Part shown: piece after piece, positions 1 through 64,000 of the stretch | Numbering within the stretch: the first letter of the stretch is position 1 | Layout of the letters: the number at the start of each line of letters is the position of its first letter | From: Winogradskyella arenosi | GTDB taxonomy: Bacteria; Bacteroidota; Bacteroidia; Flavobacteriales; Flavobacteriaceae | Assembly (NCBI RefSeq): GCF_003337305.1 | Contig: NZ_QPJO01000004.1 | Location: 310,001-374,000, forward strand | Direction of reading: 5' to 3' | DNA: 64,000 nucleotides | The notes under the pieces: generated by a model | Seen by the model: the letters and a program-made list of their open reading frames with translations, nothing else | Database searches by the model: none | Told to the model about the DNA's origin: nothing | Position numbers and translations under genes: made by a program

Positions 1-195
1 AACAATTTAAATTTTAATTTGGTTTTAGGAATGCATGTTTTAGCACAACCTAATTTCAGTCCTTACCAAGAATACTCTGTAGGTGTAGACAATATTGGGT
101 GGGGAAAGTGGAAATTTCTACGCGTTGACTATTTGCGCTCTTACCAAAGCGGATTTCAAAGTGATGCCGTTGTATTTGGTTTGAAATTCTTTTAA
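1..195 (+). CDS. C-terminal end of an outer-membrane beta-barrel protein (partial)
   Basis: The left edge of the window cuts this gene; only the last 64 codons and the TAA stop are present. The visible residues alternate hydrophobic and polar positions and end in Phe-Phe, the usual signature of an outer-membrane barrel whose terminal strand is read by the BAM complex. The local pattern (SVGVDNIGWGKWKFLRVDY) reminds me of the C-terminus of DUF5686/carboxypeptidase-like barrel proteins of Flavobacteriia. That family call is from memory of the pattern and cannot be confirmed without the rest of the gene. The next gene starts 9 bases downstream, so the two may be co-transcribed. Confidence 0.55.
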   Translation, partial: NNLNFNLVLGMHVLAQPNFSPYQEYSVGVDNIGWGKWKFLRVDYLRSYQSGFQSDAVVFGLKFF

Positions 196-204
196 ATTTA
201 CCCC

Positions 205-741
205 ATGAAAAAAATTGTTTTAACAGCCCTCCTACTCACGCTGTCTTTTGGAGCTTTTGCCCAAGACGATGTTGAAGAAAAAGATTACACAACCAATGTT
301 GCCACTTTAAACAGCATTATTGAATCGCTATACACCGTAATTTCTGGTGATAAAGGTTTTAAACGCGATTGGGATTTATTTAAGCATTTGTTTCATAAGA
401 ATGCTAAACTTATTCCTACAGGAAAATCGATAAAAGGTGAAATAAAAGTCCGATATTTGAGCGTAGATGATTATATTTCAACCTCTGGAGAATGGTTAGA
501 AACCAATGGATTTCATGAAAGAGAAGTGCATAGAACGGTTGAATCTTTTGGGGCCATCACCCAAGTTTTTAGTACTTATGAAGCCTATAAAACAAAGACA
601 GACGAGGTTCCTTTTCTAAAAGGCATCAATAGTATACAACTCTTCAATGACGGTACACGTTGGTGGATTATCAATTTATTATGGACTCAAGAAACCGAAG
701 ACACACCAATCCCTGAAACCTATTTACCACAGGAAGACTAA
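205..741 (+). CDS. Secreted NTF2-like (SnoaL-type) protein of unknown function
   Basis: 178 aa with a clear signal peptide (MKKIVLTALLLTLSFGAFAQ, cleavage near residue 20). The mature part begins with a helix that looks like the start of an NTF2-like fold (NSIIESLYTVISGDKG), then RDWDLFKHLFHKNAKLIP, followed by beta-rich sequence ending in a Trp-Trp pair (TRWWIINLLW). NTF2-like proteins are small cone-shaped domains used as enzymes or ligand binders. No catalytic residues can be assigned here. It is probably periplasmic or extracellular. It lies 9 bases after the barrel gene and may share its transcript. Confidence 0.6.
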   Translation: MKKIVLTALLLTLSFGAFAQDDVEEKDYTTNVATLNSIIESLYTVISGDKGFKRDWDLFKHLFHKNAKLIPTGKSIKGEIKVRYLSVDDYISTSGEWLETNGFHEREVHRTVESFGAITQVFSTYEAYKTKTDEVPFLKGINSIQLFNDGTRWWIINLLWTQETEDTPIPETYLPQED

Positions 742-758
742 TGCAGAATTAACTTAAA

Positions 759-793
759 TTTTGCAGTATTTCAATATTATCATTTCATATTTG
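759..793 (+). promoter_or_regulatory. Bacteroidota-type promoter candidate
   Basis: TTTTG at 759-763 is followed after 22 bases by CATATTTG at 786-793, one mismatch from the TAnnTTTG -7 consensus. The proposed TTG start of the next gene lies only 4 bases after the -7 box, so the transcript would be almost leaderless or the gene would start further in. Confidence 0.4.
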
Positions 794-797
794 TCCC

Positions 798-1181
798 TTG
801 AAATTACCAATACACATAAAAAAAATCAGCGGTGCCCTAGCCCTTTTAGGGCTCATGGTTTTGTTGGTATTTTCACCTTGCAAAGTCAGAAATACAATTC
901 AAAACTCTTTAGAAATTCCAATTACCAAAGTTTCTAATAAAAGTATTTCTTCATTAACAAATACCCTCTGTAAGTCTTCTGTAGAAGCCTACAATAGCCA
1001 CATAACAGCTTATAAGAAACTTCAATTTTCAGTTGCCGCAACGCCCAATTTAAAAGACTTTAGCTTCTATCGTGGTCTTGTCTTAAAGCCTTTGCTGGCA
1101 CTAACCTATCGCGCTAGAGGCGAAATCCCTCCCTTAGCGCCTTATTATATTCTCTATAAACATTGTAAGGCTTATCTATAA
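798..1181 (+). CDS. Small membrane-anchored or secreted hypothetical protein
   Basis: 127 aa from a TTG start. An N-terminal basic stretch (KLPIHIKKIS) precedes one hydrophobic segment (about residues 12-29) ending in FSPC, so it is either a membrane anchor or a signal peptide; the Cys at residue 28 is not in a clean lipobox. An alternative ATG at 855 would remove most of the basic stretch. The rest holds no motif I recognise. It sits 72 bases before the DoxD/DoxA gene and could belong to the same unit. The close spacing to the promoter at 759-793 leaves the start uncertain. Confidence 0.45.
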   Translation: MKLPIHIKKISGALALLGLMVLLVFSPCKVRNTIQNSLEIPITKVSNKSISSLTNTLCKSSVEAYNSHITAYKKLQFSVAATPNLKDFSFYRGLVLKPLLALTYRARGEIPPLAPYYILYKHCKAYL

Positions 1182-1252
1182 TTTGTTTTCTTAACAGCAT
1201 CCTAGCCACTTCGCTAGCAGAAAATTAGTTTACATATTTAAAGATATATACA

Positions 1253-2269
1253 ATGAAATTACCTCTTAAAAATGACTCGGGTTTTTTAACCCTTTCCTTA
1301 CGTATGGTGGTCGGTTGGACCTACTTTTCAGCCTTTTTTAGACGCACCATTTTAGCCGACAAATTAGATCCTGAAACCGCAGGCTATATTGGCGAAAAAT
1401 TTAACCATTTCCTCCCTAATGCCTTAGGCATTAAACCCATGATTCTCTACCTGGTTGAAAATCCTGATATTTTATGGTATCATATGGTTGCCTTCACCAT
1501 TATAGAAGGCCTTGTAGGACTTTTTATCATTTTCGGATTGTTTACACGCTTAATGAGTATTGGCGTATTCGGACTTGCCATGGGCATTCTTTTAGGCTCG
1601 GGTTGGATTGGAACCACCTGCCTAGATGAATGGCAAATTGGCGTCCTTGGAATTGCAACAGGATTCGTCCTATTCCTAACCGGAAGCGGCCGCTATTCCA
1701 TAGACTATTACCTTTTGAAAAAGCAAGCCGCAATCACAAAAACAAAAGGATTTGCTTGGTTGGGCTCTGGCCTTATTCCTCTAAAGAATAGTCTATTTTC
1801 AAAAATAGTGCTTATCGGTTCGTTTTTCATCTTAGGACTTACCTTATACACCAATCAGGTATTTCACGGAGGACTTTGGGGAACTTTACATAATAAATCT
1901 GTTAAACCTAAATTAGAAATTACAAAAGCGCAGCTCCAACAAGATCATCTTTCTTTCGACCTCTTTAGAACCGAAGGTGTAGATGTTTATGGGGCGTGGA
2001 TTATTAAAATGGACTTAAGTGATGCCAATGGTGATGTGATATGGTCTTTAGATCAGTCTCAATTAGCCCATTTAAACGAAGGTGTTATTGATAATTATTA
2101 TGTCGCACAGATACAACCTGGAAAACACAGTTTAATTGTGCCTTTAGGGGCCAAGGCCCGTTTACATTTTAGAAATGAGACACTCAAAACTTTAGCCAAA
2201 GGGACATATACTTTAAAAATAACCGATATTAGTGGACTCCATTGGGAGCACAAGATCCCTAAACTTTAA
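1253..2269 (+). CDS. DoxD/DoxA fusion (thiosulfate:quinone oxidoreductase-like) membrane protein
   Basis: 338 aa. The N-terminal part (about 1-160) has four hydrophobic helices with features of the DoxX/DoxD family, including LRMVVGWTYFSAFF and a GSGWIGTTCLDEW loop. After a further helix near 185-205 the C-terminal region (about 215-338) is a soluble beta-rich domain resembling DoxA (GVDVYGAWIIKMDLSDANG). In Acidianus, DoxD and DoxA are two subunits that oxidise thiosulfate with quinone reduction; here they are one chain, as often in Bacteroidota. The physiological substrate in this organism is unknown, and I see no sulfur-oxidation genes nearby. A strong terminator follows at once. Confidence 0.7.
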   Translation: MKLPLKNDSGFLTLSLRMVVGWTYFSAFFRRTILADKLDPETAGYIGEKFNHFLPNALGIKPMILYLVENPDILWYHMVAFTIIEGLVGLFIIFGLFTRLMSIGVFGLAMGILLGSGWIGTTCLDEWQIGVLGIATGFVLFLTGSGRYSIDYYLLKKQAAITKTKGFAWLGSGLIPLKNSLFSKIVLIGSFFILGLTLYTNQVFHGGLWGTLHNKSVKPKLEITKAQLQQDHLSFDLFRTEGVDVYGAWIIKMDLSDANGDVIWSLDQSQLAHLNEGVIDNYYVAQIQPGKHSLIVPLGAKARLHFRNETLKTLAKGTYTLKITDISGLHWEHKIPKL

Positions 2270-2276
2270 ATAAAGA

Positions 2277-2327
2277 AACGCCTAAAATTGTATGGTTGAA
2301 TTGACAATTTTAGGCGTTCTATTTTTA
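2277..2327. terminator. Bidirectional intrinsic terminator between convergent genes
   Basis: A perfect 15 bp stem (2277-2291 with 2304-2318, AACGCCTAAAATTGT and its complement) with a 12-base loop, followed by a T-rich stretch. It sits between the convergent DoxD/DoxA and pcm genes and could serve both. Confidence 0.85.
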
Positions 2328-2350
2328 TAATATGACTTTAGGCCTTAGCT

Positions 2351-2992
2351 TTAGTTCTTATCTTCTAACATAGGTACAAATCGGAAATCTCCAAACTCAT
2401 GTTTTTCAAATTCCTTAGGGCCTTTTCTAATAAATAAGGTCATGACCTGTACATTTTCTCCAACAGGAATAACCAAACGGCCACCAATAGCCAATTGGCT
2501 TAAAAGCGGATTAGGAACATAAGGCGCCCCTGCCGTAACAATTATACTTTGAAATGGCGCTTCTTCTGGTAAGCCCTTATAACCGTCACCAAAAATTAAC
2601 TGTTTTGCCCGATACCCAATTTTAGGTAAAAAATTAGAAGTCTTTTTATAAAGCTCTTTTTGGCGCTCTATACTATAGACTTTTGCTCCGAGCTCTAAGA
2701 GTACCGCGGTTTGGTAACCACTTCCCGTTCCTATTTCTAAAACTTTATCATCCGGACTCACTCGTAACAACTCCGATTGAAAAGCCACGGTATACGGCTG
2801 TGAAATGGTTTGATCTGCCGCAATAGGAAACGCTTTATCCTGATAAGCATGGTCTATAAATCCTGAATCCATAAATAAATGCCTAGGAATTTTCCCTATA
2901 GCTTTTAATACTCTATGGTCTTTAATTCCTTTATTAACAAGGACCTCAACAAGTTGCTGACGCATCCCTTGATGCTTAAATGTATCTTTCAA
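2351..2992 (-). CDS. pcm: Protein-L-isoaspartate O-methyltransferase
   Basis: 213 aa, normal length for PCMT. It uses S-adenosylmethionine to methylate L-isoaspartyl residues so that age-damaged proteins can be repaired in the cytoplasm. The SAM-binding motif I is VLEIGTGSGYQTAVL (about residues 84-98), preceded by the family segment QTISQPYTVAFQ that recognises the isoaspartyl substrate. Post-motif residues SIIVTAGAPYVP and GGRLVIPVG also match the family. It stands alone, convergent with the DoxD/DoxA gene and divergent from the Gfo/Idh gene. Confidence 0.92.
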   Translation of the reverse strand: MKDTFKHQGMRQQLVEVLVNKGIKDHRVLKAIGKIPRHLFMDSGFIDHAYQDKAFPIAADQTISQPYTVAFQSELLRVSPDDKVLEIGTGSGYQTAVLLELGAKVYSIERQKELYKKTSNFLPKIGYRAKQLIFGDGYKGLPEEAPFQSIIVTAGAPYVPNPLLSQLAIGGRLVIPVGENVQVMTLFIRKGPKEFEKHEFGDFRFVPMLEDKN

Positions 2993-3242
2993 AGCGTAGT
3001 TTAGTTTCTGCTAAAATAAACCAAAGAAAAGCAATTTCCAACCCCAATAAACGCATTTTATCATCCTAAAATCCCCATGTCATAAGTAAAAACTCAGAAT
3101 ATCTCGCAACGCTAAATTGACAAATTATGCTGTTAATGAGCTTGCAGAGTCTTAAAAATTACCTTAAAATTTGCACTATTTCACCCCGTTTTAGACCCTG
3201 AGATTTTGTAGGTTCTTATTTCAATTTCTAAGTGAAAACGAC

Positions 3243-3250
3243 TATTTTTG
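3243..3250 (+). promoter_or_regulatory. -7 box for the Gfo/Idh gene
   Basis: TATTTTTG is a perfect match to TAnnTTTG and ends 16 bases before the ATG. No convincing TTTG -33 element lies at the expected spacing. Confidence 0.4.
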
Positions 3251-3266
3251 TTAAAAACAGAAAAAC

Positions 3267-4226
3267 ATGCTGAAAGCTGGTGTTCTTGGTGCTGGTCACC
3301 TTGGTAAAATTCATTTAAGATTACTCAACCAATCGGATAAATACGATCTTGTTGGTTTTTACGATGCCGATCCTGAAAACGCAAAACGCGTTGTTGAAGA
3401 ATTTGGTTATACCTATTATGATTCTATAGACGCTTTAATTAAAGCCGTTGATGTGGTTGATATCGTTACACCGACACTCTCTCATTACGAGTGTGCAAAA
3501 CAAGCCATAAAACAAGGAAAACATATATTTATAGAAAAACCTATAACCAACACTGTTGAAGAAGCTGAAACCATTAGAGCTTTGGTTGCTGAACACGGTG
3601 TTAAAGGACAAGTAGGTCACGTAGAACGTTTTAATCCTGCTTTTACCGGAGTAAAAGATCAGATTAAAAATCCTATGTTTATAGAGTGTCATCGTTTGGC
3701 TGAATTTAATCCGCGTGGAACGGACGTTCCGGTGGTATTAGACCTTATGATTCACGATATTGATATTATTTTAAGTGTTGTACAATCTACAGTTACCCAC
3801 ATTTCTGCAAGTGGTGTATCTGTGGTAAGTGAAACGCCCGATATTGCTAATGCGCGTATCGAGTTTAAAAATGGCTGTGTCGCTAATTTAACCGCGAGTA
3901 GAATTTCACTTAAAAATATGAGAAAAACACGTTTCTTTCAAAAAGACGCTTATATCTCGGTAGACTTTTTAGAAAAGAAATGTGAGGTTGTAAAAATGAA
4001 AGATGCTCCAGAAACTCCTGGCGATTTTGATATGATTTTACAAAACGCAGAAGGCGTTAAAAAACAAATTTATTTCGATAATCCTGATATTGCTAATAAC
4101 AACGCAATTTTAGATGAACTTGAAACGTTTGCAGAAGCTATAAATACCAACACAAAGCCTGTAGTAACCCTTCATGATGGTACAGAAGCTTTACGTGTTG
4201 CCAATATGATCATCAATCAATTTTAA
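3267..4226 (+). CDS. Gfo/Idh/MocA family oxidoreductase
   Basis: 319 aa. The N-terminal Rossmann fold shows the dinucleotide motif GVLGAGHLGKIHLRLL (residues 5-20) and the family signature EKPITNTVEEAE, in which the Lys follows the EKP motif. Further in, GQVGHVERFNPAF and VLDLMIHDIDIIL are the substrate-domain segments typical of this NAD(P)-dependent sugar or inositol dehydrogenase superfamily. The substrate cannot be read from sequence. It has its own -7 box and is followed by two hairpins before the next gene, so it may be monocistronic. Confidence 0.85.
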   Translation: MLKAGVLGAGHLGKIHLRLLNQSDKYDLVGFYDADPENAKRVVEEFGYTYYDSIDALIKAVDVVDIVTPTLSHYECAKQAIKQGKHIFIEKPITNTVEEAETIRALVAEHGVKGQVGHVERFNPAFTGVKDQIKNPMFIECHRLAEFNPRGTDVPVVLDLMIHDIDIILSVVQSTVTHISASGVSVVSETPDIANARIEFKNGCVANLTASRISLKNMRKTRFFQKDAYISVDFLEKKCEVVKMKDAPETPGDFDMILQNAEGVKKQIYFDNPDIANNNAILDELETFAEAINTNTKPVVTLHDGTEALRVANMIINQF

Positions 4227-4235
4227 AACTTACAA

Positions 4236-4289
4236 CGTTTAGGCCTTCGGGTTTTATTTCCACACAAAATAAAACCCGGAAGCTAAACG
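4236..4289 (+). repeat. Long imperfect inverted repeat after the Gfo/Idh gene
   Basis: Arms 4236-4259 and 4267-4289 pair over about 22 bp with small bulges (CGTTTAG..GGGTTTTATTT against AAATAAAACCC..CTAAACG). It would form a strong RNA hairpin but lacks a following T tract, so it may protect the mRNA 3' end rather than terminate. Confidence 0.55.
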
Positions 4290-4360
4290 CTTTATAGTAT
4301 AACTAAATAAACACTTTACTTTATATAAGGGAGATAAAGCATTAACAAAATTCTTATTTC

Positions 4361-4409
4361 GCCCACGTAAGAATTCCTTCGCTCTAGGAAGGCTAATTTG
4401 GGCTTTTTT
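4361..4409 (+). terminator. Terminator- or attenuator-like hairpin abutting a start codon
   Basis: Nested stems GCCCA (4361-4365) with TGGGC (4399-4403) and TTCCT (4374-4378) with AGGAA (4386-4390), directly followed by six T residues. The ATG of the next gene is only 4 bases beyond the T tract. It may terminate the Gfo/Idh transcript or attenuate the downstream gene. Confidence 0.5.
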
Positions 4410-4413
4410 ATTT

Positions 4414-5307
4414 ATGAAAAACATCGCTGTTATAGGTGCAGGAACTATGGGGAATGGTATTGCCCATACCTTTGCACAATCTGGATTTAAAGTACAACTT
4501 ATTGATCTTAACGACACCTCTTTAAAACGTGGAATGGATACCATTGCTCGTAATTTAGACCGTATGGTTGCTAAAGAAAAAATAAGTGCTGCTGATAAGG
4601 AAGAGACCTTAGGCAACATTACTACATTTACCGACACCCAAAAAGGGGTTAAAAATGTAGATTTAGTTGTAGAAGCTGCTACGGAAAACCTAGACTTAAA
4701 GCTTAAAATTTTTAAACAACTAGACGAGGTTTGTGAAGCACACACCATTTTGGCAACCAACACCTCATCAATATCAATCACTCAGATTGCTGCGGCAACC
4801 TCAAGACCAGAACAAGTTATTGGTATGCACTTTATGAATCCGGTGCCAATAATGAAATTGGTTGAAATTATAAGAGGTTATAACACGAGTGATGCAGTGA
4901 CCACAAGCATTATGGAACTCTCAAAAACACTTGGTAAAGTTCCAACAGAAGTCAATGATTACCCTGGTTTTGTAGCGAATCGTATTTTAATGCCAATGAT
5001 TAACGAATCTATAGAAACCCTTTATAATGGTGTTGCTGGAGTTGAAGAAATAGATACCGTAATGAAGCTTGGTATGGCACACCCAATGGGACCATTACAA
5101 TTGGCTGATTTTATTGGTTTAGATGTTTGCCTATCGATACTAAACGTTATGTATGACGGATTTAAAAACCCAAAGTACGCCCCTTGCCCACTGTTAGTCA
5201 ATATGGTAATGGCCGGAAAATTAGGCGTTAAATCTGGAGAAGGATTTTATGATTATGCTGAAAGTAGAAAAGCAGAAAAAGTGTCTGAACAGTTTGCTAA
5301 ACATTAA
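4414..5307 (+). CDS. 3-hydroxyacyl-CoA (3-hydroxybutyryl-CoA) dehydrogenase
   Basis: 297 aa, matching stand-alone 3-hydroxybutyryl-CoA dehydrogenases (Hbd/PaaH/FadB2 type, about 280-300 aa). It oxidises 3-hydroxyacyl-CoA with NAD(P)+ in beta-oxidation or butyrate-type metabolism. The NAD motif is IAVIGAGTMGNGIAH (residues 4-18). The segment TNTSSISITQIA and GMHFMNPVPIMKLVEII carries the catalytic His region, and DYPGFVANRILMPMINE is the family signature of the helical domain. LGMAHPMGPLQLADFIGLD completes the C-terminal part. Its ATG lies immediately after a T-tailed hairpin, suggesting leader regulation. Confidence 0.88.
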   Translation: MKNIAVIGAGTMGNGIAHTFAQSGFKVQLIDLNDTSLKRGMDTIARNLDRMVAKEKISAADKEETLGNITTFTDTQKGVKNVDLVVEAATENLDLKLKIFKQLDEVCEAHTILATNTSSISITQIAAATSRPEQVIGMHFMNPVPIMKLVEIIRGYNTSDAVTTSIMELSKTLGKVPTEVNDYPGFVANRILMPMINESIETLYNGVAGVEEIDTVMKLGMAHPMGPLQLADFIGLDVCLSILNVMYDGFKNPKYAPCPLLVNMVMAGKLGVKSGEGFYDYAESRKAEKVSEQFAKH

Positions 5308-5317
5308 AGCCCTATTT

Positions 5318-5354
5318 TAAGCTTTACAGTTTTTTTTTAGAGCTGTAAAGCTTA
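5318..5354 (+). repeat. Perfect 12 bp inverted repeat with T-rich loop
   Basis: TAAGCTTTACAG (5318-5329) and CTGTAAAGCTTA (5343-5354) are perfect complements around a 13-base loop that holds the T tract. It lies 10 bases after the dehydrogenase stop, so it probably stabilises or ends that transcript, although the T run is in the loop instead of after the stem. Confidence 0.55.
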
Positions 5355-5547
5355 GGCCTCGGCGGCGGTATTGAAGTCACACGATTCTATAGAAAAAGAT
5401 GCATTTTTTAATGTAGGTAATCATTAGTAGAAAGTGAAAGGCACAACAGCAAATTATAAGGTTTCAACCCAGGTAGGGTCTACAACCAATAGCCTCGTTA
5501 TTTTAGTTCAAATTCCATACTTAAAGACTTATACTTTTAAATGACCC

Positions 5548-6786
5548 ATGCCGAATATCATTCCATTTAAAGCTGTAAAACCCACAAGAGCCATTGTAGG
5601 CCTCGTTGCGGCACGCCCTTATCAAAGTTATACTTTAGATGAGCGCGAGTCCAGAATGGCCTATAATCCTTTTAGTTTTCTTCATATCGTCAATCCAGGT
5701 TATAAATATGACCAAGAAGTTACTGGTAAAGAACGCTACCGAATGGTTCAAAATCGTTATTTAGAATTTAAAGAAGACGGTATTTTTGTTCAAGATGAAA
5801 ACCCATCGTTTTACGTCTATAAAATTGTAAATAGACATGGACATGAGTTTAATGGTATTATAGCGGCAGCCAGTGCTGAAGATTATGAAAAGGATCTGAT
5901 AAAAAAGCACGAAGACACCATTGCCCAACGTGAGGAAACCTTTAAATCTTACCTTCAAACCGTAGGCTTTAACGCTGAGCCTGTATTACTGACATATCCT
6001 GACAATGCCGTCATTGCAGCGATTATAAAAGACACGCAAAAAGGCTACGCCGAGTTTGAGTTTACTATGACCTATAGAGATACGCATTATCTCTGGAAAG
6101 TAGAAGACCCTAAAACTATTGGTATTATACAAGAGGAATTTAAAAAGATGAAAACGGTTTACATTGCCGATGGGCATCACCGCTCAGCATCCTCCTATCT
6201 TTTATATAATGATGAAAAAGCTAAAAACCCGAAGCATCAAGGCAATGAGTCTTACAATTATTTTATGTCTTATTTAATTCCGGAATCGGAATTGGTTATT
6301 CAAGAATTTAACCGCTTGGTAAAAGACCTCAACGGATTTACTAAGGAAGAATTTTTAATTCAGCTCGATACCACTTTCAGAATAGAAAATAGAGGTATTA
6401 TGCCTTATCAGCCTAAAGAGGCGCATCATTTTAGTATGTATTTAGATGGTGAATTTTATTCTTTATTTTTAAGAAAAACGGCTTATGAGTTTCATACGGC
6501 ATTAGATGCCTTAGATGCTCAGATTTTATATATAACCATTCTTCAGCCTTTATTAGGTATTGACGATTTAAGGCATAACGACAGAATTTCGTATGTTAAT
6601 GGTCAACACGAAATGGTAACTATAAAAAGCAGTGTAGATAGCGGTGCGTTTAAAGTGGGTTTTGGTTTATGTCCATCTAACGTACACCAAATGAAACAAA
6701 TTGCCGACGAAGGTTTAACCATGCCGCCAAAAAGCACCTATATTTTACCAAAATTAAGGAGCGGCATTACCATTTATGAATATTAA
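5548..6786 (+). CDS. DUF1015 family protein
   Basis: 412 aa, the usual length of DUF1015 proteins. Recognisable family segments are the N-terminal FKAVKPTRAIVGLVAARPYQ, the central IADGHHRSASSYLLY (about residues 208-222) and the C-terminal FGLCPSNVHQMKQIADEG with PPKSTYILPKLRSG. The family is widespread in bacteria, often beside serine biosynthesis genes, but its biochemical activity is not settled as far as I know. No signal peptide or membrane segment is visible. The following yggS gene starts 51 bases downstream, so the two may form an operon. Confidence 0.85.
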   Translation: MPNIIPFKAVKPTRAIVGLVAARPYQSYTLDERESRMAYNPFSFLHIVNPGYKYDQEVTGKERYRMVQNRYLEFKEDGIFVQDENPSFYVYKIVNRHGHEFNGIIAAASAEDYEKDLIKKHEDTIAQREETFKSYLQTVGFNAEPVLLTYPDNAVIAAIIKDTQKGYAEFEFTMTYRDTHYLWKVEDPKTIGIIQEEFKKMKTVYIADGHHRSASSYLLYNDEKAKNPKHQGNESYNYFMSYLIPESELVIQEFNRLVKDLNGFTKEEFLIQLDTTFRIENRGIMPYQPKEAHHFSMYLDGEFYSLFLRKTAYEFHTALDALDAQILYITILQPLLGIDDLRHNDRISYVNGQHEMVTIKSSVDSGAFKVGFGLCPSNVHQMKQIADEGLTMPPKSTYILPKLRSGITIYEY

Positions 6787-6837
6787 AAGACTACAAATTA
6801 TTAAAGCTAACGCATTTTATAATTCATTTACAAACTC

Positions 6838-7500
6838 ATGAGCATTACAAAACATTTAAAAGAAATAAAAGCAAGCCTACCGGAAACTGTTACATTGGTT
6901 GCGGTGTCTAAAACAAAACCTGTTTCAGATTTAATGGAAGCTTACAATGCTGGTCAGCGTATTTTTGGAGAGAACAAAATCCAAGAAATGGCTGAGAAAC
7001 ATGCCGAAATGCCAAAAGATATTGAATGGCATATGATTGGACACGTTCAGCGTAATAAGGTTAAATATATGGCCGAATTTGTGAGCTTAATCCATGGTGT
7101 AGATAGCTTCAAACTCTTAAAAGAAATTAATAAACAAGCCCAAAAGCACGACCGCATTATCGACTGCTTATTTCAAATTAAAATCGCCGAAGAAGATAGC
7201 AAGTTCGGAATGTCTGCCGATGAGGCTTCACAACTGTTAGCATCGGAAGAATTTTCAGAATTAAAACATATTCGTATTGTTGGTCTCATGGGAATGGCTA
7301 CATTTACAGAAGACCTTGAACAGGTTGAAAATGAGTTTCAATACCTAAAACGCACTTTTACTACGCTTAAAGCCGAGCATTCAGAACTTCAAATTGTAAG
7401 TATGGGAATGAGTGGTGATTATGAGCTGGCCATTAAAAATGGAAGCACTATGGTTCGTGTAGGAAGTCGTATCTTTGGATCTCGGAATTACAATAACTAG
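6838..7500 (+). CDS. YggS family pyridoxal phosphate homeostasis protein
   Basis: 220 aa. Single-domain PLP-binding TIM-barrel protein (PLPBP/YggS) that keeps free pyridoxal phosphate and amino-acid pools balanced; no enzymatic reaction is established for the family. The PLP-binding Lys is K25 in LVAVSKTKP. Other family segments are IFGENKIQEM, WHMIGHVQRNKVK and MGMSGDYELAIKNGSTMVRVGSRIFG, the last two forming the phosphate-binding site. It follows the DUF1015 gene closely on the same strand. Confidence 0.93.
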   Translation: MSITKHLKEIKASLPETVTLVAVSKTKPVSDLMEAYNAGQRIFGENKIQEMAEKHAEMPKDIEWHMIGHVQRNKVKYMAEFVSLIHGVDSFKLLKEINKQAQKHDRIIDCLFQIKIAEEDSKFGMSADEASQLLASEEFSELKHIRIVGLMGMATFTEDLEQVENEFQYLKRTFTTLKAEHSELQIVSMGMSGDYELAIKNGSTMVRVGSRIFGSRNYNN

Positions 7501-7556
7501 TTCTCAACGCTGTAGCAGTTTTCTGCCTACGATTAAACCTTAAAATTTATAACGTT

Positions 7557-8921
7557 ATTTACGCAATATTAGACATAGAAACCACCGGTGGTAAGTTCAA
7601 TGAAGAAGGCATAACTGAGATAGCAATTTATAAATTTGATGGTCACGCCATTGTAGATCAATTTATTTCTTTGGTTAATCCGGAACGCGAAATTCAACCT
7701 TTTGTCGTTAATTTAACAGGCATAAATTCTAATATGCTTAAAAATGCGCCTAAGTTTTACGAAGTTGCCAAGCGCATTGTTGAAATTACGGAAGACTGCA
7801 TCATCGTGGCCCATAATTCTTCTTTTGATTATAGAATTCTAAAGACCGAATTTAAACGTTTAGGCTTTCCTTTTAAACGCAAGACGCTTTGTACTGTTGA
7901 GCTCTCTCAACAACTTATTCCAGATATGCCCTCTTACAGTTTGGGTAAACTCACTCGTTCTTTAGGCATACCTATGAGCGATAGACACCGTGCTAATGGT
8001 GATGCTATGGCTACGGTGAAGTTGTTTAAGATGTTGCTTCATAAAGATTTAGATAAAGCTATTGTTAAGGACGCTATTAAGGTGGAAAAAAAATCGAGCA
8101 TAGCGCCTAATTTAAAAGATATCATTGACAACTTACCTTCAGATACAGGCGTGTATTACATCCATAATGCGGATGGCGAAATTATCTATATAGGTAAGAG
8201 TAATAATATAAGAAAACGGATTGTTCAGCATTTTACGGGTACCAATTCAAAATCAAAAAAAATACAACGCTTAGTCAATACCGTAACCTATGAAAAAACG
8301 GGTAGTGAACTCGCCGCGTTATTAAAAGAAAGTGCTGAAATAAAAACGCATAAGCCTATCTTTAATAGAGCATTAAGACGTACCATTTTTACACATGCCT
8401 TATACCAATATACAGACAGCAACGGCTATATTAATTTAGAAATAGACAAATCTAATCGTCAAGAAACGCCTATAATCACTTTTAGTACACGCTTAAGTGC
8501 TAAAAACTTTTTGTTTAAAGCGGTGGATCAATTTGAGCTTTGTCAGAAATTAACCGGTTTATATACTACTAAAAGCAGTTGTTTTAAATACGATGTTAAA
8601 GAATGCGAAGGAGCATGCATTAATGAGGAACCTGTGGCAGCATACAACCAACGTGTAAAGCAGCTTATTAACAAGTATAGCTACCAAAACAAGGATATGC
8701 TGATTATAGATCGAGGACGTACCATTGAAGAAAAAACCGTGTTTTTAATTGAGAACGGTATTTTTAAAGGAATGGGATACTTTGATTTAAATCATCAAAT
8801 CAATAATAGAGCTATTCTATCGTCAATCATTACGCCGATGGAAAACAATAGAGATACTCAGCATATCATTCAGAATTATATGAGGCGTAATAAGCGATTA
8901 AAAATAGTAGATTTAAAGTAG
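7557..8921 (+). CDS. DEDDh exonuclease / GIY-YIG nuclease fusion (Pol III epsilon-UvrC/Cho-like), apparent ATT start
   Basis: The nearest conventional start is TTG at 7671, but the frame is open upstream and encodes an intact exonuclease motif I (YAILDIETTGG, acidic residues D6 and E8). Starting at the ATT at 7557 gives 454 aa beginning exactly where I expect relatives (MYAILDIETTGG...) to begin. No ATG, GTG or TTG is available in frame between the previous gene and that motif. Motifs II (HNSSFD, about D91) and III (HRANGDA, H144/D149) complete a DEDDh exonuclease. GVYY and YIG near 198-213 form a GIY-YIG endonuclease, followed by a UvrC/Cho-like Cys-containing region (KECEGACINEE). Such proteins probably act in DNA repair; the substrate is unknown. 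Confidence 0.85.
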   Translation: MYAILDIETTGGKFNEEGITEIAIYKFDGHAIVDQFISLVNPEREIQPFVVNLTGINSNMLKNAPKFYEVAKRIVEITEDCIIVAHNSSFDYRILKTEFKRLGFPFKRKTLCTVELSQQLIPDMPSYSLGKLTRSLGIPMSDRHRANGDAMATVKLFKMLLHKDLDKAIVKDAIKVEKKSSIAPNLKDIIDNLPSDTGVYYIHNADGEIIYIGKSNNIRKRIVQHFTGTNSKSKKIQRLVNTVTYEKTGSELAALLKESAEIKTHKPIFNRALRRTIFTHALYQYTDSNGYINLEIDKSNRQETPIITFSTRLSAKNFLFKAVDQFELCQKLTGLYTTKSSCFKYDVKECEGACINEEPVAAYNQRVKQLINKYSYQNKDMLIIDRGRTIEEKTVFLIENGIFKGMGYFDLNHQINNRAILSSIITPMENNRDTQHIIQNYMRRNKRLKIVDLK

Positions 8922-8928
8922 ATTTTTG

Positions 8929-10875
8929 ATGAAATTAAGGTTGTTTATCGTTGTATTTTTTATCAGCATTATTGGTTTTTCTCAAGAATACAATACGGCT
9001 ATGTTTGTTTCTAAAAGTGATTTAGAACTCACCTCTTACAGTAAAGACTCTACTGCAAATGCTCTTGTTATTTACGATTATGGTAACAGTTTTGTGGATA
9101 GAAATACATTTTGGCTTAGAGTACAAAATCAAAGAAAAATAAAAATTTTAAGACCAGAAGGAATAGAACGAGGCCAATTTGAAGTTAAACTCTATAAAGG
9201 AAAATCTTCTGAAGAAAAAATTGAAAACATTAGTGCTACGACCTACAATTTAGTTAATGGTAAAATTGTTAAAAGTCATTTATCTAAGGATGCTATTTTT
9301 AAAGAGGAAAATGAAAACTATACTTTAGTAAAGTTTGCTTTGCCACAAGTAAAAGTAGGAAGTGTTTTAACGGTTAGATATGAAACACAATCTAAATTTA
9401 TGTCTAAATATCAGCCGTGGTATTTCCAAGGACAAGACCCTGTGATGTATAGCGAATACAACACTAGTATTCCTGGTAATTACGAATATCATGTAAAATT
9501 AGTTGGTGGTATTCCTTTAGACACTAATGATGTTAGTTTAGAAAAAAGTTGTTTAGAAGTGGGGCGTAATGGTTATTCAGACTGTGGGATTTCTAAGTAT
9601 GTGATGAAAAATATACCCGCCTACAAATTGGAAGATTATACAACTACAGAGTTAAATTATATTTCTAGAATAGAATATGAACTAAGTGTTTTCCGTGGGT
9701 TTGATGGTGTTGTTAAGAAAATAGCCAAAACATGGAAAAATGCGGATAAAGAATTAGAGACCGATGAAGATTTTGGAAGACAGATTAGTAAAAAGAGTCT
9801 CGTAAAAAGTGTATTACCAGAGTCTATTTCTCTAATTTCTGATAAGCTAACTAAAGCGAAAGCTATTTATCAATTTGTTCTTGATAATTATAAATGGAAC
9901 GGTAAATCTGAAAGGTATGATGTTTCAATAAAAACATTAAATAAAGAGAAAGTAGGAAGTACATTTGAAATTAATTTACTCTTAGAAAATTTATTAAATA
10001 TTGAAGGTATCAAAGCCTACCCTATCTTAATATCTACGAGACAAAATGGTTTAATAACTAAAATCTATCCTGTACTTAGTGACTTTAACTATGTAATACT
10101 AAAAATTACAATAGATGAAAAAAGCTATTATTTAGATGCTACTGATCCTTATCTCGTTTTTGGAGAATTACCTTTTAGAACTTTAAATCAATATGGAAGA
10201 CTTATAGATTTTGATAATGGAAGTTATTGGGAAGATATCATTGTTAATGATAACTCTATAAAATCACACAGTATAGAGTTATTTTCATATCAAGATGATC
10301 ATTTTACAGGAAGAATAAACAGTAATTCTCAAGGGTATTATTCATATAGTAAAAAAAAACAGTTTGAGGAAAATTCCATAACTTATAAAGAGAACAGCAT
10401 TAATAATTACACTGATATTAAAATCATTGATCATAACGTTAATGATTACGATAAAACAAAGTCGGAATTTAATGAAACTTTAAATTTTTCTTTAGAACCT
10501 GAAATTATAGGTAACAAAATTTACTTAAACCCCTTTATTTTAAAATTTTTTAATAAGAACCCTTTTCAATTACAAGAAAGAACATACCCTATAGATTTTG
10601 GCTACAAAAGCATTTTTATGTATAAAGTAAAAATAGATCTTAATGATAATTTAAAAATAGTAGAAATGCCTTCTTCCGTAAATTATGCATTACCTAATAA
10701 TGGCGGACGAATACTATTTAATACCAATATGAAAGATGAAGTACTAACGCTTTATTTTAAAATTCAATTTAATAGACCCATTTATTTACCAGAATATTAT
10801 CCTTATCTAAAACAATTTATGGATAAGGTTGTAAAACTTCAAAACAATACAGTAATTGTTTTAGAAAATCAATAG
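8929..10875 (+). CDS. Secreted DUF3857/transglutaminase-like protein
   Basis: 648 aa from ATG at 8929; a TTG one codon earlier is less likely. A signal peptide covers about residues 1-19 (MKLRLFIVVFFISIIGFSQ). The first half (about 40-240) is the beta-rich DUF3857 domain. A transglutaminase-like core lies around 285-400 (LTKAKAIYQFVLDNYKWNG and later SDFNYVILKITIDEKSYYLDATDPY, which supplies the Asp). The catalytic Cys expected near the start of the core is not evident; the matching segment reads VGSTFEINLLLENLL, so it may be inactive. It starts 8 bases after the nuclease gene and is likely co-transcribed. Function unknown; periplasmic. Confidence 0.75.
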   Translation: MKLRLFIVVFFISIIGFSQEYNTAMFVSKSDLELTSYSKDSTANALVIYDYGNSFVDRNTFWLRVQNQRKIKILRPEGIERGQFEVKLYKGKSSEEKIENISATTYNLVNGKIVKSHLSKDAIFKEENENYTLVKFALPQVKVGSVLTVRYETQSKFMSKYQPWYFQGQDPVMYSEYNTSIPGNYEYHVKLVGGIPLDTNDVSLEKSCLEVGRNGYSDCGISKYVMKNIPAYKLEDYTTTELNYISRIEYELSVFRGFDGVVKKIAKTWKNADKELETDEDFGRQISKKSLVKSVLPESISLISDKLTKAKAIYQFVLDNYKWNGKSERYDVSIKTLNKEKVGSTFEINLLLENLLNIEGIKAYPILISTRQNGLITKIYPVLSDFNYVILKITIDEKSYYLDATDPYLVFGELPFRTLNQYGRLIDFDNGSYWEDIIVNDNSIKSHSIELFSYQDDHFTGRINSNSQGYYSYSKKKQFEENSITYKENSINNYTDIKIIDHNVNDYDKTKSEFNETLNFSLEPEIIGNKIYLNPFILKFFNKNPFQLQERTYPIDFGYKSIFMYKVKIDLNDNLKIVEMPSSVNYALPNNGGRILFNTNMKDEVLTLYFKIQFNRPIYLPEYYPYLKQFMDKVVKLQNNTVIVLENQ

Positions 10876-10896
10876 TGATACTTTTTTAGACTTTTA

Positions 10897-11799
10897 ATGC
10901 CTATGGATTCTCAACAAAAACAAAAATGGAAACATAAAATTCACGAAGTGATTTATGAGGCCGACACACCCTCTGGTAAACTCTTTGATATTATTTTATT
11001 GGTACTCATCATCTTTAGTATCATATTGGTGATGTTAGAAAGTATCGCAAGTATTGATGAAGAATACCACCAACTCTTATATATTGGTGAATGGGTGGTG
11101 ACTATTTTGTTTTCTATTGAATATATTTTACGCATCATTTCCGTAAAGAAACCCTTAAAATATGTCTTTAGTTTTTTCGGTATTGTAGATTTTCTCTCTA
11201 CCATCCCTATGTACTTATCCTTTGTTTTTGTTGGCTCACAAGCTTTAGTCACCTTACGTGCGCTTCGTCTCTTAAGAGTCTTCAGAATTCTAAAATTAGC
11301 GCGTTACCTCGGTGCTTCTAATCATTTAAAAGCTTCACTTATTGCTAGCCGCGTAAAAATTATGGTATTCTTATTTGCGGTTATGATTACGTCAGTTATT
11401 TTCGGAACTATTATGTATTTAGTGGAAGGAGAAGCTAATGGTTTTGACAACATACCCAAAAGTATCTATTGGTGTGTGGTCACCTTAACCACTGTAGGTT
11501 TTGGAGACATTGCACCACAAACGGCCCTAGGACAACTTATCACAACTTTTATTATGATTCTGGGTTACGGAATTATTGCTGTACCTACCGGAATTGTTTC
11601 TGCTGAATATATTAGATCTGGGAAACAGAGTGATGATAAAAAAAAGTCTTTAGAATCTAACAACTACGATCAGGAAAATGACCCTACACAACATGTAACC
11701 ATTCATCTGAACTCGCAACATTGCTCTAACTGTCATGTCTCTAATCATAGAGATAATGCCGACTTTTGTTACAATTGTGGTAACCAACTGCACCATTAA
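10897..11799 (+). CDS. Voltage-sensor potassium channel with C-terminal zinc ribbon
   Basis: 300 aa, a six-helix Kv-type ion transporter. S1 lies near 29-49, S2 near 60-82 and S3 near 88-112. S4 carries regularly spaced arginines (TLRALRLLRVFRILKLARY, about 119-137). S5 is near 152-175 and the pore loop holds the K+ selectivity filter TVGFGD at 199-204, followed by S6 (211-237). After a linker there are two Cys pairs at 276/279 and 291/294, a zinc-ribbon pattern unusual for this channel type. It lies in a tight series with the DUF3857 gene (21 bases) and miaA (15 bases). Expected in the inner membrane as a tetramer. Confidence 0.88.
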   Translation: MPMDSQQKQKWKHKIHEVIYEADTPSGKLFDIILLVLIIFSIILVMLESIASIDEEYHQLLYIGEWVVTILFSIEYILRIISVKKPLKYVFSFFGIVDFLSTIPMYLSFVFVGSQALVTLRALRLLRVFRILKLARYLGASNHLKASLIASRVKIMVFLFAVMITSVIFGTIMYLVEGEANGFDNIPKSIYWCVVTLTTVGFGDIAPQTALGQLITTFIMILGYGIIAVPTGIVSAEYIRSGKQSDDKKKSLESNNYDQENDPTQHVTIHLNSQHCSNCHVSNHRDNADFCYNCGNQLHH

Positions 11800-11814
11800 A
11801 CTTTTAAGATACCA

Positions 11815-12729
11815 ATGGCACACCCATCCCCTAAATTTCTTATTTCTATTGTAGGCCCAACGGCTATTGGCAAAACGGCTTTAAGTATAAAATTAGCGCA
11901 GCATTTTAATACCGAAATTATTTCGGCCGACTCGCGACAGTTCTTTAAAGAAATGAATATTGGTACAGCGGTACCCTCTCCTGAAGAATTGCAGGCTGCC
12001 CCACATCATTTTATTCAAAATAAATCGATACAGACCACTTATAATGTTGGAGACTTTGAGCGTGAAGCCATTTTAAAACTTCAAAAGTTACACCAAAAAC
12101 ACAACGTTGTGGTCATGGTAGGCGGTTCAGGCTTGTATGTAAAAGCTGTTAGGGATGGTTTAGATTATTTTCCCGAGGTCGATGCGCAGATAAGAACAGA
12201 TCTTAATGCCAAATTAAAAAAAGATGGCCTAGAAGTCCTTCAAGAACAATTAAAAACTTTAGATCCTAAGGCTTACAGTACCATTGCTATTGATAATCCT
12301 AAACGGGTTATTAGAGCTTTAGAAATTTGTATTGGCACAGGACAACCTTATACCTCCTTTTTAACCGATCCTGAAAAAGAGCGTGCCTTTAAAACTATAA
12401 GTATTGGACTTAATGCCGAGCGCTCTATAATCTACAATCGTATTAACCAACGTGTGGATCTTATGGTTGAGAATGGCTTGTTAGATGAAGTAAAAGAATT
12501 ACTCCCTTATAAAGATCTCAATGCCTTAAATACGGTAGGTTACAAAGAGCTGTTTCAATATTTTAATGGCCATCATAGTTTAGATTTTGCTCTTTCTGAA
12601 ATAAAAAAGAACACACGACGATTTGCTAAACGCCAACTTACCTGGTTTAGAAAAGATCCTTATATAGAATGGTTTGATTACAAAACCGATATCTCGCAAA
12701 TTATAAGTTATATTGAAGCTCAATTTTAA
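11815..12729 (+). CDS. miaA: tRNA dimethylallyltransferase
   Basis: 304 aa. Transfers the dimethylallyl group to N6 of A37 in tRNAs that read codons starting with U, aiding decoding accuracy. The P-loop is GPTAIGKTALS (residues 14-24). The family segments ISADSRQFFKEMNIGTA, HHFI, VGGSGLYVKAV and NPKRVIRALEI are all present, as is the C-terminal TRRFAKRQLTWFRKD that contacts tRNA. It is the last gene of the plus-strand run and is followed by a strong terminator shared with the convergent response-regulator gene. Confidence 0.95.
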   Translation: MAHPSPKFLISIVGPTAIGKTALSIKLAQHFNTEIISADSRQFFKEMNIGTAVPSPEELQAAPHHFIQNKSIQTTYNVGDFEREAILKLQKLHQKHNVVVMVGGSGLYVKAVRDGLDYFPEVDAQIRTDLNAKLKKDGLEVLQEQLKTLDPKAYSTIAIDNPKRVIRALEICIGTGQPYTSFLTDPEKERAFKTISIGLNAERSIIYNRINQRVDLMVENGLLDEVKELLPYKDLNALNTVGYKELFQYFNGHHSLDFALSEIKKNTRRFAKRQLTWFRKDPYIEWFDYKTDISQIISYIEAQF

Positions 12730-12762
12730 TTTTAAAAGGATGAAATTCGCCTTAAAAAACAC

Positions 12763-12799
12763 AAAAAATCCAGTGGAACTAACCACTGGATTTTTTTTT
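12763..12799. terminator. Bidirectional intrinsic terminator between miaA and the response regulator
   Basis: A perfect 14 bp stem AAAAAATCCAGTGG (12763-12776) with its complement (12783-12796), loop of 6 bases, A tract on one side and T tract on the other. It can end transcription from both strands. Confidence 0.9.
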
Positions 12800-12820
12800 A
12801 TAAATCTAATTTATTTGGAC

Positions 12821-13525
12821 TTATTTGTTTACCACCAATCTAAATCCTTCACCATGTATATTTAAGATTTCTACACTTGGATCTGGTTTTAAATATTTAC
12901 GTAATTTCGCAATATAAACATCCATACTTCGTGATGTAAAGTAGTTATCATCGCGCCAAATTTTTGTCAATGCTAATTCTCTAGGCATTAAATCATTTTC
13001 ATGTAAAGCTAAAAGGCGTAATAATTCATTCTCTTTAGGAGATAATTTAGACGGTTCGCCACCATCAAATTTAAGAAAACGCAATTTAGAGTTAAGATCA
13101 AAGCGCCCAATTTTAAATTCAAATTGTTTACTATCTGCAACGGTGTCTTTAGCTTTACGTTGCATAATGGCCTTAATTTTCATCAATAAAACTTCACTAT
13201 CAAAAGGTTTATTAAGGTAATCATCTGCCCCCACTTTATAACCTTTAAGAACGTCTTCTTTCATGGCTTTAGCGGTTAAGAAAATAATAGGCACATCTTC
13301 ATTCTTCTCTCTAATTTCCTTAGCCAAAGTAAAGCCATCCTTATAAGGCATCATGACATCTAGGATACAAAGATCATAATCATCTTTTTTGAATTTTTCA
13401 AAGCCTTCCATTCCGTTTTTGGCATGGATTACTTCGTAATCATTCATCATTAAATAATCTTTTAAAACAGTTCCAAAATTTGGATCGTCTTCTACCAAAA
13501 GAATTTTTTTATTTTGCTCTTCCAT
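12821..13525 (-). CDS. OmpR-family response regulator (RprY-like)
   Basis: 234 aa. Receiver domain with acidic pocket (VEDD), phosphorylated Asp at D56 (CILDVMMP), the Thr/Ser switch in FLTAKA and Lys in LNKPFD. The C-terminal winged helix (about 140-232) carries the OmpR pattern LSPKENELLRLLALHEN and SRSMDVYIAKLRKYL. It begins 9 bases after the histidine kinase gene, so kinase and regulator form one operon. In Bacteroides the corresponding pair is RprX/RprY; the target genes here are unknown. A palindrome upstream of the kinase gene may be its own binding site. Confidence 0.9.
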   Translation of the reverse strand: MEEQNKKILLVEDDPNFGTVLKDYLMMNDYEVIHAKNGMEGFEKFKKDDYDLCILDVMMPYKDGFTLAKEIREKNEDVPIIFLTAKAMKEDVLKGYKVGADDYLNKPFDSEVLLMKIKAIMQRKAKDTVADSKQFEFKIGRFDLNSKLRFLKFDGGEPSKLSPKENELLRLLALHENDLMPRELALTKIWRDDNYFTSRSMDVYIAKLRKYLKPDPSVEILNIHGEGFRLVVNK

Positions 13526-13534
13526 AATTCGTTT

Positions 13535-15106
13535 TTATGATATTAACGGCATCTTTATTATAAAAGTACTGCCTTTTCCTTTTTCACTTTCTACTGAAAT
13601 ATGACCATGATGGTCATCTACTATTTTTTTAACATAGGCTAATCCTAAGCCATGTCCCTTTACATTATGTACGTTTCCGGTATGTTCTCTATAAAATTTT
13701 TCGAACACACGTTTTGCTACCGCTTTAGACATTCCGTTACCCTGATCTACCACTTTTAGAATAATGCTATTCCCTACATTTTCAGTATAAACATCAATCA
13801 TTGGCGCATTATCTGAGTATTTTATAGCATTGTCTAATATATTCACCACCACATTAGTAAAATGCGTGTCATTAGCCAATATAGAAGTATGTTCTGCGTC
13901 TAAATGGCTTTTTACATAACCTTGTCTATCTTCTACGATTAACTCCACATGGGTAATGGCATCCTCTACTAAGTCGTGCATATCTAAGCGTTCCTTACTA
14001 ATATTCAGCTCATTTTTATCAAGCTTAGAAATACGCAACACATTTTCTACCTGGGCATGCATCCGCTTATTCTCTTCTTTAATCATGCCTAAGTAACGTC
14101 TTACCTTTTCTTGATCGCAAATAATTTTAGGATTTTTTATAGAGTCTAAAGCTAAATTTATGGTCGCAATAGGTGTTTTAAACTCATGCGTCATATTATT
14201 TATAAAATCGGTCTTAATCTGAGAAATCTGTCGCTGTCTTATCAATTGATAAATAGCGCTAGAATAAGCTAAAATAATAATTCCTGTAAAAACAATAGAC
14301 AATACAATCATCCATAAAATTGAAGACAACAGGTATTTTTTTCGTCCTGTAAAGTCAACCCAAAGATTGTAACTACTTTCATTATTACCGTCTAAAAAAA
14401 CAGGCACTCCATAGGCTTCGCCATCGATTAACTCAAAATTTTCAGATCTTACTTTAGTCGCTAAATCATCATCATAAATGGCAAACTCAAAATCTAAATC
14501 AATTCCTTCTGCTCTTAACTCGCGCTTTAAAAAGGTTTCTACTTGAGCAGCAGAAACACGTTTGTAAACAGGAGTGTCTTTTAACAAGGTCTTAAAGGTA
14601 TCTTCGTACACCTGCTTATCTAAAGCACTTAAAGAAGAATATTCTCTTAATTGTGTTTGTGGGTCTATTCTTCTATTACCATCAATACTGGTATTGTTAT
14701 ACGTTTCGGTAACCCGTTCACTAGATAATTTACTAACGTTAAAACTATCGGCATCAATTTCAAAGAACAAAGAAGGCACTTTAAAGCGTTCTTCTAAAAC
14801 GGTGTTACGGTGAATAATGGTTTTATCGTTAACATCATCTTCCGTAGCAATAAATAATTGTTTAATGATTGAGGAATCGGCCTTATTGTCTTGACTTAAG
14901 TAAGGCTGAAGCTTCATAAAGTAATCGCGGTACTCATAGTCTTCAATAGCCTGAGACACCAAACTTAATGATCGTCTTACACTAAACGTAAAATTTTTAT
15001 TCTCATTTTCTAAACTGTTGTTTATGAAAAATGCTTGTACAAAAATAATCCCTATGAGCGATAAACTCATTAGGACTATTAATAACACGAATAGTTTTTT
15101 GTTCAT
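13535..15106 (-). CDS. Sensor histidine kinase (RprX-like)
   Basis: 523 aa. One N-terminal membrane helix (about 5-27), a large periplasmic sensor region (about 28-260), a second helix (about 262-284) and then the cytoplasmic kinase. The phosphorylated His lies in NNMTHEFKTPIATIN. The ATPase domain shows the N box VVVNILDNAIKYS, the G1 box VVDQGNGM and the G2 box GHGLGLAYVKKIV. There is no obvious HAMP domain. It pairs with the response-regulator gene 9 bases downstream. The sensed signal is not predictable. Confidence 0.9.
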   Translation of the reverse strand: MNKKLFVLLIVLMSLSLIGIIFVQAFFINNSLENENKNFTFSVRRSLSLVSQAIEDYEYRDYFMKLQPYLSQDNKADSSIIKQLFIATEDDVNDKTIIHRNTVLEERFKVPSLFFEIDADSFNVSKLSSERVTETYNNTSIDGNRRIDPQTQLREYSSLSALDKQVYEDTFKTLLKDTPVYKRVSAAQVETFLKRELRAEGIDLDFEFAIYDDDLATKVRSENFELIDGEAYGVPVFLDGNNESSYNLWVDFTGRKKYLLSSILWMIVLSIVFTGIIILAYSSAIYQLIRQRQISQIKTDFINNMTHEFKTPIATINLALDSIKNPKIICDQEKVRRYLGMIKEENKRMHAQVENVLRISKLDKNELNISKERLDMHDLVEDAITHVELIVEDRQGYVKSHLDAEHTSILANDTHFTNVVVNILDNAIKYSDNAPMIDVYTENVGNSIILKVVDQGNGMSKAVAKRVFEKFYREHTGNVHNVKGHGLGLAYVKKIVDDHHGHISVESEKGKGSTFIIKMPLIS

Positions 15107-15119
15107 TTCCCAAATTTAA

Positions 15120-15165
15120 CATTTTAACATTTAGTGCAAATTAGGTTTAACCTAATGTTAACAAA
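15120..15165 (-). promoter_or_regulatory. Palindrome and TTAA-type direct repeats upstream of the kinase gene
   Basis: ATTAGGTTTAACCTAAT at 15140-15156 is a perfect palindrome around one central base, 33 bases before the kinase ATG. On the minus strand TTAACA and TTAAAC recur 11 bases apart across it, and further TTAAA units lie nearer the gene. OmpR-family regulators usually bind direct repeats with about 11-base spacing, so autoregulation by the downstream regulator is a reasonable inference. Confidence 0.4.
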
Positions 15166-15178
15166 TGAAAGTGTATAA

Positions 15179-15766
15179 TTAGGGATTTAACTTTTTTAGT
15201 AAGGAATTATGAATTTGAAAGGCTTTATCCTTGGCCTCTTTTAAGCTGTTGTTAACGATAACAAAGTCTGAAGCTTTTACCTTGTCTGCGTCTGACCATT
15301 GATTTTTAATAATAGACTTTACGTTGTCTTCGGTAGCCCCATTCCTAGCCATAACACGTTGTATACGCAAATCCTCATCTGCTATAACGGTAATAATATA
15401 ATCGTACTGATCTTGATGGTTATTTTCAAAAATAATAGCTGCTTCCTTAATGACATAAGGTGCCTCTTGTTGCTGCAACCAAGTTTTAAAGTGCGCCGCC
15501 ACTTTAGGGTGTACTATGGCATTCATTTTTTGGAGTAAGACTTTATCGTTAAAAATTTTTGCCGATAAAAACGCTCTATTTAACACGCCCTCTTTGTAGG
15601 CCTCGTCACCAAACAAACAGATTAACTGTTGCTTAATCTCCGTTGATGAATTCATTAAGGCCTTAGCTTCTTGGTCTGCAATATAGACCGGTACGCCTAA
15701 GGATTTAAAATAGTTTAAAATGGTGGTTTTACCACTTCCTATGCCTCCTGTTAATCCTACAACCAT
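15179..15766 (-). CDS. coaE: Dephospho-CoA kinase
   Basis: 195 aa. Catalyses the last step of coenzyme A synthesis, phosphorylating the 3' hydroxyl of dephospho-CoA with ATP. P-loop GLTGGIGSGKTTI (residues 4-16); the substrate-binding DQEA follows in VYIADQEAKAL; the lid region has RVMARNGATEDNVKSIIKNQW. The gene begins one base after the YbbR-like gene ends, making a tight three-gene unit with the glycosyltransferase. The earlier steps coaBC lie about 12 kb away in this window. Confidence 0.95.
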   Translation of the reverse strand: MVVGLTGGIGSGKTTILNYFKSLGVPVYIADQEAKALMNSSTEIKQQLICLFGDEAYKEGVLNRAFLSAKIFNDKVLLQKMNAIVHPKVAAHFKTWLQQQEAPYVIKEAAIIFENNHQDQYDYIITVIADEDLRIQRVMARNGATEDNVKSIIKNQWSDADKVKASDFVIVNNSLKEAKDKAFQIHNSLLKKLNP

Positions 15767-15767
15767 A

Positions 15768-16730
15768 TTATAATTCTATAAAATCAATTTGTTTCTGCTT
15801 AATGTTTACATATTTCACAAATTCTGAAGACTGCACCACCTTTGGAACTAAAAATCTTTGATTTTCTTCTCGGTCCAAATAATCACATGCCACTTTAAAA
15901 TCTGAAGCCTTAATATGGTTATACTGATCTAAATCTACATAATAACTCAATGTAACGGTTTTAGGAAAATAATTAATAACCACATCCTCGGGTTGGTTAA
16001 TAATAGTAATAGGAACCTCTATTACCCCTTCAGTAAAACGCGCTACCTTTCCTTTAACATTTATGGTCTTAGGAAAGACTTCTACATTCTTAAAAGCCGA
16101 TATGTCTAAACCTACACTGCTATTAATATCCGTTTTCACCTCGTTAAGCTTTAAGGTTTCTGTTGTAATGGTTTTCATTTTTGAAATCTCCTCTACAGGC
16201 CCAACCACTTTGGCACTATCCATTTCTAAGGCAAAGCCACCTTTTAAATCATAGCCCACACTATATGCTATTTCCTTTTTAAATGTAATAGGTAGTTTTT
16301 TTGAAGCGCGTTTAGAATAGGCTATGACCAACGTATCTGGAATTACCGAAATTAAATGGTAAGCATCCCCAAATTGTCGCTCTATAAGATATTTGTGCTT
16401 TGTAACATCAAAAACAAAATAATCAGCGCGGACCGTAACATCTGTTTTAGCATCAACAATTAAGGCTTTAGTATTATCAAAAATAAAAGGCATTAACGAA
16501 AACCCTTTGGCCTCTACATAAGCTTCAATACTATTAGAGGAATCTTTTTTAATTAAAATTTCATCATCTACATGAATCAATTTCACCTTTAAACGTATGG
16601 TCTGTTTATAATCATTAGAGAGTTTAGAGAAAATTAAAAACACAAAGGCAACAAGAAAAAAGAGACTGAACCTTTTAAAATTTTTCTTTTTCAGGTAATC
16701 TATAATGTTAGTCTTTTTTTTTGAATTCAT
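15768..16730 (-). CDS. YbbR-like domain protein
   Basis: 320 aa. One N-terminal membrane helix (about 18-38, FSLFFLVAFVFLIFSKL) after a basic cytoplasmic tail, then a periplasmic beta-rich region with repeats of the YbbR type (for example DLKGGFALEMDSAKVVGPVEEISKMKTI divided across the 170-200 region, and FTEGVIEVPITIINQPEDV later). In Firmicutes YbbR domains occur in CdaR, a regulator of diadenylate cyclase; no cyclase gene is adjacent here, so that role is not implied. It lies 3 bases after the glycosyltransferase gene and one base before coaE. Confidence 0.75.
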   Translation of the reverse strand: MNSKKKTNIIDYLKKKNFKRFSLFFLVAFVFLIFSKLSNDYKQTIRLKVKLIHVDDEILIKKDSSNSIEAYVEAKGFSLMPFIFDNTKALIVDAKTDVTVRADYFVFDVTKHKYLIERQFGDAYHLISVIPDTLVIAYSKRASKKLPITFKKEIAYSVGYDLKGGFALEMDSAKVVGPVEEISKMKTITTETLKLNEVKTDINSSVGLDISAFKNVEVFPKTINVKGKVARFTEGVIEVPITIINQPEDVVINYFPKTVTLSYYVDLDQYNHIKASDFKVACDYLDREENQRFLVPKVVQSSEFVKYVNIKQKQIDFIEL

Positions 16731-16733
16731 TGT

Positions 16734-17738
16734 TTAGTTAAAAAATAAATGAGGAAATGCCGTTTCTGGCGTCTTTCTTAATATAACGAGTGCAATTGTC
16801 GATTTTAAAAAGCCATAACCATAGCCAAAAAATTGAATACTTATAGCGCATAGTGCCATACAAGCCACTTTAATATTTTTATTTGAAATTAGAGCTAAGA
16901 TCCAAGCCAACACAAAATAAAAACCATATAAATATAAGAGGAAATAAGAGGACCACAAAGCTAAAAGGACTGCGATAACCATTCCTAAGCTAAATACGGT
17001 CGGTAACCAATACACCACACTTTTAGAACTTGGATGCCATTGATTTAAAATGGGCCTTACTTGTCCAAACTTATGGACTTGTTTATAAAACTTAGACCAA
17101 GAGATCCGTCGCTTATGGTAAACAAAAGCTTTAGCGATTAAAACTGTATTGTAACCTAATTGTTTTAGACGAAGTGATAAATCGGGATCTTCACCTGGAT
17201 GAATTTTCCCAAAGCCGCCGGTTGCTAAAAACGCTGCTTTAGATAAGCCCATATTAAAACTTCGGGGTTGAAAATCTTCAATATTCTTCGCTCCTCCTCT
17301 AATTCCACCAGTCGTAATAAAGGAAGTCATAGCAAAATTAATTGCTTTTTGTCGCGATGTAAAAGACGGATGTGCTGCATCTGGTCCGCCAAAACAATCG
17401 TAATAGGTCTCCCTTAAAAATGATGAAATTGTATTTAAATATTGTGGTGGTAATAAAACATCTGAGTCTAAAATGATAAAATAATTTCCCTTGGCGTTTC
17501 GCATTCCATAGTTTCTAGAATCGCCGGGTCCTGAATTTGTTTTTTTAAAGTAAGAAATTTCTAACTGTTTTTTAAACGTATCTACAACCTGCTCTGAACT
17601 TTCTGTAGAGCCATCTTCTACAATAACGATCTCATACTGATGCTCCCCTTCTAAACTTAAAAAACTTTGCAAAAGTTCTTTAACCTCATGTGGTCTGTTA
17701 TAAACGGGTATAATAAAAGAAAAATATATTGTTGCCAT
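16734..17738 (-). CDS. Family 2 glycosyltransferase, membrane-anchored
   Basis: 334 aa. GT-A fold: FIIPVYNRPHEVKELLQSF (about 8-26), VEDGSTE, GPGDSRNYGMRNAKG and the metal-binding DSD (ILDSDVLLP, near 92-94). A later FGKIHPGEDPDLSLRLKQLG includes the ED motif of the acceptor site. The C-terminus has two or three hydrophobic helices (about 245-320), so the enzyme is probably held at the inner membrane and acts on cell-surface polysaccharide or lipid carriers. Donor and acceptor are unknown. It heads the unit with the YbbR-like gene and coaE. Confidence 0.85.
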   Translation of the reverse strand: MATIYFSFIIPVYNRPHEVKELLQSFLSLEGEHQYEIVIVEDGSTESSEQVVDTFKKQLEISYFKKTNSGPGDSRNYGMRNAKGNYFIILDSDVLLPPQYLNTISSFLRETYYDCFGGPDAAHPSFTSRQKAINFAMTSFITTGGIRGGAKNIEDFQPRSFNMGLSKAAFLATGGFGKIHPGEDPDLSLRLKQLGYNTVLIAKAFVYHKRRISWSKFYKQVHKFGQVRPILNQWHPSSKSVVYWLPTVFSLGMVIAVLLALWSSYFLLYLYGFYFVLAWILALISNKNIKVACMALCAISIQFFGYGYGFLKSTIALVILRKTPETAFPHLFFN

Positions 17739-17744
17739 ATCTTA

Positions 17745-17771
17745 CAAAGGTAAATAATACTAAGGTGACAA
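17745..17771 (-). promoter_or_regulatory. Promoter of the glycosyltransferase-YbbR-coaE unit
   Basis: On the minus strand TTG (17771-17769) is followed after 16 bases by TACCTTTG (17752-17745), a perfect -7 box. Only 6 bases separate the box from the ATG, so the mRNA is probably leaderless or nearly so. Confidence 0.5.
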
Positions 17772-17845
17772 TTAAAGCTAAAATCACTTTAAATAGCTTC
17801 ATTTTTTATATTTTTTATGGGACTAAACCATGTACGATATACGCC

Positions 17846-17875
17846 CAAAAAAAAGCCGCTTTAAAAGCGGCTTTT
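17846..17875 (-). terminator. Terminator of the shorter FN3/T9SS gene
   Basis: AAAAGCCGCT (17851-17860) pairs with AGCGGCTTTT (17866-17875) around a 5-base loop. Read on the minus strand the stem is followed by a T run, just downstream of the T9SS gene ending at 17899. Confidence 0.88.
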
Positions 17876-17898
17876 ATATATACATAAGTTGATTACTT

Positions 17899-19572
17899 TT
17901 ATTTTTTAATCACTCTAATGGTTTCAGTAGTATTAGCAATTGTAACTTTCACAAAATAGGTCCCTGACGGTAATTGATCCATATCTATACGACTCATTAA
18001 AGTCTGAGGTGTACGACTTAAAACCTCTTGGCCTAACATATTATACATAACTACCTGTTCTATAGTATGCTTAGCATCTAAAGTTAAGCTTTGCGCAACA
18101 GGATTAGGATAGTAAGTAAATGCGGTCTCATTTTCAAAATCAGTTGTAGATAAGTTCTCATCTGATGACCAAATTTTTATTTCAAAAGTTTTACCTACTG
18201 TAGAAGCTGTATTATACTGATATACACGCGTATAATACGTCTCACCTACCGTTAAGTCCGTCGCATTAATTGTTTCCGAATTTCCGTAATCATCAGCACA
18301 AGTTACATAGGTTAAGTTATCACAAGTACCAGTGTATAGTACAGCAACCCCATCAAAAGTAAGGTCGTAATTAATAGTTACATTTTCTGTTAAGGCCACA
18401 AAAGAAAACCAAACATCATCATTAGCGTCACCTTCAAAACCTTGACATACTTCTGCCGGAACACCAGATGGTAACGCATTTTCTATAGTACTTAATGTTG
18501 GTGTCGCAGCGTCCTCATCACTAATTTCCGTTTCTTGAACAATTATTTCGGCATTGTAACAATCATTGTTTGTTGGTGGAGTTATTAGTGTTGTAAAAGA
18601 CTCAGGGCCTACCAAATCTGTAGCGACACCGTCACAAAATCCTGTAACAAAAGCATCATAAGCTGTTTCTTCAACTAAATTAGCCACATACTCCGAAGTT
18701 TCTGTCACCGAAGCATTAGAATAAACGGGGGTGTTTCCTAGGGCAGCGCTCTCCCCTTCAAGATAAATCTCAACCAAAAAAGTACTATTTCCTGTACCTG
18801 GCGTATAAGATACCACAACTGAATTAGACATAACGTTTTCTAAAGCAAGGTTTGAAGTTGACTCACAAGACGCTGTAGTGGTAAAGTTTAAACTTGTTAA
18901 CCCACTCATTGTAGTAGCCCCTCCACAGTTGGCATTAATATAAACATCGTATTCTGTTAATGCAGAAAGCCCAGTTAGTAGAAGACTCTCACCTTCAACG
19001 TTGGCATTAGCAAACACCGGCGTATTTGAATTGGACGCGCTTTCTCCTACCAAATACACTTCTACTGTATAATTAATAACGCTAATACCATTGGGCTCCC
19101 AGGAAAGTTCAGCAGAAACATCTTCTATATTACTGAGTTCAACCTCAAGAGGAGATAAACACGCACCTTCAGCAACAGTATCATTCCTTACACTTGTACG
19201 ACGACAAGTATAGATATCCGTAGAACAATATTCATTAATATGATAATATACATTTACAGCTTGATCATTAACATCGGGTATGGTATTAATTGTTAGAGTC
19301 ACCGGGGTTATTCCATAACCATAGATTACGCTACCATCAGAGCTCGTTATGGTTAAGAAATCAGTTTCTATATCTGAGAAAAACGTATAGGTGTCACCAT
19401 CTATAATTCCTGTAGTTTCGCTATACTCGCCAGAAAAATTACAAATGGATTGCTGTTCTATGGTTCCATTATTTTCCAAAGCAGCGCCTTCATATGGAAT
19501 TCCGCTTGTACATTGTGCCCAAGCTACAGATCCGAGACACAAAGCCATAAGTGATAAAGTAATTTTTTTCAT
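17899..19572 (-). CDS. T9SS-secreted protein with fibronectin type III domains
   Basis: 557 aa. Signal peptide at 1-19 (MKKITLSLMALCLGSVAWA). Two FN3-like units follow (about 140-230 and 235-330), each with the DVSAELSWEPNG / SVVVSYTPGTG strand pattern. Then comes a domain beginning NNDCYNAEIIVQETE with DDVWFSFVALTENVTINYDL. The last about 75 residues are a type A T9SS sorting domain (FTYYPNPVAQSLTLDAKHTI, MYNMLGQEVL, LPSGTYFVKV) ending IRVIKK. It is expected to cross the outer membrane through T9SS and be anchored or released at the surface. It is a paralogue of the larger next gene upstream and shares a 20-base upstream element with it. Confidence 0.88.
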   Translation of the reverse strand: MKKITLSLMALCLGSVAWAQCTSGIPYEGAALENNGTIEQQSICNFSGEYSETTGIIDGDTYTFFSDIETDFLTITSSDGSVIYGYGITPVTLTINTIPDVNDQAVNVYYHINEYCSTDIYTCRRTSVRNDTVAEGACLSPLEVELSNIEDVSAELSWEPNGISVINYTVEVYLVGESASNSNTPVFANANVEGESLLLTGLSALTEYDVYINANCGGATTMSGLTSLNFTTTASCESTSNLALENVMSNSVVVSYTPGTGNSTFLVEIYLEGESAALGNTPVYSNASVTETSEYVANLVEETAYDAFVTGFCDGVATDLVGPESFTTLITPPTNNDCYNAEIIVQETEISDEDAATPTLSTIENALPSGVPAEVCQGFEGDANDDVWFSFVALTENVTINYDLTFDGVAVLYTGTCDNLTYVTCADDYGNSETINATDLTVGETYYTRVYQYNTASTVGKTFEIKIWSSDENLSTTDFENETAFTYYPNPVAQSLTLDAKHTIEQVVMYNMLGQEVLSRTPQTLMSRIDMDQLPSGTYFVKVTIANTTETIRVIKK

Positions 19573-19594
19573 AATAAATGTGTTTTAAGTAAGA

Positions 19595-19614
19595 TTATTC
19601 TCTAAAAATATGTT
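19595..19614 (-). promoter_or_regulatory. Upstream element shared by the two T9SS paralogues, copy 1
   Basis: TTATTCTCTAAAAATATGTT (plus strand) lies 22 bases before the start codon and recurs exactly at 23213-23232 upstream of the paralogue. On the minus strand it contains TATTTTTA, one mismatch from the -7 consensus. Confidence 0.5.
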
Positions 19615-19830
19615 AAAACACTAAAAATATGTCATCACAAATCCCTCAATCGTCAAACAACCTATAAATTCGATGAAATTAACAGATCTAAAAACTGTAA
19701 TTTTATTCTTTCAAGATTATGAGCTTATTAGACGCGTAAAACTTATAAAAATTGAGTCCCGTTAGCCTAAGACTTTTTTGATTTTAATGATTTTAATAAT
19801 AATGAAGTTCACTTACCTATAACCTTAAAC

Positions 19831-19865
19831 AAAAAAAAACCAGAGAAGATCACTTCTCTGGTTTT
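19831..19865 (-). terminator. Terminator of the longer FN3/T9SS gene
   Basis: Perfect 13 bp stem AAAACCAGAGAAG (19836-19848) with CTTCTCTGGTTTT (19853-19865), 4-base loop. A nine-base A run at 19831-19839 becomes the T tract on the minus strand. Confidence 0.9.
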
Positions 19866-19926
19866 AACTCATTTATAATAATAAAAAAGCGTATTTAAGT
19901 TATGCATTTATCATGCATGACGGTTT

Positions 19927-22900
19927 CTACTGCTTCATTACTCGAATCGTTTTAGTCACATTTGCAATAGTTACTTTAACAAAGTAAGTACCCGTTTGTA
20001 ACTGAGACATATCTAAATCACTATCAACAGTATTAGGCGTTGCTCTTAATACTTCTTGACCTAGCATGTTGTACATTGCCACTTGCTCTATGGTGTTTTG
20101 AGCATTTAAAGATAATGTGTTTTTTACTGGGTTTGGATAATAAGTAAATGCTGCTTCAGTTTCAAAATCACTTACACCTAAAGGCTCATCTTGAGACCAA
20201 ATTTTTAGATCAAAAGTTTTACCTATTGTAGAAACTGAACCACTATACTGAAAAATTCTTGTATAGTAAGTTTCACCTACAGTTAAACCTGTCGCATTCA
20301 CTTCTTCAGTTGTACTATTATCTGAACATCCAATAATTGTCAAAGCTCCACAAGTACCAGAAAATAATTCCGCTACCCCATCAAAACCAGTACTAAGCTC
20401 ATATGTTATATTAACATCTTCTGTTAGTGCTACAAATGAGTACCAAACATCATCATTAGCGTTACCAGTAAAAATACCACATTCTTCTGCTGCTAGACCA
20501 GAATCTGTTGCACCATCAATAGTTCCTGGAGTTGCAGTCGCACTACTTGCATTTGCTATTCCAGTTTCTTGTGTTATAGATTGAGCCGCTGAACATTCAT
20601 CATTAGTTGGTGGACAAGCAAAATGAAAAGTTCCTAAATTTAAATCACAAGCTGAATCAGAATGCGTAATTGTCAACGTTGTAGAATCACCAGAAGCAAA
20701 TGGACCTATATGTGCAATTCCTGTTCCAGAAATGGCAAATGTATTAGTACCATCACTAACTTCTGTAGCATCACCTAGAGTAGTTATATTTACATCAACA
20801 TAATATTGAGTATTTTCACAATCTTCAAATATTGCAGATGATTCTACAACAGCTTGTGTACAATTAGGAATAGCCTCCCAATAAAAATTATCAATATAAG
20901 TGTAATTATAAGTTGAACTAGGCACCATTTTCAAGGCTATATAGCTATCAGTTCCCGTATAGGTATCAAAATTTACAGAATACTCTGTTTGTGTACTTGT
21001 TAATGTAATAGTCTGAAAAGGCGTAAATGAACTCGCATCAGTTGGATCTGTAATTGTACCAACAATAAAATCATTTTCGGCTCCATCTCTACCAGAGAAA
21101 CGTACTCTATTTAAAGTAAAGTCATCATTAAAATTTGGTGATATTAGAATTAACTCTGCATCAGTGTCAGAGCCATTATAGAATCGCATTGAATTTGGTT
21201 CAGAAATATCATAGGACGTATTTGTTAGTACAGATGCATAAGATGAACTAGAATTTTCAATGGTAGACCAGCATGATGGTACTTCTGAAGACCCCACGCC
21301 ATCAAAATTTTCCATAAATGGTGCGGCATAAGGGACACAGCTCGTAGTAAATGAGTAAGGACCTACCCATGCACTTAAATCACCACCTGTACAATCTGCT
21401 TGTACATAAAACTCATAACTAGTTATTGGTGATAAACCTGTTTTAGTAAAGGAATTAGAAACCCCAGTATCGGTAGCAACCCCTGTTGGTGTCTCACCGG
21501 CAATTAAAACTTCAACATTATATAGAGATGCCGTTCCTTCCTCGGTCCATGATAAATTAGCTTGATCAGAAGAAATAGCAGAAGCCGTTAAATTTGTAGG
21601 CTCAATACATGATGGTAATTCGACGATACTAAAATCATCAAAATATATGTAATATCCATCTAATCCATCTTCTGGAACATGAATAGCAATATAAACATCA
21701 CCAGAATAAGCGTTCAGATTGATGATTTTCTCCTCGTAACTAGTCGATGAAACTTGAGTTAAATCTGACAAATCTGTAGTAAAATCTTCTGGAGCAGTAC
21801 CTGTCGTTGATAATACGACCTTATAATCATTTGGCTCACCAGTACTTCTTGCTCTAACATTAAAAATTAAACGCTCATTTCCTGTTAATGTAAATTGTGG
21901 TAAAATTAGATAATCATCGTTTGAACCATAATTGTAGTCAGTATATAAACCAACTGCTGTACCACCAGAAGTACCATATGTTCCATAAGTCTTCCAAAAA
22001 TCAGTATCGTCATTGTTGTTATTTATATCCCAACATATAGGTAAATTAGGTGTTGTGACAGCTTCAAAATCTTCTGTCCAAGGAAATGACGCTATAGGCT
22101 CACATAATGTACTAAACGTAAATGGTCCTACCCATTCACTTGTATCGTTATTTCCACAATCTGCTTGAACGTAAAATTCATATTCACTAGAAGTTAGTAA
22201 TCCTGTAGCAACAAAAGGGTTAGTTACTCCCATATTTGATGGCGTCCCTGAAACAGAACCACCCGAAGTAATATTAACCACTTCAATATTCCATAACACT
22301 TCTGCATCTCCTGCTGACCAAGAAAGTTCTGCTGAACTTGTAGTAATATTACTTACTTCCAAATCCGTTGGTGATAAACAAGTTGGTATTGTAGAAAAAG
22401 TAAAAGGACCTACCCAAGAACTTAAATCACCTCCTGTACAATCTGCTTGTACATAATATTCATAGTCATTATCCGATGCTAGTCCTGTAACTGTATACGG
22501 ATTAGTAACATTTGATGTCGTTGGCGTACCAGTAAAAGTAGCCCCTGCTGTAATATCAACAACTTCAATATTCCAGGATGTGGCAGAACCATTTTCCGTC
22601 CAACTAAGAGCTGCAGTCGTCGCTGTAATATCCGCTCCTAATAAATCTGATGGTGAAGGACAGGAAATTACTTGAGATATATTAAGATTATCTAAGTAAA
22701 AATAGCTATCTCCACTTTGCCACTCCCCTCTAATTCTAAATTTAAAATCAGAACCAGTTGCTAAGTCCGCCGCTGGAATAACTTCTGTAAATGCAGTACA
22801 AGGTGTAGTTTCAGTAACTGCAAAAGAAGATATTGAAATCCAATCAGCCCCATCATTTGTAGAGTAATCAATATACATAATATAATCTACTGCATTAACC

Positions 22901-23193
22901 GAATAAGGCCTAGCTAACCAATCGAACTGAACGGTCGTATCTGTACCATTAGAAACTCCTACATAATTAGGTGAAATTAACGTACCGTCATTAGACGATG
23001 AACCATACATATTATTAAAAACACTACCTGTTCCATCACCGCATTGATACGCAGGAGTAGTAGAATTGGAATATCTTACTTTGGTCCAATCAGAAGGAAC
23101 CCCAGAATCGAAATCTTCTTGTATAAAAATTTGTGTATTACCCTGCCATAGAAAAGCGAATAACAATAAGGTTAATAAAGTAATTTTCTTCAT
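19927..23193 (-). CDS. Large T9SS-secreted multidomain protein (choice-of-anchor J-like and FN3 domains)
   Basis: 1088 aa. Signal peptide 1-20 (MKKITLLTLLLFAFLWQGNT). A MAM/choice-of-anchor J-like jelly-roll (about 21-175, starting FIQEDFDSGVPSDWTKV) is followed by two FN3 units, a second jelly-roll (about 370-530, FPWTEDFEAVTTPNLPICW), another FN3 and a third jelly-roll (APFMENFDGVGSSEVPSCW). Each FN3 repeats phrases such as TSYEFYVQADC and WVGPFTFST. A TNDECSAAQSI... domain and a type A T9SS sorting domain (YYPNPVKNTLSLNAQNTI) end the protein. It is probably a cell-surface or released adhesin or carbohydrate-binding protein; no enzyme domain is visible. It is paralogous to the neighbouring 557 aa protein. 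Confidence 0.88.
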   Translation of the reverse strand: MKKITLLTLLLFAFLWQGNTQIFIQEDFDSGVPSDWTKVRYSNSTTPAYQCGDGTGSVFNNMYGSSSNDGTLISPNYVGVSNGTDTTVQFDWLARPYSVNAVDYIMYIDYSTNDGADWISISSFAVTETTPCTAFTEVIPAADLATGSDFKFRIRGEWQSGDSYFYLDNLNISQVISCPSPSDLLGADITATTAALSWTENGSATSWNIEVVDITAGATFTGTPTTSNVTNPYTVTGLASDNDYEYYVQADCTGGDLSSWVGPFTFSTIPTCLSPTDLEVSNITTSSAELSWSAGDAEVLWNIEVVNITSGGSVSGTPSNMGVTNPFVATGLLTSSEYEFYVQADCGNNDTSEWVGPFTFSTLCEPIASFPWTEDFEAVTTPNLPICWDINNNNDDTDFWKTYGTYGTSGGTAVGLYTDYNYGSNDDYLILPQFTLTGNERLIFNVRARSTGEPNDYKVVLSTTGTAPEDFTTDLSDLTQVSSTSYEEKIINLNAYSGDVYIAIHVPEDGLDGYYIYFDDFSIVELPSCIEPTNLTASAISSDQANLSWTEEGTASLYNVEVLIAGETPTGVATDTGVSNSFTKTGLSPITSYEFYVQADCTGGDLSAWVGPYSFTTSCVPYAAPFMENFDGVGSSEVPSCWSTIENSSSSYASVLTNTSYDISEPNSMRFYNGSDTDAELILISPNFNDDFTLNRVRFSGRDGAENDFIVGTITDPTDASSFTPFQTITLTSTQTEYSVNFDTYTGTDSYIALKMVPSSTYNYTYIDNFYWEAIPNCTQAVVESSAIFEDCENTQYYVDVNITTLGDATEVSDGTNTFAISGTGIAHIGPFASGDSTTLTITHSDSACDLNLGTFHFACPPTNDECSAAQSITQETGIANASSATATPGTIDGATDSGLAAEECGIFTGNANDDVWYSFVALTEDVNITYELSTGFDGVAELFSGTCGALTIIGCSDNSTTEEVNATGLTVGETYYTRIFQYSGSVSTIGKTFDLKIWSQDEPLGVSDFETEAAFTYYPNPVKNTLSLNAQNTIEQVAMYNMLGQEVLRATPNTVDSDLDMSQLQTGTYFVKVTIANVTKTIRVMKQ

Positions 23194-23212
23194 AAAAAAT
23201 ATTTTAAGTTAG

Positions 23213-23232
23213 TTATTCTCTAAAAATATGTT
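23213..23232 (-). promoter_or_regulatory. Upstream element shared by the two T9SS paralogues, copy 2
   Basis: Identical 20-mer to 19595-19614, here 19 bases before the start codon of the longer paralogue. It probably carries the core promoter. Confidence 0.5.
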
Positions 23233-23372
23233 AATTCCTTGTAACATAATTAGCTTTAACTTTCAATTCGTTTAAATGAAGAAAATGTCGACAAAAAACA
23301 TAAACACCCAAAAGTGTTAAATATTTAACACCACATTTTGGTTCTGTTTTAAAATTCATGAATTTGTGAACA

Positions 23373-23405
23373 TAAAAAAGCCATTATGTTCAAACATAAT
23401 GGCTT
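23373..23405 (-). terminator. Terminator of fabI
   Basis: AAGCCATTATGTT (23378-23390) pairs with AACATAATGGCTT (23393-23405). An A run on the low-coordinate side gives the T tract on the minus strand, 26 bases after the fabI stop. Confidence 0.88.
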
Positions 23406-23430
23406 ATCGCTTATTATTAATTCTATTCTT

Positions 23431-24252
23431 CTACTGTTGCTGATCTACAAAAGCTTCCATAACAGCATCACTAACTCCCATATTACTAAAACCTCCATCA
23501 TTGTAAAGGTTTTGTAATGTTACACGTTTTGTTAAATCACTAAATAGGGAAACGGTGTAATTTGCACAGTCTAATGCCGTAGCATTTCCTAAAGGCGACA
23601 TTTTTTCAGCATAGGAAATAAAACCGTCAAACCCTTTAACCCCGCTACCTGCAGTTGTCGGTGTTGGCGATTGTGAAATGGTATTAACACGCACCTTTTT
23701 ATCTTTTCCGAAGAAATAACCAAAACTACGAGCAACACTTTCTAAAAAGGCCTTATTATCTGCCATATCGTTATAATCTGGAAATACGCGTTGTGCAGCC
23801 ATATAGGTTAAAGCAACAATACTTCCCCACTCATTCATAGCATCTGCTTTGTATAAGGTTTGCATTACTTTATGAAAAGACATGGCTGAAACATCCGTTC
23901 CCTTTTGAGTCCATGCATAATTTTGATCTGTATAATGTTTTCCTTTTCGTACATTAATAGACATCCCTATAGAGTGTAATACAAAATCAATTTTACCTCC
24001 TAAAATCTCCATAGATTGCTCTACTAAGTTTTTTAAATCTTCTTCAGAAGTCGCATCTGCAGGAATGATTTGAGAACCTGTTTTTTCTGCAAGCTCATTT
24101 ATTTGCCCCATACGCATCGCAACTGGTGCATTTGTTAAAACAAATGTTCCGCCTTCTTCATGTACACGTTCTGCTGTTTTCCAAGCGATAGAGTTTTCAT
24201 CTAAGGCACCAAATATGATTCCTCGTTTTCCTTTTAATAAATTATAAGACAT
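23431..24252 (-). CDS. fabI: Enoyl-[acyl-carrier-protein] reductase (FabI type)
   Basis: 273 aa. Reduces trans-2-enoyl-ACP with NAD(P)H in the last step of each fatty-acid elongation cycle. The FabI-type dinucleotide start is LKGKRGIIFGALDENSIAW (residues 6-24). Catalytic residues fall at Y150, Y160 and K167 with the spacing of E. coli FabI (Y146, Y156, K163), in the segment from TYMAAQRVFPDY to NDMADNKAF. The SPTPTTAGSGVKGF stretch replaces the usual GPIRTLAASGI loop. It appears monocistronic with its own promoter and terminator. Confidence 0.92.
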   Translation of the reverse strand: MSYNLLKGKRGIIFGALDENSIAWKTAERVHEEGGTFVLTNAPVAMRMGQINELAEKTGSQIIPADATSEEDLKNLVEQSMEILGGKIDFVLHSIGMSINVRKGKHYTDQNYAWTQKGTDVSAMSFHKVMQTLYKADAMNEWGSIVALTYMAAQRVFPDYNDMADNKAFLESVARSFGYFFGKDKKVRVNTISQSPTPTTAGSGVKGFDGFISYAEKMSPLGNATALDCANYTVSLFSDLTKRVTLQNLYNDGGFSNMGVSDAVMEAFVDQQQ

Positions 24253-24558
24253 GTTATTTTTTATTTATTGATAAGCTATATTAAGAGTTCAAAGTTAATA
24301 AAACTTTAAAGTTATTAGTCGGTTTTAATTCCTAAATCTGTAATTAGACCACGGTAGGCCCTTTAGCCTTCCCATCTTCTAACCTCTATGTCTATAAATG
24401 TTATTACAACGGATCTCTTTACAGCGGTTTAAGCTCCATTCTACGAAAGGAAACTTTAAAATTCACTCTAGAGTCCTTCCCTCGCTTATATATTGATTTT
24501 AAAGCCTATAAGCAATGTTAACCTAAGACGCGTTGATTAAGACTTGATCTGTTGTTTA
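24253..24558. other. Gap between fabI and recN
   Basis: 306 bases without a gene. A perfect -7 box (TAACTTTG on the minus strand, 24297-24290) lies 37 bases upstream of fabI. I see no terminator for recN and nothing else I can name. Confidence 0.5.
24290..24297 (-). promoter_or_regulatory. -7 box of fabI
   Basis: TAACTTTG on the minus strand matches TAnnTTTG perfectly. A matching -33 TTTG is not evident. Confidence 0.4.
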
Positions 24559-26211
24559 TTAATTTAATAATTGTTTAGCATGTGCCATGGCAGAATCTGT
24601 AATGGCTACACCTCCTAGCATCTGAGCAATCTCTACAATACGCTCTTCTTCTGATAGTTTTTTAAGGTTGGTATGCGTAACATCATCAATATCGGTTTTA
24701 AACACTTTAAAGTGCGCACTTCCTTTTGCTGCAATTTGAGGTAAATGGGTAATACTAAATACTTGCATTTTTAGACTCATTTGTTTCATGATATCTCCCA
24801 TTTTATTAGAAATTTCTCCAGAAACTCCTGTATCAATCTCATCAAACATAATGGAAGGCAGCTGTATGTAATCTGCTAAAATAGATTTAATGGCTAACAT
24901 AATACGCGACAACTCTCCTCCGGAAGCAGATTTTTTAAGCTCATTAAAACTAGACCCTTTATTGGCCATAAACAGAAACTGTAAATTATCATTTCCGTTT
25001 TTAACAAAGTGCGTTAAAGCTTCTAACTCTACTTTAAATTTCGCATTTGGCATGCCTAATTCTGAAAGAATTGCTTCTAATTTTGAAACGAATACAGGAA
25101 TGACCTTTTTTCGATTCTTGTGAATTTTAAGCGCCATTTGCTTAAGCTTTTCTTGGGCTTTAACAAGTTCTTGCTCTTTATCTGCAATGGCATCGTCTAA
25201 ACTTTCTGTATCGTTTAATTTTAATTGTAAGGTATCTCGAATTTCAATTAAAGCTTTAACATCTAAGACGGCGTGCTTTTGAAACAAATTATTTATAATT
25301 TGAAGTTTGGTATTAATCCCCTCTAAGGCCTCAGGATCTGTAGAAAGCTTTTCCTCTAGGTCATCAATTTCAACCAAAATATCATCGAGCTCTATACCAA
25401 TACTTACAATGCGTTCTTTTAAGTTTTCATAGGCTGCACCAAAAGAAGCAATTTTAGTTAACTCTTGTTTAGAAGCGTTAATCTGATCTAAAACCCCCAA
25501 TTGTTCAGCATTTAAAATGGCCTTAGCACTTGCTAGTTTTTCGCCAATAATTTCTACATTATTGAGCGCTTCATATTCTGCTTCTAAGGTCTCTAGATCA
25601 ACGGTTTCTAAATTGATTTCGGTTAATTCCTTTGTTAAAAAGAGATTGTAATCATATTCCTTAATCAATTCGGCTTTAGACTGCTTTAACTGCTCTAACG
25701 TCTTTTCTAAACTTTTATATTGCTTTAATTGTTTTGAAAACGCCTCTATATTCAATTGGTTTTCGGCTAAGGCATCGATGACTTTAAATTGATAATCATC
25801 TTGCGTAACTTGTTGTGTTTGCTGTTGCGAGTGGATATCTATAAGAGAACCACTTAAAGCCCCTAAATTTTCTAACGTTACGGGTGTATCATTAATGAAT
25901 GCTCTAGATTTTCCGGAAGGTAAAATTTCTCGCCTAATGATGGTTTGTACATCATAATCTAAATCTAAGGTTTTAAATAATGCCGTTAAATTATAATTGG
26001 CAATGTCGAAAACGGCCTCAATAACACATTTTTCTTTGCTATTTTTAACCTGACTTAAATCGGCACGTTTTCCTAAAACAAGCGATAAACCTCCTAATAA
26101 TATGGACTTACCCGCACCGGTTTCTCCTGTAATAATTGTAAAACCATTATGAAATGAAACTTTAAGTTCATCTATAAGGGCGTAATTTTTTATGTGAAGT
26201 GATGTTAACAA
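24559..26211 (-). CDS. recN: DNA repair protein RecN
   Basis: 550 aa, an SMC-like ATPase used in recombinational repair of double-strand breaks. Walker A is GETGAGKSILL (about residues 29-39). A long coiled-coil region spans about 150-365. The signature SGGELSRIMLAIKSI and Walker B SIMFDEIDTGVSGE lie near 430-475, followed by the D-loop/H-loop FSITHLPQIAAKGS. The chosen start is a TTG at 26211, which gives the family N-terminus MLTSLHIKNYALI; no ATG lies in a better position. Confidence 0.94.
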   Translation of the reverse strand: MLTSLHIKNYALIDELKVSFHNGFTIITGETGAGKSILLGGLSLVLGKRADLSQVKNSKEKCVIEAVFDIANYNLTALFKTLDLDYDVQTIIRREILPSGKSRAFINDTPVTLENLGALSGSLIDIHSQQQTQQVTQDDYQFKVIDALAENQLNIEAFSKQLKQYKSLEKTLEQLKQSKAELIKEYDYNLFLTKELTEINLETVDLETLEAEYEALNNVEIIGEKLASAKAILNAEQLGVLDQINASKQELTKIASFGAAYENLKERIVSIGIELDDILVEIDDLEEKLSTDPEALEGINTKLQIINNLFQKHAVLDVKALIEIRDTLQLKLNDTESLDDAIADKEQELVKAQEKLKQMALKIHKNRKKVIPVFVSKLEAILSELGMPNAKFKVELEALTHFVKNGNDNLQFLFMANKGSSFNELKKSASGGELSRIMLAIKSILADYIQLPSIMFDEIDTGVSGEISNKMGDIMKQMSLKMQVFSITHLPQIAAKGSAHFKVFKTDIDDVTHTNLKKLSEEERIVEIAQMLGGVAITDSAMAHAKQLLN

Positions 26212-26356
26212 GCGTCTATAGATTTAAGAATATAAAATTAAAAAATAACTCTAATTTTTAAGTGTTTTGCTCGCCATTAAAAGCGTTCTTACACTCTCGG
26301 TAGGCTTAAAACACAACAAGCAAGCCACTCGAGTTTTTTAACTATAAGCAGGCGAT

Positions 26357-27244
26357 TTAGTACTTAATACTTCTCCATTTCTGTGAGTGCATAGGTGCAA
26401 TTTTTGCCAAAAGATCTACGGTGTCTCTAATATTAACACTAGGTCCTCCCGAAAAAATATCGGCAATCTCATCGGCTTTAGCATCGAAAAACACACGCAT
26501 AACGTAAGAGTTGGGTCTTACACTATGTACGGTTTGAAGCTCATTTAAGGCTAAAATAATTTCTGATTTTCCTTCTTTAGCATCTTCATTCATGATGTCT
26601 AATCCTTGAATGTGATACTTATATAACGTCGCTCTAATGCCTTTATACATTGGCGAGGTTAAATTATTAATGAGTGCAAATCGCGATTGTAATCCGTCTT
26701 CTAACTTCCAACCTTGACCACTGAGTTGTTGTGAATAATTAGCAATGGTCCGTGCTTGTGTAAAATAGTCGTCGCCACCATTAAGCTGAAACGTATCGGC
26801 ATCCATTCCTAAAATCATATATACATGGAATGATAATACTGAGATGAGATTAGACTCGAACTGTGTTTCATTAAACACCAAATTCTGAAATTCTACATAT
26901 TCAAAATTAAAAGTTCTATCGTTATAATTATACACCGGAGTGCTATAGGTTGAATTAAAAACAGGACGTGATGAAGACACCTGAAGCGTGGCTGAAAAGG
27001 CATTATTATTTTGCTCTTTTACATTTATAACCATACTGCAATTAATGCGCTCTTGGGGCCCAAAGGTTTGTGAGGTCCACTTGGTATTATTAATAAACTC
27101 TGTAAGTTGTGTCCCTAAGGTTTTAAAAATAATATCGTTTTCATTCCCGGTTTGCTGCGCAATGACGTTCACCGTACAGTTGAGTTCTTGTGCAACACTT
27201 GTTAAAGTAAGGAAGAAAGTAAAAATCAATAAAAGATTACGCAT
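26357..27244 (-). CDS. porD: Type IX secretion system accessory protein PorD (DUF4835)
   Basis: 295 aa with a signal peptide (MRNLLLIFTFFLTLTSVAQ). The mature protein starts LNCTVNVIAQQTGNEND and contains GQGWKLEDGLQSRFALINNL and YHIQGLDIM, features I associate with the DUF4835/PorD family of Bacteroidota. PorD is required for type IX secretion in Porphyromonas, though its exact place in the machine is not settled. It overlaps the end of coaBC by 8 bases, which implies translational coupling. The window also encodes several T9SS cargo proteins. Confidence 0.82.
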   Translation of the reverse strand: MRNLLLIFTFFLTLTSVAQELNCTVNVIAQQTGNENDIIFKTLGTQLTEFINNTKWTSQTFGPQERINCSMVINVKEQNNNAFSATLQVSSSRPVFNSTYSTPVYNYNDRTFNFEYVEFQNLVFNETQFESNLISVLSFHVYMILGMDADTFQLNGGDDYFTQARTIANYSQQLSGQGWKLEDGLQSRFALINNLTSPMYKGIRATLYKYHIQGLDIMNEDAKEGKSEIILALNELQTVHSVRPNSYVMRVFFDAKADEIADIFSGGPSVNIRDTVDLLAKIAPMHSQKWRSIKY

Positions 27245-28457
27245 GGGTTTGTTTTAAGATCAATTGCATTAAATCTTTAGCGACATCGGCTTTAGATTTT
27301 AATTCCTGTTCTATAATGTCATTTGCTGACGTTATAAATGTAACTTTATTTGTTGACACTCCAAAACCAGCGCCTTTATCTTGTAACGAATTAAGGACAA
27401 TAAGGTCTAAGTTTTTAGCTTTTAGTTTACCTTTAGCATGCTCTAATTCGTTATTCGTTTCTAAAGCAAAACCAACTAAAAACTGACTGGTTTTAAGCGC
27501 TCCTAATGATTTTAAAATGTCTTTAGTTTTCTCTAATCCTATAGTAAACGTTGCTGATTGCTTTTTTATTTTCTGACTGGCCACTTCTTTAGGTCTGTAA
27601 TCTGCAACCGCAGCAGAAAGAATAGCAATATGAGCTGTTGAAAAGTGCTTATGCACTTCGTTATACATCTCTTCAGCACTAACCACAGGCTTCAAGGTGA
27701 CTAAATAATGATCTATTGTTTGGTGGGTAGGACCACTGACTAGAGTTACCTCAGCGCCTAGATTGGCAGCGGCTTTGGCAATTTCAAAGCCCATTTTACC
27801 ACTGGAATGATTTCCAATAAACCGAACAGGATCTATAGCTTCGTAAGTAGGCCCTGCTGTAACTAAAACGTGTTGCCCTCTTAATGGTAATTGATCTAAG
27901 ATATCCTTTTCAATAAAACCAATAATGGCTTCTGGCTCTGCCATACGACCTTCACCAATTAAACCACTAGCAAGCTCACCTGTTCCTGCCGGAATCATGG
28001 TATTACCATAAGATTGAAGTTTTGCAAAAGACGCTTTTGTAGACGCATGCTGATACATATCTAAGTCCATAGCAGGTGCAAAATACACCGGACATTTAGC
28101 AGAAAGATAGGTGGCTAAAAGAATGTTATCGCATACACCATTAGCCATTTTAGCCATAGTATTTGCCGTTGCGGGCGCAATAATAAAAAGATCGGCCCAA
28201 AGTCCTAAATCAACATGGTTGTTCCAAACTTGATTATCTTCATTTTGCTCATCTTCAGCAACAAATGAAGAACACACCGGATTTTTAGATAAGGTAGAAA
28301 GTGTAAGCGGTGTTATAAAATCTTTAGAAGCAGGCGTCATAACGACTTTAACGTTAGCGCCTGCTTTAATAAATAATCTGACTAAGTTCGCAGATTTATA
28401 TGCGGCAATACCAGCAGTAATGCCCAATAAAATATTCTTATCCTTTAGAATAGACAT
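27237..28457 (-). CDS. coaBC: Bifunctional phosphopantothenoylcysteine decarboxylase/synthetase
   Basis: 406 aa. Joins cysteine to 4'-phosphopantothenate and then decarboxylates the product in CoA synthesis. The N-terminal CoaC flavoprotein has GITAGIAAYKSANLVR, the catalytic His in WNHVDLGLWADL, and APATANTMAKMANGVCDNL (split across about 95-115). The C-terminal CoaB half begins VLVTAGPTYEAIDPVRFI followed by GNHSSGKMG and has SAAVADYRP. It lies 14 bases after rpoZ and overlaps porD, so CoA synthesis is embedded in an envelope/transcription operon. Confidence 0.95.
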   Translation of the reverse strand: MSILKDKNILLGITAGIAAYKSANLVRLFIKAGANVKVVMTPASKDFITPLTLSTLSKNPVCSSFVAEDEQNEDNQVWNNHVDLGLWADLFIIAPATANTMAKMANGVCDNILLATYLSAKCPVYFAPAMDLDMYQHASTKASFAKLQSYGNTMIPAGTGELASGLIGEGRMAEPEAIIGFIEKDILDQLPLRGQHVLVTAGPTYEAIDPVRFIGNHSSGKMGFEIAKAAANLGAEVTLVSGPTHQTIDHYLVTLKPVVSAEEMYNEVHKHFSTAHIAILSAAVADYRPKEVASQKIKKQSATFTIGLEKTKDILKSLGALKTSQFLVGFALETNNELEHAKGKLKAKNLDLIVLNSLQDKGAGFGVSTNKVTFITSANDIIEQELKSKADVAKDLMQLILKQTHA

Positions 28458-28471
28458 CTAAGGTTATTAAA

Positions 28472-28798
28472 TTATGGCTGAGGATCCTCAGTGTTTCTAT
28501 GATAAATTTTGTTATCAATCCACTCTTTTACTGCTAAAGCATGTGGCTTAGGTAATTTTTCGTAAAACTTAGAAACTTCAATTTGCTCTTTGTTTTCAAA
28601 AATTTCCTCAAGACTATCATTGTAAGTTGCAAACTCTTCAAGCTTGTCTATTAACTCACGTCTAATATCTGTATTAATCTGTTCGGCACGTCTAGCAATT
28701 ACAGAAATTGCTTCATAGATATTATCTGTAGGAGCATCAATTTCATTTCGGTTGTAAGTAATTGTACTTACGGGTGCATCTGTCTTTTTTAAATCCAT
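28472..28798 (-). CDS. rpoZ: DNA-directed RNA polymerase subunit omega (RpoZ-like)
   Basis: 108 aa from the ATG at 28798 (MDLKKTDAPVSTITYNR). An upstream start at 28813 would overlap bamD and adds residues not expected in the family. The segment TDNIYEAISVIARRAEQIN matches the omega helix that wraps the beta-prime C-terminus, with Bacteroidota-specific extension (ELIDKLEEFATYNDSLEE). Omega helps assemble RNA polymerase. It sits between bamD and coaBC in one transcript. Confidence 0.85.
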   Translation of the reverse strand: MDLKKTDAPVSTITYNRNEIDAPTDNIYEAISVIARRAEQINTDIRRELIDKLEEFATYNDSLEEIFENKEQIEVSKFYEKLPKPHALAVKEWIDNKIYHRNTEDPQP

Positions 28799-28809
28799 CA
28801 TTATAATGT

Positions 28810-29610
28810 TCAACTTTTTGTAGTAAACGTATTTAATTCTTTTTGTAAATCAGCATTCATCATATCCGCAATCTCCGAATAGGTTGAATTAGGATAGCCT
28901 TTTTTAAGGGCATTGTAGTAATTTATAGCATCTTTTAGACGTTCTTCTTTTAAATGCTCCACACTTAATACCGCTAAATTATAAGCAGAATTAAAGCGGT
29001 AATAAAAGGCGTCCCCTCTTAAGGATGTCCCTGGAAACTCTAATAAAAAGTTATTAAACGATTTAATAGAAGCTTTATACTCACCAATGGTATTGTATTG
29101 CTTTGCAATTTCAAAAGCTTTCTTCTCTAATTTAAAATCTAACTCCTTTACTAAAGTATTGGCTTCACCTAAGTATTCAGAATTTGGATAACGATTTAAG
29201 AACAATTGTAACTTTTCAATCGCTTCAACCGTTTCTTTTTGCTCTTTAGAATATACCGGTGAGTTGTAATAATACCCTTTCGCAGCTAAAAAAGCGGCTT
29301 CTTCAGCTTTTTCACTTTGCGGATACACATCAGTAAATTTATCAAAATGAAAACTAGAAATATAGTAGTCCCCTAATTGATACGAGCACATCGCATGCAT
29401 AAAAGTAATCTTCTCTGCTTGTGGTTTTCCTCTAAATTGTTGAAGAATTTGATCTAACAACCTGTAAGATTTATTCCACTTCTCAGCCTCGTATAAATCA
29501 GTAGCCATTTCATATTTTGCAGCGGTATCATCGGACTTTAACGTCTTTTGAAAATCACTACATGAAATAAATAAGATACTGACTAGTAATATGTATATTC
29601 CTCTCTTCAT
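28810..29610 (-). CDS. bamD: Outer membrane assembly lipoprotein BamD
   Basis: 266 aa from ATG at 29610; an in-frame Met 32 codons earlier would place non-signal sequence before the lipobox. The signal MKRGIYILLVSILFISC ends in Cys17 followed by SDFQK, a lipobox for outer-membrane anchoring. Five TPR-like helix pairs follow (for example YEMATDLYEAEKWNKSYRLL, SSFHFDKFTDVYPQSEKAEE, YKASIKSFNNFLLEFPGTS). BamD partners BamA in inserting beta-barrels. It heads the bamD-rpoZ-coaBC-porD unit. Confidence 0.9.
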   Translation of the reverse strand: MKRGIYILLVSILFISCSDFQKTLKSDDTAAKYEMATDLYEAEKWNKSYRLLDQILQQFRGKPQAEKITFMHAMCSYQLGDYYISSFHFDKFTDVYPQSEKAEEAAFLAAKGYYYNSPVYSKEQKETVEAIEKLQLFLNRYPNSEYLGEANTLVKELDFKLEKKAFEIAKQYNTIGEYKASIKSFNNFLLEFPGTSLRGDAFYYRFNSAYNLAVLSVEHLKEERLKDAINYYNALKKGYPNSTYSEIADMMNADLQKELNTFTTKS

Positions 29611-29627
29611 AAATAATAAACAGTGTG

Positions 29628-29635
29628 CAAAAGTA
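29628..29635 (-). promoter_or_regulatory. -7 box of the bamD operon
   Basis: TACTTTTG on the minus strand is a perfect TAnnTTTG, 17 bases before the chosen bamD ATG. This position supports the 29610 start, because a longer reading frame would begin upstream of the promoter. Confidence 0.5.
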
Positions 29636-29718
29636 AACATTATAAACGGATTTAAAAAAAATTTATTATACGCTAAAATAAACCTTGCCTCAGCGCAAAA
29701 AATCAATTTATGCTAAGT

Positions 29719-30603
29719 TTAACTTTTACCTAAAACTTTAAGTTCTGCAGCAATCTTAGTTTTTAAGTTATCTGTTGCTTCTACTAACGGTAAACGTACT
29801 GCAGGCTTAGAAATATTTAGCGCACTTAATACAGCTTTAATTCCTGAAGGGTTATTTTCAGAAAAGATTAATCCGGTAATTGGCATTAATTTAAAATGAA
29901 TATCGTACGCTTCTTTAGCTTTGCGTGCAATTCCTAAACGGATCATTTCAGAAAACTCTTTTGGTAAGGCTTGTCCGATGACCGAAATCACACCCGATCC
30001 ACCTGCTAAGGCTACGCCTAATGCTAAATCGTCATCTCCAGATAACACTAAAAAGCCTTTTGGTTTAGATCTTAATAATTCTAAATACTGGTGAACATTA
30101 TTTCCGGCTTCTTTTACAGCTACGATATTCTCAAAATCCTTAGCCAAACGTAAAGTGGTTTCAGGAGTCATGTTAGATGCCGTTCGTCCTGGAACATTAT
30201 ATAAGATGATTGGTTTTGGAGATACCTCAGCAATGGCTTTAAAATGCTGATAAATTCCCTCTTGTGTTGGCTTACTATAATACGGTGTTACGGATAAGAT
30301 TCCATCAATCCCTGTAAAATCTGTGGTTCTAATTTCTTCAAGTACTGTTAAGGTGTTGTTCCCTCCTATTCCTAATACTATAGGAAGTCTCCCCTTATTA
30401 ACTTTAGATATAAATGCAATGAGTTCTTTTTTCTCTTCTGGCGTTACTGTTACGCTCTCTCCTGTGGTCCCACTTATTACTAAATAGTCCGTTCCATTTT
30501 CTATATTATATTCTACTAAACGCTCTAAGGCATCAAAATCAATGCTTAAGTCAGCGTTAAAAGGTGTAATTAATGCCACACCTGTTCCTATAAATTCAGT
30601 CAT
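29719..30603 (-). CDS. dapA: 4-hydroxy-tetrahydrodipicolinate synthase
   Basis: 294 aa. Condenses pyruvate with aspartate semialdehyde at the start of the lysine/diaminopimelate branch, needed for peptidoglycan. The Schiff-base Lys is K164 (IVAVKEAGNN), the proton-relay Tyr is Y135 (IILYNVPGR), and the TT pair is in ISGTTGES (44-51). The stop of the upstream DUF6913-like gene and this start share the base region at 30603, implying coupled translation. dapF lies elsewhere in the window. Confidence 0.95.
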   Translation of the reverse strand: MTEFIGTGVALITPFNADLSIDFDALERLVEYNIENGTDYLVISGTTGESVTVTPEEKKELIAFISKVNKGRLPIVLGIGGNNTLTVLEEIRTTDFTGIDGILSVTPYYSKPTQEGIYQHFKAIAEVSPKPIILYNVPGRTASNMTPETTLRLAKDFENIVAVKEAGNNVHQYLELLRSKPKGFLVLSGDDDLALGVALAGGSGVISVIGQALPKEFSEMIRLGIARKAKEAYDIHFKLMPITGLIFSENNPSGIKAVLSALNISKPAVRLPLVEATDNLKTKIAAELKVLGKS

Positions 30604-31121
30604 TATAATTTATTTAAGATATTTAAGTACTTTTTTAATTCTTGTTTAAAAATGTTGATGTCTTTTAAATCGACATCTATAATTAAATCGTATAACCGCT
30701 CATCGGTTCTTGTAATGCCTACTTTAAATTGGGCCTTGGAGGCTGCCGTAATTAAATCGAGCTGTAACACTGGATTTTTATAAAAGCTAATTAACAAATC
30801 GTAAGGCTCCTTAATAAAAGTCTCTAAGTCGGCATTATTAATTTTTCCTTTCCAACCGAAGTCTTTTGGACTTACATGAGTATTCCATTCGTTATGCTCT
30901 AATTTGTCATCTAAAGTAAAAGCTATAATTTTGTGCTTCGGAGACTCCAAACCTAAAGATTTGAAAAAGACTCTAAAGACTTCAAATTCATGAAATTCGT
31001 TAGCATTTAAAAGGACAGCAACCGTTTTAATTTTAGTTTGGTTAACTCTAGATTTACGTGCAGCCAATAAATTGTTAACATATTTTCGATTCGATTTTTC
31101 TTTAAATGCTTTTAAAATCAT
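30603..31121 (-). CDS. Conserved Bacteroidota protein (DUF6913-like)
   Basis: 172 aa, no signal peptide or membrane segment. It begins MILKAFKEKSNRKYVNNLLAA (basic helix) and continues with an alternating alpha/beta pattern (VAVLLNANEFHEFEVFRVFF, YDLLISFYKNPVLQLDLI). The pattern and position before dapA recall the family listed as DUF6913 in Flavobacteriia, but I cannot confirm the number here. It overlaps dapA by one base. No function can be assigned. Confidence 0.6.
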   Translation of the reverse strand: MILKAFKEKSNRKYVNNLLAARKSRVNQTKIKTVAVLLNANEFHEFEVFRVFFKSLGLESPKHKIIAFTLDDKLEHNEWNTHVSPKDFGWKGKINNADLETFIKEPYDLLISFYKNPVLQLDLITAASKAQFKVGITRTDERLYDLIIDVDLKDINIFKQELKKYLNILNKL

Positions 31122-31139
31122 TTACCTTTAGCCTTTGTG

Positions 31140-31174
31140 CAAATTTAGTAAAAGCACTTCAACTTTATTACAAA
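31140..31174 (-). promoter_or_regulatory. Promoter of the DUF6913-like gene and dapA
   Basis: On the minus strand TTTG (31174-31171) precedes TAAATTTG (31147-31140) by 23 bases. The -7 box is a perfect match, 18 bases before the ATG. Confidence 0.45.
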
Positions 31175-31193
31175 CTTCTTATAAGTTATTCTA

Positions 31194-31946
31194 ATGTCTA
31201 TAAAACATCTTTTAAACCTCTGTGTACTACTGCTTATCTTCTCTTGTGCCTCGTCAGAAATTTCTAAAATTGAAGGCAAACGCTTAGATATTGATGCCAC
31301 TTTAAAGACCGATCAGGCCATTGACGATTTTATAAAACCTTACCGTCTTCATATTAATAAAGACATGGATAGCGTTATTTCTTACGCGCCAGAAACCTAT
31401 TCTAAAACCGATGGTAAATTTAATACGGCTATAGGAAACTTTATGGCCGATGCTGTTTATGCTGAAGGAAATCCCGTATTTAAAAAACAGACTCAAAAAG
31501 ATCTTGATTTTGTGTTATTAAATTATGGTGGGATCCGATCTATAATTTCTAAAGGAAATATTACAACCCGAACTGCCTATGGTGTTATGCCGTTTGAAAA
31601 CTCTGTTGTTGTCGCTGGTTTAAAAGGCACTCAAATTATGGAAATGACGGAATACCTTTCTCGCGGAAAACGAGCGCATCCTATATCAAAACAATTACAG
31701 TTAACCTTAGATGAAAACGGAAAAGTAAAGTCCGCTACCATTCATGGCGCTCCTATTGATGAGAACAAGACCTACTATGTGGCTACAAATGATTATCTTT
31801 ATGATGGCGGTGATGGCATGACGTTTTTCCATCCTAATGAAGGTCTTTATGTTTTAAACTATAAAATAAGAAACATTCTTATTGACCACTTTAAAAAATA
31901 CGACACCATTAATCCTAAAAGAGACCAACGTTTTATTAAATTATAA
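31194..31946 (+). CDS. 5'-nucleotidase C-terminal domain lipoprotein (split UshA, part 1)
   Basis: 250 aa. The signal ends in LLIFSCASS, a lipobox with Cys18. The mature part is the C-terminal substrate-binding domain of UshA-type 5'-nucleotidases: GNFMADAVYAEGN, LLNYGGIRSIISKGNIT and NDYLYDGGDGMTFF (the nucleobase-stacking Phe region). The metal-binding catalytic domain is absent from this chain and is encoded by the next gene, 69 bases downstream. The two presumably act together in the periplasm to strip phosphate from nucleotides. Confidence 0.88.
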   Translation: MSIKHLLNLCVLLLIFSCASSEISKIEGKRLDIDATLKTDQAIDDFIKPYRLHINKDMDSVISYAPETYSKTDGKFNTAIGNFMADAVYAEGNPVFKKQTQKDLDFVLLNYGGIRSIISKGNITTRTAYGVMPFENSVVVAGLKGTQIMEMTEYLSRGKRAHPISKQLQLTLDENGKVKSATIHGAPIDENKTYYVATNDYLYDGGDGMTFFHPNEGLYVLNYKIRNILIDHFKKYDTINPKRDQRFIKL

Positions 31947-32015
31947 AACGCATTCATTTATATCTAAACCTATTTTACGAAGTCATCCTTATAATATACC
32001 GTAAATAAAAGACCC

Positions 32016-32930
32016 ATGAAAAGAAGACAATTTATACAAAAATCAACAGCAGCAACTGTATTAGCAAGTGTTGGTGGTCTCAGCTTACAATCTTTTAGTT
32101 CTACCAAAACAAAAAAAATAACCATACTACATACTAACGATGTCCATAGCCATATTGACCCTTTTGGTCCAGAAGATGGTAGAAACGCCAATAAAGGTGG
32201 TGTTGCTAGGCGTGCCAGTTTAGTAGAATCTATTAGAGCTGAAAATCCGAATACCTTATTATTAGATGCCGGAGATATTTTTCAAGGAACCCCTTATTTT
32301 AACTATTACGGGGGTGAGTTAGAATTTAAACTCATGAGTATGTTAAAGTATGATGTTGCTACCATTGGTAATCATGATTTTGACAATGGAATTGATGGGT
32401 TGTACGCTCAAATTCCACATGCTGATTTTGAATTTGTTTCCGCCAATTACGATTTTACAAACACCGTGATGGACACGCATGTAAAACCGTATAAAATCCT
32501 TGTTAAGGACGGTATTAAAATTGGAATTTTTGGATTAGGCGTTGAGTTAGAAGGCTTAGTCGGTAAAGACATGTATAAAGAAACGGTATACCTTGACCCT
32601 ATTGAAAAAGCTCAGGATATGTCTCGTATTTTACGTGAAGACGAAGGCTGTGATTTGGTCATTTGCCTATCGCACCTCGGTTACGAATATAAGAATGCAC
32701 CACAGAAAGTTAGCGATATTTCTCTAGCAAAAGCGACTAAAGACATCGATCTTATTATAGGAGGCCACACGCATACCTTTTTACCTAAACCAACCGTAGA
32801 AACCAATAGTGTTGGCAAAAGTGTTTTAGTTAACCAAGTGGGCTGTTTTGGTTTATACTTAGGACGCGTTGATTTTTATTTTGAACCTGGAAGAAAAGTA
32901 AAATCTGATGGCGCTTCTATTATCGTTTAA
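32016..32930 (+). CDS. 5'-nucleotidase catalytic metallophosphatase, Tat-type signal (split UshA, part 2)
   Basis: 304 aa. The N-terminus KRRQFIQKS followed by a hydrophobic stretch resembles a twin-arginine signal, although the motif is RRQF not RRxFL. The metallophosphatase motifs are complete: HTNDVHSH (near 39-46), DAGDIFQG, GNHDFDNG, CLSHLGYE and GGHTHTFL. It ends where the substrate-binding domain would begin in UshA; that domain is the preceding gene. The split and the reversed gene order are notable. Expected location is the periplasm. Confidence 0.9.
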   Translation: MKRRQFIQKSTAATVLASVGGLSLQSFSSTKTKKITILHTNDVHSHIDPFGPEDGRNANKGGVARRASLVESIRAENPNTLLLDAGDIFQGTPYFNYYGGELEFKLMSMLKYDVATIGNHDFDNGIDGLYAQIPHADFEFVSANYDFTNTVMDTHVKPYKILVKDGIKIGIFGLGVELEGLVGKDMYKETVYLDPIEKAQDMSRILREDEGCDLVICLSHLGYEYKNAPQKVSDISLAKATKDIDLIIGGHTHTFLPKPTVETNSVGKSVLVNQVGCFGLYLGRVDFYFEPGRKVKSDGASIIV

Positions 32931-33006
32931 ATCTGAGACTGAATAGCTTTAATCGTGTTTACGGCTTTGTTCTCATGAGATTTTTAAAATGAAATACCCC
33001 AATGAC

Positions 33007-33747
33007 TTAATCTATACTGTAATTTTCATCGGTATAATCTTGTATTGGACCTGAAAACTCTTGCTGAGATTGCAAGTAAAAGAAGGTCAGCGCAATCATA
33101 AAGAATAGCGAATAGATAAAGCCTAAATTATCATCTTTTAAAATATAATAATAGCTCAGCTGAATAATTTCTGAAAACACGATAAAGATAGACCCTATTA
33201 AAAAGAGCATCGATTTATTAGTGTTGCGATACATATAGTTAATTAAGGCTAAGGACAACAACAGCATCACAACAGCATTATATGTATACTCTAAAGCGTA
33301 CTCATAAAAATTGAAAAAGCCTTCTGTTGTATTAGAAATAAGCGTAACACTGAACACGTCTAAAACCAATAAAATGATGATAGGTATTGTGAGTTCTTTA
33401 AAGACTGTTTTAAAATCGAGTTGCCTAATTATCTCAACAATAAGTAACGTGTAAGCGATAAGATATAGTGTATTGATACTAAAATAAATACAATCTATAT
33501 TCTCTATCGCGACCTCAGGTTTTGACCAAGCCGAGACATTAATAACCTCAGCTAAGGCGTATAACACCAAAAACGATAAAAATAATTTGGAAACATTAGG
33601 GGTCCAACCCACATACAAAATGGTCAATAGCACCATGATGACAGCACTTGTCAAAGCCCCCTCAAACTCCAACGACATCGTTTGAAAAAAAACATAGGTT
33701 ACCGCCAATAGCAGTAATACTATTTTTAAAATTCTCTTTACTAACAT
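33007..33747 (-). CDS. Multi-pass inner-membrane protein of unknown function
   Basis: 246 aa with about eight hydrophobic helices spread over residues 5-225 (for example LKIVLLLLAVTYVFF, ALTSAVIMVLLTILYVG, YLIAYTLLIVEII, IPIIILLVLDVFSV) and a short polar C-terminal tail rich in Asp/Glu. The eight-helix plan recalls YhhN-type proteins but I see no diagnostic motif. It stands between the split nucleotidase and ligA. Confidence 0.6.
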   Translation of the reverse strand: MLVKRILKIVLLLLAVTYVFFQTMSLEFEGALTSAVIMVLLTILYVGWTPNVSKLFLSFLVLYALAEVINVSAWSKPEVAIENIDCIYFSINTLYLIAYTLLIVEIIRQLDFKTVFKELTIPIIILLVLDVFSVTLISNTTEGFFNFYEYALEYTYNAVVMLLLSLALINYMYRNTNKSMLFLIGSIFIVFSEIIQLSYYYILKDDNLGFIYSLFFMIALTFFYLQSQQEFSGPIQDYTDENYSID

Positions 33748-33848
33748 TAATTATCCCTTATTAACGTTAGCAAATATAAACAAATATCTAACTTTTAAAC
33801 GATAAAACTATGTAATTCACCGAATAAATGTTATTTTTATGTAAGAAT

Positions 33849-36901
<3,053 letters not shown>

Positions 36902-36926
36902 GCTTTAAACTTTGGATGGCTTCAGA

Positions 36927-37508
36927 TTAAAGACCTTCTTTATTTAACCACTGAGGTGCAGGTAAAGGTTGGTAATTATTCATTTTTTCTAATAGGCCTT
37001 CAATTGTACTATCGATAACGACCGCATCTAAATTTTCTTGTTTTAGAAAGCCACGCTCCACCATCATTTTACTTTGAGCAATAAGCGCATCATAATAGCC
37101 ATTGCTATTTAAAATACCTATTGGCTTTGTATGCAAGCCTAATTGTCCCCAGGTGGTAATTTCAAAAAACTCATCCATAGTCCCAAATCCTCCTGGAATA
37201 ATGATAAACCCATCACTTTTGTCGTACATAATAACCTTACGGTCATGCATATTATCGGTGATAATTAATTCTGAAAGGCCTGTATGCACAATCTCCTTTG
37301 TTTTTAAGAAATTAGGAATAATACCTATAACGTCACCTTTTGCATTTAAAGCGCCTTCGGCCACCTTTCCCATAAGTCCAATTTTGGCAGCACCATACAC
37401 CAAGGCCATTCCTTTTTGAGCTATAGTTTGACCTAATTGAACGGCTTCATTTATAATTTGGGGATCATTACCATCACTACTTCCACAAAAAACAGCTATA
37501 CTTTTCAT
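36927..37508 (-). CDS. LOG family protein (TIGR00730 type)
   Basis: 193 aa Rossmann-fold protein of the lysine decarboxylase-like/LOG family, whose studied members release the base from nucleoside monophosphates, including cytokinin ribotides. The motif PGGFGTMDEFFEITTW (about 107-122) carries the PGGxGTxxE signature, with Arg in MHDRKVIMYDKSDGF before it and FCGSS at the N-terminus. One base separates its start from the end of prmC. Whether the substrate is a cytokinin precursor or AMP cannot be told. Confidence 0.88.
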   Translation of the reverse strand: MKSIAVFCGSSDGNDPQIINEAVQLGQTIAQKGMALVYGAAKIGLMGKVAEGALNAKGDVIGIIPNFLKTKEIVHTGLSELIITDNMHDRKVIMYDKSDGFIIIPGGFGTMDEFFEITTWGQLGLHTKPIGILNSNGYYDALIAQSKMMVERGFLKQENLDAVVIDSTIEGLLEKMNNYQPLPAPQWLNKEGL

Positions 37509-37509
37509 A

Positions 37510-38376
37510 TTATACTTTTAGTCCTTTAAGCATTCTATCGTTTCCACTAAAATCTTTCAGTAAAACTACATTTTCAAATTCAGTTTCTTTTAATAAGGCT
37601 TTAGTTTCTTCGCCTAGATATTGGTTAATTTCAAAATACAGCGCGCCTTTAGATTTTAATTTCTGAAGGGCGAAATTAGTAATAGCTTTGTAAAACACCA
37701 AAGGATTATCATCTTCTACAAACAACGCTAAATGAGGTTCATTTTCTAAGACGTTAGGCTGAATTTCTACTTTCTCTAAAACTCTTACATAGGGCGGATT
37801 AGACACAATGACATCAAAACTGATTTCTGAGGCCCAAGCCGCGTTGGTAGCATCATCTAAAATACTTGCTTCTACCCAAGTGATCTCTACCTTATGCTGT
37901 TCTGCGTTTTGTTTGGCCACCGCTAAAGCGTTTGAACTTACATCCAAAGCGTAAACTTGAGCATTGGGCAAATTTTTAGCTAATGAAATGGCGATACAGC
38001 CCGAGCCTGTTCCGATGTCTAATATTTTTAGGTTTTTAGCATCTGAAGCATGAGCCTTTATTATTAAATCTACCAACTCTTCAGTTTCTGGTCGTGGAAT
38101 TAATACATTTTCATTCACCTTGAAGTTAAGGCCGTAAAATTCGGTTTCCCCTAGCAGGTACTGTATAGGCTTCTGTTGCTTTAAATGCTCTAAGGCCGTT
38201 ATAAAAAGCGTCATTTCATCTTTGGTAATGGTAAATTCTGGTTCTAAGCTGAGTTGAATTCTTGGCACGTTTAAATAATGTTCTGTGCACATATAGAAAA
38301 AACTGCCCACTTCTTGCGTCCCATAAATGGCATCTAATTCGTTATGAAAAATACCTTTAAGCTCTAATAATTTCAT
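37510..38376 (-). CDS. prmC: Release factor glutamine methyltransferase
   Basis: 288 aa from ATG at 38376, just after the acetyltransferase stop at 38379; a longer frame would overlap that gene. Methylates the Gln of the GGQ motif in peptide-chain release factors. SAM motif I is ILDIGTGSGCIAISLAK; the catalytic NPPY occurs in DVIVSNPPYVRVLE. The N-terminal five-helix release-factor-binding domain is present (LKGIFHNELDAIYGTQEV, QYLLGETEFYGLNFKVNENV). It lies in a tight run with the acetyltransferase and the LOG gene. Confidence 0.94.
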   Translation of the reverse strand: MKLLELKGIFHNELDAIYGTQEVGSFFYMCTEHYLNVPRIQLSLEPEFTITKDEMTLFITALEHLKQQKPIQYLLGETEFYGLNFKVNENVLIPRPETEELVDLIIKAHASDAKNLKILDIGTGSGCIAISLAKNLPNAQVYALDVSSNALAVAKQNAEQHKVEITWVEASILDDATNAAWASEISFDVIVSNPPYVRVLEKVEIQPNVLENEPHLALFVEDDNPLVFYKAITNFALQKLKSKGALYFEINQYLGEETKALLKETEFENVVLLKDFSGNDRMLKGLKV

Positions 38377-38378
38377 CT

Positions 38379-38870
38379 TTACAACGCTTTTAACATCCAT
38401 ACGGTACATGAATAATGTCCGGTGTTCCCCATTGGTTTTTCTAACGGTTTAAAACCGACTTTCTTATAAAGTTTCCTCGCGTCCTCCATATAAGGTAAGG
38501 TTTCTAAGTAACACTGCTCAAACCCTGCTTGTTTTGCAAAATTGAGACATGTTTCCATCATTTGGCTCCCTAGTCCTTTGCCTCTCGCCTCAGGCATAAA
38601 ATACATTTTTTGTAATTCGCATACCTTTCCTTCATAGTTTTCTAAAGGTGCTATTCCGGCTCCACCAATAATCTCATCGTTATGTGCCACCACAAAATAA
38701 GCTTTATTGGCCTCATTATAAGTTTCCGTCATACAATCTAAAGCCGCATCTTCATAAGCTGTCCCTACTTTAGGCACGCCCATTTCTATTAAAACACTCC
38801 GAATGGCTTTGGCAATCTTAGGATTATCCTTCGCTTCAATTTCTCGAATAACAATAGTATCTTTACGCAC
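38379..38870 (-). CDS. GNAT family N-acetyltransferase
   Basis: 163 aa. The acetyl-CoA motif A is LQKMYFMPEARGKGLGSQMM (about 88-107), with the preceding VVAHNDEIIGGAGIAPL strand and the C-terminal AGFEQCYLETLPYMEDARKL. Substrate is unknown. It is the first gene of the minus-strand run prmC-LOG-hypothetical-ligA and is divergent from the LEA-type gene, with 62 bases between them. Confidence 0.85.
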   Translation of the reverse strand: MRKDTIVIREIEAKDNPKIAKAIRSVLIEMGVPKVGTAYEDAALDCMTETYNEANKAYFVVAHNDEIIGGAGIAPLENYEGKVCELQKMYFMPEARGKGLGSQMMETCLNFAKQAGFEQCYLETLPYMEDARKLYKKVGFKPLEKPMGNTGHYSCTVWMLKAL

Positions 38871-38932
38871 TAAACTTTAATTTTTAAGGCTGAATTATTT
38901 TCGGCGAGAAAGATACATATAAAAAGAATTTT

Positions 38933-39391
38933 ATGCTGAAAAGAGTCTTAATGTTTTCCCTATTTTTTACACTATTGGTCAGTTGTTCTTTCACTAAAAA
39001 GCCCGAATTTGTTAGGTTAGAGAACATTGAAGTCATTGACTCTAATTCTAAACAGATCACCATTAGAGCGGAAGCCCTATTTTTAAATAAGAATGATGTT
39101 GGTGGCACCTTAAAAACGGACGACCTAAAAGTCTACCTTAATGATTTAGAATTAGCTTCGGTTATTTCTGATGAATTTGATGTGCCAAGAAAAGAAAAAT
39201 TCACCATTCCGCTAACCGTAAAGGTGGCCACCGAAAGCATAATGAACGATAAAAATTTGGGCAGTCTCCTTGGAAGCCTACTCACTCAAAGCTTACAACT
39301 GCATTATAAAGGCGCTATTAAATATAAAATTTTGGGTTACTCCTCTACCTATACGTTAGATGAAATTCAAGATGTAAAAATAAAATTTTAA
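38933..39391 (+). CDS. LEA type 2 family lipoprotein
   Basis: 152 aa. The signal MLKRVLMFSLFFTLLVSC ends in a lipobox Cys18. The mature part is a single beta-sandwich of the LEA_2/WHy type (VRLENIEVIDSNSKQITIRA, FLNKNDVGGTLKTDDLKVYL, PLTVKV). Such proteins occur in bacteria and plants with no established catalytic role. It is 2 bases upstream of ribD and opens the plus-strand operon. Confidence 0.75.
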   Translation: MLKRVLMFSLFFTLLVSCSFTKKPEFVRLENIEVIDSNSKQITIRAEALFLNKNDVGGTLKTDDLKVYLNDLELASVISDEFDVPRKEKFTIPLTVKVATESIMNDKNLGSLLGSLLTQSLQLHYKGAIKYKILGYSSTYTLDEIQDVKIKF

Positions 39392-39393
39392 GA

Positions 39394-40446
39394 TTGACTT
39401 CTCACGACACTTACATTAAACGTTGCTTACAAATTGCTAAAAATGGCTTAGGCAGTACGAGGCCCAACCCTATGGTAGGTGCTGTTATTGTTTACAAAGA
39501 CCAGATTATTAGTGAAGGATTTACCAGTGCTTATGGAGGCAACCATGCCGAAGTAAACGCAATTAACGCCGTAAAAGACCCTTCACTTTTAGAAAAAAGT
39601 ACGATTTACGTCACCTTAGAACCTTGTAGCCATTTTGGAAAAACACCACCTTGTAGCGATTTAATTATAGCCCGTAAAATTCCAAATGTCGTTATTGGTT
39701 GTGTGGATGATAATCCGGAAGTGGCCGGAAAAGGCATTGCAAGCCTAAAAGCTGCAGGTTGCCATGTCACCGTGGGTGTTTTAGAAGCGGAATGCAAGGA
39801 ACACCACAAGCGTTTTTTTAGCATCCATCAAAAACAACGGCCTTATATTATTTTAAAATGGGCCGAAACACAGGATGGCTTTATAGCGCCTAAATCACGA
39901 AACGAACAGAAACCAGTTTGGATTACAAATAAGTACTCTCGTCAGCTTGTGCATAAATGGCGTGCCGAAGAGCAAGCCATTTTAGTAGGGACACAAACCG
40001 TGATAGAAGACAATCCTAGCTTAACCGTTAGAGATTGGTCCGGAGCCAACCCCATTAGAATTGTTTTAGATAAAGATTTTAAATTAGCTCCTGAAGCTAA
40101 CATTTTTAATACCGACGCAGAAACCCTTGTTATTGGAGGTGCAAACCATGAGCTTGAAGATGCATTACCGTCTAACGTCTCTATAGATTGGAGCTTAAAA
40201 CAGGACATTGCGAAACAAATCTGTGCGGTTTTATACCAGCGTAATATAAATTCTGTCATTATTGAAGGTGGCGCTCAAACGCTACAAACCTTTATAGACG
40301 AAAACCTTTGGGACAAAGCCAGAGTCTTTATAGGACCGTCGCAATTTAATGAAGGTGTAAAAGCGCCTAAGCTCAACGGGCTTTTAGTTTCAGAACAGTC
40401 TATTTTAGACGATACGCTAAAGATTTTCAAACCAAAATCTAAATAA
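39394..40446 (+). CDS. ribD: Bifunctional riboflavin biosynthesis deaminase/reductase
   Basis: 350 aa from a TTG start 2 bases after the lipoprotein gene. The deaminase half (about 1-145) has the zinc site HAE (GGNHAEVNAI) and PCSHFGKTPPCSD. The reductase half (about 146-350) has RPYIILKWAETQDGFIAP and an NADPH-binding IIEGGAQTLQTFI. It makes 5-amino-6-ribitylamino-uracil phosphate for flavin synthesis. The phosphatase needed next in the pathway is unidentified in many bacteria; an HAD protein follows, but a link is only inference. Confidence 0.94.
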   Translation: MTSHDTYIKRCLQIAKNGLGSTRPNPMVGAVIVYKDQIISEGFTSAYGGNHAEVNAINAVKDPSLLEKSTIYVTLEPCSHFGKTPPCSDLIIARKIPNVVIGCVDDNPEVAGKGIASLKAAGCHVTVGVLEAECKEHHKRFFSIHQKQRPYIILKWAETQDGFIAPKSRNEQKPVWITNKYSRQLVHKWRAEEQAILVGTQTVIEDNPSLTVRDWSGANPIRIVLDKDFKLAPEANIFNTDAETLVIGGANHELEDALPSNVSIDWSLKQDIAKQICAVLYQRNINSVIIEGGAQTLQTFIDENLWDKARVFIGPSQFNEGVKAPKLNGLLVSEQSILDDTLKIFKPKSK

Positions 40447-40491
40447 CCAATTAACACAATTAACACCCCGTATATTAAAGGGAAACTACTT

Positions 40492-41103
40492 ATGATTAAA
40501 ACACTAATTTTCGATTTTGGCGATGTCTTTATCAACCTAGATAAACAAGGCGCTTTACAAAATGCTTTAAACGTTTTTCAACTTAAAGCCTTAGATGCAG
40601 AAATAAACGCAACCAATGAATGCTATGAAATGGGAAAAATGTCTACCGAAGCATTTATACAGTTTTATAAAACAAGGTTTCCGCATTTAGATGAACAAAA
40701 ACTTGTAGAGGTATGGAATTCTATCCTTAAAGATTTTCCGGAACATCGTTTAGAGTTTATTCAGAATTTAGCACAACAAAAGCAATATAAGCTGATTTTG
40801 TTAAGCAATACCAATCACTTACATATTGATGCTGTAAAAGCTAGTGTACCATTTTTTAAAGCCTTTAAAAATTGCTTTGATGTCTTTTATTTATCGCAAG
40901 AAATTCAATTTAGAAAACCTAATGCCGATATTTTTGAATTTGTTCTAAAGGAAAACAATCTGATAGCCGAAGAATGTCTTTTTATAGACGATACTAAAGC
41001 GAATACAGATACGGCGGAACGCCTCGGTTTTCATACCTGGAATATTGATGAAACCCAAGAAGATGTTGTCACACTTTTTGAAACTAAAAAGGACCTCTTT
41101 TGA
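40492..41103 (+). CDS. HAD-IA family hydrolase
   Basis: 203 aa. HAD motifs: FDFGDVFINLD with the first Asp of the nucleophile site at residue 8 and Gly between it and the next Asp, LLSNTNHLHID (motif II), FRKPNADIF (Lys of motif III) and FIDDTKANTDTAERLG (motif IV). The second Asp in motif I (DFGD) is in place, so it is probably an active phosphatase. It overlaps the next gene by 4 bases. It could act in the ribD pathway but the sequence does not decide this. Confidence 0.85.
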   Translation: MIKTLIFDFGDVFINLDKQGALQNALNVFQLKALDAEINATNECYEMGKMSTEAFIQFYKTRFPHLDEQKLVEVWNSILKDFPEHRLEFIQNLAQQKQYKLILLSNTNHLHIDAVKASVPFFKAFKNCFDVFYLSQEIQFRKPNADIFEFVLKENNLIAEECLFIDDTKANTDTAERLGFHTWNIDETQEDVVTLFETKKDLF

Positions 41104-41951
41104 TTTACTTACTTATAAGCATCCTATCCTCTACAGCCATTTTTGTGCTTTTTAAGCTCTTAAAGAAATTTAATATAGATACACTTCAAGTTATCGTTGT
41201 AAATTATTTTATAGCTTTCTTTTGTGGGGTGCTATATTATGATGGCGAGGTAAATCCATCTGAGATTGTACAATCTAGTTGGTTTATCGCGGCTATAATG
41301 CTCGGGTTCTTGTTTATAGCCATCTTTAATGTTATGGCGTTAACGGCTCAAAAAAATGGATTATCTGTAGCCTCAGTGTCGAGTAAAATGAGTGTGATTA
41401 TCCCTATTATTTTTGGTATAATTGTTTTTAATGAAAGTATTGGAGCGCAAAAAATTATAGGGATTCTTATCGCTTTAGTCGCGGTCTTTCTCACTTCCCT
41501 TAAAGAAAAAGGAAACGTCGTCTTAAAACAGTCTATCTATTTGCCCTTGATTTTGTTTTTTGGATCTGGAACTATAGATACCTCAATCAATTATTTTGCG
41601 CCAGATGATCAAATCCCGCTGTTTTCAGCAACGATATTCGCCATGGCAGCCCTAATCGGCGTTTTGCTTCTAAGTTTTAGAGCCTTAAAACCAAAAAATA
41701 GCCTTACACTTAAAGCTATCCCTTTTGGGGTTACCTTAGGGATTGTAAATTATGGCTCCATTCACTTTTTGTTAATGGCCTTACGCGTAGAAAACACAGA
41801 AAGCTCTACCCTATTTACAGTAAACCATATTGCGATATTAGCACTCTCTACTATAATAGGGCTCCTTTTCTTTAAAGAACAAATTTCAATAAAAAACTGG
41901 ATAGGTATAGTCCTAGCCTTAATAGCCATCTTATTAGTTACTTTAGCATAA
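41100..41951 (+). CDS. DMT/EamA-type transporter
   Basis: 283 aa with ten hydrophobic helices in two EamA-like halves (first half about 1-140, second about 145-283). The second half ends with GIVLALIAILLVTLA and contains FKEQISIKNWIGI, typical for drug/metabolite exporters. It starts with a TTG overlapping the HAD gene's stop and its stop overlaps the ATG of yigZ by one base, so three genes are translationally coupled. Substrate unknown. Confidence 0.82.
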   Translation: MIYLLISILSSTAIFVLFKLLKKFNIDTLQVIVVNYFIAFFCGVLYYDGEVNPSEIVQSSWFIAAIMLGFLFIAIFNVMALTAQKNGLSVASVSSKMSVIIPIIFGIIVFNESIGAQKIIGILIALVAVFLTSLKEKGNVVLKQSIYLPLILFFGSGTIDTSINYFAPDDQIPLFSATIFAMAALIGVLLLSFRALKPKNSLTLKAIPFGVTLGIVNYGSIHFLLMALRVENTESSTLFTVNHIAILALSTIIGLLFFKEQISIKNWIGIVLALIAILLVTLA

Positions 41952-42556
41952 TGGAAAACGATTTATACAAAACCATAAAAGCACCGGCTCAAGGTGAATT
42001 ATTTAAGGATAAAAACAGTAAGTTTTATGGCTTTGCTTTTCCTGTTACTCATGAAGACCATGTTAAAACGCATTTAGAAGCCATAAAAAAGGAACACTAT
42101 GCGGCTAGGCATTGGTGCTACGCCTACCAAATCGGCATAGAAACCCTTCATTATAGAGCTAATGACGATGGCGAACCCAACAATTCTGCTGGAATGCCAA
42201 TTTATGGGCAACTCCAATCCTTTGAAGTCACCAATACACTAATTATCGTTGTGCGGTATTATGGCGGTGTAAAACTTGGTGTTGGCGGTTTAATTAATGC
42301 TTATAGAACAAGTGCGCAATTAACTTTAGAAGCGTGCGAAATTGTAGAACGCACCATTAACTCCTCTTATCAACTCCAATTTGAGTATAAAAACATGAGC
42401 AAAGTGATGCGTATTTTAAAAGAAAATGACGTGCAAATCACCAATCAAATTTTAGAACTTGATTGTTTATTAGAAATATCAGTTAGAAAAAATCACAGTG
42501 AAAAAATATTTGAACTTTTTTCACATTTTTTTGGTGTTGAAATTAAGACTTTATAA
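41951..42556 (+). CDS. YigZ/IMPACT family protein
   Basis: 201 aa. The UPF0029/IMPACT domain is present: KFYGFAFPVTHEDHVKTHLE, AARHWCYAYQIG, DDGEPNNSAGMPIYGQL (the conserved DGEP.GTAG.P region) and VVRYYGGVKLGVGGLINAY. A small ferredoxin-like C-terminal domain follows. Eukaryotic IMPACT modulates GCN2; the bacterial role is not established. The stop overlaps the tail of the convergent thioesterase gene by 6 bases. Confidence 0.88.
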   Translation: MENDLYKTIKAPAQGELFKDKNSKFYGFAFPVTHEDHVKTHLEAIKKEHYAARHWCYAYQIGIETLHYRANDDGEPNNSAGMPIYGQLQSFEVTNTLIIVVRYYGGVKLGVGGLINAYRTSAQLTLEACEIVERTINSSYQLQFEYKNMSKVMRILKENDVQITNQILELDCLLEISVRKNHSEKIFELFSHFFGVEIKTL

Positions 42557-42958
42557 GGTGTAATTTTCAAGTTTTTCTAAGAGATATTTTGGACATCGTG
42601 TTGGTCGATTTCGTTCCATATCTACAAAAGCCAAAACGGTGTTTCCGGTGACTAATAAGACGTCAGATTCGTTATAGATTTCGTAGAAAAATTCTATCGA
42701 TGCAGTGGGCATTTTTTTAAGCATGGTCTTCACCGTAAGAACATCATCATAGCGTGCAGAATTCTTGTAATTTATAGATAATGAAACAACAGGCAGCATA
42801 ATTCCATCATCCTCCATACCTTTATAACTAAGGCCAAACTCGCGTAACCACTCGGTTCTTCCCACTTCAAAATAGGCCGCATAATTGGCATGATAGACCA
42901 CTCCCATTTGATCTGTTTCGCCGTAACGTACTTTTAATTTAGTTTCATTATAATCCAT
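42551..42958 (-). CDS. Acyl-CoA thioesterase, hotdog fold (YbgC/FadM type)
   Basis: 135 aa from ATG at 42958 (MDYNETKLKVRYGETDQMG); a longer frame to 43012 adds a basic hydrophobic stretch not seen in the family. The active-site Asp lies in RYGETDQMGVVYHANY (D15), with the hotdog helix FEVGRTEWLREFGLSY. Such enzymes hydrolyse acyl-CoA thioesters; chain length is unknown. It overlaps yigZ tail to tail by 6 bases and diverges from dnaA. Confidence 0.88.
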   Translation of the reverse strand: MDYNETKLKVRYGETDQMGVVYHANYAAYFEVGRTEWLREFGLSYKGMEDDGIMLPVVSLSINYKNSARYDDVLTVKTMLKKMPTASIEFFYEIYNESDVLLVTGNTVLAFVDMERNRPTRCPKYLLEKLENYTL

Positions 42959-43070
42959 ATATTTTAGCTTTAATAAGTATAATTTTGTACATTTAAAATG
43001 TTTTTTAAACATGGGAAAAAAATTCTAAAGATTCGACGAAATTAGATTTTTTTTTTAAGAATTTTGTTCA

Positions 43071-43078
43071 CATATTTG
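43071..43078 (+). promoter_or_regulatory. -7 box of dnaA
   Basis: CATATTTG differs from TAnnTTTG at one position. It lies 80 bases before the dnaA ATG and upstream of a terminator-like hairpin. No clear TTTG -33 is present at the usual spacing. Confidence 0.35.
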
Positions 43079-43094
43079 CCCTGTTGAAAACTAC

Positions 43095-43120
43095 AAGAGA
43101 AATCATTTCTCTTTTTTTTT
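43095..43120 (+). terminator. Terminator-like hairpin in the dnaA leader
   Basis: AAGAGAAA (43095-43102) pairs with TTTCTCTT (43106-43113) and is followed by a run of T to 43120. It ends 38 bases before the dnaA ATG, with no plus-strand gene to terminate closer than yigZ; it may act as an attenuator. Confidence 0.5.
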
Positions 43121-43158
43121 ACTAATCTAATTTATCAATAAAAAACTTAAGTTAACGA

Positions 43159-44586
43159 ATGGGGATCACAGCGCAATCTGTATGGAGTAATTGTCTCGCT
43201 TTTATAAAAGATAATATACAACCGCAAGCCTATAAAACTTGGTTTGAACCTATAGATGCTGTCAAACTTTCTGGTAATGCATTGAGTATTCAAGTCCCAA
43301 GTAAATTCTTCTACGAGTGGTTAGAAGAACATTATGTAAAGATTTTAAAAGTATCATTACATAAAGAGCTAGGCGAAGATGCCAAATTGGTCTATGTGAT
43401 CAAAATGGAGAATACCTACGGGAATAAACAACCATTTACAGAGAAGATACCAAGTGCTAATAGATCAGCCTTAAAATCTCAAGATGTAGATGTGCCATTC
43501 AATAACAAAAGCCCTGAGCTTAAAAATCCATTTATAATTCCTGGAATTAGAAATGTTAAGATTGAATCGCAGCTTAACCCGAGCTATAGTTTTGAAAATT
43601 TCTTAGAAGGAGACTCTAACCGATTGGCTAGAAATGCAGGAATTGCTGTAGCCAATAAACCTGGTGGAACCTCTTTTAACCCGCTTCTTATTTTTGGAGG
43701 TGTTGGTCTAGGAAAAACACACTTAGCGCATGCCATTGGGGTAGACATTAAAGACAAATATCCTGAGAAAACAGTACTCTATATTTCTGCTGAAAAATTT
43801 ACGCAACAGTATATAGACTCTGTTAAGAAAAACAATAGAAATGACTTTATTCATTTCTATCAAATTATCGATGTACTGATCATTGATGATGTGCAATTCT
43901 TATCTGGTAAAACAGGTACTCAAGATGTATTCTTTCATATTTTTAATCACCTGCATCAAAACGGGAAGCAAGTTATTTTAACAAGTGACAAGGCTCCTGT
44001 AGATATGCAAGATATTGAACAACGTTTATTATCGCGTTTTAAGTGGGGACTTTCTGCTGAATTGCAAACACCAGACTTTGAAACTAGAGTCTCTATATTA
44101 AAGAACAAACTTTATAGAGATGGTGTTGAAATGCCAGATGACATTATTGATTATGTTGCAAAACATATAAAAAGTAATGTTAGAGAACTTGAAGGTGCTA
44201 TAATTTCGTTAATAGCGCAATCATCTTTCAACAGAAAAGAGATTACAATAAACTTAGCGAAAGATATCGTAGAGAAGTTTGTTAAAAATACTAAACGTGA
44301 AGTCTCTATCGATTACATTCAGAAAGTAGTTTCAGATTACTTCCAAATGGATGTTAATACGCTACAGTCTAAAACAAGAAAACGTCATATTGTTCAGGCA
44401 CGTCAATTAGCTATGTTTTTTGCAAAAAAATATACTAAAGCGTCCTTAGCAAGTATTGGTTCTCAAATAGGACAACGTGATCATGCCACAGTATTACACG
44501 CCTGTAAAACTGTTGACAACCTCTCTTCTACAGACAAACAATTTAGAAAATACGTAGAGGACTTGTCTAAAAAACTAGCCCTTTAA
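43159..44586 (+). CDS. dnaA: Chromosomal replication initiator DnaA
   Basis: 475 aa. Domain I (about 1-85, QSVWSNCLAFIKDNIQPQAY) binds partners; a low-complexity linker follows; domain III is the AAA+ core with Walker A FGGVGLGKTHLAHA (about 176-189), Walker B VLIIDDVQFLSGK and sensor motifs; domain IV recognises DnaA boxes by SIGSQIGQRDHATVLHACKT near the C-terminus. It opens and unwinds the replication origin. No cluster of TTATCCACA boxes is visible in the neighbouring intergenic DNA. The phosphatase gene follows 11 bases downstream. Confidence 0.97.
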   Translation: MGITAQSVWSNCLAFIKDNIQPQAYKTWFEPIDAVKLSGNALSIQVPSKFFYEWLEEHYVKILKVSLHKELGEDAKLVYVIKMENTYGNKQPFTEKIPSANRSALKSQDVDVPFNNKSPELKNPFIIPGIRNVKIESQLNPSYSFENFLEGDSNRLARNAGIAVANKPGGTSFNPLLIFGGVGLGKTHLAHAIGVDIKDKYPEKTVLYISAEKFTQQYIDSVKKNNRNDFIHFYQIIDVLIIDDVQFLSGKTGTQDVFFHIFNHLHQNGKQVILTSDKAPVDMQDIEQRLLSRFKWGLSAELQTPDFETRVSILKNKLYRDGVEMPDDIIDYVAKHIKSNVRELEGAIISLIAQSSFNRKEITINLAKDIVEKFVKNTKREVSIDYIQKVVSDYFQMDVNTLQSKTRKRHIVQARQLAMFFAKKYTKASLASIGSQIGQRDHATVLHACKTVDNLSSTDKQFRKYVEDLSKKLAL

Positions 44587-44597
44587 ACCTAATTATT

Positions 44598-45056
44598 ATG
44601 ACACGTATCTTAATGGTGTGCTTAGGTAATATTTGCCGTTCACCGTTAGCACATGGCATAATGCAAGCGCAATTACCTGAAGATCTATTTTATGTAGATT
44701 ATTCAGGTACTGCAGCTTACCATATTGGTAAATCTCCAGACAAACGCTCTATTGCTGTAGCTCGTAAACACCATATTGATATTAGTGGACAACGTGCCCG
44801 TCAGTTTCAAGTTTCGGATTTCGATACCTTTGATATCATCTATGCTATGGATGATGCTAATTACCACGACATCCTAAAATTAGCTCGTAATACCACCGAC
44901 CAACATAAAGTAAAACTATTTTTAGAGGCCAATAGCAGCATTCAAAATAAAAATGTTCCAGACCCGTATTACGGTGATGAAACGGATTTTGAATATGTGT
45001 TCAATTTAATTAACGACACCTCTAAAATACTTTCTAAAGAATTGATTTCCTTATAG
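44598..45056 (+). CDS. Low-molecular-weight protein tyrosine phosphatase
   Basis: 152 aa. Signature C8-x5-R14 in VCLGNICRSP gives the P-loop nucleophile, and the general acid Asp sits in VPDPYYGDETDF. Such enzymes dephosphorylate tyrosine residues, in bacteria often in polysaccharide export control, but no partner kinase is nearby. It lies 11 bases after dnaA and is probably co-transcribed with it. Confidence 0.9.
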   Translation: MTRILMVCLGNICRSPLAHGIMQAQLPEDLFYVDYSGTAAYHIGKSPDKRSIAVARKHHIDISGQRARQFQVSDFDTFDIIYAMDDANYHDILKLARNTTDQHKVKLFLEANSSIQNKNVPDPYYGDETDFEYVFNLINDTSKILSKELISL

Positions 45057-45114
45057 ATAAGCAGTTTTTACCTCACTTTTTTGTAAATTAGTAGAGAACC
45101 TTAATTCCATTAAG

Positions 45115-46536
45115 ATGAAAACTTCTAATTTATTGCTCTGCTTTTTAATGCTTACCTGGACAACGTTCTATGGACAAACCCTAGAATTAGAACTCTTCGC
45201 CTCTGGGCTTAATAATCCTGTTAATATAAAACAGGACGGCTCTGAAAGTCTCTATGTGGCCGAACGCGATGGTTATATTAAAGTCCTGCAAACCGATGGC
45301 ACTGTAGAAGCCACCCCCTTTTTAAATATAGACGCTAAGGTTTCTGACTCAGGAAACGAAAGAGGACTTTTAGGTTTGGCTTTTCATCCTAATTACACCA
45401 ACAACGGTTATATCTACGTCAACTATATTAATAATAGCGGCAACACTGTTATAGCGCGCTACACACGAAGCTTAGAGAATGAGCTTCAAGCCGATCCAAA
45501 TTCAGAATTAATAATCCTTACTATAACCCAGCCTTATAGCAACCACAACGGCGGAGAAATGGCTTTTGGTGCTGATAACTATTTATACATCTCTACCGGA
45601 GATGGGGGTTCTGCTGGCGATCCACAAAATTACGCGCAAAATAAATTAAGCTTATTAGGAAAAATGTTGCGCATTGATGTAGATACCTTTACCGCCTCCG
45701 AAAATTACAGTATTCCATCGTCTAATCCTTTTGTGAATAGTTCAGAAGCACGCCCTGAAATTTGGGCCTATGGCTTAAGGAACCCTTGGAAATTTTCATT
45801 TGACCGTCTTAATGGTGATCTTTGGATTGCCGATGTGGGACAAAGTAATTATGAAGAAATAAACTATGCCACTGAAATCGAAGCGACATTAGGTCTTAAC
45901 TATGGTTGGAAATGTTATGAAGGTAATACCCTATTTAGCTCAACGACTTGCAGTGAAAGTGAAACTTACACGTTTCCTGTTGGGGGTTATAATCATTTTA
46001 ACGACGGACTTTCCAAATGTTCTATCACAGGAGGCTATGTCTATCGAGGTACTAATTATCCAAATTTTCAAGGGGCTTATTTTTTTGCCGATTATTGCAG
46101 TGAAGAAATTGGTTCTCTTGTTTACGACAACAATACCGAAACATGGATAAGACATTTAGAAGCCTTTTCTGGAAACTGGTCTGCTTTTGGAGAAGACTTC
46201 AATGGCGAACTTTATATTGCTGATCTTAACGGCGGATTAATCTATAAACTTAAAGATCCTGCGCTTGGCCTTTCCGATTTATCTTATTTTGAAACTTCTG
46301 TGTATCCAAATCCTGCACAAAACAATATAAATATTAACTTTGGCTCACATGCGTCTTTAAATGCTTTAAGTGTTATCCAGATTTATGATTTACAAGGGCA
46401 AAACTTAAAAAGCATTTCTGTGCCGCAGTTAAACGCTAATAGTATTGATATCTCTTTCTTAGCGAATGGTATCTATATTATTAAAATTAGCACTAAAAAC
46501 GGACAAGAAAACCTACACCAATTAATTAAATATTAA
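45115..46536 (+). CDS. Secreted PQQ-type sugar dehydrogenase with T9SS sorting domain
   Basis: 473 aa. Signal peptide MKTSNLLLCFLMLTWTTFYG; then a glucose/sorbosone dehydrogenase beta-propeller with SLYVAERDGYIKVLQTDG, RGLLGLAFHPNYTNNGYIYV, QPYSNHNGGEMAFGADNYLY, STGDGGSAGDP and YGLRNPWKFSFD. The last 80 residues are a type A T9SS sorting domain (SVYPNPAQNNININFG, LANGIYIIKI). It should oxidise aldose sugars at the cell surface with a quinone cofactor, substrate unknown. Its stop overlaps the RsmI-like ATG by one base. Confidence 0.88.
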   Translation: MKTSNLLLCFLMLTWTTFYGQTLELELFASGLNNPVNIKQDGSESLYVAERDGYIKVLQTDGTVEATPFLNIDAKVSDSGNERGLLGLAFHPNYTNNGYIYVNYINNSGNTVIARYTRSLENELQADPNSELIILTITQPYSNHNGGEMAFGADNYLYISTGDGGSAGDPQNYAQNKLSLLGKMLRIDVDTFTASENYSIPSSNPFVNSSEARPEIWAYGLRNPWKFSFDRLNGDLWIADVGQSNYEEINYATEIEATLGLNYGWKCYEGNTLFSSTTCSESETYTFPVGGYNHFNDGLSKCSITGGYVYRGTNYPNFQGAYFFADYCSEEIGSLVYDNNTETWIRHLEAFSGNWSAFGEDFNGELYIADLNGGLIYKLKDPALGLSDLSYFETSVYPNPAQNNININFGSHASLNALSVIQIYDLQGQNLKSISVPQLNANSIDISFLANGIYIIKISTKNGQENLHQLIKY

Positions 46537-47252
46537 TGAGCAATTCTAAAGGCAACCTATACCTTATTCCAACGCGATTAGGAGACAACCCTCCTCTAGA
46601 GGTCTTACCTATTTCCATAAAAAAAATAGTTGAGGAACTCGATTATTATATTGTTGAAAACGAAAAAACAGCACGTCGTTTTATAAAGCGTATTTCCCCG
46701 AGCAAATCGCAACCCAATCTAAAGCTTCAAGTCTTAAATAAATATACCACTGAAGAAGAACGCAATACGTTTTTAAATCCTTGTTTAGAAGGTATTTCAA
46801 TAGGCTTATTATCTGAAGCGGGCTGTCCAGCTATTGCAGATCCGGGAGCAGACATTGCTGGTTTAGCGCACGAAATGGATATAAGAGTGATGCCCTTAGT
46901 AGGCCCTTCCTCTATTCTACTCGCCTTAATGGGATCTGGAATGAATGGCCAAAGCTTTACCTTTAATGGCTACCTCCCTATAGATAAAAGCGAACGTAAG
47001 TCGAAATTAAAAACCTTAGAGCGCTTATCTTCGGAACACAACCAGTCGCAAATATTTATTGAAACACCGTATAGAAACATGAAGATGTTAGAGGATTTGG
47101 TGTCTATACTACACCCTAATACACGGGTTTGTGTGGCTTGCGATTTAACCTTACCTACCGAGTTTATAAAAACCAAAGCCGCCAAGGATTGGAAACACAA
47201 TAAGGAAGATTTCCATAAGCGCCCAGCCATCTTTATCATTCAAAAAGACTAA
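46536..47252 (+). CDS. RsmI-like SAM-dependent methyltransferase
   Basis: 238 aa, tetrapyrrole-methylase fold. Motifs: NLYLIPTRLGD at the start, LLSEAGCPAIADPGADIAGL (SAM region), PLVGPSSILLALMGSGMN and FNGYLPIDKSERKSKLKTLE. RsmI methylates the 2'-OH of C1402 in 16S rRNA with RsmH; this shorter Bacteroidota form is usually annotated only as a methyltransferase of that family. It begins one base inside the dehydrogenase stop and is the last housekeeping gene before the accessory stretch. Confidence 0.85.
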   Translation: MSNSKGNLYLIPTRLGDNPPLEVLPISIKKIVEELDYYIVENEKTARRFIKRISPSKSQPNLKLQVLNKYTTEEERNTFLNPCLEGISIGLLSEAGCPAIADPGADIAGLAHEMDIRVMPLVGPSSILLALMGSGMNGQSFTFNGYLPIDKSERKSKLKTLERLSSEHNQSQIFIETPYRNMKMLEDLVSILHPNTRVCVACDLTLPTEFIKTKAAKDWKHNKEDFHKRPAIFIIQKD

Positions 47253-47390
47253 GTCCGTGGCGCTTTAAAACCCAAATGACTATATATACTGTTTTTTACT
47301 CCGTTGATTGTGGTGTATGGTATTTTGTTATGTGTAATTCTAAAATTCAGAAGTAACATACAAACTTGAGTCAATAGCTGATATTTGGAA

Positions 47391-47423
47391 TTGTAGGCTT
47401 CCCCTTTTTAAGGAAGCCTACAA
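47391..47423 (+). terminator. Hairpin at the left edge of the accessory stretch
   Basis: TTGTAGGCTTCC (47391-47402) pairs perfectly with GGAAGCCTACAA (47412-47423), 9-base loop containing the T run. No T tract follows, so it may be a structural element of the repeat region and not a terminator. Confidence 0.5.
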
Positions 47424-47440
47424 AAGCACGATTAAAAGCC

Positions 47441-47600
47441 AGCACATAACACAATAAATAATTTATGGCTAGTTCTCCTCTTCTTACAAAATCCTAAAGA
47501 TTTTACTTTTCTAATGCGCTACGCTCAGTTCTATTCGGTTTTTATTTGCTAAATTACGTACTTAACCACGCAACTAAGTAAACAACAAAGGTTGTAGCGA
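47441..47600 (+). repeat. Cassette-type intergenic repeat, copy 1
   Basis: Aligns with 48341-48484 at both ends. The left end reads CACATAACACAATA, comparable to CTACAACACCATATA in copy 2. The right block is TTTGCTAAATTA (47545-47556), 4 variable bases and CTTAACCACGCAACTAA (47561-47577), identical in copy 2 with the same spacing. It ends with GTTGTAGC (47591-47598), the reverse complement of GCTACAAC at the start of copy 2. The gene between the copies is thus bracketed like a cassette. Confidence 0.7.
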
Positions 47601-47613
47601 ATTTGGGAACACT

Positions 47614-48333
47614 ATGAGATTAAGTTTAATATTCATTTTAATTTTCTGTTTTCAACCTGTCTCGTCTCAAGAAAAGGATCTATTTAAACTTGAATTTACA
47701 ACAAATGAAAAGTCGGACTTTGAAACTGATTATAGTTCTTTCAAACGAAAGTCTGAACATTTTTATGAAGATGAAACCTACATTGTAAAAGATTCTTGCA
47801 GAGGTGAATTTGGTGGTGTAATTGAATTTAGAAACAAAGACACTGATAGAGTTTTTGTTGCGAAAGCTACTTGCCCTTCTTCTTTAATAAAAACGAATAG
47901 TAAATTTTACTTAACGACTTCGTTGGCTCATTTATCAGGGTCTTCAGGGATATATGAAATTAATGACCCAAAAGAACTGACTGAATTAAAAGTAAATGAT
48001 TCTGAAAAGGACAAATTCTTTAAAAAGAAATCCGATAGCGGACTTAAAGAATTATATAGAAATATAGGAGGTACAATACTTGTGAGTTTTCCGTATCAAG
48101 ATAAACTTTATTTTATAACATCTAACAAAGACGGAACTTATCTAACGCAACAAATAGATTCAAAATTTATTAAAATAAAGAAACTACTAGACGACAAAGT
48201 TTATACTTACGAAACTGGAATTAAAATTACAGATAAAGATCACTATGTCAATAATTTTCAGATTGGATATGGTAAAGAAATAGGATTTTTTGACATCAAG
48301 GATAACGTCATTAGAATAAATTTATATAAGTAG
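47614..48333 (+). CDS. Secreted hypothetical protein in cassette-like unit
   Basis: 239 aa with a signal peptide (MRLSLIFILIFCFQPVSS). The mature protein is Lys/Asp rich and beta-strand rich (GGVIEFRNKDTDRVFVAKAT, KLYFITSNKDGTYLTQQ) with two Cys (about 64 and 85) that could form a disulfide. I do not recognise a family. It lies between the two repeat copies (7 bases from copy 2) and its AT-rich codon use differs from the housekeeping neighbours. It may be an acquired surface or immunity-type protein; this is inference from context only. Confidence 0.55.
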   Translation: MRLSLIFILIFCFQPVSSQEKDLFKLEFTTNEKSDFETDYSSFKRKSEHFYEDETYIVKDSCRGEFGGVIEFRNKDTDRVFVAKATCPSSLIKTNSKFYLTTSLAHLSGSSGIYEINDPKELTELKVNDSEKDKFFKKKSDSGLKELYRNIGGTILVSFPYQDKLYFITSNKDGTYLTQQIDSKFIKIKKLLDDKVYTYETGIKITDKDHYVNNFQIGYGKEIGFFDIKDNVIRINLYK

Positions 48334-48340
48334 AAATCTG

Positions 48341-48484
48341 GCTACAACACCATATACAATTAATTGCTTAGTTCATTACCGACCTACGAAAATTTCAATA
48401 GCATTGTCTCTCTGTGATTTGTTTGCTAAATTAGTTGCTTAACCACGCAACTAATTATTTCCCATACATCATCAATAAAACAAC
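48341..48484 (+). repeat. Cassette-type intergenic repeat, copy 2
   Basis: Starts GCTACAACACCATATACAAT, 7 bases after the stop of the preceding gene, and holds the shared block TTTGCTAAATTA (48422-48433), 4 bases, CTTAACCACGCAACTAA (48438-48454). Within it TTAGTTGC and GCAACTAA form an 8 bp hairpin. It ends 2 bases before the next ATG. Confidence 0.7.
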
Positions 48485-48486
48485 GA

Positions 48487-48906
48487 ATGAGTACGGAAAA
48501 TAAAGATGAATTGGAACAACAAGACAAGACCATCCGAAAAAGTCTTGCAATGGTATTTATTCCAATTTTTCTTATACTGATCTTGTTATCTATTTTTCAA
48601 AATAATTCAAAAAGCTATCTTGAAAAACAATATAAAAAAATCCGAAATAACGCCTATGCAGGAACAGTAACAAACCTATTGCCTGATAATAATAACGGAC
48701 GTACAAGAGCAATTCTCATTGATGATAAATTTGAAAAAAAAATACCTTTTTCCTTATACAAAAAACTGACTATTGGAGACTCCCTTTATAAGGAAATGGA
48801 TTCAGATTTTGAATATTATATCCTTAAAGCAAAAGGAGACACTATAAAAAGAGATGTAAATGACTTCTATCGGAAAAAATATTTTGACCAACTAAATGAA
48901 AAATAA
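48487..48906 (+). CDS. Single-pass membrane protein of unknown function
   Basis: 139 aa. Charged N-terminus (residues 1-19), one membrane helix (about 20-40, LAMVFIPIFLILILLSIF) and a Lys-rich outer domain with beta pattern (YAGTVTNLLPDNNNGRTRAI, KKIPFSLYKKLTIGDSLYKE). No family recognised. Its 3' end overlaps the next gene by 11 bases in another frame, so the two are probably translated together. It directly follows repeat copy 2. Confidence 0.6.
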   Translation: MSTENKDELEQQDKTIRKSLAMVFIPIFLILILLSIFQNNSKSYLEKQYKKIRNNAYAGTVTNLLPDNNNGRTRAILIDDKFEKKIPFSLYKKLTIGDSLYKEMDSDFEYYILKAKGDTIKRDVNDFYRKKYFDQLNEK

Positions 48907-49330
48907 AAAGAGTAACACCCAATGTCCTGCAGCACCGCCCAATAAAAAGGAATATATCACCACTATTGGAAAGCTACTAGTCGCTGAACACGGAAAGCAT
49001 AACTATTATAAGCCAGAAGACGTCAAAAAAGCCTCAAAAAAATCTAAATATTATGATTCTAAAAATGGGATTGATTGGCATTGTTGGGCTATGTGCACCT
49101 TCTCATCTCATACGGACTTTGACGCTTATCACAAAATTACAGGAGAAGTTTGCAATTATGTTGAAATGAAAACCGAAATGTTAAGCGGACTGGCCATTTC
49201 CACCTCCGATGATTGGTTAGCCATTTCTGATATCGATATTGACGCTTCGTGGTTAGATTTCGGGAGTAGTTTTGACGAACTATTTGAAGGAATTGGCGAA
49301 TTTATTGGAGGCATATTTGACGGCCTCTAA
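48896..49330 (+). CDS. Small Cys/Trp-containing hypothetical protein, possible toxin-like cargo
   Basis: 144 aa with no signal peptide. The first part is Lys-rich (ITTIGKLLVAEHGKHNYYKP then EDVKKASKKSKYYD). The middle has DWHCWAMCTFSSHTDFDAYH, and the end is an acidic then glycine-rich amphipathic stretch (FDELFEGIGEFIGGIFDGL). The composition is unlike an enzyme I know. The coupled membrane protein upstream and repeat context make an effector/immunity pair conceivable, but nothing in the sequence proves this. A terminator follows at 49363. Confidence 0.5.
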   Translation: MKNKKSNTQCPAAPPNKKEYITTIGKLLVAEHGKHNYYKPEDVKKASKKSKYYDSKNGIDWHCWAMCTFSSHTDFDAYHKITGEVCNYVEMKTEMLSGLAISTSDDWLAISDIDIDASWLDFGSSFDELFEGIGEFIGGIFDGL

Positions 49331-49362
49331 AAACACAGTAGACCTCAATGCATTACAACATA

Positions 49363-49408
49363 AAAATGCTCTAAACCTTAAACCATCGTTTAAAATTTAG
49401 AGCATTTT
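49363..49408. terminator. Bidirectional terminator closing the accessory stretch
   Basis: AAAATGCTCTAAA (49363-49375) pairs with TTTAGAGCATTTT (49396-49408), with an inner TTAAAC/GTTTAA stem. It lies between the convergent 49330 and 49428 ends. Confidence 0.85.
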
Positions 49409-49427
49409 CTAATTTTGATTCTAAAGT

Positions 49428-50084
49428 CTAAAGGGTAACTCTAGCTTTTTTATCGGGCTTAATCATTGAGGTATCATAGCCTGAAAATTTCTTCATATAA
49501 TACTTTACAGAAGCCCCATAAGCATCAGAGAAATTTTGTCCGCCATAACTGCGTAAAAATTTCTTTACACTTCCTGGTCCGGCTAAATGTGCTGCTGCCA
49601 AAATACCAGACTCGGTAACTTTTACACCTGCAATATTTTTACCTTCAAAACGCTTAATATCGTTTCTTAAAACCCACTTATTACGTTCCGCATTCGCAAT
49701 AAATGCTTTTTCTTGTAATTCTGGATTATAGAGAAACTGATTAGGGTTATAGATTCCTAATACTTTTAAGGTTTCTGCCCCAAACTGATATTTACCTAAG
49801 TACCCTAAAGTATTTACGGTAAAATAATCACCTCTAGATTCTTTAAAGGCTAAGGCTTCTTTAAACCCTTCAAAGGATTTTCCTAAGTAAGGTGTAAATA
49901 CATTAGATTTAACGCTATGATCTGGCGTTGCCATCGCTAAATCTTCAGAAACTGTAAAATCTAATTCCAATCCTTCTGTGGAATACACGTCTGGATTAAG
50001 AGCTGAATCTGGATACAAGGCCAAAGCCATAAGTAAACAAATTGAAAATGGTAATACTATATTCTTTACGCTATTTTTAATCAT
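49428..50084 (-). CDS. Secreted lysozyme-like/muramidase family protein
   Basis: 218 aa from ATG at 50084 (MIKNSVKNIVLPFSICLLMA, a signal-like start); a longer frame to 50144 adds non-signal residues. The segment FKEALAFKESRGDYFTVNTL then GYLGKYQFGAETL resembles the active-site region of lysozyme-like transglycosylases, where the Glu of ESRG would be catalytic, followed by ILAAAHLAGPGSVKKFL. This suggests cleavage of peptidoglycan in the periplasm. The regulator and exact family are unknown. Confidence 0.65.
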   Translation of the reverse strand: MIKNSVKNIVLPFSICLLMALALYPDSALNPDVYSTEGLELDFTVSEDLAMATPDHSVKSNVFTPYLGKSFEGFKEALAFKESRGDYFTVNTLGYLGKYQFGAETLKVLGIYNPNQFLYNPELQEKAFIANAERNKWVLRNDIKRFEGKNIAGVKVTESGILAAAHLAGPGSVKKFLRSYGGQNFSDAYGASVKYYMKKFSGYDTSMIKPDKKARVTL

Positions 50085-50201
50085 AACAGCTAAATTATTA
50101 TAGTAAAACGGTTGTTTGAACCATTTCACAAAATTCGCGTGCAAATATACAACATTTTTTCAAATACTGAAAACCAATGCTTTAAGTGTTAATTTTTTAA
50201 C

Positions 50202-51107
50202 TTAAAAGTAGATATAGTGCCACTTTATCCGACCATCGCCATTTAATTGAAGGGTAGGAAACGGGATCTTAATAAGGTTGAAAACGTCAAATAGTGTTTT
50301 GAGCAAGTGAGAATTTGTCTTAATTCGGCTTAAATCAACATCCAAACTAAGGTAATATTGTCGTTGCCTATTCTGATTTAAAAATAAGGGATCTTGAGCT
50401 TCTCCCGTTAACATACCATCGGCTCCGTAACCAAATGCCACATTTAACCAATTAGGAATCCCTTCTGTTTTTATGAACGAATTAATATTGGCACTTAACC
50501 AATAGGTTTGTCCATTATAGTCTTTTAAAAATTCTTCCGTTACGCCATTTCCCAATTGATCTGGACGCTGTGCCGCAAATTTTGTTTGATGAAAAGAATA
50601 TTTTAAGAGCAAACGTTGCTCGTTCCACAGTAAATCTTGTCCTATATATAAACCTGTTCCGGCAGCATTGGCAGCCATATCTGTCCAAGAAAAGCCCCAT
50701 TCTTCCGAAAAACCATCCATAAATTCAACGGCGGTAAGAAAACCTAAACCTAAAGTTGCCCCATACATAAGTTGCTCTTGCTTTGACACACCAGACCACT
50801 TTAAGGCCTGTGCCCCTAACCTACCTATATGGTAAGACGAGTACATATGGCCCATTTTATCTAATTGCAACCACTCGCCACTATCGTCTAAGGTTTTAAA
50901 ATTGGATTGCTCATAATCAGCATACCACAATTCATTTAACGCCAATAACGTACTTGTGGCCATTATAGATTCCGTAATAAGTACGGTATTCCTTCTAGAA
51001 ATGTTTAAGGAATCACTAGGCGTTAAAAAAGCATCGAATTTCGATTGTGCATAAAGCCCAACACTAAAGCCTAAAAAGCAAACGCTATAGCATAAAAACC
51101 GTTTCAC
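50202..51107 (-). CDS. DUF2279 (YfiM-like) outer-envelope protein
   Basis: 301 aa from a GTG start at 51107, one base after the mltG stop; the longer frame from 51158 overlaps mltG by 50 bases and lacks a sensible N-terminus. The GTG start gives a clean signal peptide (KRFLCYSVCFLGFSVGLYAQ). DUF2279 features follow: DKMGHMYSSYHIGRLGAQAL, GLGFLTAVEFMDGFSEEWGF and SWTDMAANAAGTGLYIGQDL. The protein is predicted in the envelope; function unknown. Coupling to mltG suggests a wall-related role. Confidence 0.78.
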   Translation of the reverse strand: MKRFLCYSVCFLGFSVGLYAQSKFDAFLTPSDSLNISRRNTVLITESIMATSTLLALNELWYADYEQSNFKTLDDSGEWLQLDKMGHMYSSYHIGRLGAQALKWSGVSKQEQLMYGATLGLGFLTAVEFMDGFSEEWGFSWTDMAANAAGTGLYIGQDLLWNEQRLLLKYSFHQTKFAAQRPDQLGNGVTEEFLKDYNGQTYWLSANINSFIKTEGIPNWLNVAFGYGADGMLTGEAQDPLFLNQNRQRQYYLSLDVDLSRIKTNSHLLKTLFDVFNLIKIPFPTLQLNGDGRIKWHYIYF

Positions 51108-51108
51108 C

Positions 51109-52152
51109 TTATTTATTAATCCCTTGAGATGATAAATAACGGTGATATGCTCTTGCATAACTATTGTGCTGTGCTAAAGATTTTGCAAATTTATGATAGC
51201 CTAAACGCTGAGCATCCGCTACAAAATAAAGGTAATTATGAGATTCCGGATTTAAAACCGCTTTTATAGCCGACAAATCGGGCATAGCAATAAGTCCTGG
51301 AGGTAAACCTAAGTTTTTATAAGTATTATAAGGTGAGTCAATGGTTTTATGCACATTTAATACTCGTCTAATAATTGTATCTTCATATTCGGGCAATTGA
51401 TAAGCTGCAAATTTTAAAGTCGGATCGGCCTGTAGAGGCATACCAATACGCAGTCTGTTTAAATAAACCCCAGCAACTCGAGGTTGCTCATCAGCTTGTT
51501 TTGATTCTTCATGAACAATAGAGGCTAAAGTGATCACTTCACTAGGTGATAACTTCAACTTTTTAGCTTTAGCCAATCTGGCTTCCGTCCAAAAACGGTA
51601 GTATTCCTTAAGCATACGCTCTCTAAACGTTTCAGCAGAGGTATTCCAGAAAAACTCATAACTATTTGGCAAGTACATCCCTAAAGCCGTAGCCTTAGTA
51701 AATCCGTTTTTAGATAAGAATGTGGAATCCGTCATCGCTGCATACAAGGCTAAACTATCCGCTTCAATCTGCATGCTTATACGCCCTGCTAAATCTTTTA
51801 AACGGTGCTGATTGTTAAAGGCTACTTTCACCGGAAGATTTCTACTTCGTATAGAATTTATAATATCATTATTATTCATTCCTTTGGTAATTGCAAAACG
51901 ACCTGCCTTAATATTAGAAATGTATTTCTTCTGTTTTGCTAAAGCATCAAAAGCCTCGATATCCTTAAGCAAAGGTTCTAACTGCGATCTTACCTCAGAA
52001 TACTTAGCGTTGGTAGGCACATAAATGTAAGCTGTTTTGTTTTCAAAATTTGTATTTGGAGAAAACATGGTGCTGTAAATATAATAGGCAAAGGCACCAA
52101 AAATGGCTAAACCAATAAGAGCAACAGCCCATAAAATTTTTTTAATATACAT
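51109..52152 (-). CDS. mltG: Endolytic transglycosylase MltG
   Basis: 347 aa. One N-terminal membrane helix (about 6-28), a LysM-like region (SEVRSQLEPLLKDIEAFDAL), and the YceG/MltG catalytic domain. The catalytic Glu lies in ITLASIVHEESKQADEQPRV, followed by AGVYLNRLRIGMPLQADPT and the C-terminal NTYKNLGLPPGLIAMP. MltG cuts nascent glycan strands and ends their polymerisation. It lies 3 bases after the acetyltransferase gene and 1 base before the DUF2279 gene. Confidence 0.94.
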   Translation of the reverse strand: MYIKKILWAVALIGLAIFGAFAYYIYSTMFSPNTNFENKTAYIYVPTNAKYSEVRSQLEPLLKDIEAFDALAKQKKYISNIKAGRFAITKGMNNNDIINSIRSRNLPVKVAFNNQHRLKDLAGRISMQIEADSLALYAAMTDSTFLSKNGFTKATALGMYLPNSYEFFWNTSAETFRERMLKEYYRFWTEARLAKAKKLKLSPSEVITLASIVHEESKQADEQPRVAGVYLNRLRIGMPLQADPTLKFAAYQLPEYEDTIIRRVLNVHKTIDSPYNTYKNLGLPPGLIAMPDLSAIKAVLNPESHNYLYFVADAQRLGYHKFAKSLAQHNSYARAYHRYLSSQGINK

Positions 52153-52154
52153 AG

Positions 52155-52679
52155 TTAATCGTTAATGCGTTGTAAAAGGTATTCGTTTGTGTATTTTGTG
52201 CCGTCAAAACTCCAGTCTTTCTTTAGTCCGATGATTTTAAAACCGTTGCTTTCAAACAATTTTAGACTGGCTTTATTATGTTCTGAAATATTAGCATAAA
52301 CTTGATGCAGATGTAAGGTTTTAAAACTATAGTTAACCAGCATACTTAAGGCTTCCTTACCATAGCCTTGCTGACGTTGGTCTTCATCTTGAATTAAAAT
52401 GCCAATCCCAGCACGCTTATTTTTTATATCGAAATCAAAAAGATCAATTAAGCCAATTGTAGCATCATTAAGATTACATATGGCTAAACGAAGTTGTTTG
52501 GCTTCAAAAATATCTTGTTGAGCATGCTCTAAATATTGCTTAATTAAAAATCTAGAATACGGCGTTTGGGTGTCACTTAAAGCCCATAGCTCTGTATTAT
52601 TTTCAATAGCATACACAAACTCGAGATCTTCGGGCTCTAGAGCTCTTAAATAAATGCGTTCTCCTTGAAGACTTACCAT
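52155..52679 (-). CDS. GNAT N-acetyltransferase (RimJ/RimL-like)
   Basis: 174 aa. Starts GERIYLRALEPEDLEFVYAI, typical of the RimJ/RimL-type GNAT branch. The acetyl-CoA motif is IGILIQDEDQRQQGYGKEAL (about 91-110), and ANISEHNKASLKLFESNGF is the C-terminal family segment. The acceptor may be a protein N-terminus, an amine or spermidine. It overlaps dapF by 7 bases, suggesting coupled translation. Confidence 0.88.
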   Translation of the reverse strand: MVSLQGERIYLRALEPEDLEFVYAIENNTELWALSDTQTPYSRFLIKQYLEHAQQDIFEAKQLRLAICNLNDATIGLIDLFDFDIKNKRAGIGILIQDEDQRQQGYGKEALSMLVNYSFKTLHLHQVYANISEHNKASLKLFESNGFKIIGLKKDWSFDGTKYTNEYLLQRIND

Positions 52680-53446
52680 GGAAATTCGCCTTTAAAAACT
52701 TGTTGCGCAGGGCCAACCAACCAAATATCATTATAGCCTTCAGCATCTGCCTTAAAAGATACTTTTAAAGGTCCTCCTTCTGTTTCTAAACGCACCTCTT
52801 GTGCCTTGGTTTTACCACTATGATGCATGGCTAAAGCCACTGCTGTGACACCCGTACCACAAGAAAGTGTTTCATCTTCCACACCGCGCTCGTAGGTTCT
52901 TACCGTAAAATGATCATCACCTATTTGATCTACAAAATTAACGTTGGTTCCGGCGTCATAATAAGGGGCACCATATCTAATTTCTGCTCCCGTAGCTTTA
53001 ACTTCTAACGCCTTTAATTCTGGCACTAAGGTTACATGATGTGGCGATCCTGTATCTAAAAATAAATGTGTATCGTAGGTTTCAACGTCTGAAACATCTT
53101 GCATTTGAAGATGCACTAAACCGTTTTCAATCTTAGCTTTATGTAGGCCGTCAATAGCTATAAATTCTGTTTCATTGTCAATAAGGCCTAAGAATTTTGC
53201 AAAGGCCACAATGCAACGCCCGCCATTACCACACATACTGCTTTCATTACCATCCGCATTATAATAAACCATTTTAAAGTCTACATTCTCATCATTTTCT
53301 AAGAGAATAAAGCCGTCTGCTCCAATGCCAAATCGTCGATCACAAAGCTGTGCAATCTGTTTGGTATTATTTTTGTCTATGATTTGTAAGCGATTATCTA
53401 CGATTACAAAATCGTTTCCTGTTCCTTGGTATTTGTAAAATGTCAT
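52673..53446 (-). CDS. dapF: Diaminopimelate epimerase
   Basis: 257 aa. Converts LL- to meso-diaminopimelate for peptidoglycan and lysine. The two catalytic Cys are visible: SSMCGNGGRCIVAFAK (about C73) and TLSCGTGVTAVALAM (near C197). The N-terminal FYKYQGTGNDFVIVDNR also matches. A perfect -7 box lies upstream at 53463-53470. It heads the dapF-acetyltransferase-mltG-DUF2279 run, all linked to wall building. Confidence 0.95.
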   Translation of the reverse strand: MTFYKYQGTGNDFVIVDNRLQIIDKNNTKQIAQLCDRRFGIGADGFILLENDENVDFKMVYYNADGNESSMCGNGGRCIVAFAKFLGLIDNETEFIAIDGLHKAKIENGLVHLQMQDVSDVETYDTHLFLDTGSPHHVTLVPELKALEVKATGAEIRYGAPYYDAGTNVNFVDQIGDDHFTVRTYERGVEDETLSCGTGVTAVALAMHHSGKTKAQEVRLETEGGPLKVSFKADAEGYNDIWLVGPAQQVFKGEFPW

Positions 53447-53462
53447 ATGTAAAAATAAGTGA

Positions 53463-53470
53463 CAAATATA
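53463..53470 (-). promoter_or_regulatory. -7 box of the dapF operon
   Basis: TATATTTG on the minus strand is a perfect match to TAnnTTTG, 16 bases before the dapF ATG. The divergent protease gene lies on the other side. Confidence 0.45.
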
Positions 53471-53614
53471 AGCATATTAGACCGTAAAAATAGCTGTTAA
53501 TAGGGCGTTAAATTTGGCGTTAAATAGTCGTTAAAATGAAAATCAAAATCAATAAATTTCTAATTTTAATCGTTAGAAATATAATTAAATAGTTAAACTT
53601 AAATCTGAAAAATT

Positions 53615-55024
53615 ATGAAGAAGATTATAACATTGGTGTTTGTTTCTGCATTAGGTGGTCTATTAACATTAGGAGGATACAAACTTTTTGTGGAAGAAAA
53701 CGGGCAAGATCTTTTGGTTGAGCAGCGCTCCGATTTCCCTGTATTTGTCCCGACCAATACAACGAATACTTTAAATACAAATGCTAGTAGCGCCCCAAAT
53801 TTCGTAAACGCGGCCGAAAAATCTTTAGATGCGGTTGTACATGTTAAAAACACCTCTGTAGTTTCTGCTCCGACTACTATGCAAGATTTGTTTTTCGGAC
53901 GTCAGTCGCAACGTGCTCAAGTTGGTACTGGTAGCGGCGTGGTTATTTCGCCAACAGGTTATATTGTGACCAATAACCATGTGATTAAAAATGCCAATGA
54001 AATTAGCATCACCTTAAATAATAATAAAGTCTATAATGCTGAATTAATTGGAACCGATGAAACCACGGATATCGCTTTATTAAAAATTGAGACTGATGAA
54101 GACTTACCTTTTATGGCTTTTGGAGATTCTGATAATGCTAAGGTTGGCGAATGGGTTCTTGCCGTTGGTAATCCTTTTAATTTAAACTCAACCGTAACTG
54201 CGGGAATTATCAGTGCGAAATCTAGAGATTTATCAGGACAGCATATGCAATCATTCATTCAAACCGATGCGGCTGTAAACCCTGGAAACTCTGGAGGTGC
54301 TTTAGTGAACACCAACGGAGATTTAATTGGGATCAACACCGCAATTTCATCGCAAACAGGTTCATATATAGGGTATTCTTTTGCCGTACCTAGTAATATT
54401 GCACGTAAGATTGTGAATGATATTATGGAATATGGTAATGTACAAAATGGAATTTTAGGCGTTGTGGGTGGTGCCCTAAATAGTGCTGCTGCAGAAGAAT
54501 TAGGGACCGATATTACCGAAGGTTTTTATGTTAGTGAGGTACAAGAAGATACCGGAGCTTCTAAAGCAGGTATAAAATCTGGTGATATTATTAAGAAAAT
54601 TGATAAAGTGGAGATTCATAAGTTTTCAGACTTAACAGGATATTTAAAAACCAAGAGCCCTGATGATGTTGTTAATGTTACATTATTGCGAGATGGCGAC
54701 TTAGAGGAAGTACCGGTGACCTTATTAAAGCCAACGAGTTATACCCTCCCGACTATTGGTTTGATTAAGAATCCTACAGAGAAGGAATTAAAGCGTTTTA
54801 AATCGGATTATGGAGTTAAAATTTCAGAATTAGATGAAAACTACAGAGCCAACTGGATAAAAAGTGGTGTGGAAGAGGGAAGTATTATTACCAAAATAAA
54901 CGGTAAAAAACTATACACGGTTGAAGATGCACAGAGCGCGATTAAAACCCGTCGTTATAACGAACCGCTTCAAATTGAAGTCATCAATAAAAACGGAGAG
55001 AAAGTCGTTTATAATTTCAGATAA
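53615..55024 (+). CDS. HtrA/DegP-type periplasmic serine protease
   Basis: 469 aa. N-terminal membrane anchor or signal (ITLVFVSALGGLLTLGGYKL). The trypsin-like triad is intact: H122 (VTNNHVIKN), D152 (ETTDIALLKI) and S226 (NPGNSGGALV). Two PDZ domains follow (about 280-370, with VSEVQEDTGASKAGIKSGDI, and 390-469). HtrA proteases degrade or refold damaged envelope proteins. It is followed by a strong terminator and appears monocistronic. Confidence 0.93.
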   Translation: MKKIITLVFVSALGGLLTLGGYKLFVEENGQDLLVEQRSDFPVFVPTNTTNTLNTNASSAPNFVNAAEKSLDAVVHVKNTSVVSAPTTMQDLFFGRQSQRAQVGTGSGVVISPTGYIVTNNHVIKNANEISITLNNNKVYNAELIGTDETTDIALLKIETDEDLPFMAFGDSDNAKVGEWVLAVGNPFNLNSTVTAGIISAKSRDLSGQHMQSFIQTDAAVNPGNSGGALVNTNGDLIGINTAISSQTGSYIGYSFAVPSNIARKIVNDIMEYGNVQNGILGVVGGALNSAAAEELGTDITEGFYVSEVQEDTGASKAGIKSGDIIKKIDKVEIHKFSDLTGYLKTKSPDDVVNVTLLRDGDLEEVPVTLLKPTSYTLPTIGLIKNPTEKELKRFKSDYGVKISELDENYRANWIKSGVEEGSIITKINGKKLYTVEDAQSAIKTRRYNEPLQIEVINKNGEKVVYNFR

Positions 55025-55045
55025 AACGCGAAGAAATATCGACCT

Positions 55046-55090
55046 AAAACCCCTTCAGAATTTACGTTTCTGAAGGGGTTTTATTTTTAC
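55046..55090 (+). terminator. Terminator of the HtrA-type gene
   Basis: A 15 bp stem AAAACCCCTTCAGAA (55046-55060) with its complement (55068-55082), 7-base loop, followed by a T-rich run. Confidence 0.92.
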
Positions 55091-55123
55091 ATCAAACAGG
55101 CTACGAAAACGTTTGAAATATGT

Positions 55124-55131
55124 TATTTTTG
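55124..55131 (+). promoter_or_regulatory. -7 box of the GAPDH gene
   Basis: TATTTTTG is a perfect -7 match, 32 bases before the chosen ATG at 55164. It lies inside a longer reading frame starting at 55113, so that longer start is excluded by this promoter. Confidence 0.45.
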
Positions 55132-55163
55132 CGCAAAATCTAAATCACTTAAACCACGAAAAC

Positions 55164-56612
55164 ATGGGATTTAATACCACTTATGAAAAAGAATTAGCAT
55201 TTCAAGCTGATCGACGAAAAGCCACCGTAGAATTTATTAGAATTGTTAGCGATTTATGGTATGATAAATCCATAGAATTGGTATTGTTTAGAAACCAATT
55301 AATAGATAGAAACGTCAGTGAAATTTTAAACTTACATGAGTACGCCGGTAAATTTGTTCAAAAGCCAATTTCTATTTTTGATTCTGTAGAAATAGCTCAG
55401 GCCATTAGTACCTTAAACTTACCTCCTGCCAAGTTAGATATTGGTAAACTTACCTATGAATTTCATTTAGAAGATCAGAAATACGCCAATGCGACCGCAT
55501 TTGTAGCTTCAAAATTAGGTAACGCTAAAGACAATAAAAATATAGAACCTAAAGATGTTGTACTCTATGGTTTTGGTAGAATTGGACGTTTAGTGGCCCG
55601 TGAATTAATGACAAGAACGGGTAAAGGCAACCAATTAAGACTAAGAGCAATTGTAACGCGAGGAGAGATTAATGAAACGGTATTAGAAAAACGAGCGTCC
55701 TTATTAAGAAACGATTCGGTACATGGGGATTTCTCTGGAATTGTAAATTTAGATACCGAAAATTCAGCCTTAATTATTAATGGAACTACGGTAAAAATGA
55801 TATCAGCCAATGCTCCTGAAAGTATAGATTACACCGCTTATGGTATAAATAAAGCTTTAATTATAGATAATACTGGAGCCTTTAGAGATAAAGAAGCCTT
55901 AAGTCGCCATTTAAAATCAAAAGGTGTAGATAAAGTTCTTTTAACAGCCCCAGGTAGAGGCATCCCTAATATTGTTCATGGTGTTAATCATTTAGAGCAT
56001 AATCCTGATAAGGTAAAAATCTTCTCTGCAGCATCTTGTACCACAAATGCCATAACCCCTGTGTTAAAAGCTATTGAAAATTCTTTCGGCATTAAAACGG
56101 GACATTTAGAAACCATACATGCTTACACCAATGATCAGAACTTAGTCGATAATTTTCATTCTAAGTACCGCCGTGGAAGAGCTGCTAGTTTAAATATGGT
56201 TATTACCGAGACCGGAGCTGGTAAAGCCGTTAGCAAAGCACTTCCTTCCTTAGAAGGTAAACTGACCTCTAATGCTATACGGGTTCCTGTTCCTAATGGA
56301 TCTTTAGCAATACTTAATTTGGAATTAGAGAATGAAGCTTCTGTAACGCATATCAATACCGTAATGAAAAAGTATGCACTAGAAGGAGATCTTGTAGAAC
56401 AGATTAAATATGAAATGAGTGATGAGTTGGTATCTAGCGATATTGTTGGAAGCTCTGCCCCTTCTATATACGATAGTAAAGCAACCATTGTAAGAAAAGA
56501 TGGAAAAAATGCCATCCTATATATATGGTATGACAATGAATATGGCTATAGTCAGCAAGTCATTCGGTTAGCCAAGTATGTTTCTAAAGTGAGACGCTAT
56601 ACCTATTATTAA
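55164..56612 (+). CDS. Glyceraldehyde-3-phosphate dehydrogenase, long form
   Basis: 482 aa from ATG at 55164. The first about 130 residues are an N-terminal extension, unlike the standard 335 aa enzyme. The NAD motif is VVLYGFGRIGRLVAREL, and the catalytic Cys lies in FSAASCTTNAITPVLKAI. HAYTNDQNLVDNFH and the C-terminal WYDNEYGYSQQVIRL complete the family. Long GAPDH of this type occurs in Flavobacteriia beside or in place of the short enzyme; its use in glycolysis or gluconeogenesis is not settled by sequence. Confidence 0.93.
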   Translation: MGFNTTYEKELAFQADRRKATVEFIRIVSDLWYDKSIELVLFRNQLIDRNVSEILNLHEYAGKFVQKPISIFDSVEIAQAISTLNLPPAKLDIGKLTYEFHLEDQKYANATAFVASKLGNAKDNKNIEPKDVVLYGFGRIGRLVARELMTRTGKGNQLRLRAIVTRGEINETVLEKRASLLRNDSVHGDFSGIVNLDTENSALIINGTTVKMISANAPESIDYTAYGINKALIIDNTGAFRDKEALSRHLKSKGVDKVLLTAPGRGIPNIVHGVNHLEHNPDKVKIFSAASCTTNAITPVLKAIENSFGIKTGHLETIHAYTNDQNLVDNFHSKYRRGRAASLNMVITETGAGKAVSKALPSLEGKLTSNAIRVPVPNGSLAILNLELENEASVTHINTVMKKYALEGDLVEQIKYEMSDELVSSDIVGSSAPSIYDSKATIVRKDGKNAILYIWYDNEYGYSQQVIRLAKYVSKVRRYTYY

Positions 56613-56723
56613 TTTTATTCAACAAAAAAAGAAACTGAGACTGAAGCCCTTAGCGGGTTTTCGAACAAAAAATTTAGGCTTCTAAAAGCTTTTAAGATCT
56701 AAACTAAATTTTGTCTCGTATAT

Positions 56724-56757
56724 AAATAGCCTTACCTCACCGTAAGGCTATTTGTTT
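56724..56757 (+). terminator. Terminator after the GAPDH gene
   Basis: AAATAGCCTTAC (56724-56735) pairs with GTAAGGCTATTT (56742-56753), 6-base loop, followed by a T-rich stretch. It lies 111 bases after the stop. Confidence 0.85.
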
Positions 56758-56760
56758 ACT

Positions 56761-56791
56761 AATAATTTTATGAAGTCTTCATAAAATTATT
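56761..56791. promoter_or_regulatory. Perfect 31-base palindrome upstream of the coiled-coil gene
   Basis: AATAATTTTATGAAG (56761-56775), a single T, and its exact reverse complement (56777-56791). The one-base centre argues for a protein-binding operator over an RNA hairpin. It ends 47 bases before the gene at 56839. Confidence 0.5.
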
Positions 56792-56838
56792 ATCTTGGCA
56801 TACTTTTAAATCTAACACAACTCTAAATTACACCTAAG

Positions 56839-57447
56839 ATGAAATTCTTAACTAAAGTCACTGTGGTTCTTGCAGTTACATTAAGTTTGCAATTTGTAAG
56901 CGCCCAAACAGATGTCGATAAAGAAGATAAACTATCTCTAAATGAGGGTAGTATCGACAATCAATTTGAATTTGTAATCCGACGCTCTAATAGCTGGCAA
57001 GAATATAAAACGGTTAAAAAAACTTGGCTTTATGCTTTAAAAGCACACACCTTAGATTCTTTAAAAGCGGTGCATAAAGATCTTACTGATACACAAGCGG
57101 TGGTTAGCCGACAAGCTGAAGAAATTGAAACTTTAAAAAGTAATTTATCAAGTACTGAAGCCACATTGAATGCTACAAACGATGAAAAAGATAACATCTC
57201 CCTATTTGGTATTCAAACCGATAAAGGAAGTTACAAAGCCTTAATGTGGAGTATCATTGGAGCCCTATTAGCTTTACTCCTCTTCTTTATTTATAAGTTT
57301 AAAGGCAGTAATTCTGCAACACGTGAAGCCAAATTTAAACTTGGAGAGGTAGAAACTGAATTTGAAGAACATCGACGCAACGCCCTAGAACGTGAACAAA
57401 AAGTAAGACGTCAATTACAAGATGAGCTTAATAAGCATAAGTCTTAA
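56839..57447 (+). CDS. Secreted/membrane coiled-coil protein
   Basis: 202 aa. Signal peptide (KFLTKVTVVLAVTLSLQFVS), acidic linker, then a helix (about 45-60) and a heptad-rich coiled coil (about 75-125, LDSLKAVHKDLTDTQAVVSR). A membrane helix lies near 134-152 (LMWSIIGALLALLLFFIYKF) and a charged cytoplasmic tail (about 160-202) rich in Glu/Arg/Lys. Homologues sometimes carry a tRNA methyltransferase name, probably from the neighbouring trmD; no methyltransferase motif is present. Function unknown. Confidence 0.7.
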   Translation: MKFLTKVTVVLAVTLSLQFVSAQTDVDKEDKLSLNEGSIDNQFEFVIRRSNSWQEYKTVKKTWLYALKAHTLDSLKAVHKDLTDTQAVVSRQAEEIETLKSNLSSTEATLNATNDEKDNISLFGIQTDKGSYKALMWSIIGALLALLLFFIYKFKGSNSATREAKFKLGEVETEFEEHRRNALEREQKVRRQLQDELNKHKS

Positions 57448-57465
57448 TAACACTAACTACACATT

Positions 57466-57500
57466 AAAATCCGTAATCTTGCATTACGGATTTTTTGTTT
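57466..57500 (+). terminator. Terminator of the coiled-coil gene
   Basis: AAAATCCGTAAT (57466-57477) with ATTACGGATTTT (57483-57494), 5-base loop, T run following. Confidence 0.92.
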
Positions 57501-57667
57501 TTAAGCGTACTAAATGGTTTCCCCTTAGAACGACTGCGCTAGTATAGCCTGTTTTCTCTAGCCTTGTACACTTTAAAACTATGGCGATTTATCATATGGA
57601 TTCCCGCGATAAATAACATCACTTTTTTTCAAGGTTTCCCACATTAAAATTCCCAAAATTGATTAAC

Positions 57668-57701
57668 TTTAAATACGATTTTCACAAATACCGTATTTAA
57701 A
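57668..57701 (+). promoter_or_regulatory. Inverted repeat touching the hemG start
   Basis: TTTAAATACG (57668-57677) and CGTATTTAAA (57692-57701) are perfect complements with a 14-base spacer, ending one base before the ATG at 57703. It could be an operator or a hairpin that hides the ribosome-binding region. Confidence 0.5.
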
Positions 57702-57702
57702 A

Positions 57703-58245
57703 ATGGAAGCCCCTAACATCGGAATTATTTATGCTTCAGTAGATGGACATACGAAGAAGATTTGTGAACATTTACAGCGCATTTTAAGCCAAGAAAACAT
57801 ACCCACAGCCCTCTATTCCATAGATAACTTTGATGCCCAGGTTTCAGATTTTCATACCTTGATTATTGGAGCGAGTATCCGCTATGGCAAACACCATAAA
57901 AAGGTTCTAAAATTTATAGCCCAAAACCGTACCGCTTTAAACCAAATTAAAACAGCTTTTTTTTCCGTGAATTTAGTCGCACGTAATCAAGACAAAAACA
58001 GTCCTGAGACCAACCCTTACCTTATCAATTTTTTAAAACAAACCCAATGGGTACCCAATAGTGTTGAAGTGTTTGCAGGGCAACTTGATTATAAGTCCTA
58101 TTCCTTTTTAGATCGTATCATGATTCAATTCATCATGAAATTAACCCATGGCCCCACAAAATCTGAGACTGCCATTGATTATACCGACTGGAATAAAGTA
58201 AAAAATTTCGGATTGAGAATTAAAGAGCAACTCCTTAAATCTTAA
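57703..58245 (+). CDS. hemG: Menaquinone-dependent protoporphyrinogen IX dehydrogenase
   Basis: 180 aa. A flavodoxin-like HemG that oxidises protoporphyrinogen to protoporphyrin in heme synthesis, passing electrons to menaquinone. Family signs are IGIIYASVDGHTKKICEHL (FMN-binding start), IIGASIRYGKHHKKVLKFI and the C-terminal HGPTKSETAIDYTDWNKV that corresponds to the GGPTD..YTDW region. It stands alone with an inverted repeat at its start. No other heme genes are in this window. Confidence 0.88.
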   Translation: MEAPNIGIIYASVDGHTKKICEHLQRILSQENIPTALYSIDNFDAQVSDFHTLIIGASIRYGKHHKKVLKFIAQNRTALNQIKTAFFSVNLVARNQDKNSPETNPYLINFLKQTQWVPNSVEVFAGQLDYKSYSFLDRIMIQFIMKLTHGPTKSETAIDYTDWNKVKNFGLRIKEQLLKS

Positions 58246-58356
58246 TACACCAAGGTTAAAATTCCTTTTTTCCAACATAAAATTACACCTCAGTGCTGCA
58301 ATAGCTAAAAAATCACATCAATTATACATATCTTCGCAGCCTTATAAAATGAAGTC

Positions 58357-59040
58357 ATGCGCATAGATATTATCACGGTATTACCAGAACTTTTAAAAAG
58401 TCCTTTTGAAGCTTCCATCTTAAAACGAGCTATTGAAGCAGGTTTAGTAGAGGTTCATTTTCACAATTTAAGAGATTATGCTACAGGCGGCTATAAATCT
58501 GTAGATGACACCCAATTTGGTGGTGGTGCTGGTATGGTTATGACGATTGAGCCTATTGCGAAATGTATTACCAAATTACAAAGTGAAAGGCATTATGATG
58601 AGCTTATTTATATGACCCCCGATGGAGAGACTTTAAACCAAAGTATTGCCAACCAAACCTCACTAAAAGAAAACATCATTATTCTTTGTGGTCATTATAA
58701 AGGTGTAGATCAGCGTGTACGCGATCGCTTTATCACTAGAGAAATTTCTATAGGCGACTACGTCTTATCTGGTGGCGAACTTGGTGCAGCCGTCTTATGC
58801 GATGCTGTAATCCGCTTAATTCCTGGGGTTCTTGGAAACGAAACCTCTGCATTAACAGATTCTTTTCAAGATAATTTATTGGCACCGCCTATCTACACCA
58901 AACCTAGAGAATACGATGGTATGAAAGTCCCTGAGGTCCTCTTTAGTGGCAACTTTCCTAAAATAGAGAAATGGAGAGAAGAACAGGCCTACAAACGCAC
59001 CAAAGAAAGACGACCAGACTTATTAGAAGGTGAGCTTTAA
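58357..59040 (+). CDS. trmD: tRNA (guanine-N1-)-methyltransferase TrmD
   Basis: 227 aa, standard. Methylates N1 of G37 next to the anticodon to prevent frameshifting. The SPOUT trefoil-knot segments are [18 protein letters not shown] and [27 protein letters not shown] is the early loop and [20 protein letters not shown] the C-terminal region. It precedes rplS as in many bacteria but here rplS has its own promoter. Confidence 0.97.
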
Positions 59041-59084
59041 ACAACAAGCTTAGCGCTAATTTTTCTATTTTTTACCCAAGAGTA

Positions 59085-59114
59085 TTGTGTATATTTAAAA
59101 AAGTATTACTTTTG
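59085..59114 (+). promoter_or_regulatory. Promoter of rplS
   Basis: TTG at 59085-59087, 19-base spacer, then TACTTTTG at 59107-59114, a perfect -7 box. This is the best promoter match in the window and makes rplS independent of trmD. Confidence 0.65.
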
Positions 59115-59120
59115 CAAACC

Positions 59121-59188
59121 AATTTGGACCAACCTCTGGCGAGAATCGTGAATGTTGCTTTAGATCAAACAATTATAAATAAAATAAA
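59121..59188 (+). ncRNA. Candidate structured L19 leader
   Basis: The transcript from the 59085-59114 promoter has a leader of about 65-70 bases. Within it CAAC near 59130 can pair with GTTG near 59154, enclosing a small CTC-TGGC-GAG hairpin. I recall an L19 leader motif being reported in Flavobacteria, which is consistent, but I cannot check the match here. Such leaders allow autoregulation by the ribosomal protein. Confidence 0.45.
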
Positions 59189-59539
59189 ATGAGTTCTTTA
59201 ATAAAATTTGTACAAGACGAATTTGTAACCCGTAAAGACTTTCCTGAATTTAGTGCTGGTGATACAATCACAGTATACTATGAAATTAGAGAAGGTGAAA
59301 AAGTTCGTACACAGTTCTTTAGAGGTGTTGTATTACAACGTAAAGGAAGCGGATCTTCTGAAACGTTTACAATCCGTAAAATGTCTGGTACCGTTGGTGT
59401 AGAGCGTATCTTCCCAGTAAACTTACCTGCTTTACAAAAAGTAGAAGTTAACAAACGTGGTAAAGTACGTAGAGCTAGAATTTTCTACTTCAGAGGTCTT
59501 ACTGGTAAAAAAGCAAGAATTAAAGAAGTTAGAAGATAG
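59189..59539 (+). CDS. rplS: 50S ribosomal protein L19
   Basis: 116 aa. Sits at the 30S/50S interface. Features include FPEFSAGDTITVYYEIREGE, FRGVVLQRKGSGSSETFTI, GVERIFPVNLPALQKVEV and the basic end RRARIFYFRGLTGKKARIKE. It follows its own leader and is closed by a short terminator hairpin at 59563-59592. Confidence 0.97.
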   Translation: MSSLIKFVQDEFVTRKDFPEFSAGDTITVYYEIREGEKVRTQFFRGVVLQRKGSGSSETFTIRKMSGTVGVERIFPVNLPALQKVEVNKRGKVRRARIFYFRGLTGKKARIKEVRR

Positions 59540-59562
59540 TTTCCAACTTATATACAATGATC

Positions 59563-59592
59563 AAAAAGCCTTCTATTTAGAAGGTTTTTTTC
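59563..59592 (+). terminator. Terminator of rplS
   Basis: AAAAAGCCTTCTA pairs with TAGAAGGTTTTTT (one bulged base), ending in a T run. Confidence 0.88.
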
Positions 59593-60028
59593 ATTTATGA
59601 ACTTTTGTTAATAAGTGCTGTTTATAAACTGTTGACACTAAATATGTTAAATAATTATAGAATTCACATATAATTACGTATATTTACATAACAATTAATA
59701 ACAAGATATACTTGGCTCTCAATATTATTTGAGATTTATGTTAATTGCTTACTAAAGATTCGTTCTTTATGTATTGGGATTGTTTTTTGAGGTTGCAGAA
59801 TAATGTATTCTTTTTTTGAATAGATTTTTGTTAGTCAACCATGACACTTAAAGTGAATGATTTCTATTACGACTTAAAGTGAAAAGTTCAAAATTAGTAC
59901 TGTATCATGAAAATTGTATTCGAAAATTATGAGCAATGTTTTACATCTAATACTCATTTATAGGATATTTATAAGTAAGACATCAAAAAAAACAAACCTA
60001 TGAAACAAAAGCATAGCAGATCAATACA

Positions 60029-60058
60029 TTTTGAAAGTTATGAATTGTTTCAATTTTG
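60029..60058 (+). promoter_or_regulatory. Promoter candidate for a small transcript
   Basis: TTTTG (60029-60033), 17-base spacer, CAATTTTG (60051-60058), one mismatch to the -7 consensus. It leads into a segment of about 130 bases that ends at a terminator. Confidence 0.3.
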
Positions 60059-60064
60059 AAGCTA

Positions 60065-60203
60065 GGTCTCTTGAACCATAAATGTTGATGACATTAAATA
60101 ATCATTCAACGGAGTTTGAATTAACTCTATTGGTCACGTAAGAACTACTTCTATGAAAGCCATATCAACACAGATTTCTGAGTGATATGGCTTTTTATTT
60201 GTT
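60065..60203 (+). ncRNA. Candidate small RNA
   Basis: A promoter-like pair at 60029-60058 and an intrinsic terminator at 60156-60203 bound a transcript of about 135 bases with no conventional gene. Its only reading frame with a start is a 19 codon ORF at 60082-60141. It does not match tmRNA, RNase P RNA or SRP RNA as far as I can tell. Confidence 0.35.
60156..60203 (+). terminator. Orphan intrinsic terminator
   Basis: AAAGCCATATCA (60156-60167) pairs perfectly with TGATATGGCTTT (60183-60194), 15-base loop, followed by a T-rich run. No recognised gene ends just upstream, so it marks an unannotated transcript. Confidence 0.85.
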
Positions 60204-60336
60204 GCATCACCACTCAACTTCTCTCCAATTAATCTTAAAGTCCTGTCCCCTCGCTCTTGTATGCCATTCTCATTACAAACACAATGGCCCACCCCAGTTC
60301 TCATCCAATCTCTGTTTTCTTTTGTATACTTGTAGT

Positions 60337-60909
60337 ATGAAACATTCTGTCTATCAAAAAGATTTTAGTGCTAAGGATTATAGTAAAAATCCCTTAGCGC
60401 TTGCCGAATATAGTTGCTGCACCTTTACCAATTGTAATTTTGAAAATAGTAGTTTAGCGAATATCATTTTTATAGAATGTGAGTTTCAAGATTGTAACCT
60501 GAGTAATGTACAGGTTCAAAATACGGCATTTAACGACGTTGTCTTTACACGTTGTAAAATTTTAGGGGTCAACTTTCAATATTGTAATCCCTTTCTCCTA
60601 GCCTTTCAATTTAGCGATTGTACCTTAAACTTTTGTGCTTTTAATCAATTGAAAATTAATTATACGGTATTTGAGAAGTGCCTTATGAAAAATGTAGATT
60701 TCACAAAATCTGAAGCCAAACATGTCATTTTTAAGTCCTGCTATTTATATCAATCTAGCTTTTATAACACCCAATTACAGCATGCTGATTTTTCAACAGC
60801 CGTAAATTTTTCCATTAATCCGTCAGAAAATATCCTCAAAAATGCGACATTTTCAAAAGAAAATATTTCAGGACTCCTAAATGCCTTCAATATCAAGATA
60901 TTAGATTAA
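60337..60909 (+). CDS. Pentapeptide-repeat protein
   Basis: 190 aa from ATG at 60337. A longer frame from 60187 begins inside the upstream terminator and is not credible. The body repeats the five-residue A(D/N)LXX-type pattern, for example CTFTNCNFENSSLANIIFIE, CEFQDCNLSNVQVQNTAF and CYLYQSSFYNTQLQHADFST, predicting a right-handed quadrilateral helix. Some such proteins shield DNA gyrase (Qnr type); nothing here proves that role. TATACTTG at 60325-60332, one mismatch from a -7 box, lies 4 bases before the ATG. Confidence 0.82.
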   Translation: MKHSVYQKDFSAKDYSKNPLALAEYSCCTFTNCNFENSSLANIIFIECEFQDCNLSNVQVQNTAFNDVVFTRCKILGVNFQYCNPFLLAFQFSDCTLNFCAFNQLKINYTVFEKCLMKNVDFTKSEAKHVIFKSCYLYQSSFYNTQLQHADFSTAVNFSINPSENILKNATFSKENISGLLNAFNIKILD

Positions 60910-60999
60910 ATACAAATATTTAAGACTCAAATTATCATTTTCATAAAATATAAAGGAGTTTACTGACAAACTTATACCTACAAAACTATATCCTTTTCG

Positions 61000-61007
61000 T
61001 ATATTTG
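61000..61007 (+). promoter_or_regulatory. -7 box of icd
   Basis: TATATTTG is a perfect match to the -7 consensus, 48 bases before the ATG at 61056. Confidence 0.5.
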
Positions 61008-61049
61008 CTCAGCTCAATTTCGAGCGCAATTATATTCATTTTATTTTAA

Positions 61050-63278
<2,229 letters not shown>

Positions 63279-63302
63279 TTAATAACACTTTAATGTTATG
63301 TT

Positions 63303-63330
63303 AAAATGCTTCCTCCGGGAAGCTTTTTTT
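63303..63330 (+). terminator. Terminator of icd
   Basis: GCTTCC (63308-63313) pairs with GGAAGC (63318-63323), 4-base loop, preceded by an A run and followed by a T run. Confidence 0.88.
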
Positions 63331-63426
63331 GTGCTTTTAAGTTATTTTTAAGACATCATTACAATCACTTAATTTTGAGACATTTCTAAATAGAAGCGCC
63401 TCAATAAATGTCATCAATCACATCTT

Positions 63427-64000
63427 ATGATTCAAGTTCTTAAACGACTACGATATCTTATCTTAATCTGTCCTTTGTTTATTGTTGCGCAAGAAAATTA
63501 TACCCTGAGCGGAAGCATAGTAGATAATTTAAGCAATGAAACGCTCATTGGTGTTAATGTTATTATTCCATCACAACAAACCGGAACCGTAACCAATGAA
63601 TACGGCTTCTACTCCATTACCCTGCCGGCCGGCACGTATAAGATTCAAATCAGTTACCTCGGATTTCAAACGCTGACAGAAACCATCGTTCTTAATCAGA
63701 ATTTGACTCAAAACTTTAAACTCAATGAAGCTACAGAAAGTTTAGAAGAAGTCGTGGTCACTCAAGATATTGAAAAATTGAATATCAAAAAACCACAGAT
63801 GAGCGTTAATTCCTTATCCATAAAAACGATAAAGAGTATGCCGGTTGTCCTGGGCGAAGTTGATGTTATAAAATCCATAACCCTATTGCCTGGAGTAACC
63901 AATGCGGGTGAAGGCGCATCCGGATTCAATGTTAGAGGTGGCGCAGCAGATCAAAACCTTATTCTTTTAGATGAAGCCACCATTTTTAATTCGTCGCATT
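63427..64000 (+). CDS. TonB-dependent receptor, N-terminal part (runs off the window)
   Basis: About 191 codons are visible before the right edge. A signal peptide (about 1-22) is followed by a carboxypeptidase-D-like domain (about 24-110, GSIVDNLSNETLIGVNVIIP, NEYGFYSITLPAGTYKIQIS), then LEEVVVT and the plug domain start (SMPVVLGEVDVIKSITLLPG, GFNVRGGAADQNLILLDEA). This architecture marks an outer-membrane transporter energised by TonB-ExbBD. The substrate cannot be told; no SusD-like partner is visible before the edge. Confidence 0.92.
   Translation, partial: MIQVLKRLRYLILICPLFIVAQENYTLSGSIVDNLSNETLIGVNVIIPSQQTGTVTNEYGFYSITLPAGTYKIQISYLGFQTLTETIVLNQNLTQNFKLNEATESLEEVVVTQDIEKLNIKKPQMSVNSLSIKTIKSMPVVLGEVDVIKSITLLPGVTNAGEGASGFNVRGGAADQNLILLDEATIFNSSH

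Follow-up and report, generated by a model that had tools for sequence, protein, structure and literature searches.

Locus and encoded protein

The window, which is the whole 64,000-nucleotide stretch of DNA that was analysed, comes from contig C4 of a 3.67-Mb Winogradskyella genome (Flavobacteriaceae). The gene of interest encodes a DEDDh exonuclease fused to a GIY-YIG domain, and lies downstream of a gene that we take, from its sequence, to be of the YggS type and that was used as a control (Table 1). The nuclease frame is open from position 7497, with no ATG, GTG or TTG in the 20 codons from 7497 to 7556. Behind the ATT at 7557 follow the codons TAC, GCA, ATA, TTA, GAC, ATA, GAA and ACC (YAILDIET); the TTG at 7671 is downstream of both Asp6 (7572–7574) and Glu8 (7578–7580). 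The initial annotation had proposed that no standard start precedes exonuclease motif I, and this is borne out, as the upstream TAA is followed by no ATG, GTG or TTG until 7671. A second in-frame ATT at 7545 (AAA ATT TAT) is absent from the upstream sequences of relatives.

Table 1. Coordinates of the features discussed, with the basis for each.
Feature	Position	Strand	Basis or remark
Upstream neighbour, taken to be YggS-type; control gene	6838..7500	+	Starts at ATG
In-frame TAA, upstream bound of the nuclease frame	7494..7496	+	Within the 3' end of the YggS-type gene
A-rich place at −14 to −10 before the start	7543..7547	+	AAATT in the window
DEDDh exonuclease/GIY-YIG fusion CDS	7557..8921	+	Read from ATT, 454 codons and a stop; alignment with full-length orthologues begins at residue 1
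Start codon ATT	7557..7559	+	66/66 same-genus starts read are ATT, ATA or ATC; orthologue codon counts
Element conserved at synonymous sites, TACGCAATAYTAGACATAGAAACC	7560..7583	+	Codons 2–8 most constrained
Asp6-Ile7-Glu8 codons, exonuclease motif I	7572..7580	+	Invariant in a 15-protein alignment; aligned with DLE of 8zef
Nearest TTG after the start (codon 39)	7671..7673	+	Start for callers limited to ATG/GTG/TTG
GIY-YIG domain	8148..8357	+	Pfam; Foldseek match to UvrC N-terminal domain
infC loci	G000:C3:2707-3213 (L309) and L266-L325		Start at ATA in all parsed loci

Both domains were recognized by Pfam, with RNase_T (PF00929) at residues 4–157 (E 1.1e-32) and GIY-YIG (PF01541) at residues 198–267 (E 4.8e-11). 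Foldseek matched the GIY-YIG part to the UvrC N-terminal domain 1yd6_C (E 5.2e-07, TM by target 0.85), and the exonuclease fold to the exonuclease domains of DinG, PolC and DnaQ. In domain order and folds the protein resembles the known DEDDh exonuclease-GIY-YIG fusions (PRK07883; DinG/PolC-type plus UvrC/Cho-type), but it scores below the curated cut-off of NCBIfam PRK07883.1-4 (256.8 against 495 bits), with around 454 residues against the 563 positions of the model. Y2, D6 and E8 are invariant in an alignment of 15 proteins, and by analogy with the family Asp6 and Glu8 would be metal ligands. A structure model based on an alignment of 15 relatives (mean pLDDT 77.3, pTM 0.55, with residues 10–17 and 44–55 below 50) places both within its first strand, formed by residues 2–9.

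The start codon among relatives

The proposal that the ATT at 7557 occupies the place expected of the initiator Met could be assessed by alignment with orthologues, as the initial annotation had recommended. The search of the genus covered 68 genomes and yielded 66 orthologues with a readable start, the window's own copy being counted once; G040 and G049, both less than 90% complete, gave weak matches only and were left out of the count. At the conserved Met position all 66 orthologues carry an AUH codon (ATT in 42, ATA in 15 and ATC in 9), and ATG is found in none, in agreement with the proposal.

Across the family, 239 of 299 genomes were matched with an E value no worse than 1e-120. The 88 loci read outside the genus, a sample weighted to the closer relatives among these 239, start with TTG (39), ATT (32), ATG (6), GTG (5), ATC (4), ATA (1) and AAC (1), and another 108 loci (80 named, many from genomes already counted) with ATT (49), TTG (21), ATC (13), ATG (13), ATA (11) and GTG (1). 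When pooled, 213 non-identical orthologues remain, mostly from Flavobacteriaceae (three of the 18 ATG rows come from other families of the order), with ATT in 94, TTG in 56, ATC in 21, ATA in 18, ATG in 18, GTG in 5 and AAC in 1. The AAC orthologue has a TTG directly before it, and the other 212 of the 213 hold initiation-competent codons at this place. As far as these aligned sequences go, AUG is avoided genus-wide and largely family-wide, UUG being also common. This extends what was initially noted from the window. In one congener the orthologue is broken into two frames that overlap, with a TAA in frame (G026:C180:36782-38139, of which L051 is the 5' part), through a frameshift or an assembly fault.

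The codons used for other residues are informative as well. Wherever the aligned residue reads as Leu the codon is TTG (56/56), a codon used for 12% of Leu residues in the rest of the gene, and this bias identifies the place as a start codon. Similarly, Val at this place is always GTG (5/5), against 14% of Val codons elsewhere in the gene.

Along a tree built from 132 full-length rows we counted no fewer than 40 changes of the exact codon and 24 of its class, with ATG present in 8 rows; in a tree of 30 genus rows there were at least eight changes among ATT, ATC and ATA, and none to ATG. From the codon changes in both trees, the conservation across species goes beyond what relatedness would give. 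Of 126 non-identical orthologues of the YggS-type control gene from the same loci, 117 have ATG where the start aligns and nine a different codon, which in one is ATT. A paralogue of the nuclease, described below, has ATG at the aligned codon or just ahead of it in all 20 parsed loci. Homologues from elsewhere in the class, which at 33–45% identity do not separate orthologues from other homologues, carry ATG, GTG or TTG at the place or within five codons upstream in all 18 parsed cases (27 loci, 9 unparsed), and the AUG-less state of the nuclease gene therefore looks derived, to judge from these alignments.

A comparison of two congeners (400 kb against 399 kb) gave 286 non-shadow orthologous ORF pairs, five of which align over at least 20 residues before any standard start, and two of these five look coding there. 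One is the nuclease gene. The other is a release-factor-2-like ORF in G032 (L355-L374, joined position 95806, + strand), which by eye only we take to be prfB; its 35 residues before the standard start show 11 third-position against 2 other differences, and the known prfB frameshift, if it is used here, would account for this conservation.

Sequence surrounding the start

The neighbourhood of the start is poor in competing start codons. Over codons 1–9, the 133 AUH orthologues have on average 0.11 out-of-frame ATG, GTG or TTG, against 1.49 expected from random synonymous versions of codons 2–9, and for ATG alone 0.00 against 0.60. The corresponding values are 0.21 for the TTG rows, and 0.94 against 1.51 expected for the 18 ATG rows. 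These scarce out-of-frame starts fit the depletion of AUG near starts described for Bacteroidetes (PMC6847099). Predicted folding, in energies that are crude, is weaker than in random versions for AUH rows (−4.69 vs. −6.69 kcal/mol) and for ATG rows (−7.62 vs. −8.80 kcal/mol). Taken as comparative sequence evidence, the alignments and counts demonstrate that this place is the start codon, that AUG is excluded from it in the sampled genus and rare in the family, and that out-of-frame starts have been cleared nearby.

Upstream, A is frequent in the AUH orthologues at −13 (69%), −12 (80%) and −11 (73%), percentages that come from related rows and are not independent, whereas TTG orthologues have no A peak at −12/−13 (29–30%). 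The A-rich place before the AUH starts matches the spacing of the A motif reported at −14 to −11 in F. johnsoniae (PMC6847099). Words resembling a Shine-Dalgarno (SD) sequence (AGGA, GGAG, GAGG or AAGG) occur at −20 to −5 in only 3 of the 133, as expected in a group that makes no use of SD (PMC6847099). The 16S rRNA was not found in the genome of the window, and was found only in part in G013. Scanning for sigma-70-type promoters and terminators gave nothing above chance. In seven orthologues (L029, L048, L069, L095, L184, L208 and L227) the 7-base unit AACTTTT occurs in runs ending right before the start, a possible site of length variation.

A conserved element after the start

At synonymous sites, no other run of seven codons in the gene is as constrained as codons 2–8, whose mean is 0.95 bits against 0.14 over the 291 scored columns. 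GAC6 and ATA7 are present in 132/133 and 133/133 of the AUH orthologues, in 48/56 and 54/56 of those with TTG, and in 8/18 and 12/18 of those with ATG, but with relatedness allowed for, the association of weak starts with GAC6/ATA7 comes down to five independent pairs and is not significant. After controlling for start avoidance and low structure (the null was drawn from 70 of the 133 sequences, and its double-filtered form from 38), the observed and expected frequencies were 0.99 and 0.37 for GAC6, 1.00 and 0.58 for ATA7, 0.82 and 0.32 for ATA4, 0.84 and 0.46 for GCA3, and 0.63 and 0.26 for ACC9. TAC2 is accounted for by start avoidance (0.98 expected, 0.95 seen). Judged by these frequencies, the 21-nt element GCAATAYTAGACATAGAAACC is not explained by avoidance of out-of-frame starts or by low structure.

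Simpler accounts of this stretch were considered and set aside. Start avoidance by itself covers TAC2 and misses GAC6, ATA7, ATA4 and GCA3, and structure avoidance by itself fails since single-codon changes add 0.4–1.1 kcal/mol on average and the double-filtered null misses the element. A generic codon bias of start regions was likewise rejected, with ATA making up 16/48 Ile codons and GAC 1/9 Asp codons at codons 2–9 of 49 ATG genes of the window. Finally, a downstream motif shared between AUH genes was suggested by GCAATAC near the start of both infC and the nuclease gene in the genus, but infC has GCA ATT in 11 of 58 loci, and the likeness was treated as coincidence.

In the YggS-type control, codons 2, 3, 6 and 7 show little constraint (0.02–0.25 bits), but codons 10 and 12 reach 0.97 and 1.03, which shows that single codons under constraint can also be found close to the start of another gene. 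The sequence GACATAGAA is also present in ATG- or GTG-start homologues of other families (L263, L264, L326 and L337) and in one ATG-start paralogue (L413), and is therefore not tied to weak starts.

These observations bear on the reading in which the start codon is secondary and the stretch behind it is a dedicated regulatory site, bound by RNA or protein or acting as a DNA operator, which controls the gene. The excess of GAC6, ATA7, ATA4, GCA3 and ACC9 that persists after both controls speaks for such a site. However, no partner has emerged, the genome holds one copy of the element and no near reverse complement of it at up to three mismatches, the occurrence of GACATAGAA with ATG and GTG starts sits poorly with a site of this kind, and the structure control depends on crude folding energies; we regard this reading as possible but rather unlikely. 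Of similarly tentative standing is the idea that the AUG-less, IF3-sensed start and GCAATAYTAGACATAGAAACC, acting at the RNA level, together make up a purpose-built translational control in Flavobacteriaceae. If true, the element would replace the SD help that weak starts receive elsewhere, and would tie the dose of nuclease to the state of the ribosomes.

Proposed weak initiation and alternative readings

The reading that we favour, and hold to be highly likely, is that translation starts at the AUU at 7557, which the ordinary initiator tRNA would read inefficiently, giving a protein that begins with Met. The weak codon, which looks selected, would limit initiation, keep the two-nuclease protein scarce and make its synthesis sensitive to IF3; keeping the nuclease scarce is probably what the AUH start serves. 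IF3 discriminates against AUU-type starts, and infC encodes this factor, which senses its own start codon, an AUU or AUA with autoregulation. The likeness to infC drawn in the initial annotation proved apt, as infC starts at ATA in all 58 parsed Flavobacteriaceae loci of 60, and the remaining two, which were not parsed, likewise have Ile there in translation. With the gene for IF3 itself starting in this way, a shared response of the nuclease gene and infC to IF3 is plausible by analogy. The size of the effect would be roughly a tenth of AUG if reporters in S. aureus are a guide, where AUU and AUA gave around 10% of AUG in poor medium and, in one case, up to 30% in rich medium (PMC13009471).

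Alternatively, the start may have decayed by relaxed drift, because little protein is needed and weakness was not itself selected. The codon does wander among five weak codons, with the many changes counted above, and a few lineages use ATG. Two further points weigh against the favoured reading: the 18 ATG orthologues indicate that the weak start is not indispensable, and AT mutation pressure could contribute to ATT and ATA, although not to TTG. Against drift, each weak codon is one base from ATG, yet ATG was found in 18 of 213 orthologues and in none of the 66 of the genus, the initiation region is kept free of competing starts and is little structured, the opposite of decay, and YggS in the same loci keeps its ATG. 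Drift without selection for weakness thus appears improbable.

A start at the TTG at 7671, or at some other codon downstream, with the frame ahead of it a fossil, is less likely still. TTG is an accepted start, and a shorter second product alongside the full-length protein is possible. A start there would, however, drop motif I, the model strands at residues 2–9 and 20–27, and nearly all of that at 32–39, and the loss of the catalytic Asp and Glu that had been predicted for such a start is upheld more widely, as every downstream ATG, GTG or TTG in the 133 AUH orthologues lies past both residues. The nearest of these is at codon offset 18 (median 50), and the first one varies in position, with offset 59 in 63 orthologues, 38 in 23, 49 in 23 and 31 in 16. 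Protein conservation runs through codons 2–38, with 49 of 50 residues before the standard start identical between the two congeners and 18 third-position against 3 first- or second-position differences, and the invariant Y2, D6 and E8 fall within this part.

A reading in which a hidden start, a frameshift or readthrough upstream yields a longer protein, with the AUH codon as one of its internal Ile codons, is extremely doubtful. The paralogue, a homologous exonuclease/GIY-YIG protein of 42% identity (G000:C4:65181-66503, or L002, and L395-L414), lends this reading some support, since it reads Met-Ile-Tyr or Met-Leu-Tyr with an ATG just ahead of the codon aligned with the AUH start. Among its 21 loci, 20 were parsed, with the ATG immediately preceding the aligned codon in 19 and coinciding with it in 1. 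Furthermore, 12 of the 133 AUH orthologues have an upstream in-frame ATG, GTG or TTG (in L014, an ATG 7 codons upstream). The other 121 have none between the upstream stop and the AUH codon, and that stop occurs within 50 codons in all 133 (median 7 codons) and within 3 codons in 25, with no upstream codon shared. In L029 a TAA stands directly before the ATT, and this stop, together with the rule that Leu at the place is always TTG and Val always GTG, led us to reject an upstream start, frameshift or readthrough. The layout of the paralogue hints at how loss of the ATG could give rise to an AUH start.

Lastly, that the ATT reflects a fault of sequencing or assembly, or an isolated mutation of ATG, is scarcely credible given AUH codons in 66/66 starts of the genus and 133/213 orthologues from separate projects, and error in the assembly, about which the initial annotation had been cautious, is thereby excluded.

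Relation to known systems and implications

The favoured reading, weak initiation at a conserved AUU, places the nuclease gene beside a small number of others. To our knowledge, few conserved AUH-start genes can be named (infC, pcnB, cvfC1 and ccpN). Like the nuclease gene, infC has an AUH start across many species and no AUG, but it keeps ATA in every parsed locus, whereas the nuclease codon wanders among AUU, AUC, AUA, UUG and GUG. In E. coli, expression of pcnB is said to have been found by Binns and Masters in 2002 to be held down by an AUU start; it too encodes a nucleic-acid enzyme, although the protein is unrelated. The S. aureus genes cvfC1 (AUU) and ccpN (AUA) have conserved non-canonical starts that lower synthesis and rely on extended Shine-Dalgarno pairing, in contrast to the nuclease gene and its rare SD-like words (PMC13009471). 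With an AUH codon in place of the conserved Met across the sampled genus and in most of the wider set, and with no usable standard start nearby (none upstream in frame in 121/133, none before Asp6/Glu8 in 133), the nuclease gene has, in its sequence features, the character of infC, pcnB, cvfC1 and ccpN, and the downstream element may make it a variant of this kind. A literature search, with few subscription papers within reach, returned no report on the start of this nuclease gene.

The finding adds a nuclease gene to this group, with AUH starts in 66/66 of the sampled congeners and, together with UUG and GUG, non-AUG starts in most of the sampled family. A protein predicted by start callers limited to ATG, GTG and TTG would lack the exonuclease motif. 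The gene also illustrates cleanly how competing start codons are purged around a weak one, has a conserved downstream element to test, and, as it belongs to a group without Shine-Dalgarno pairing, it offers a natural test of how ribosomes without such help find a weak start.
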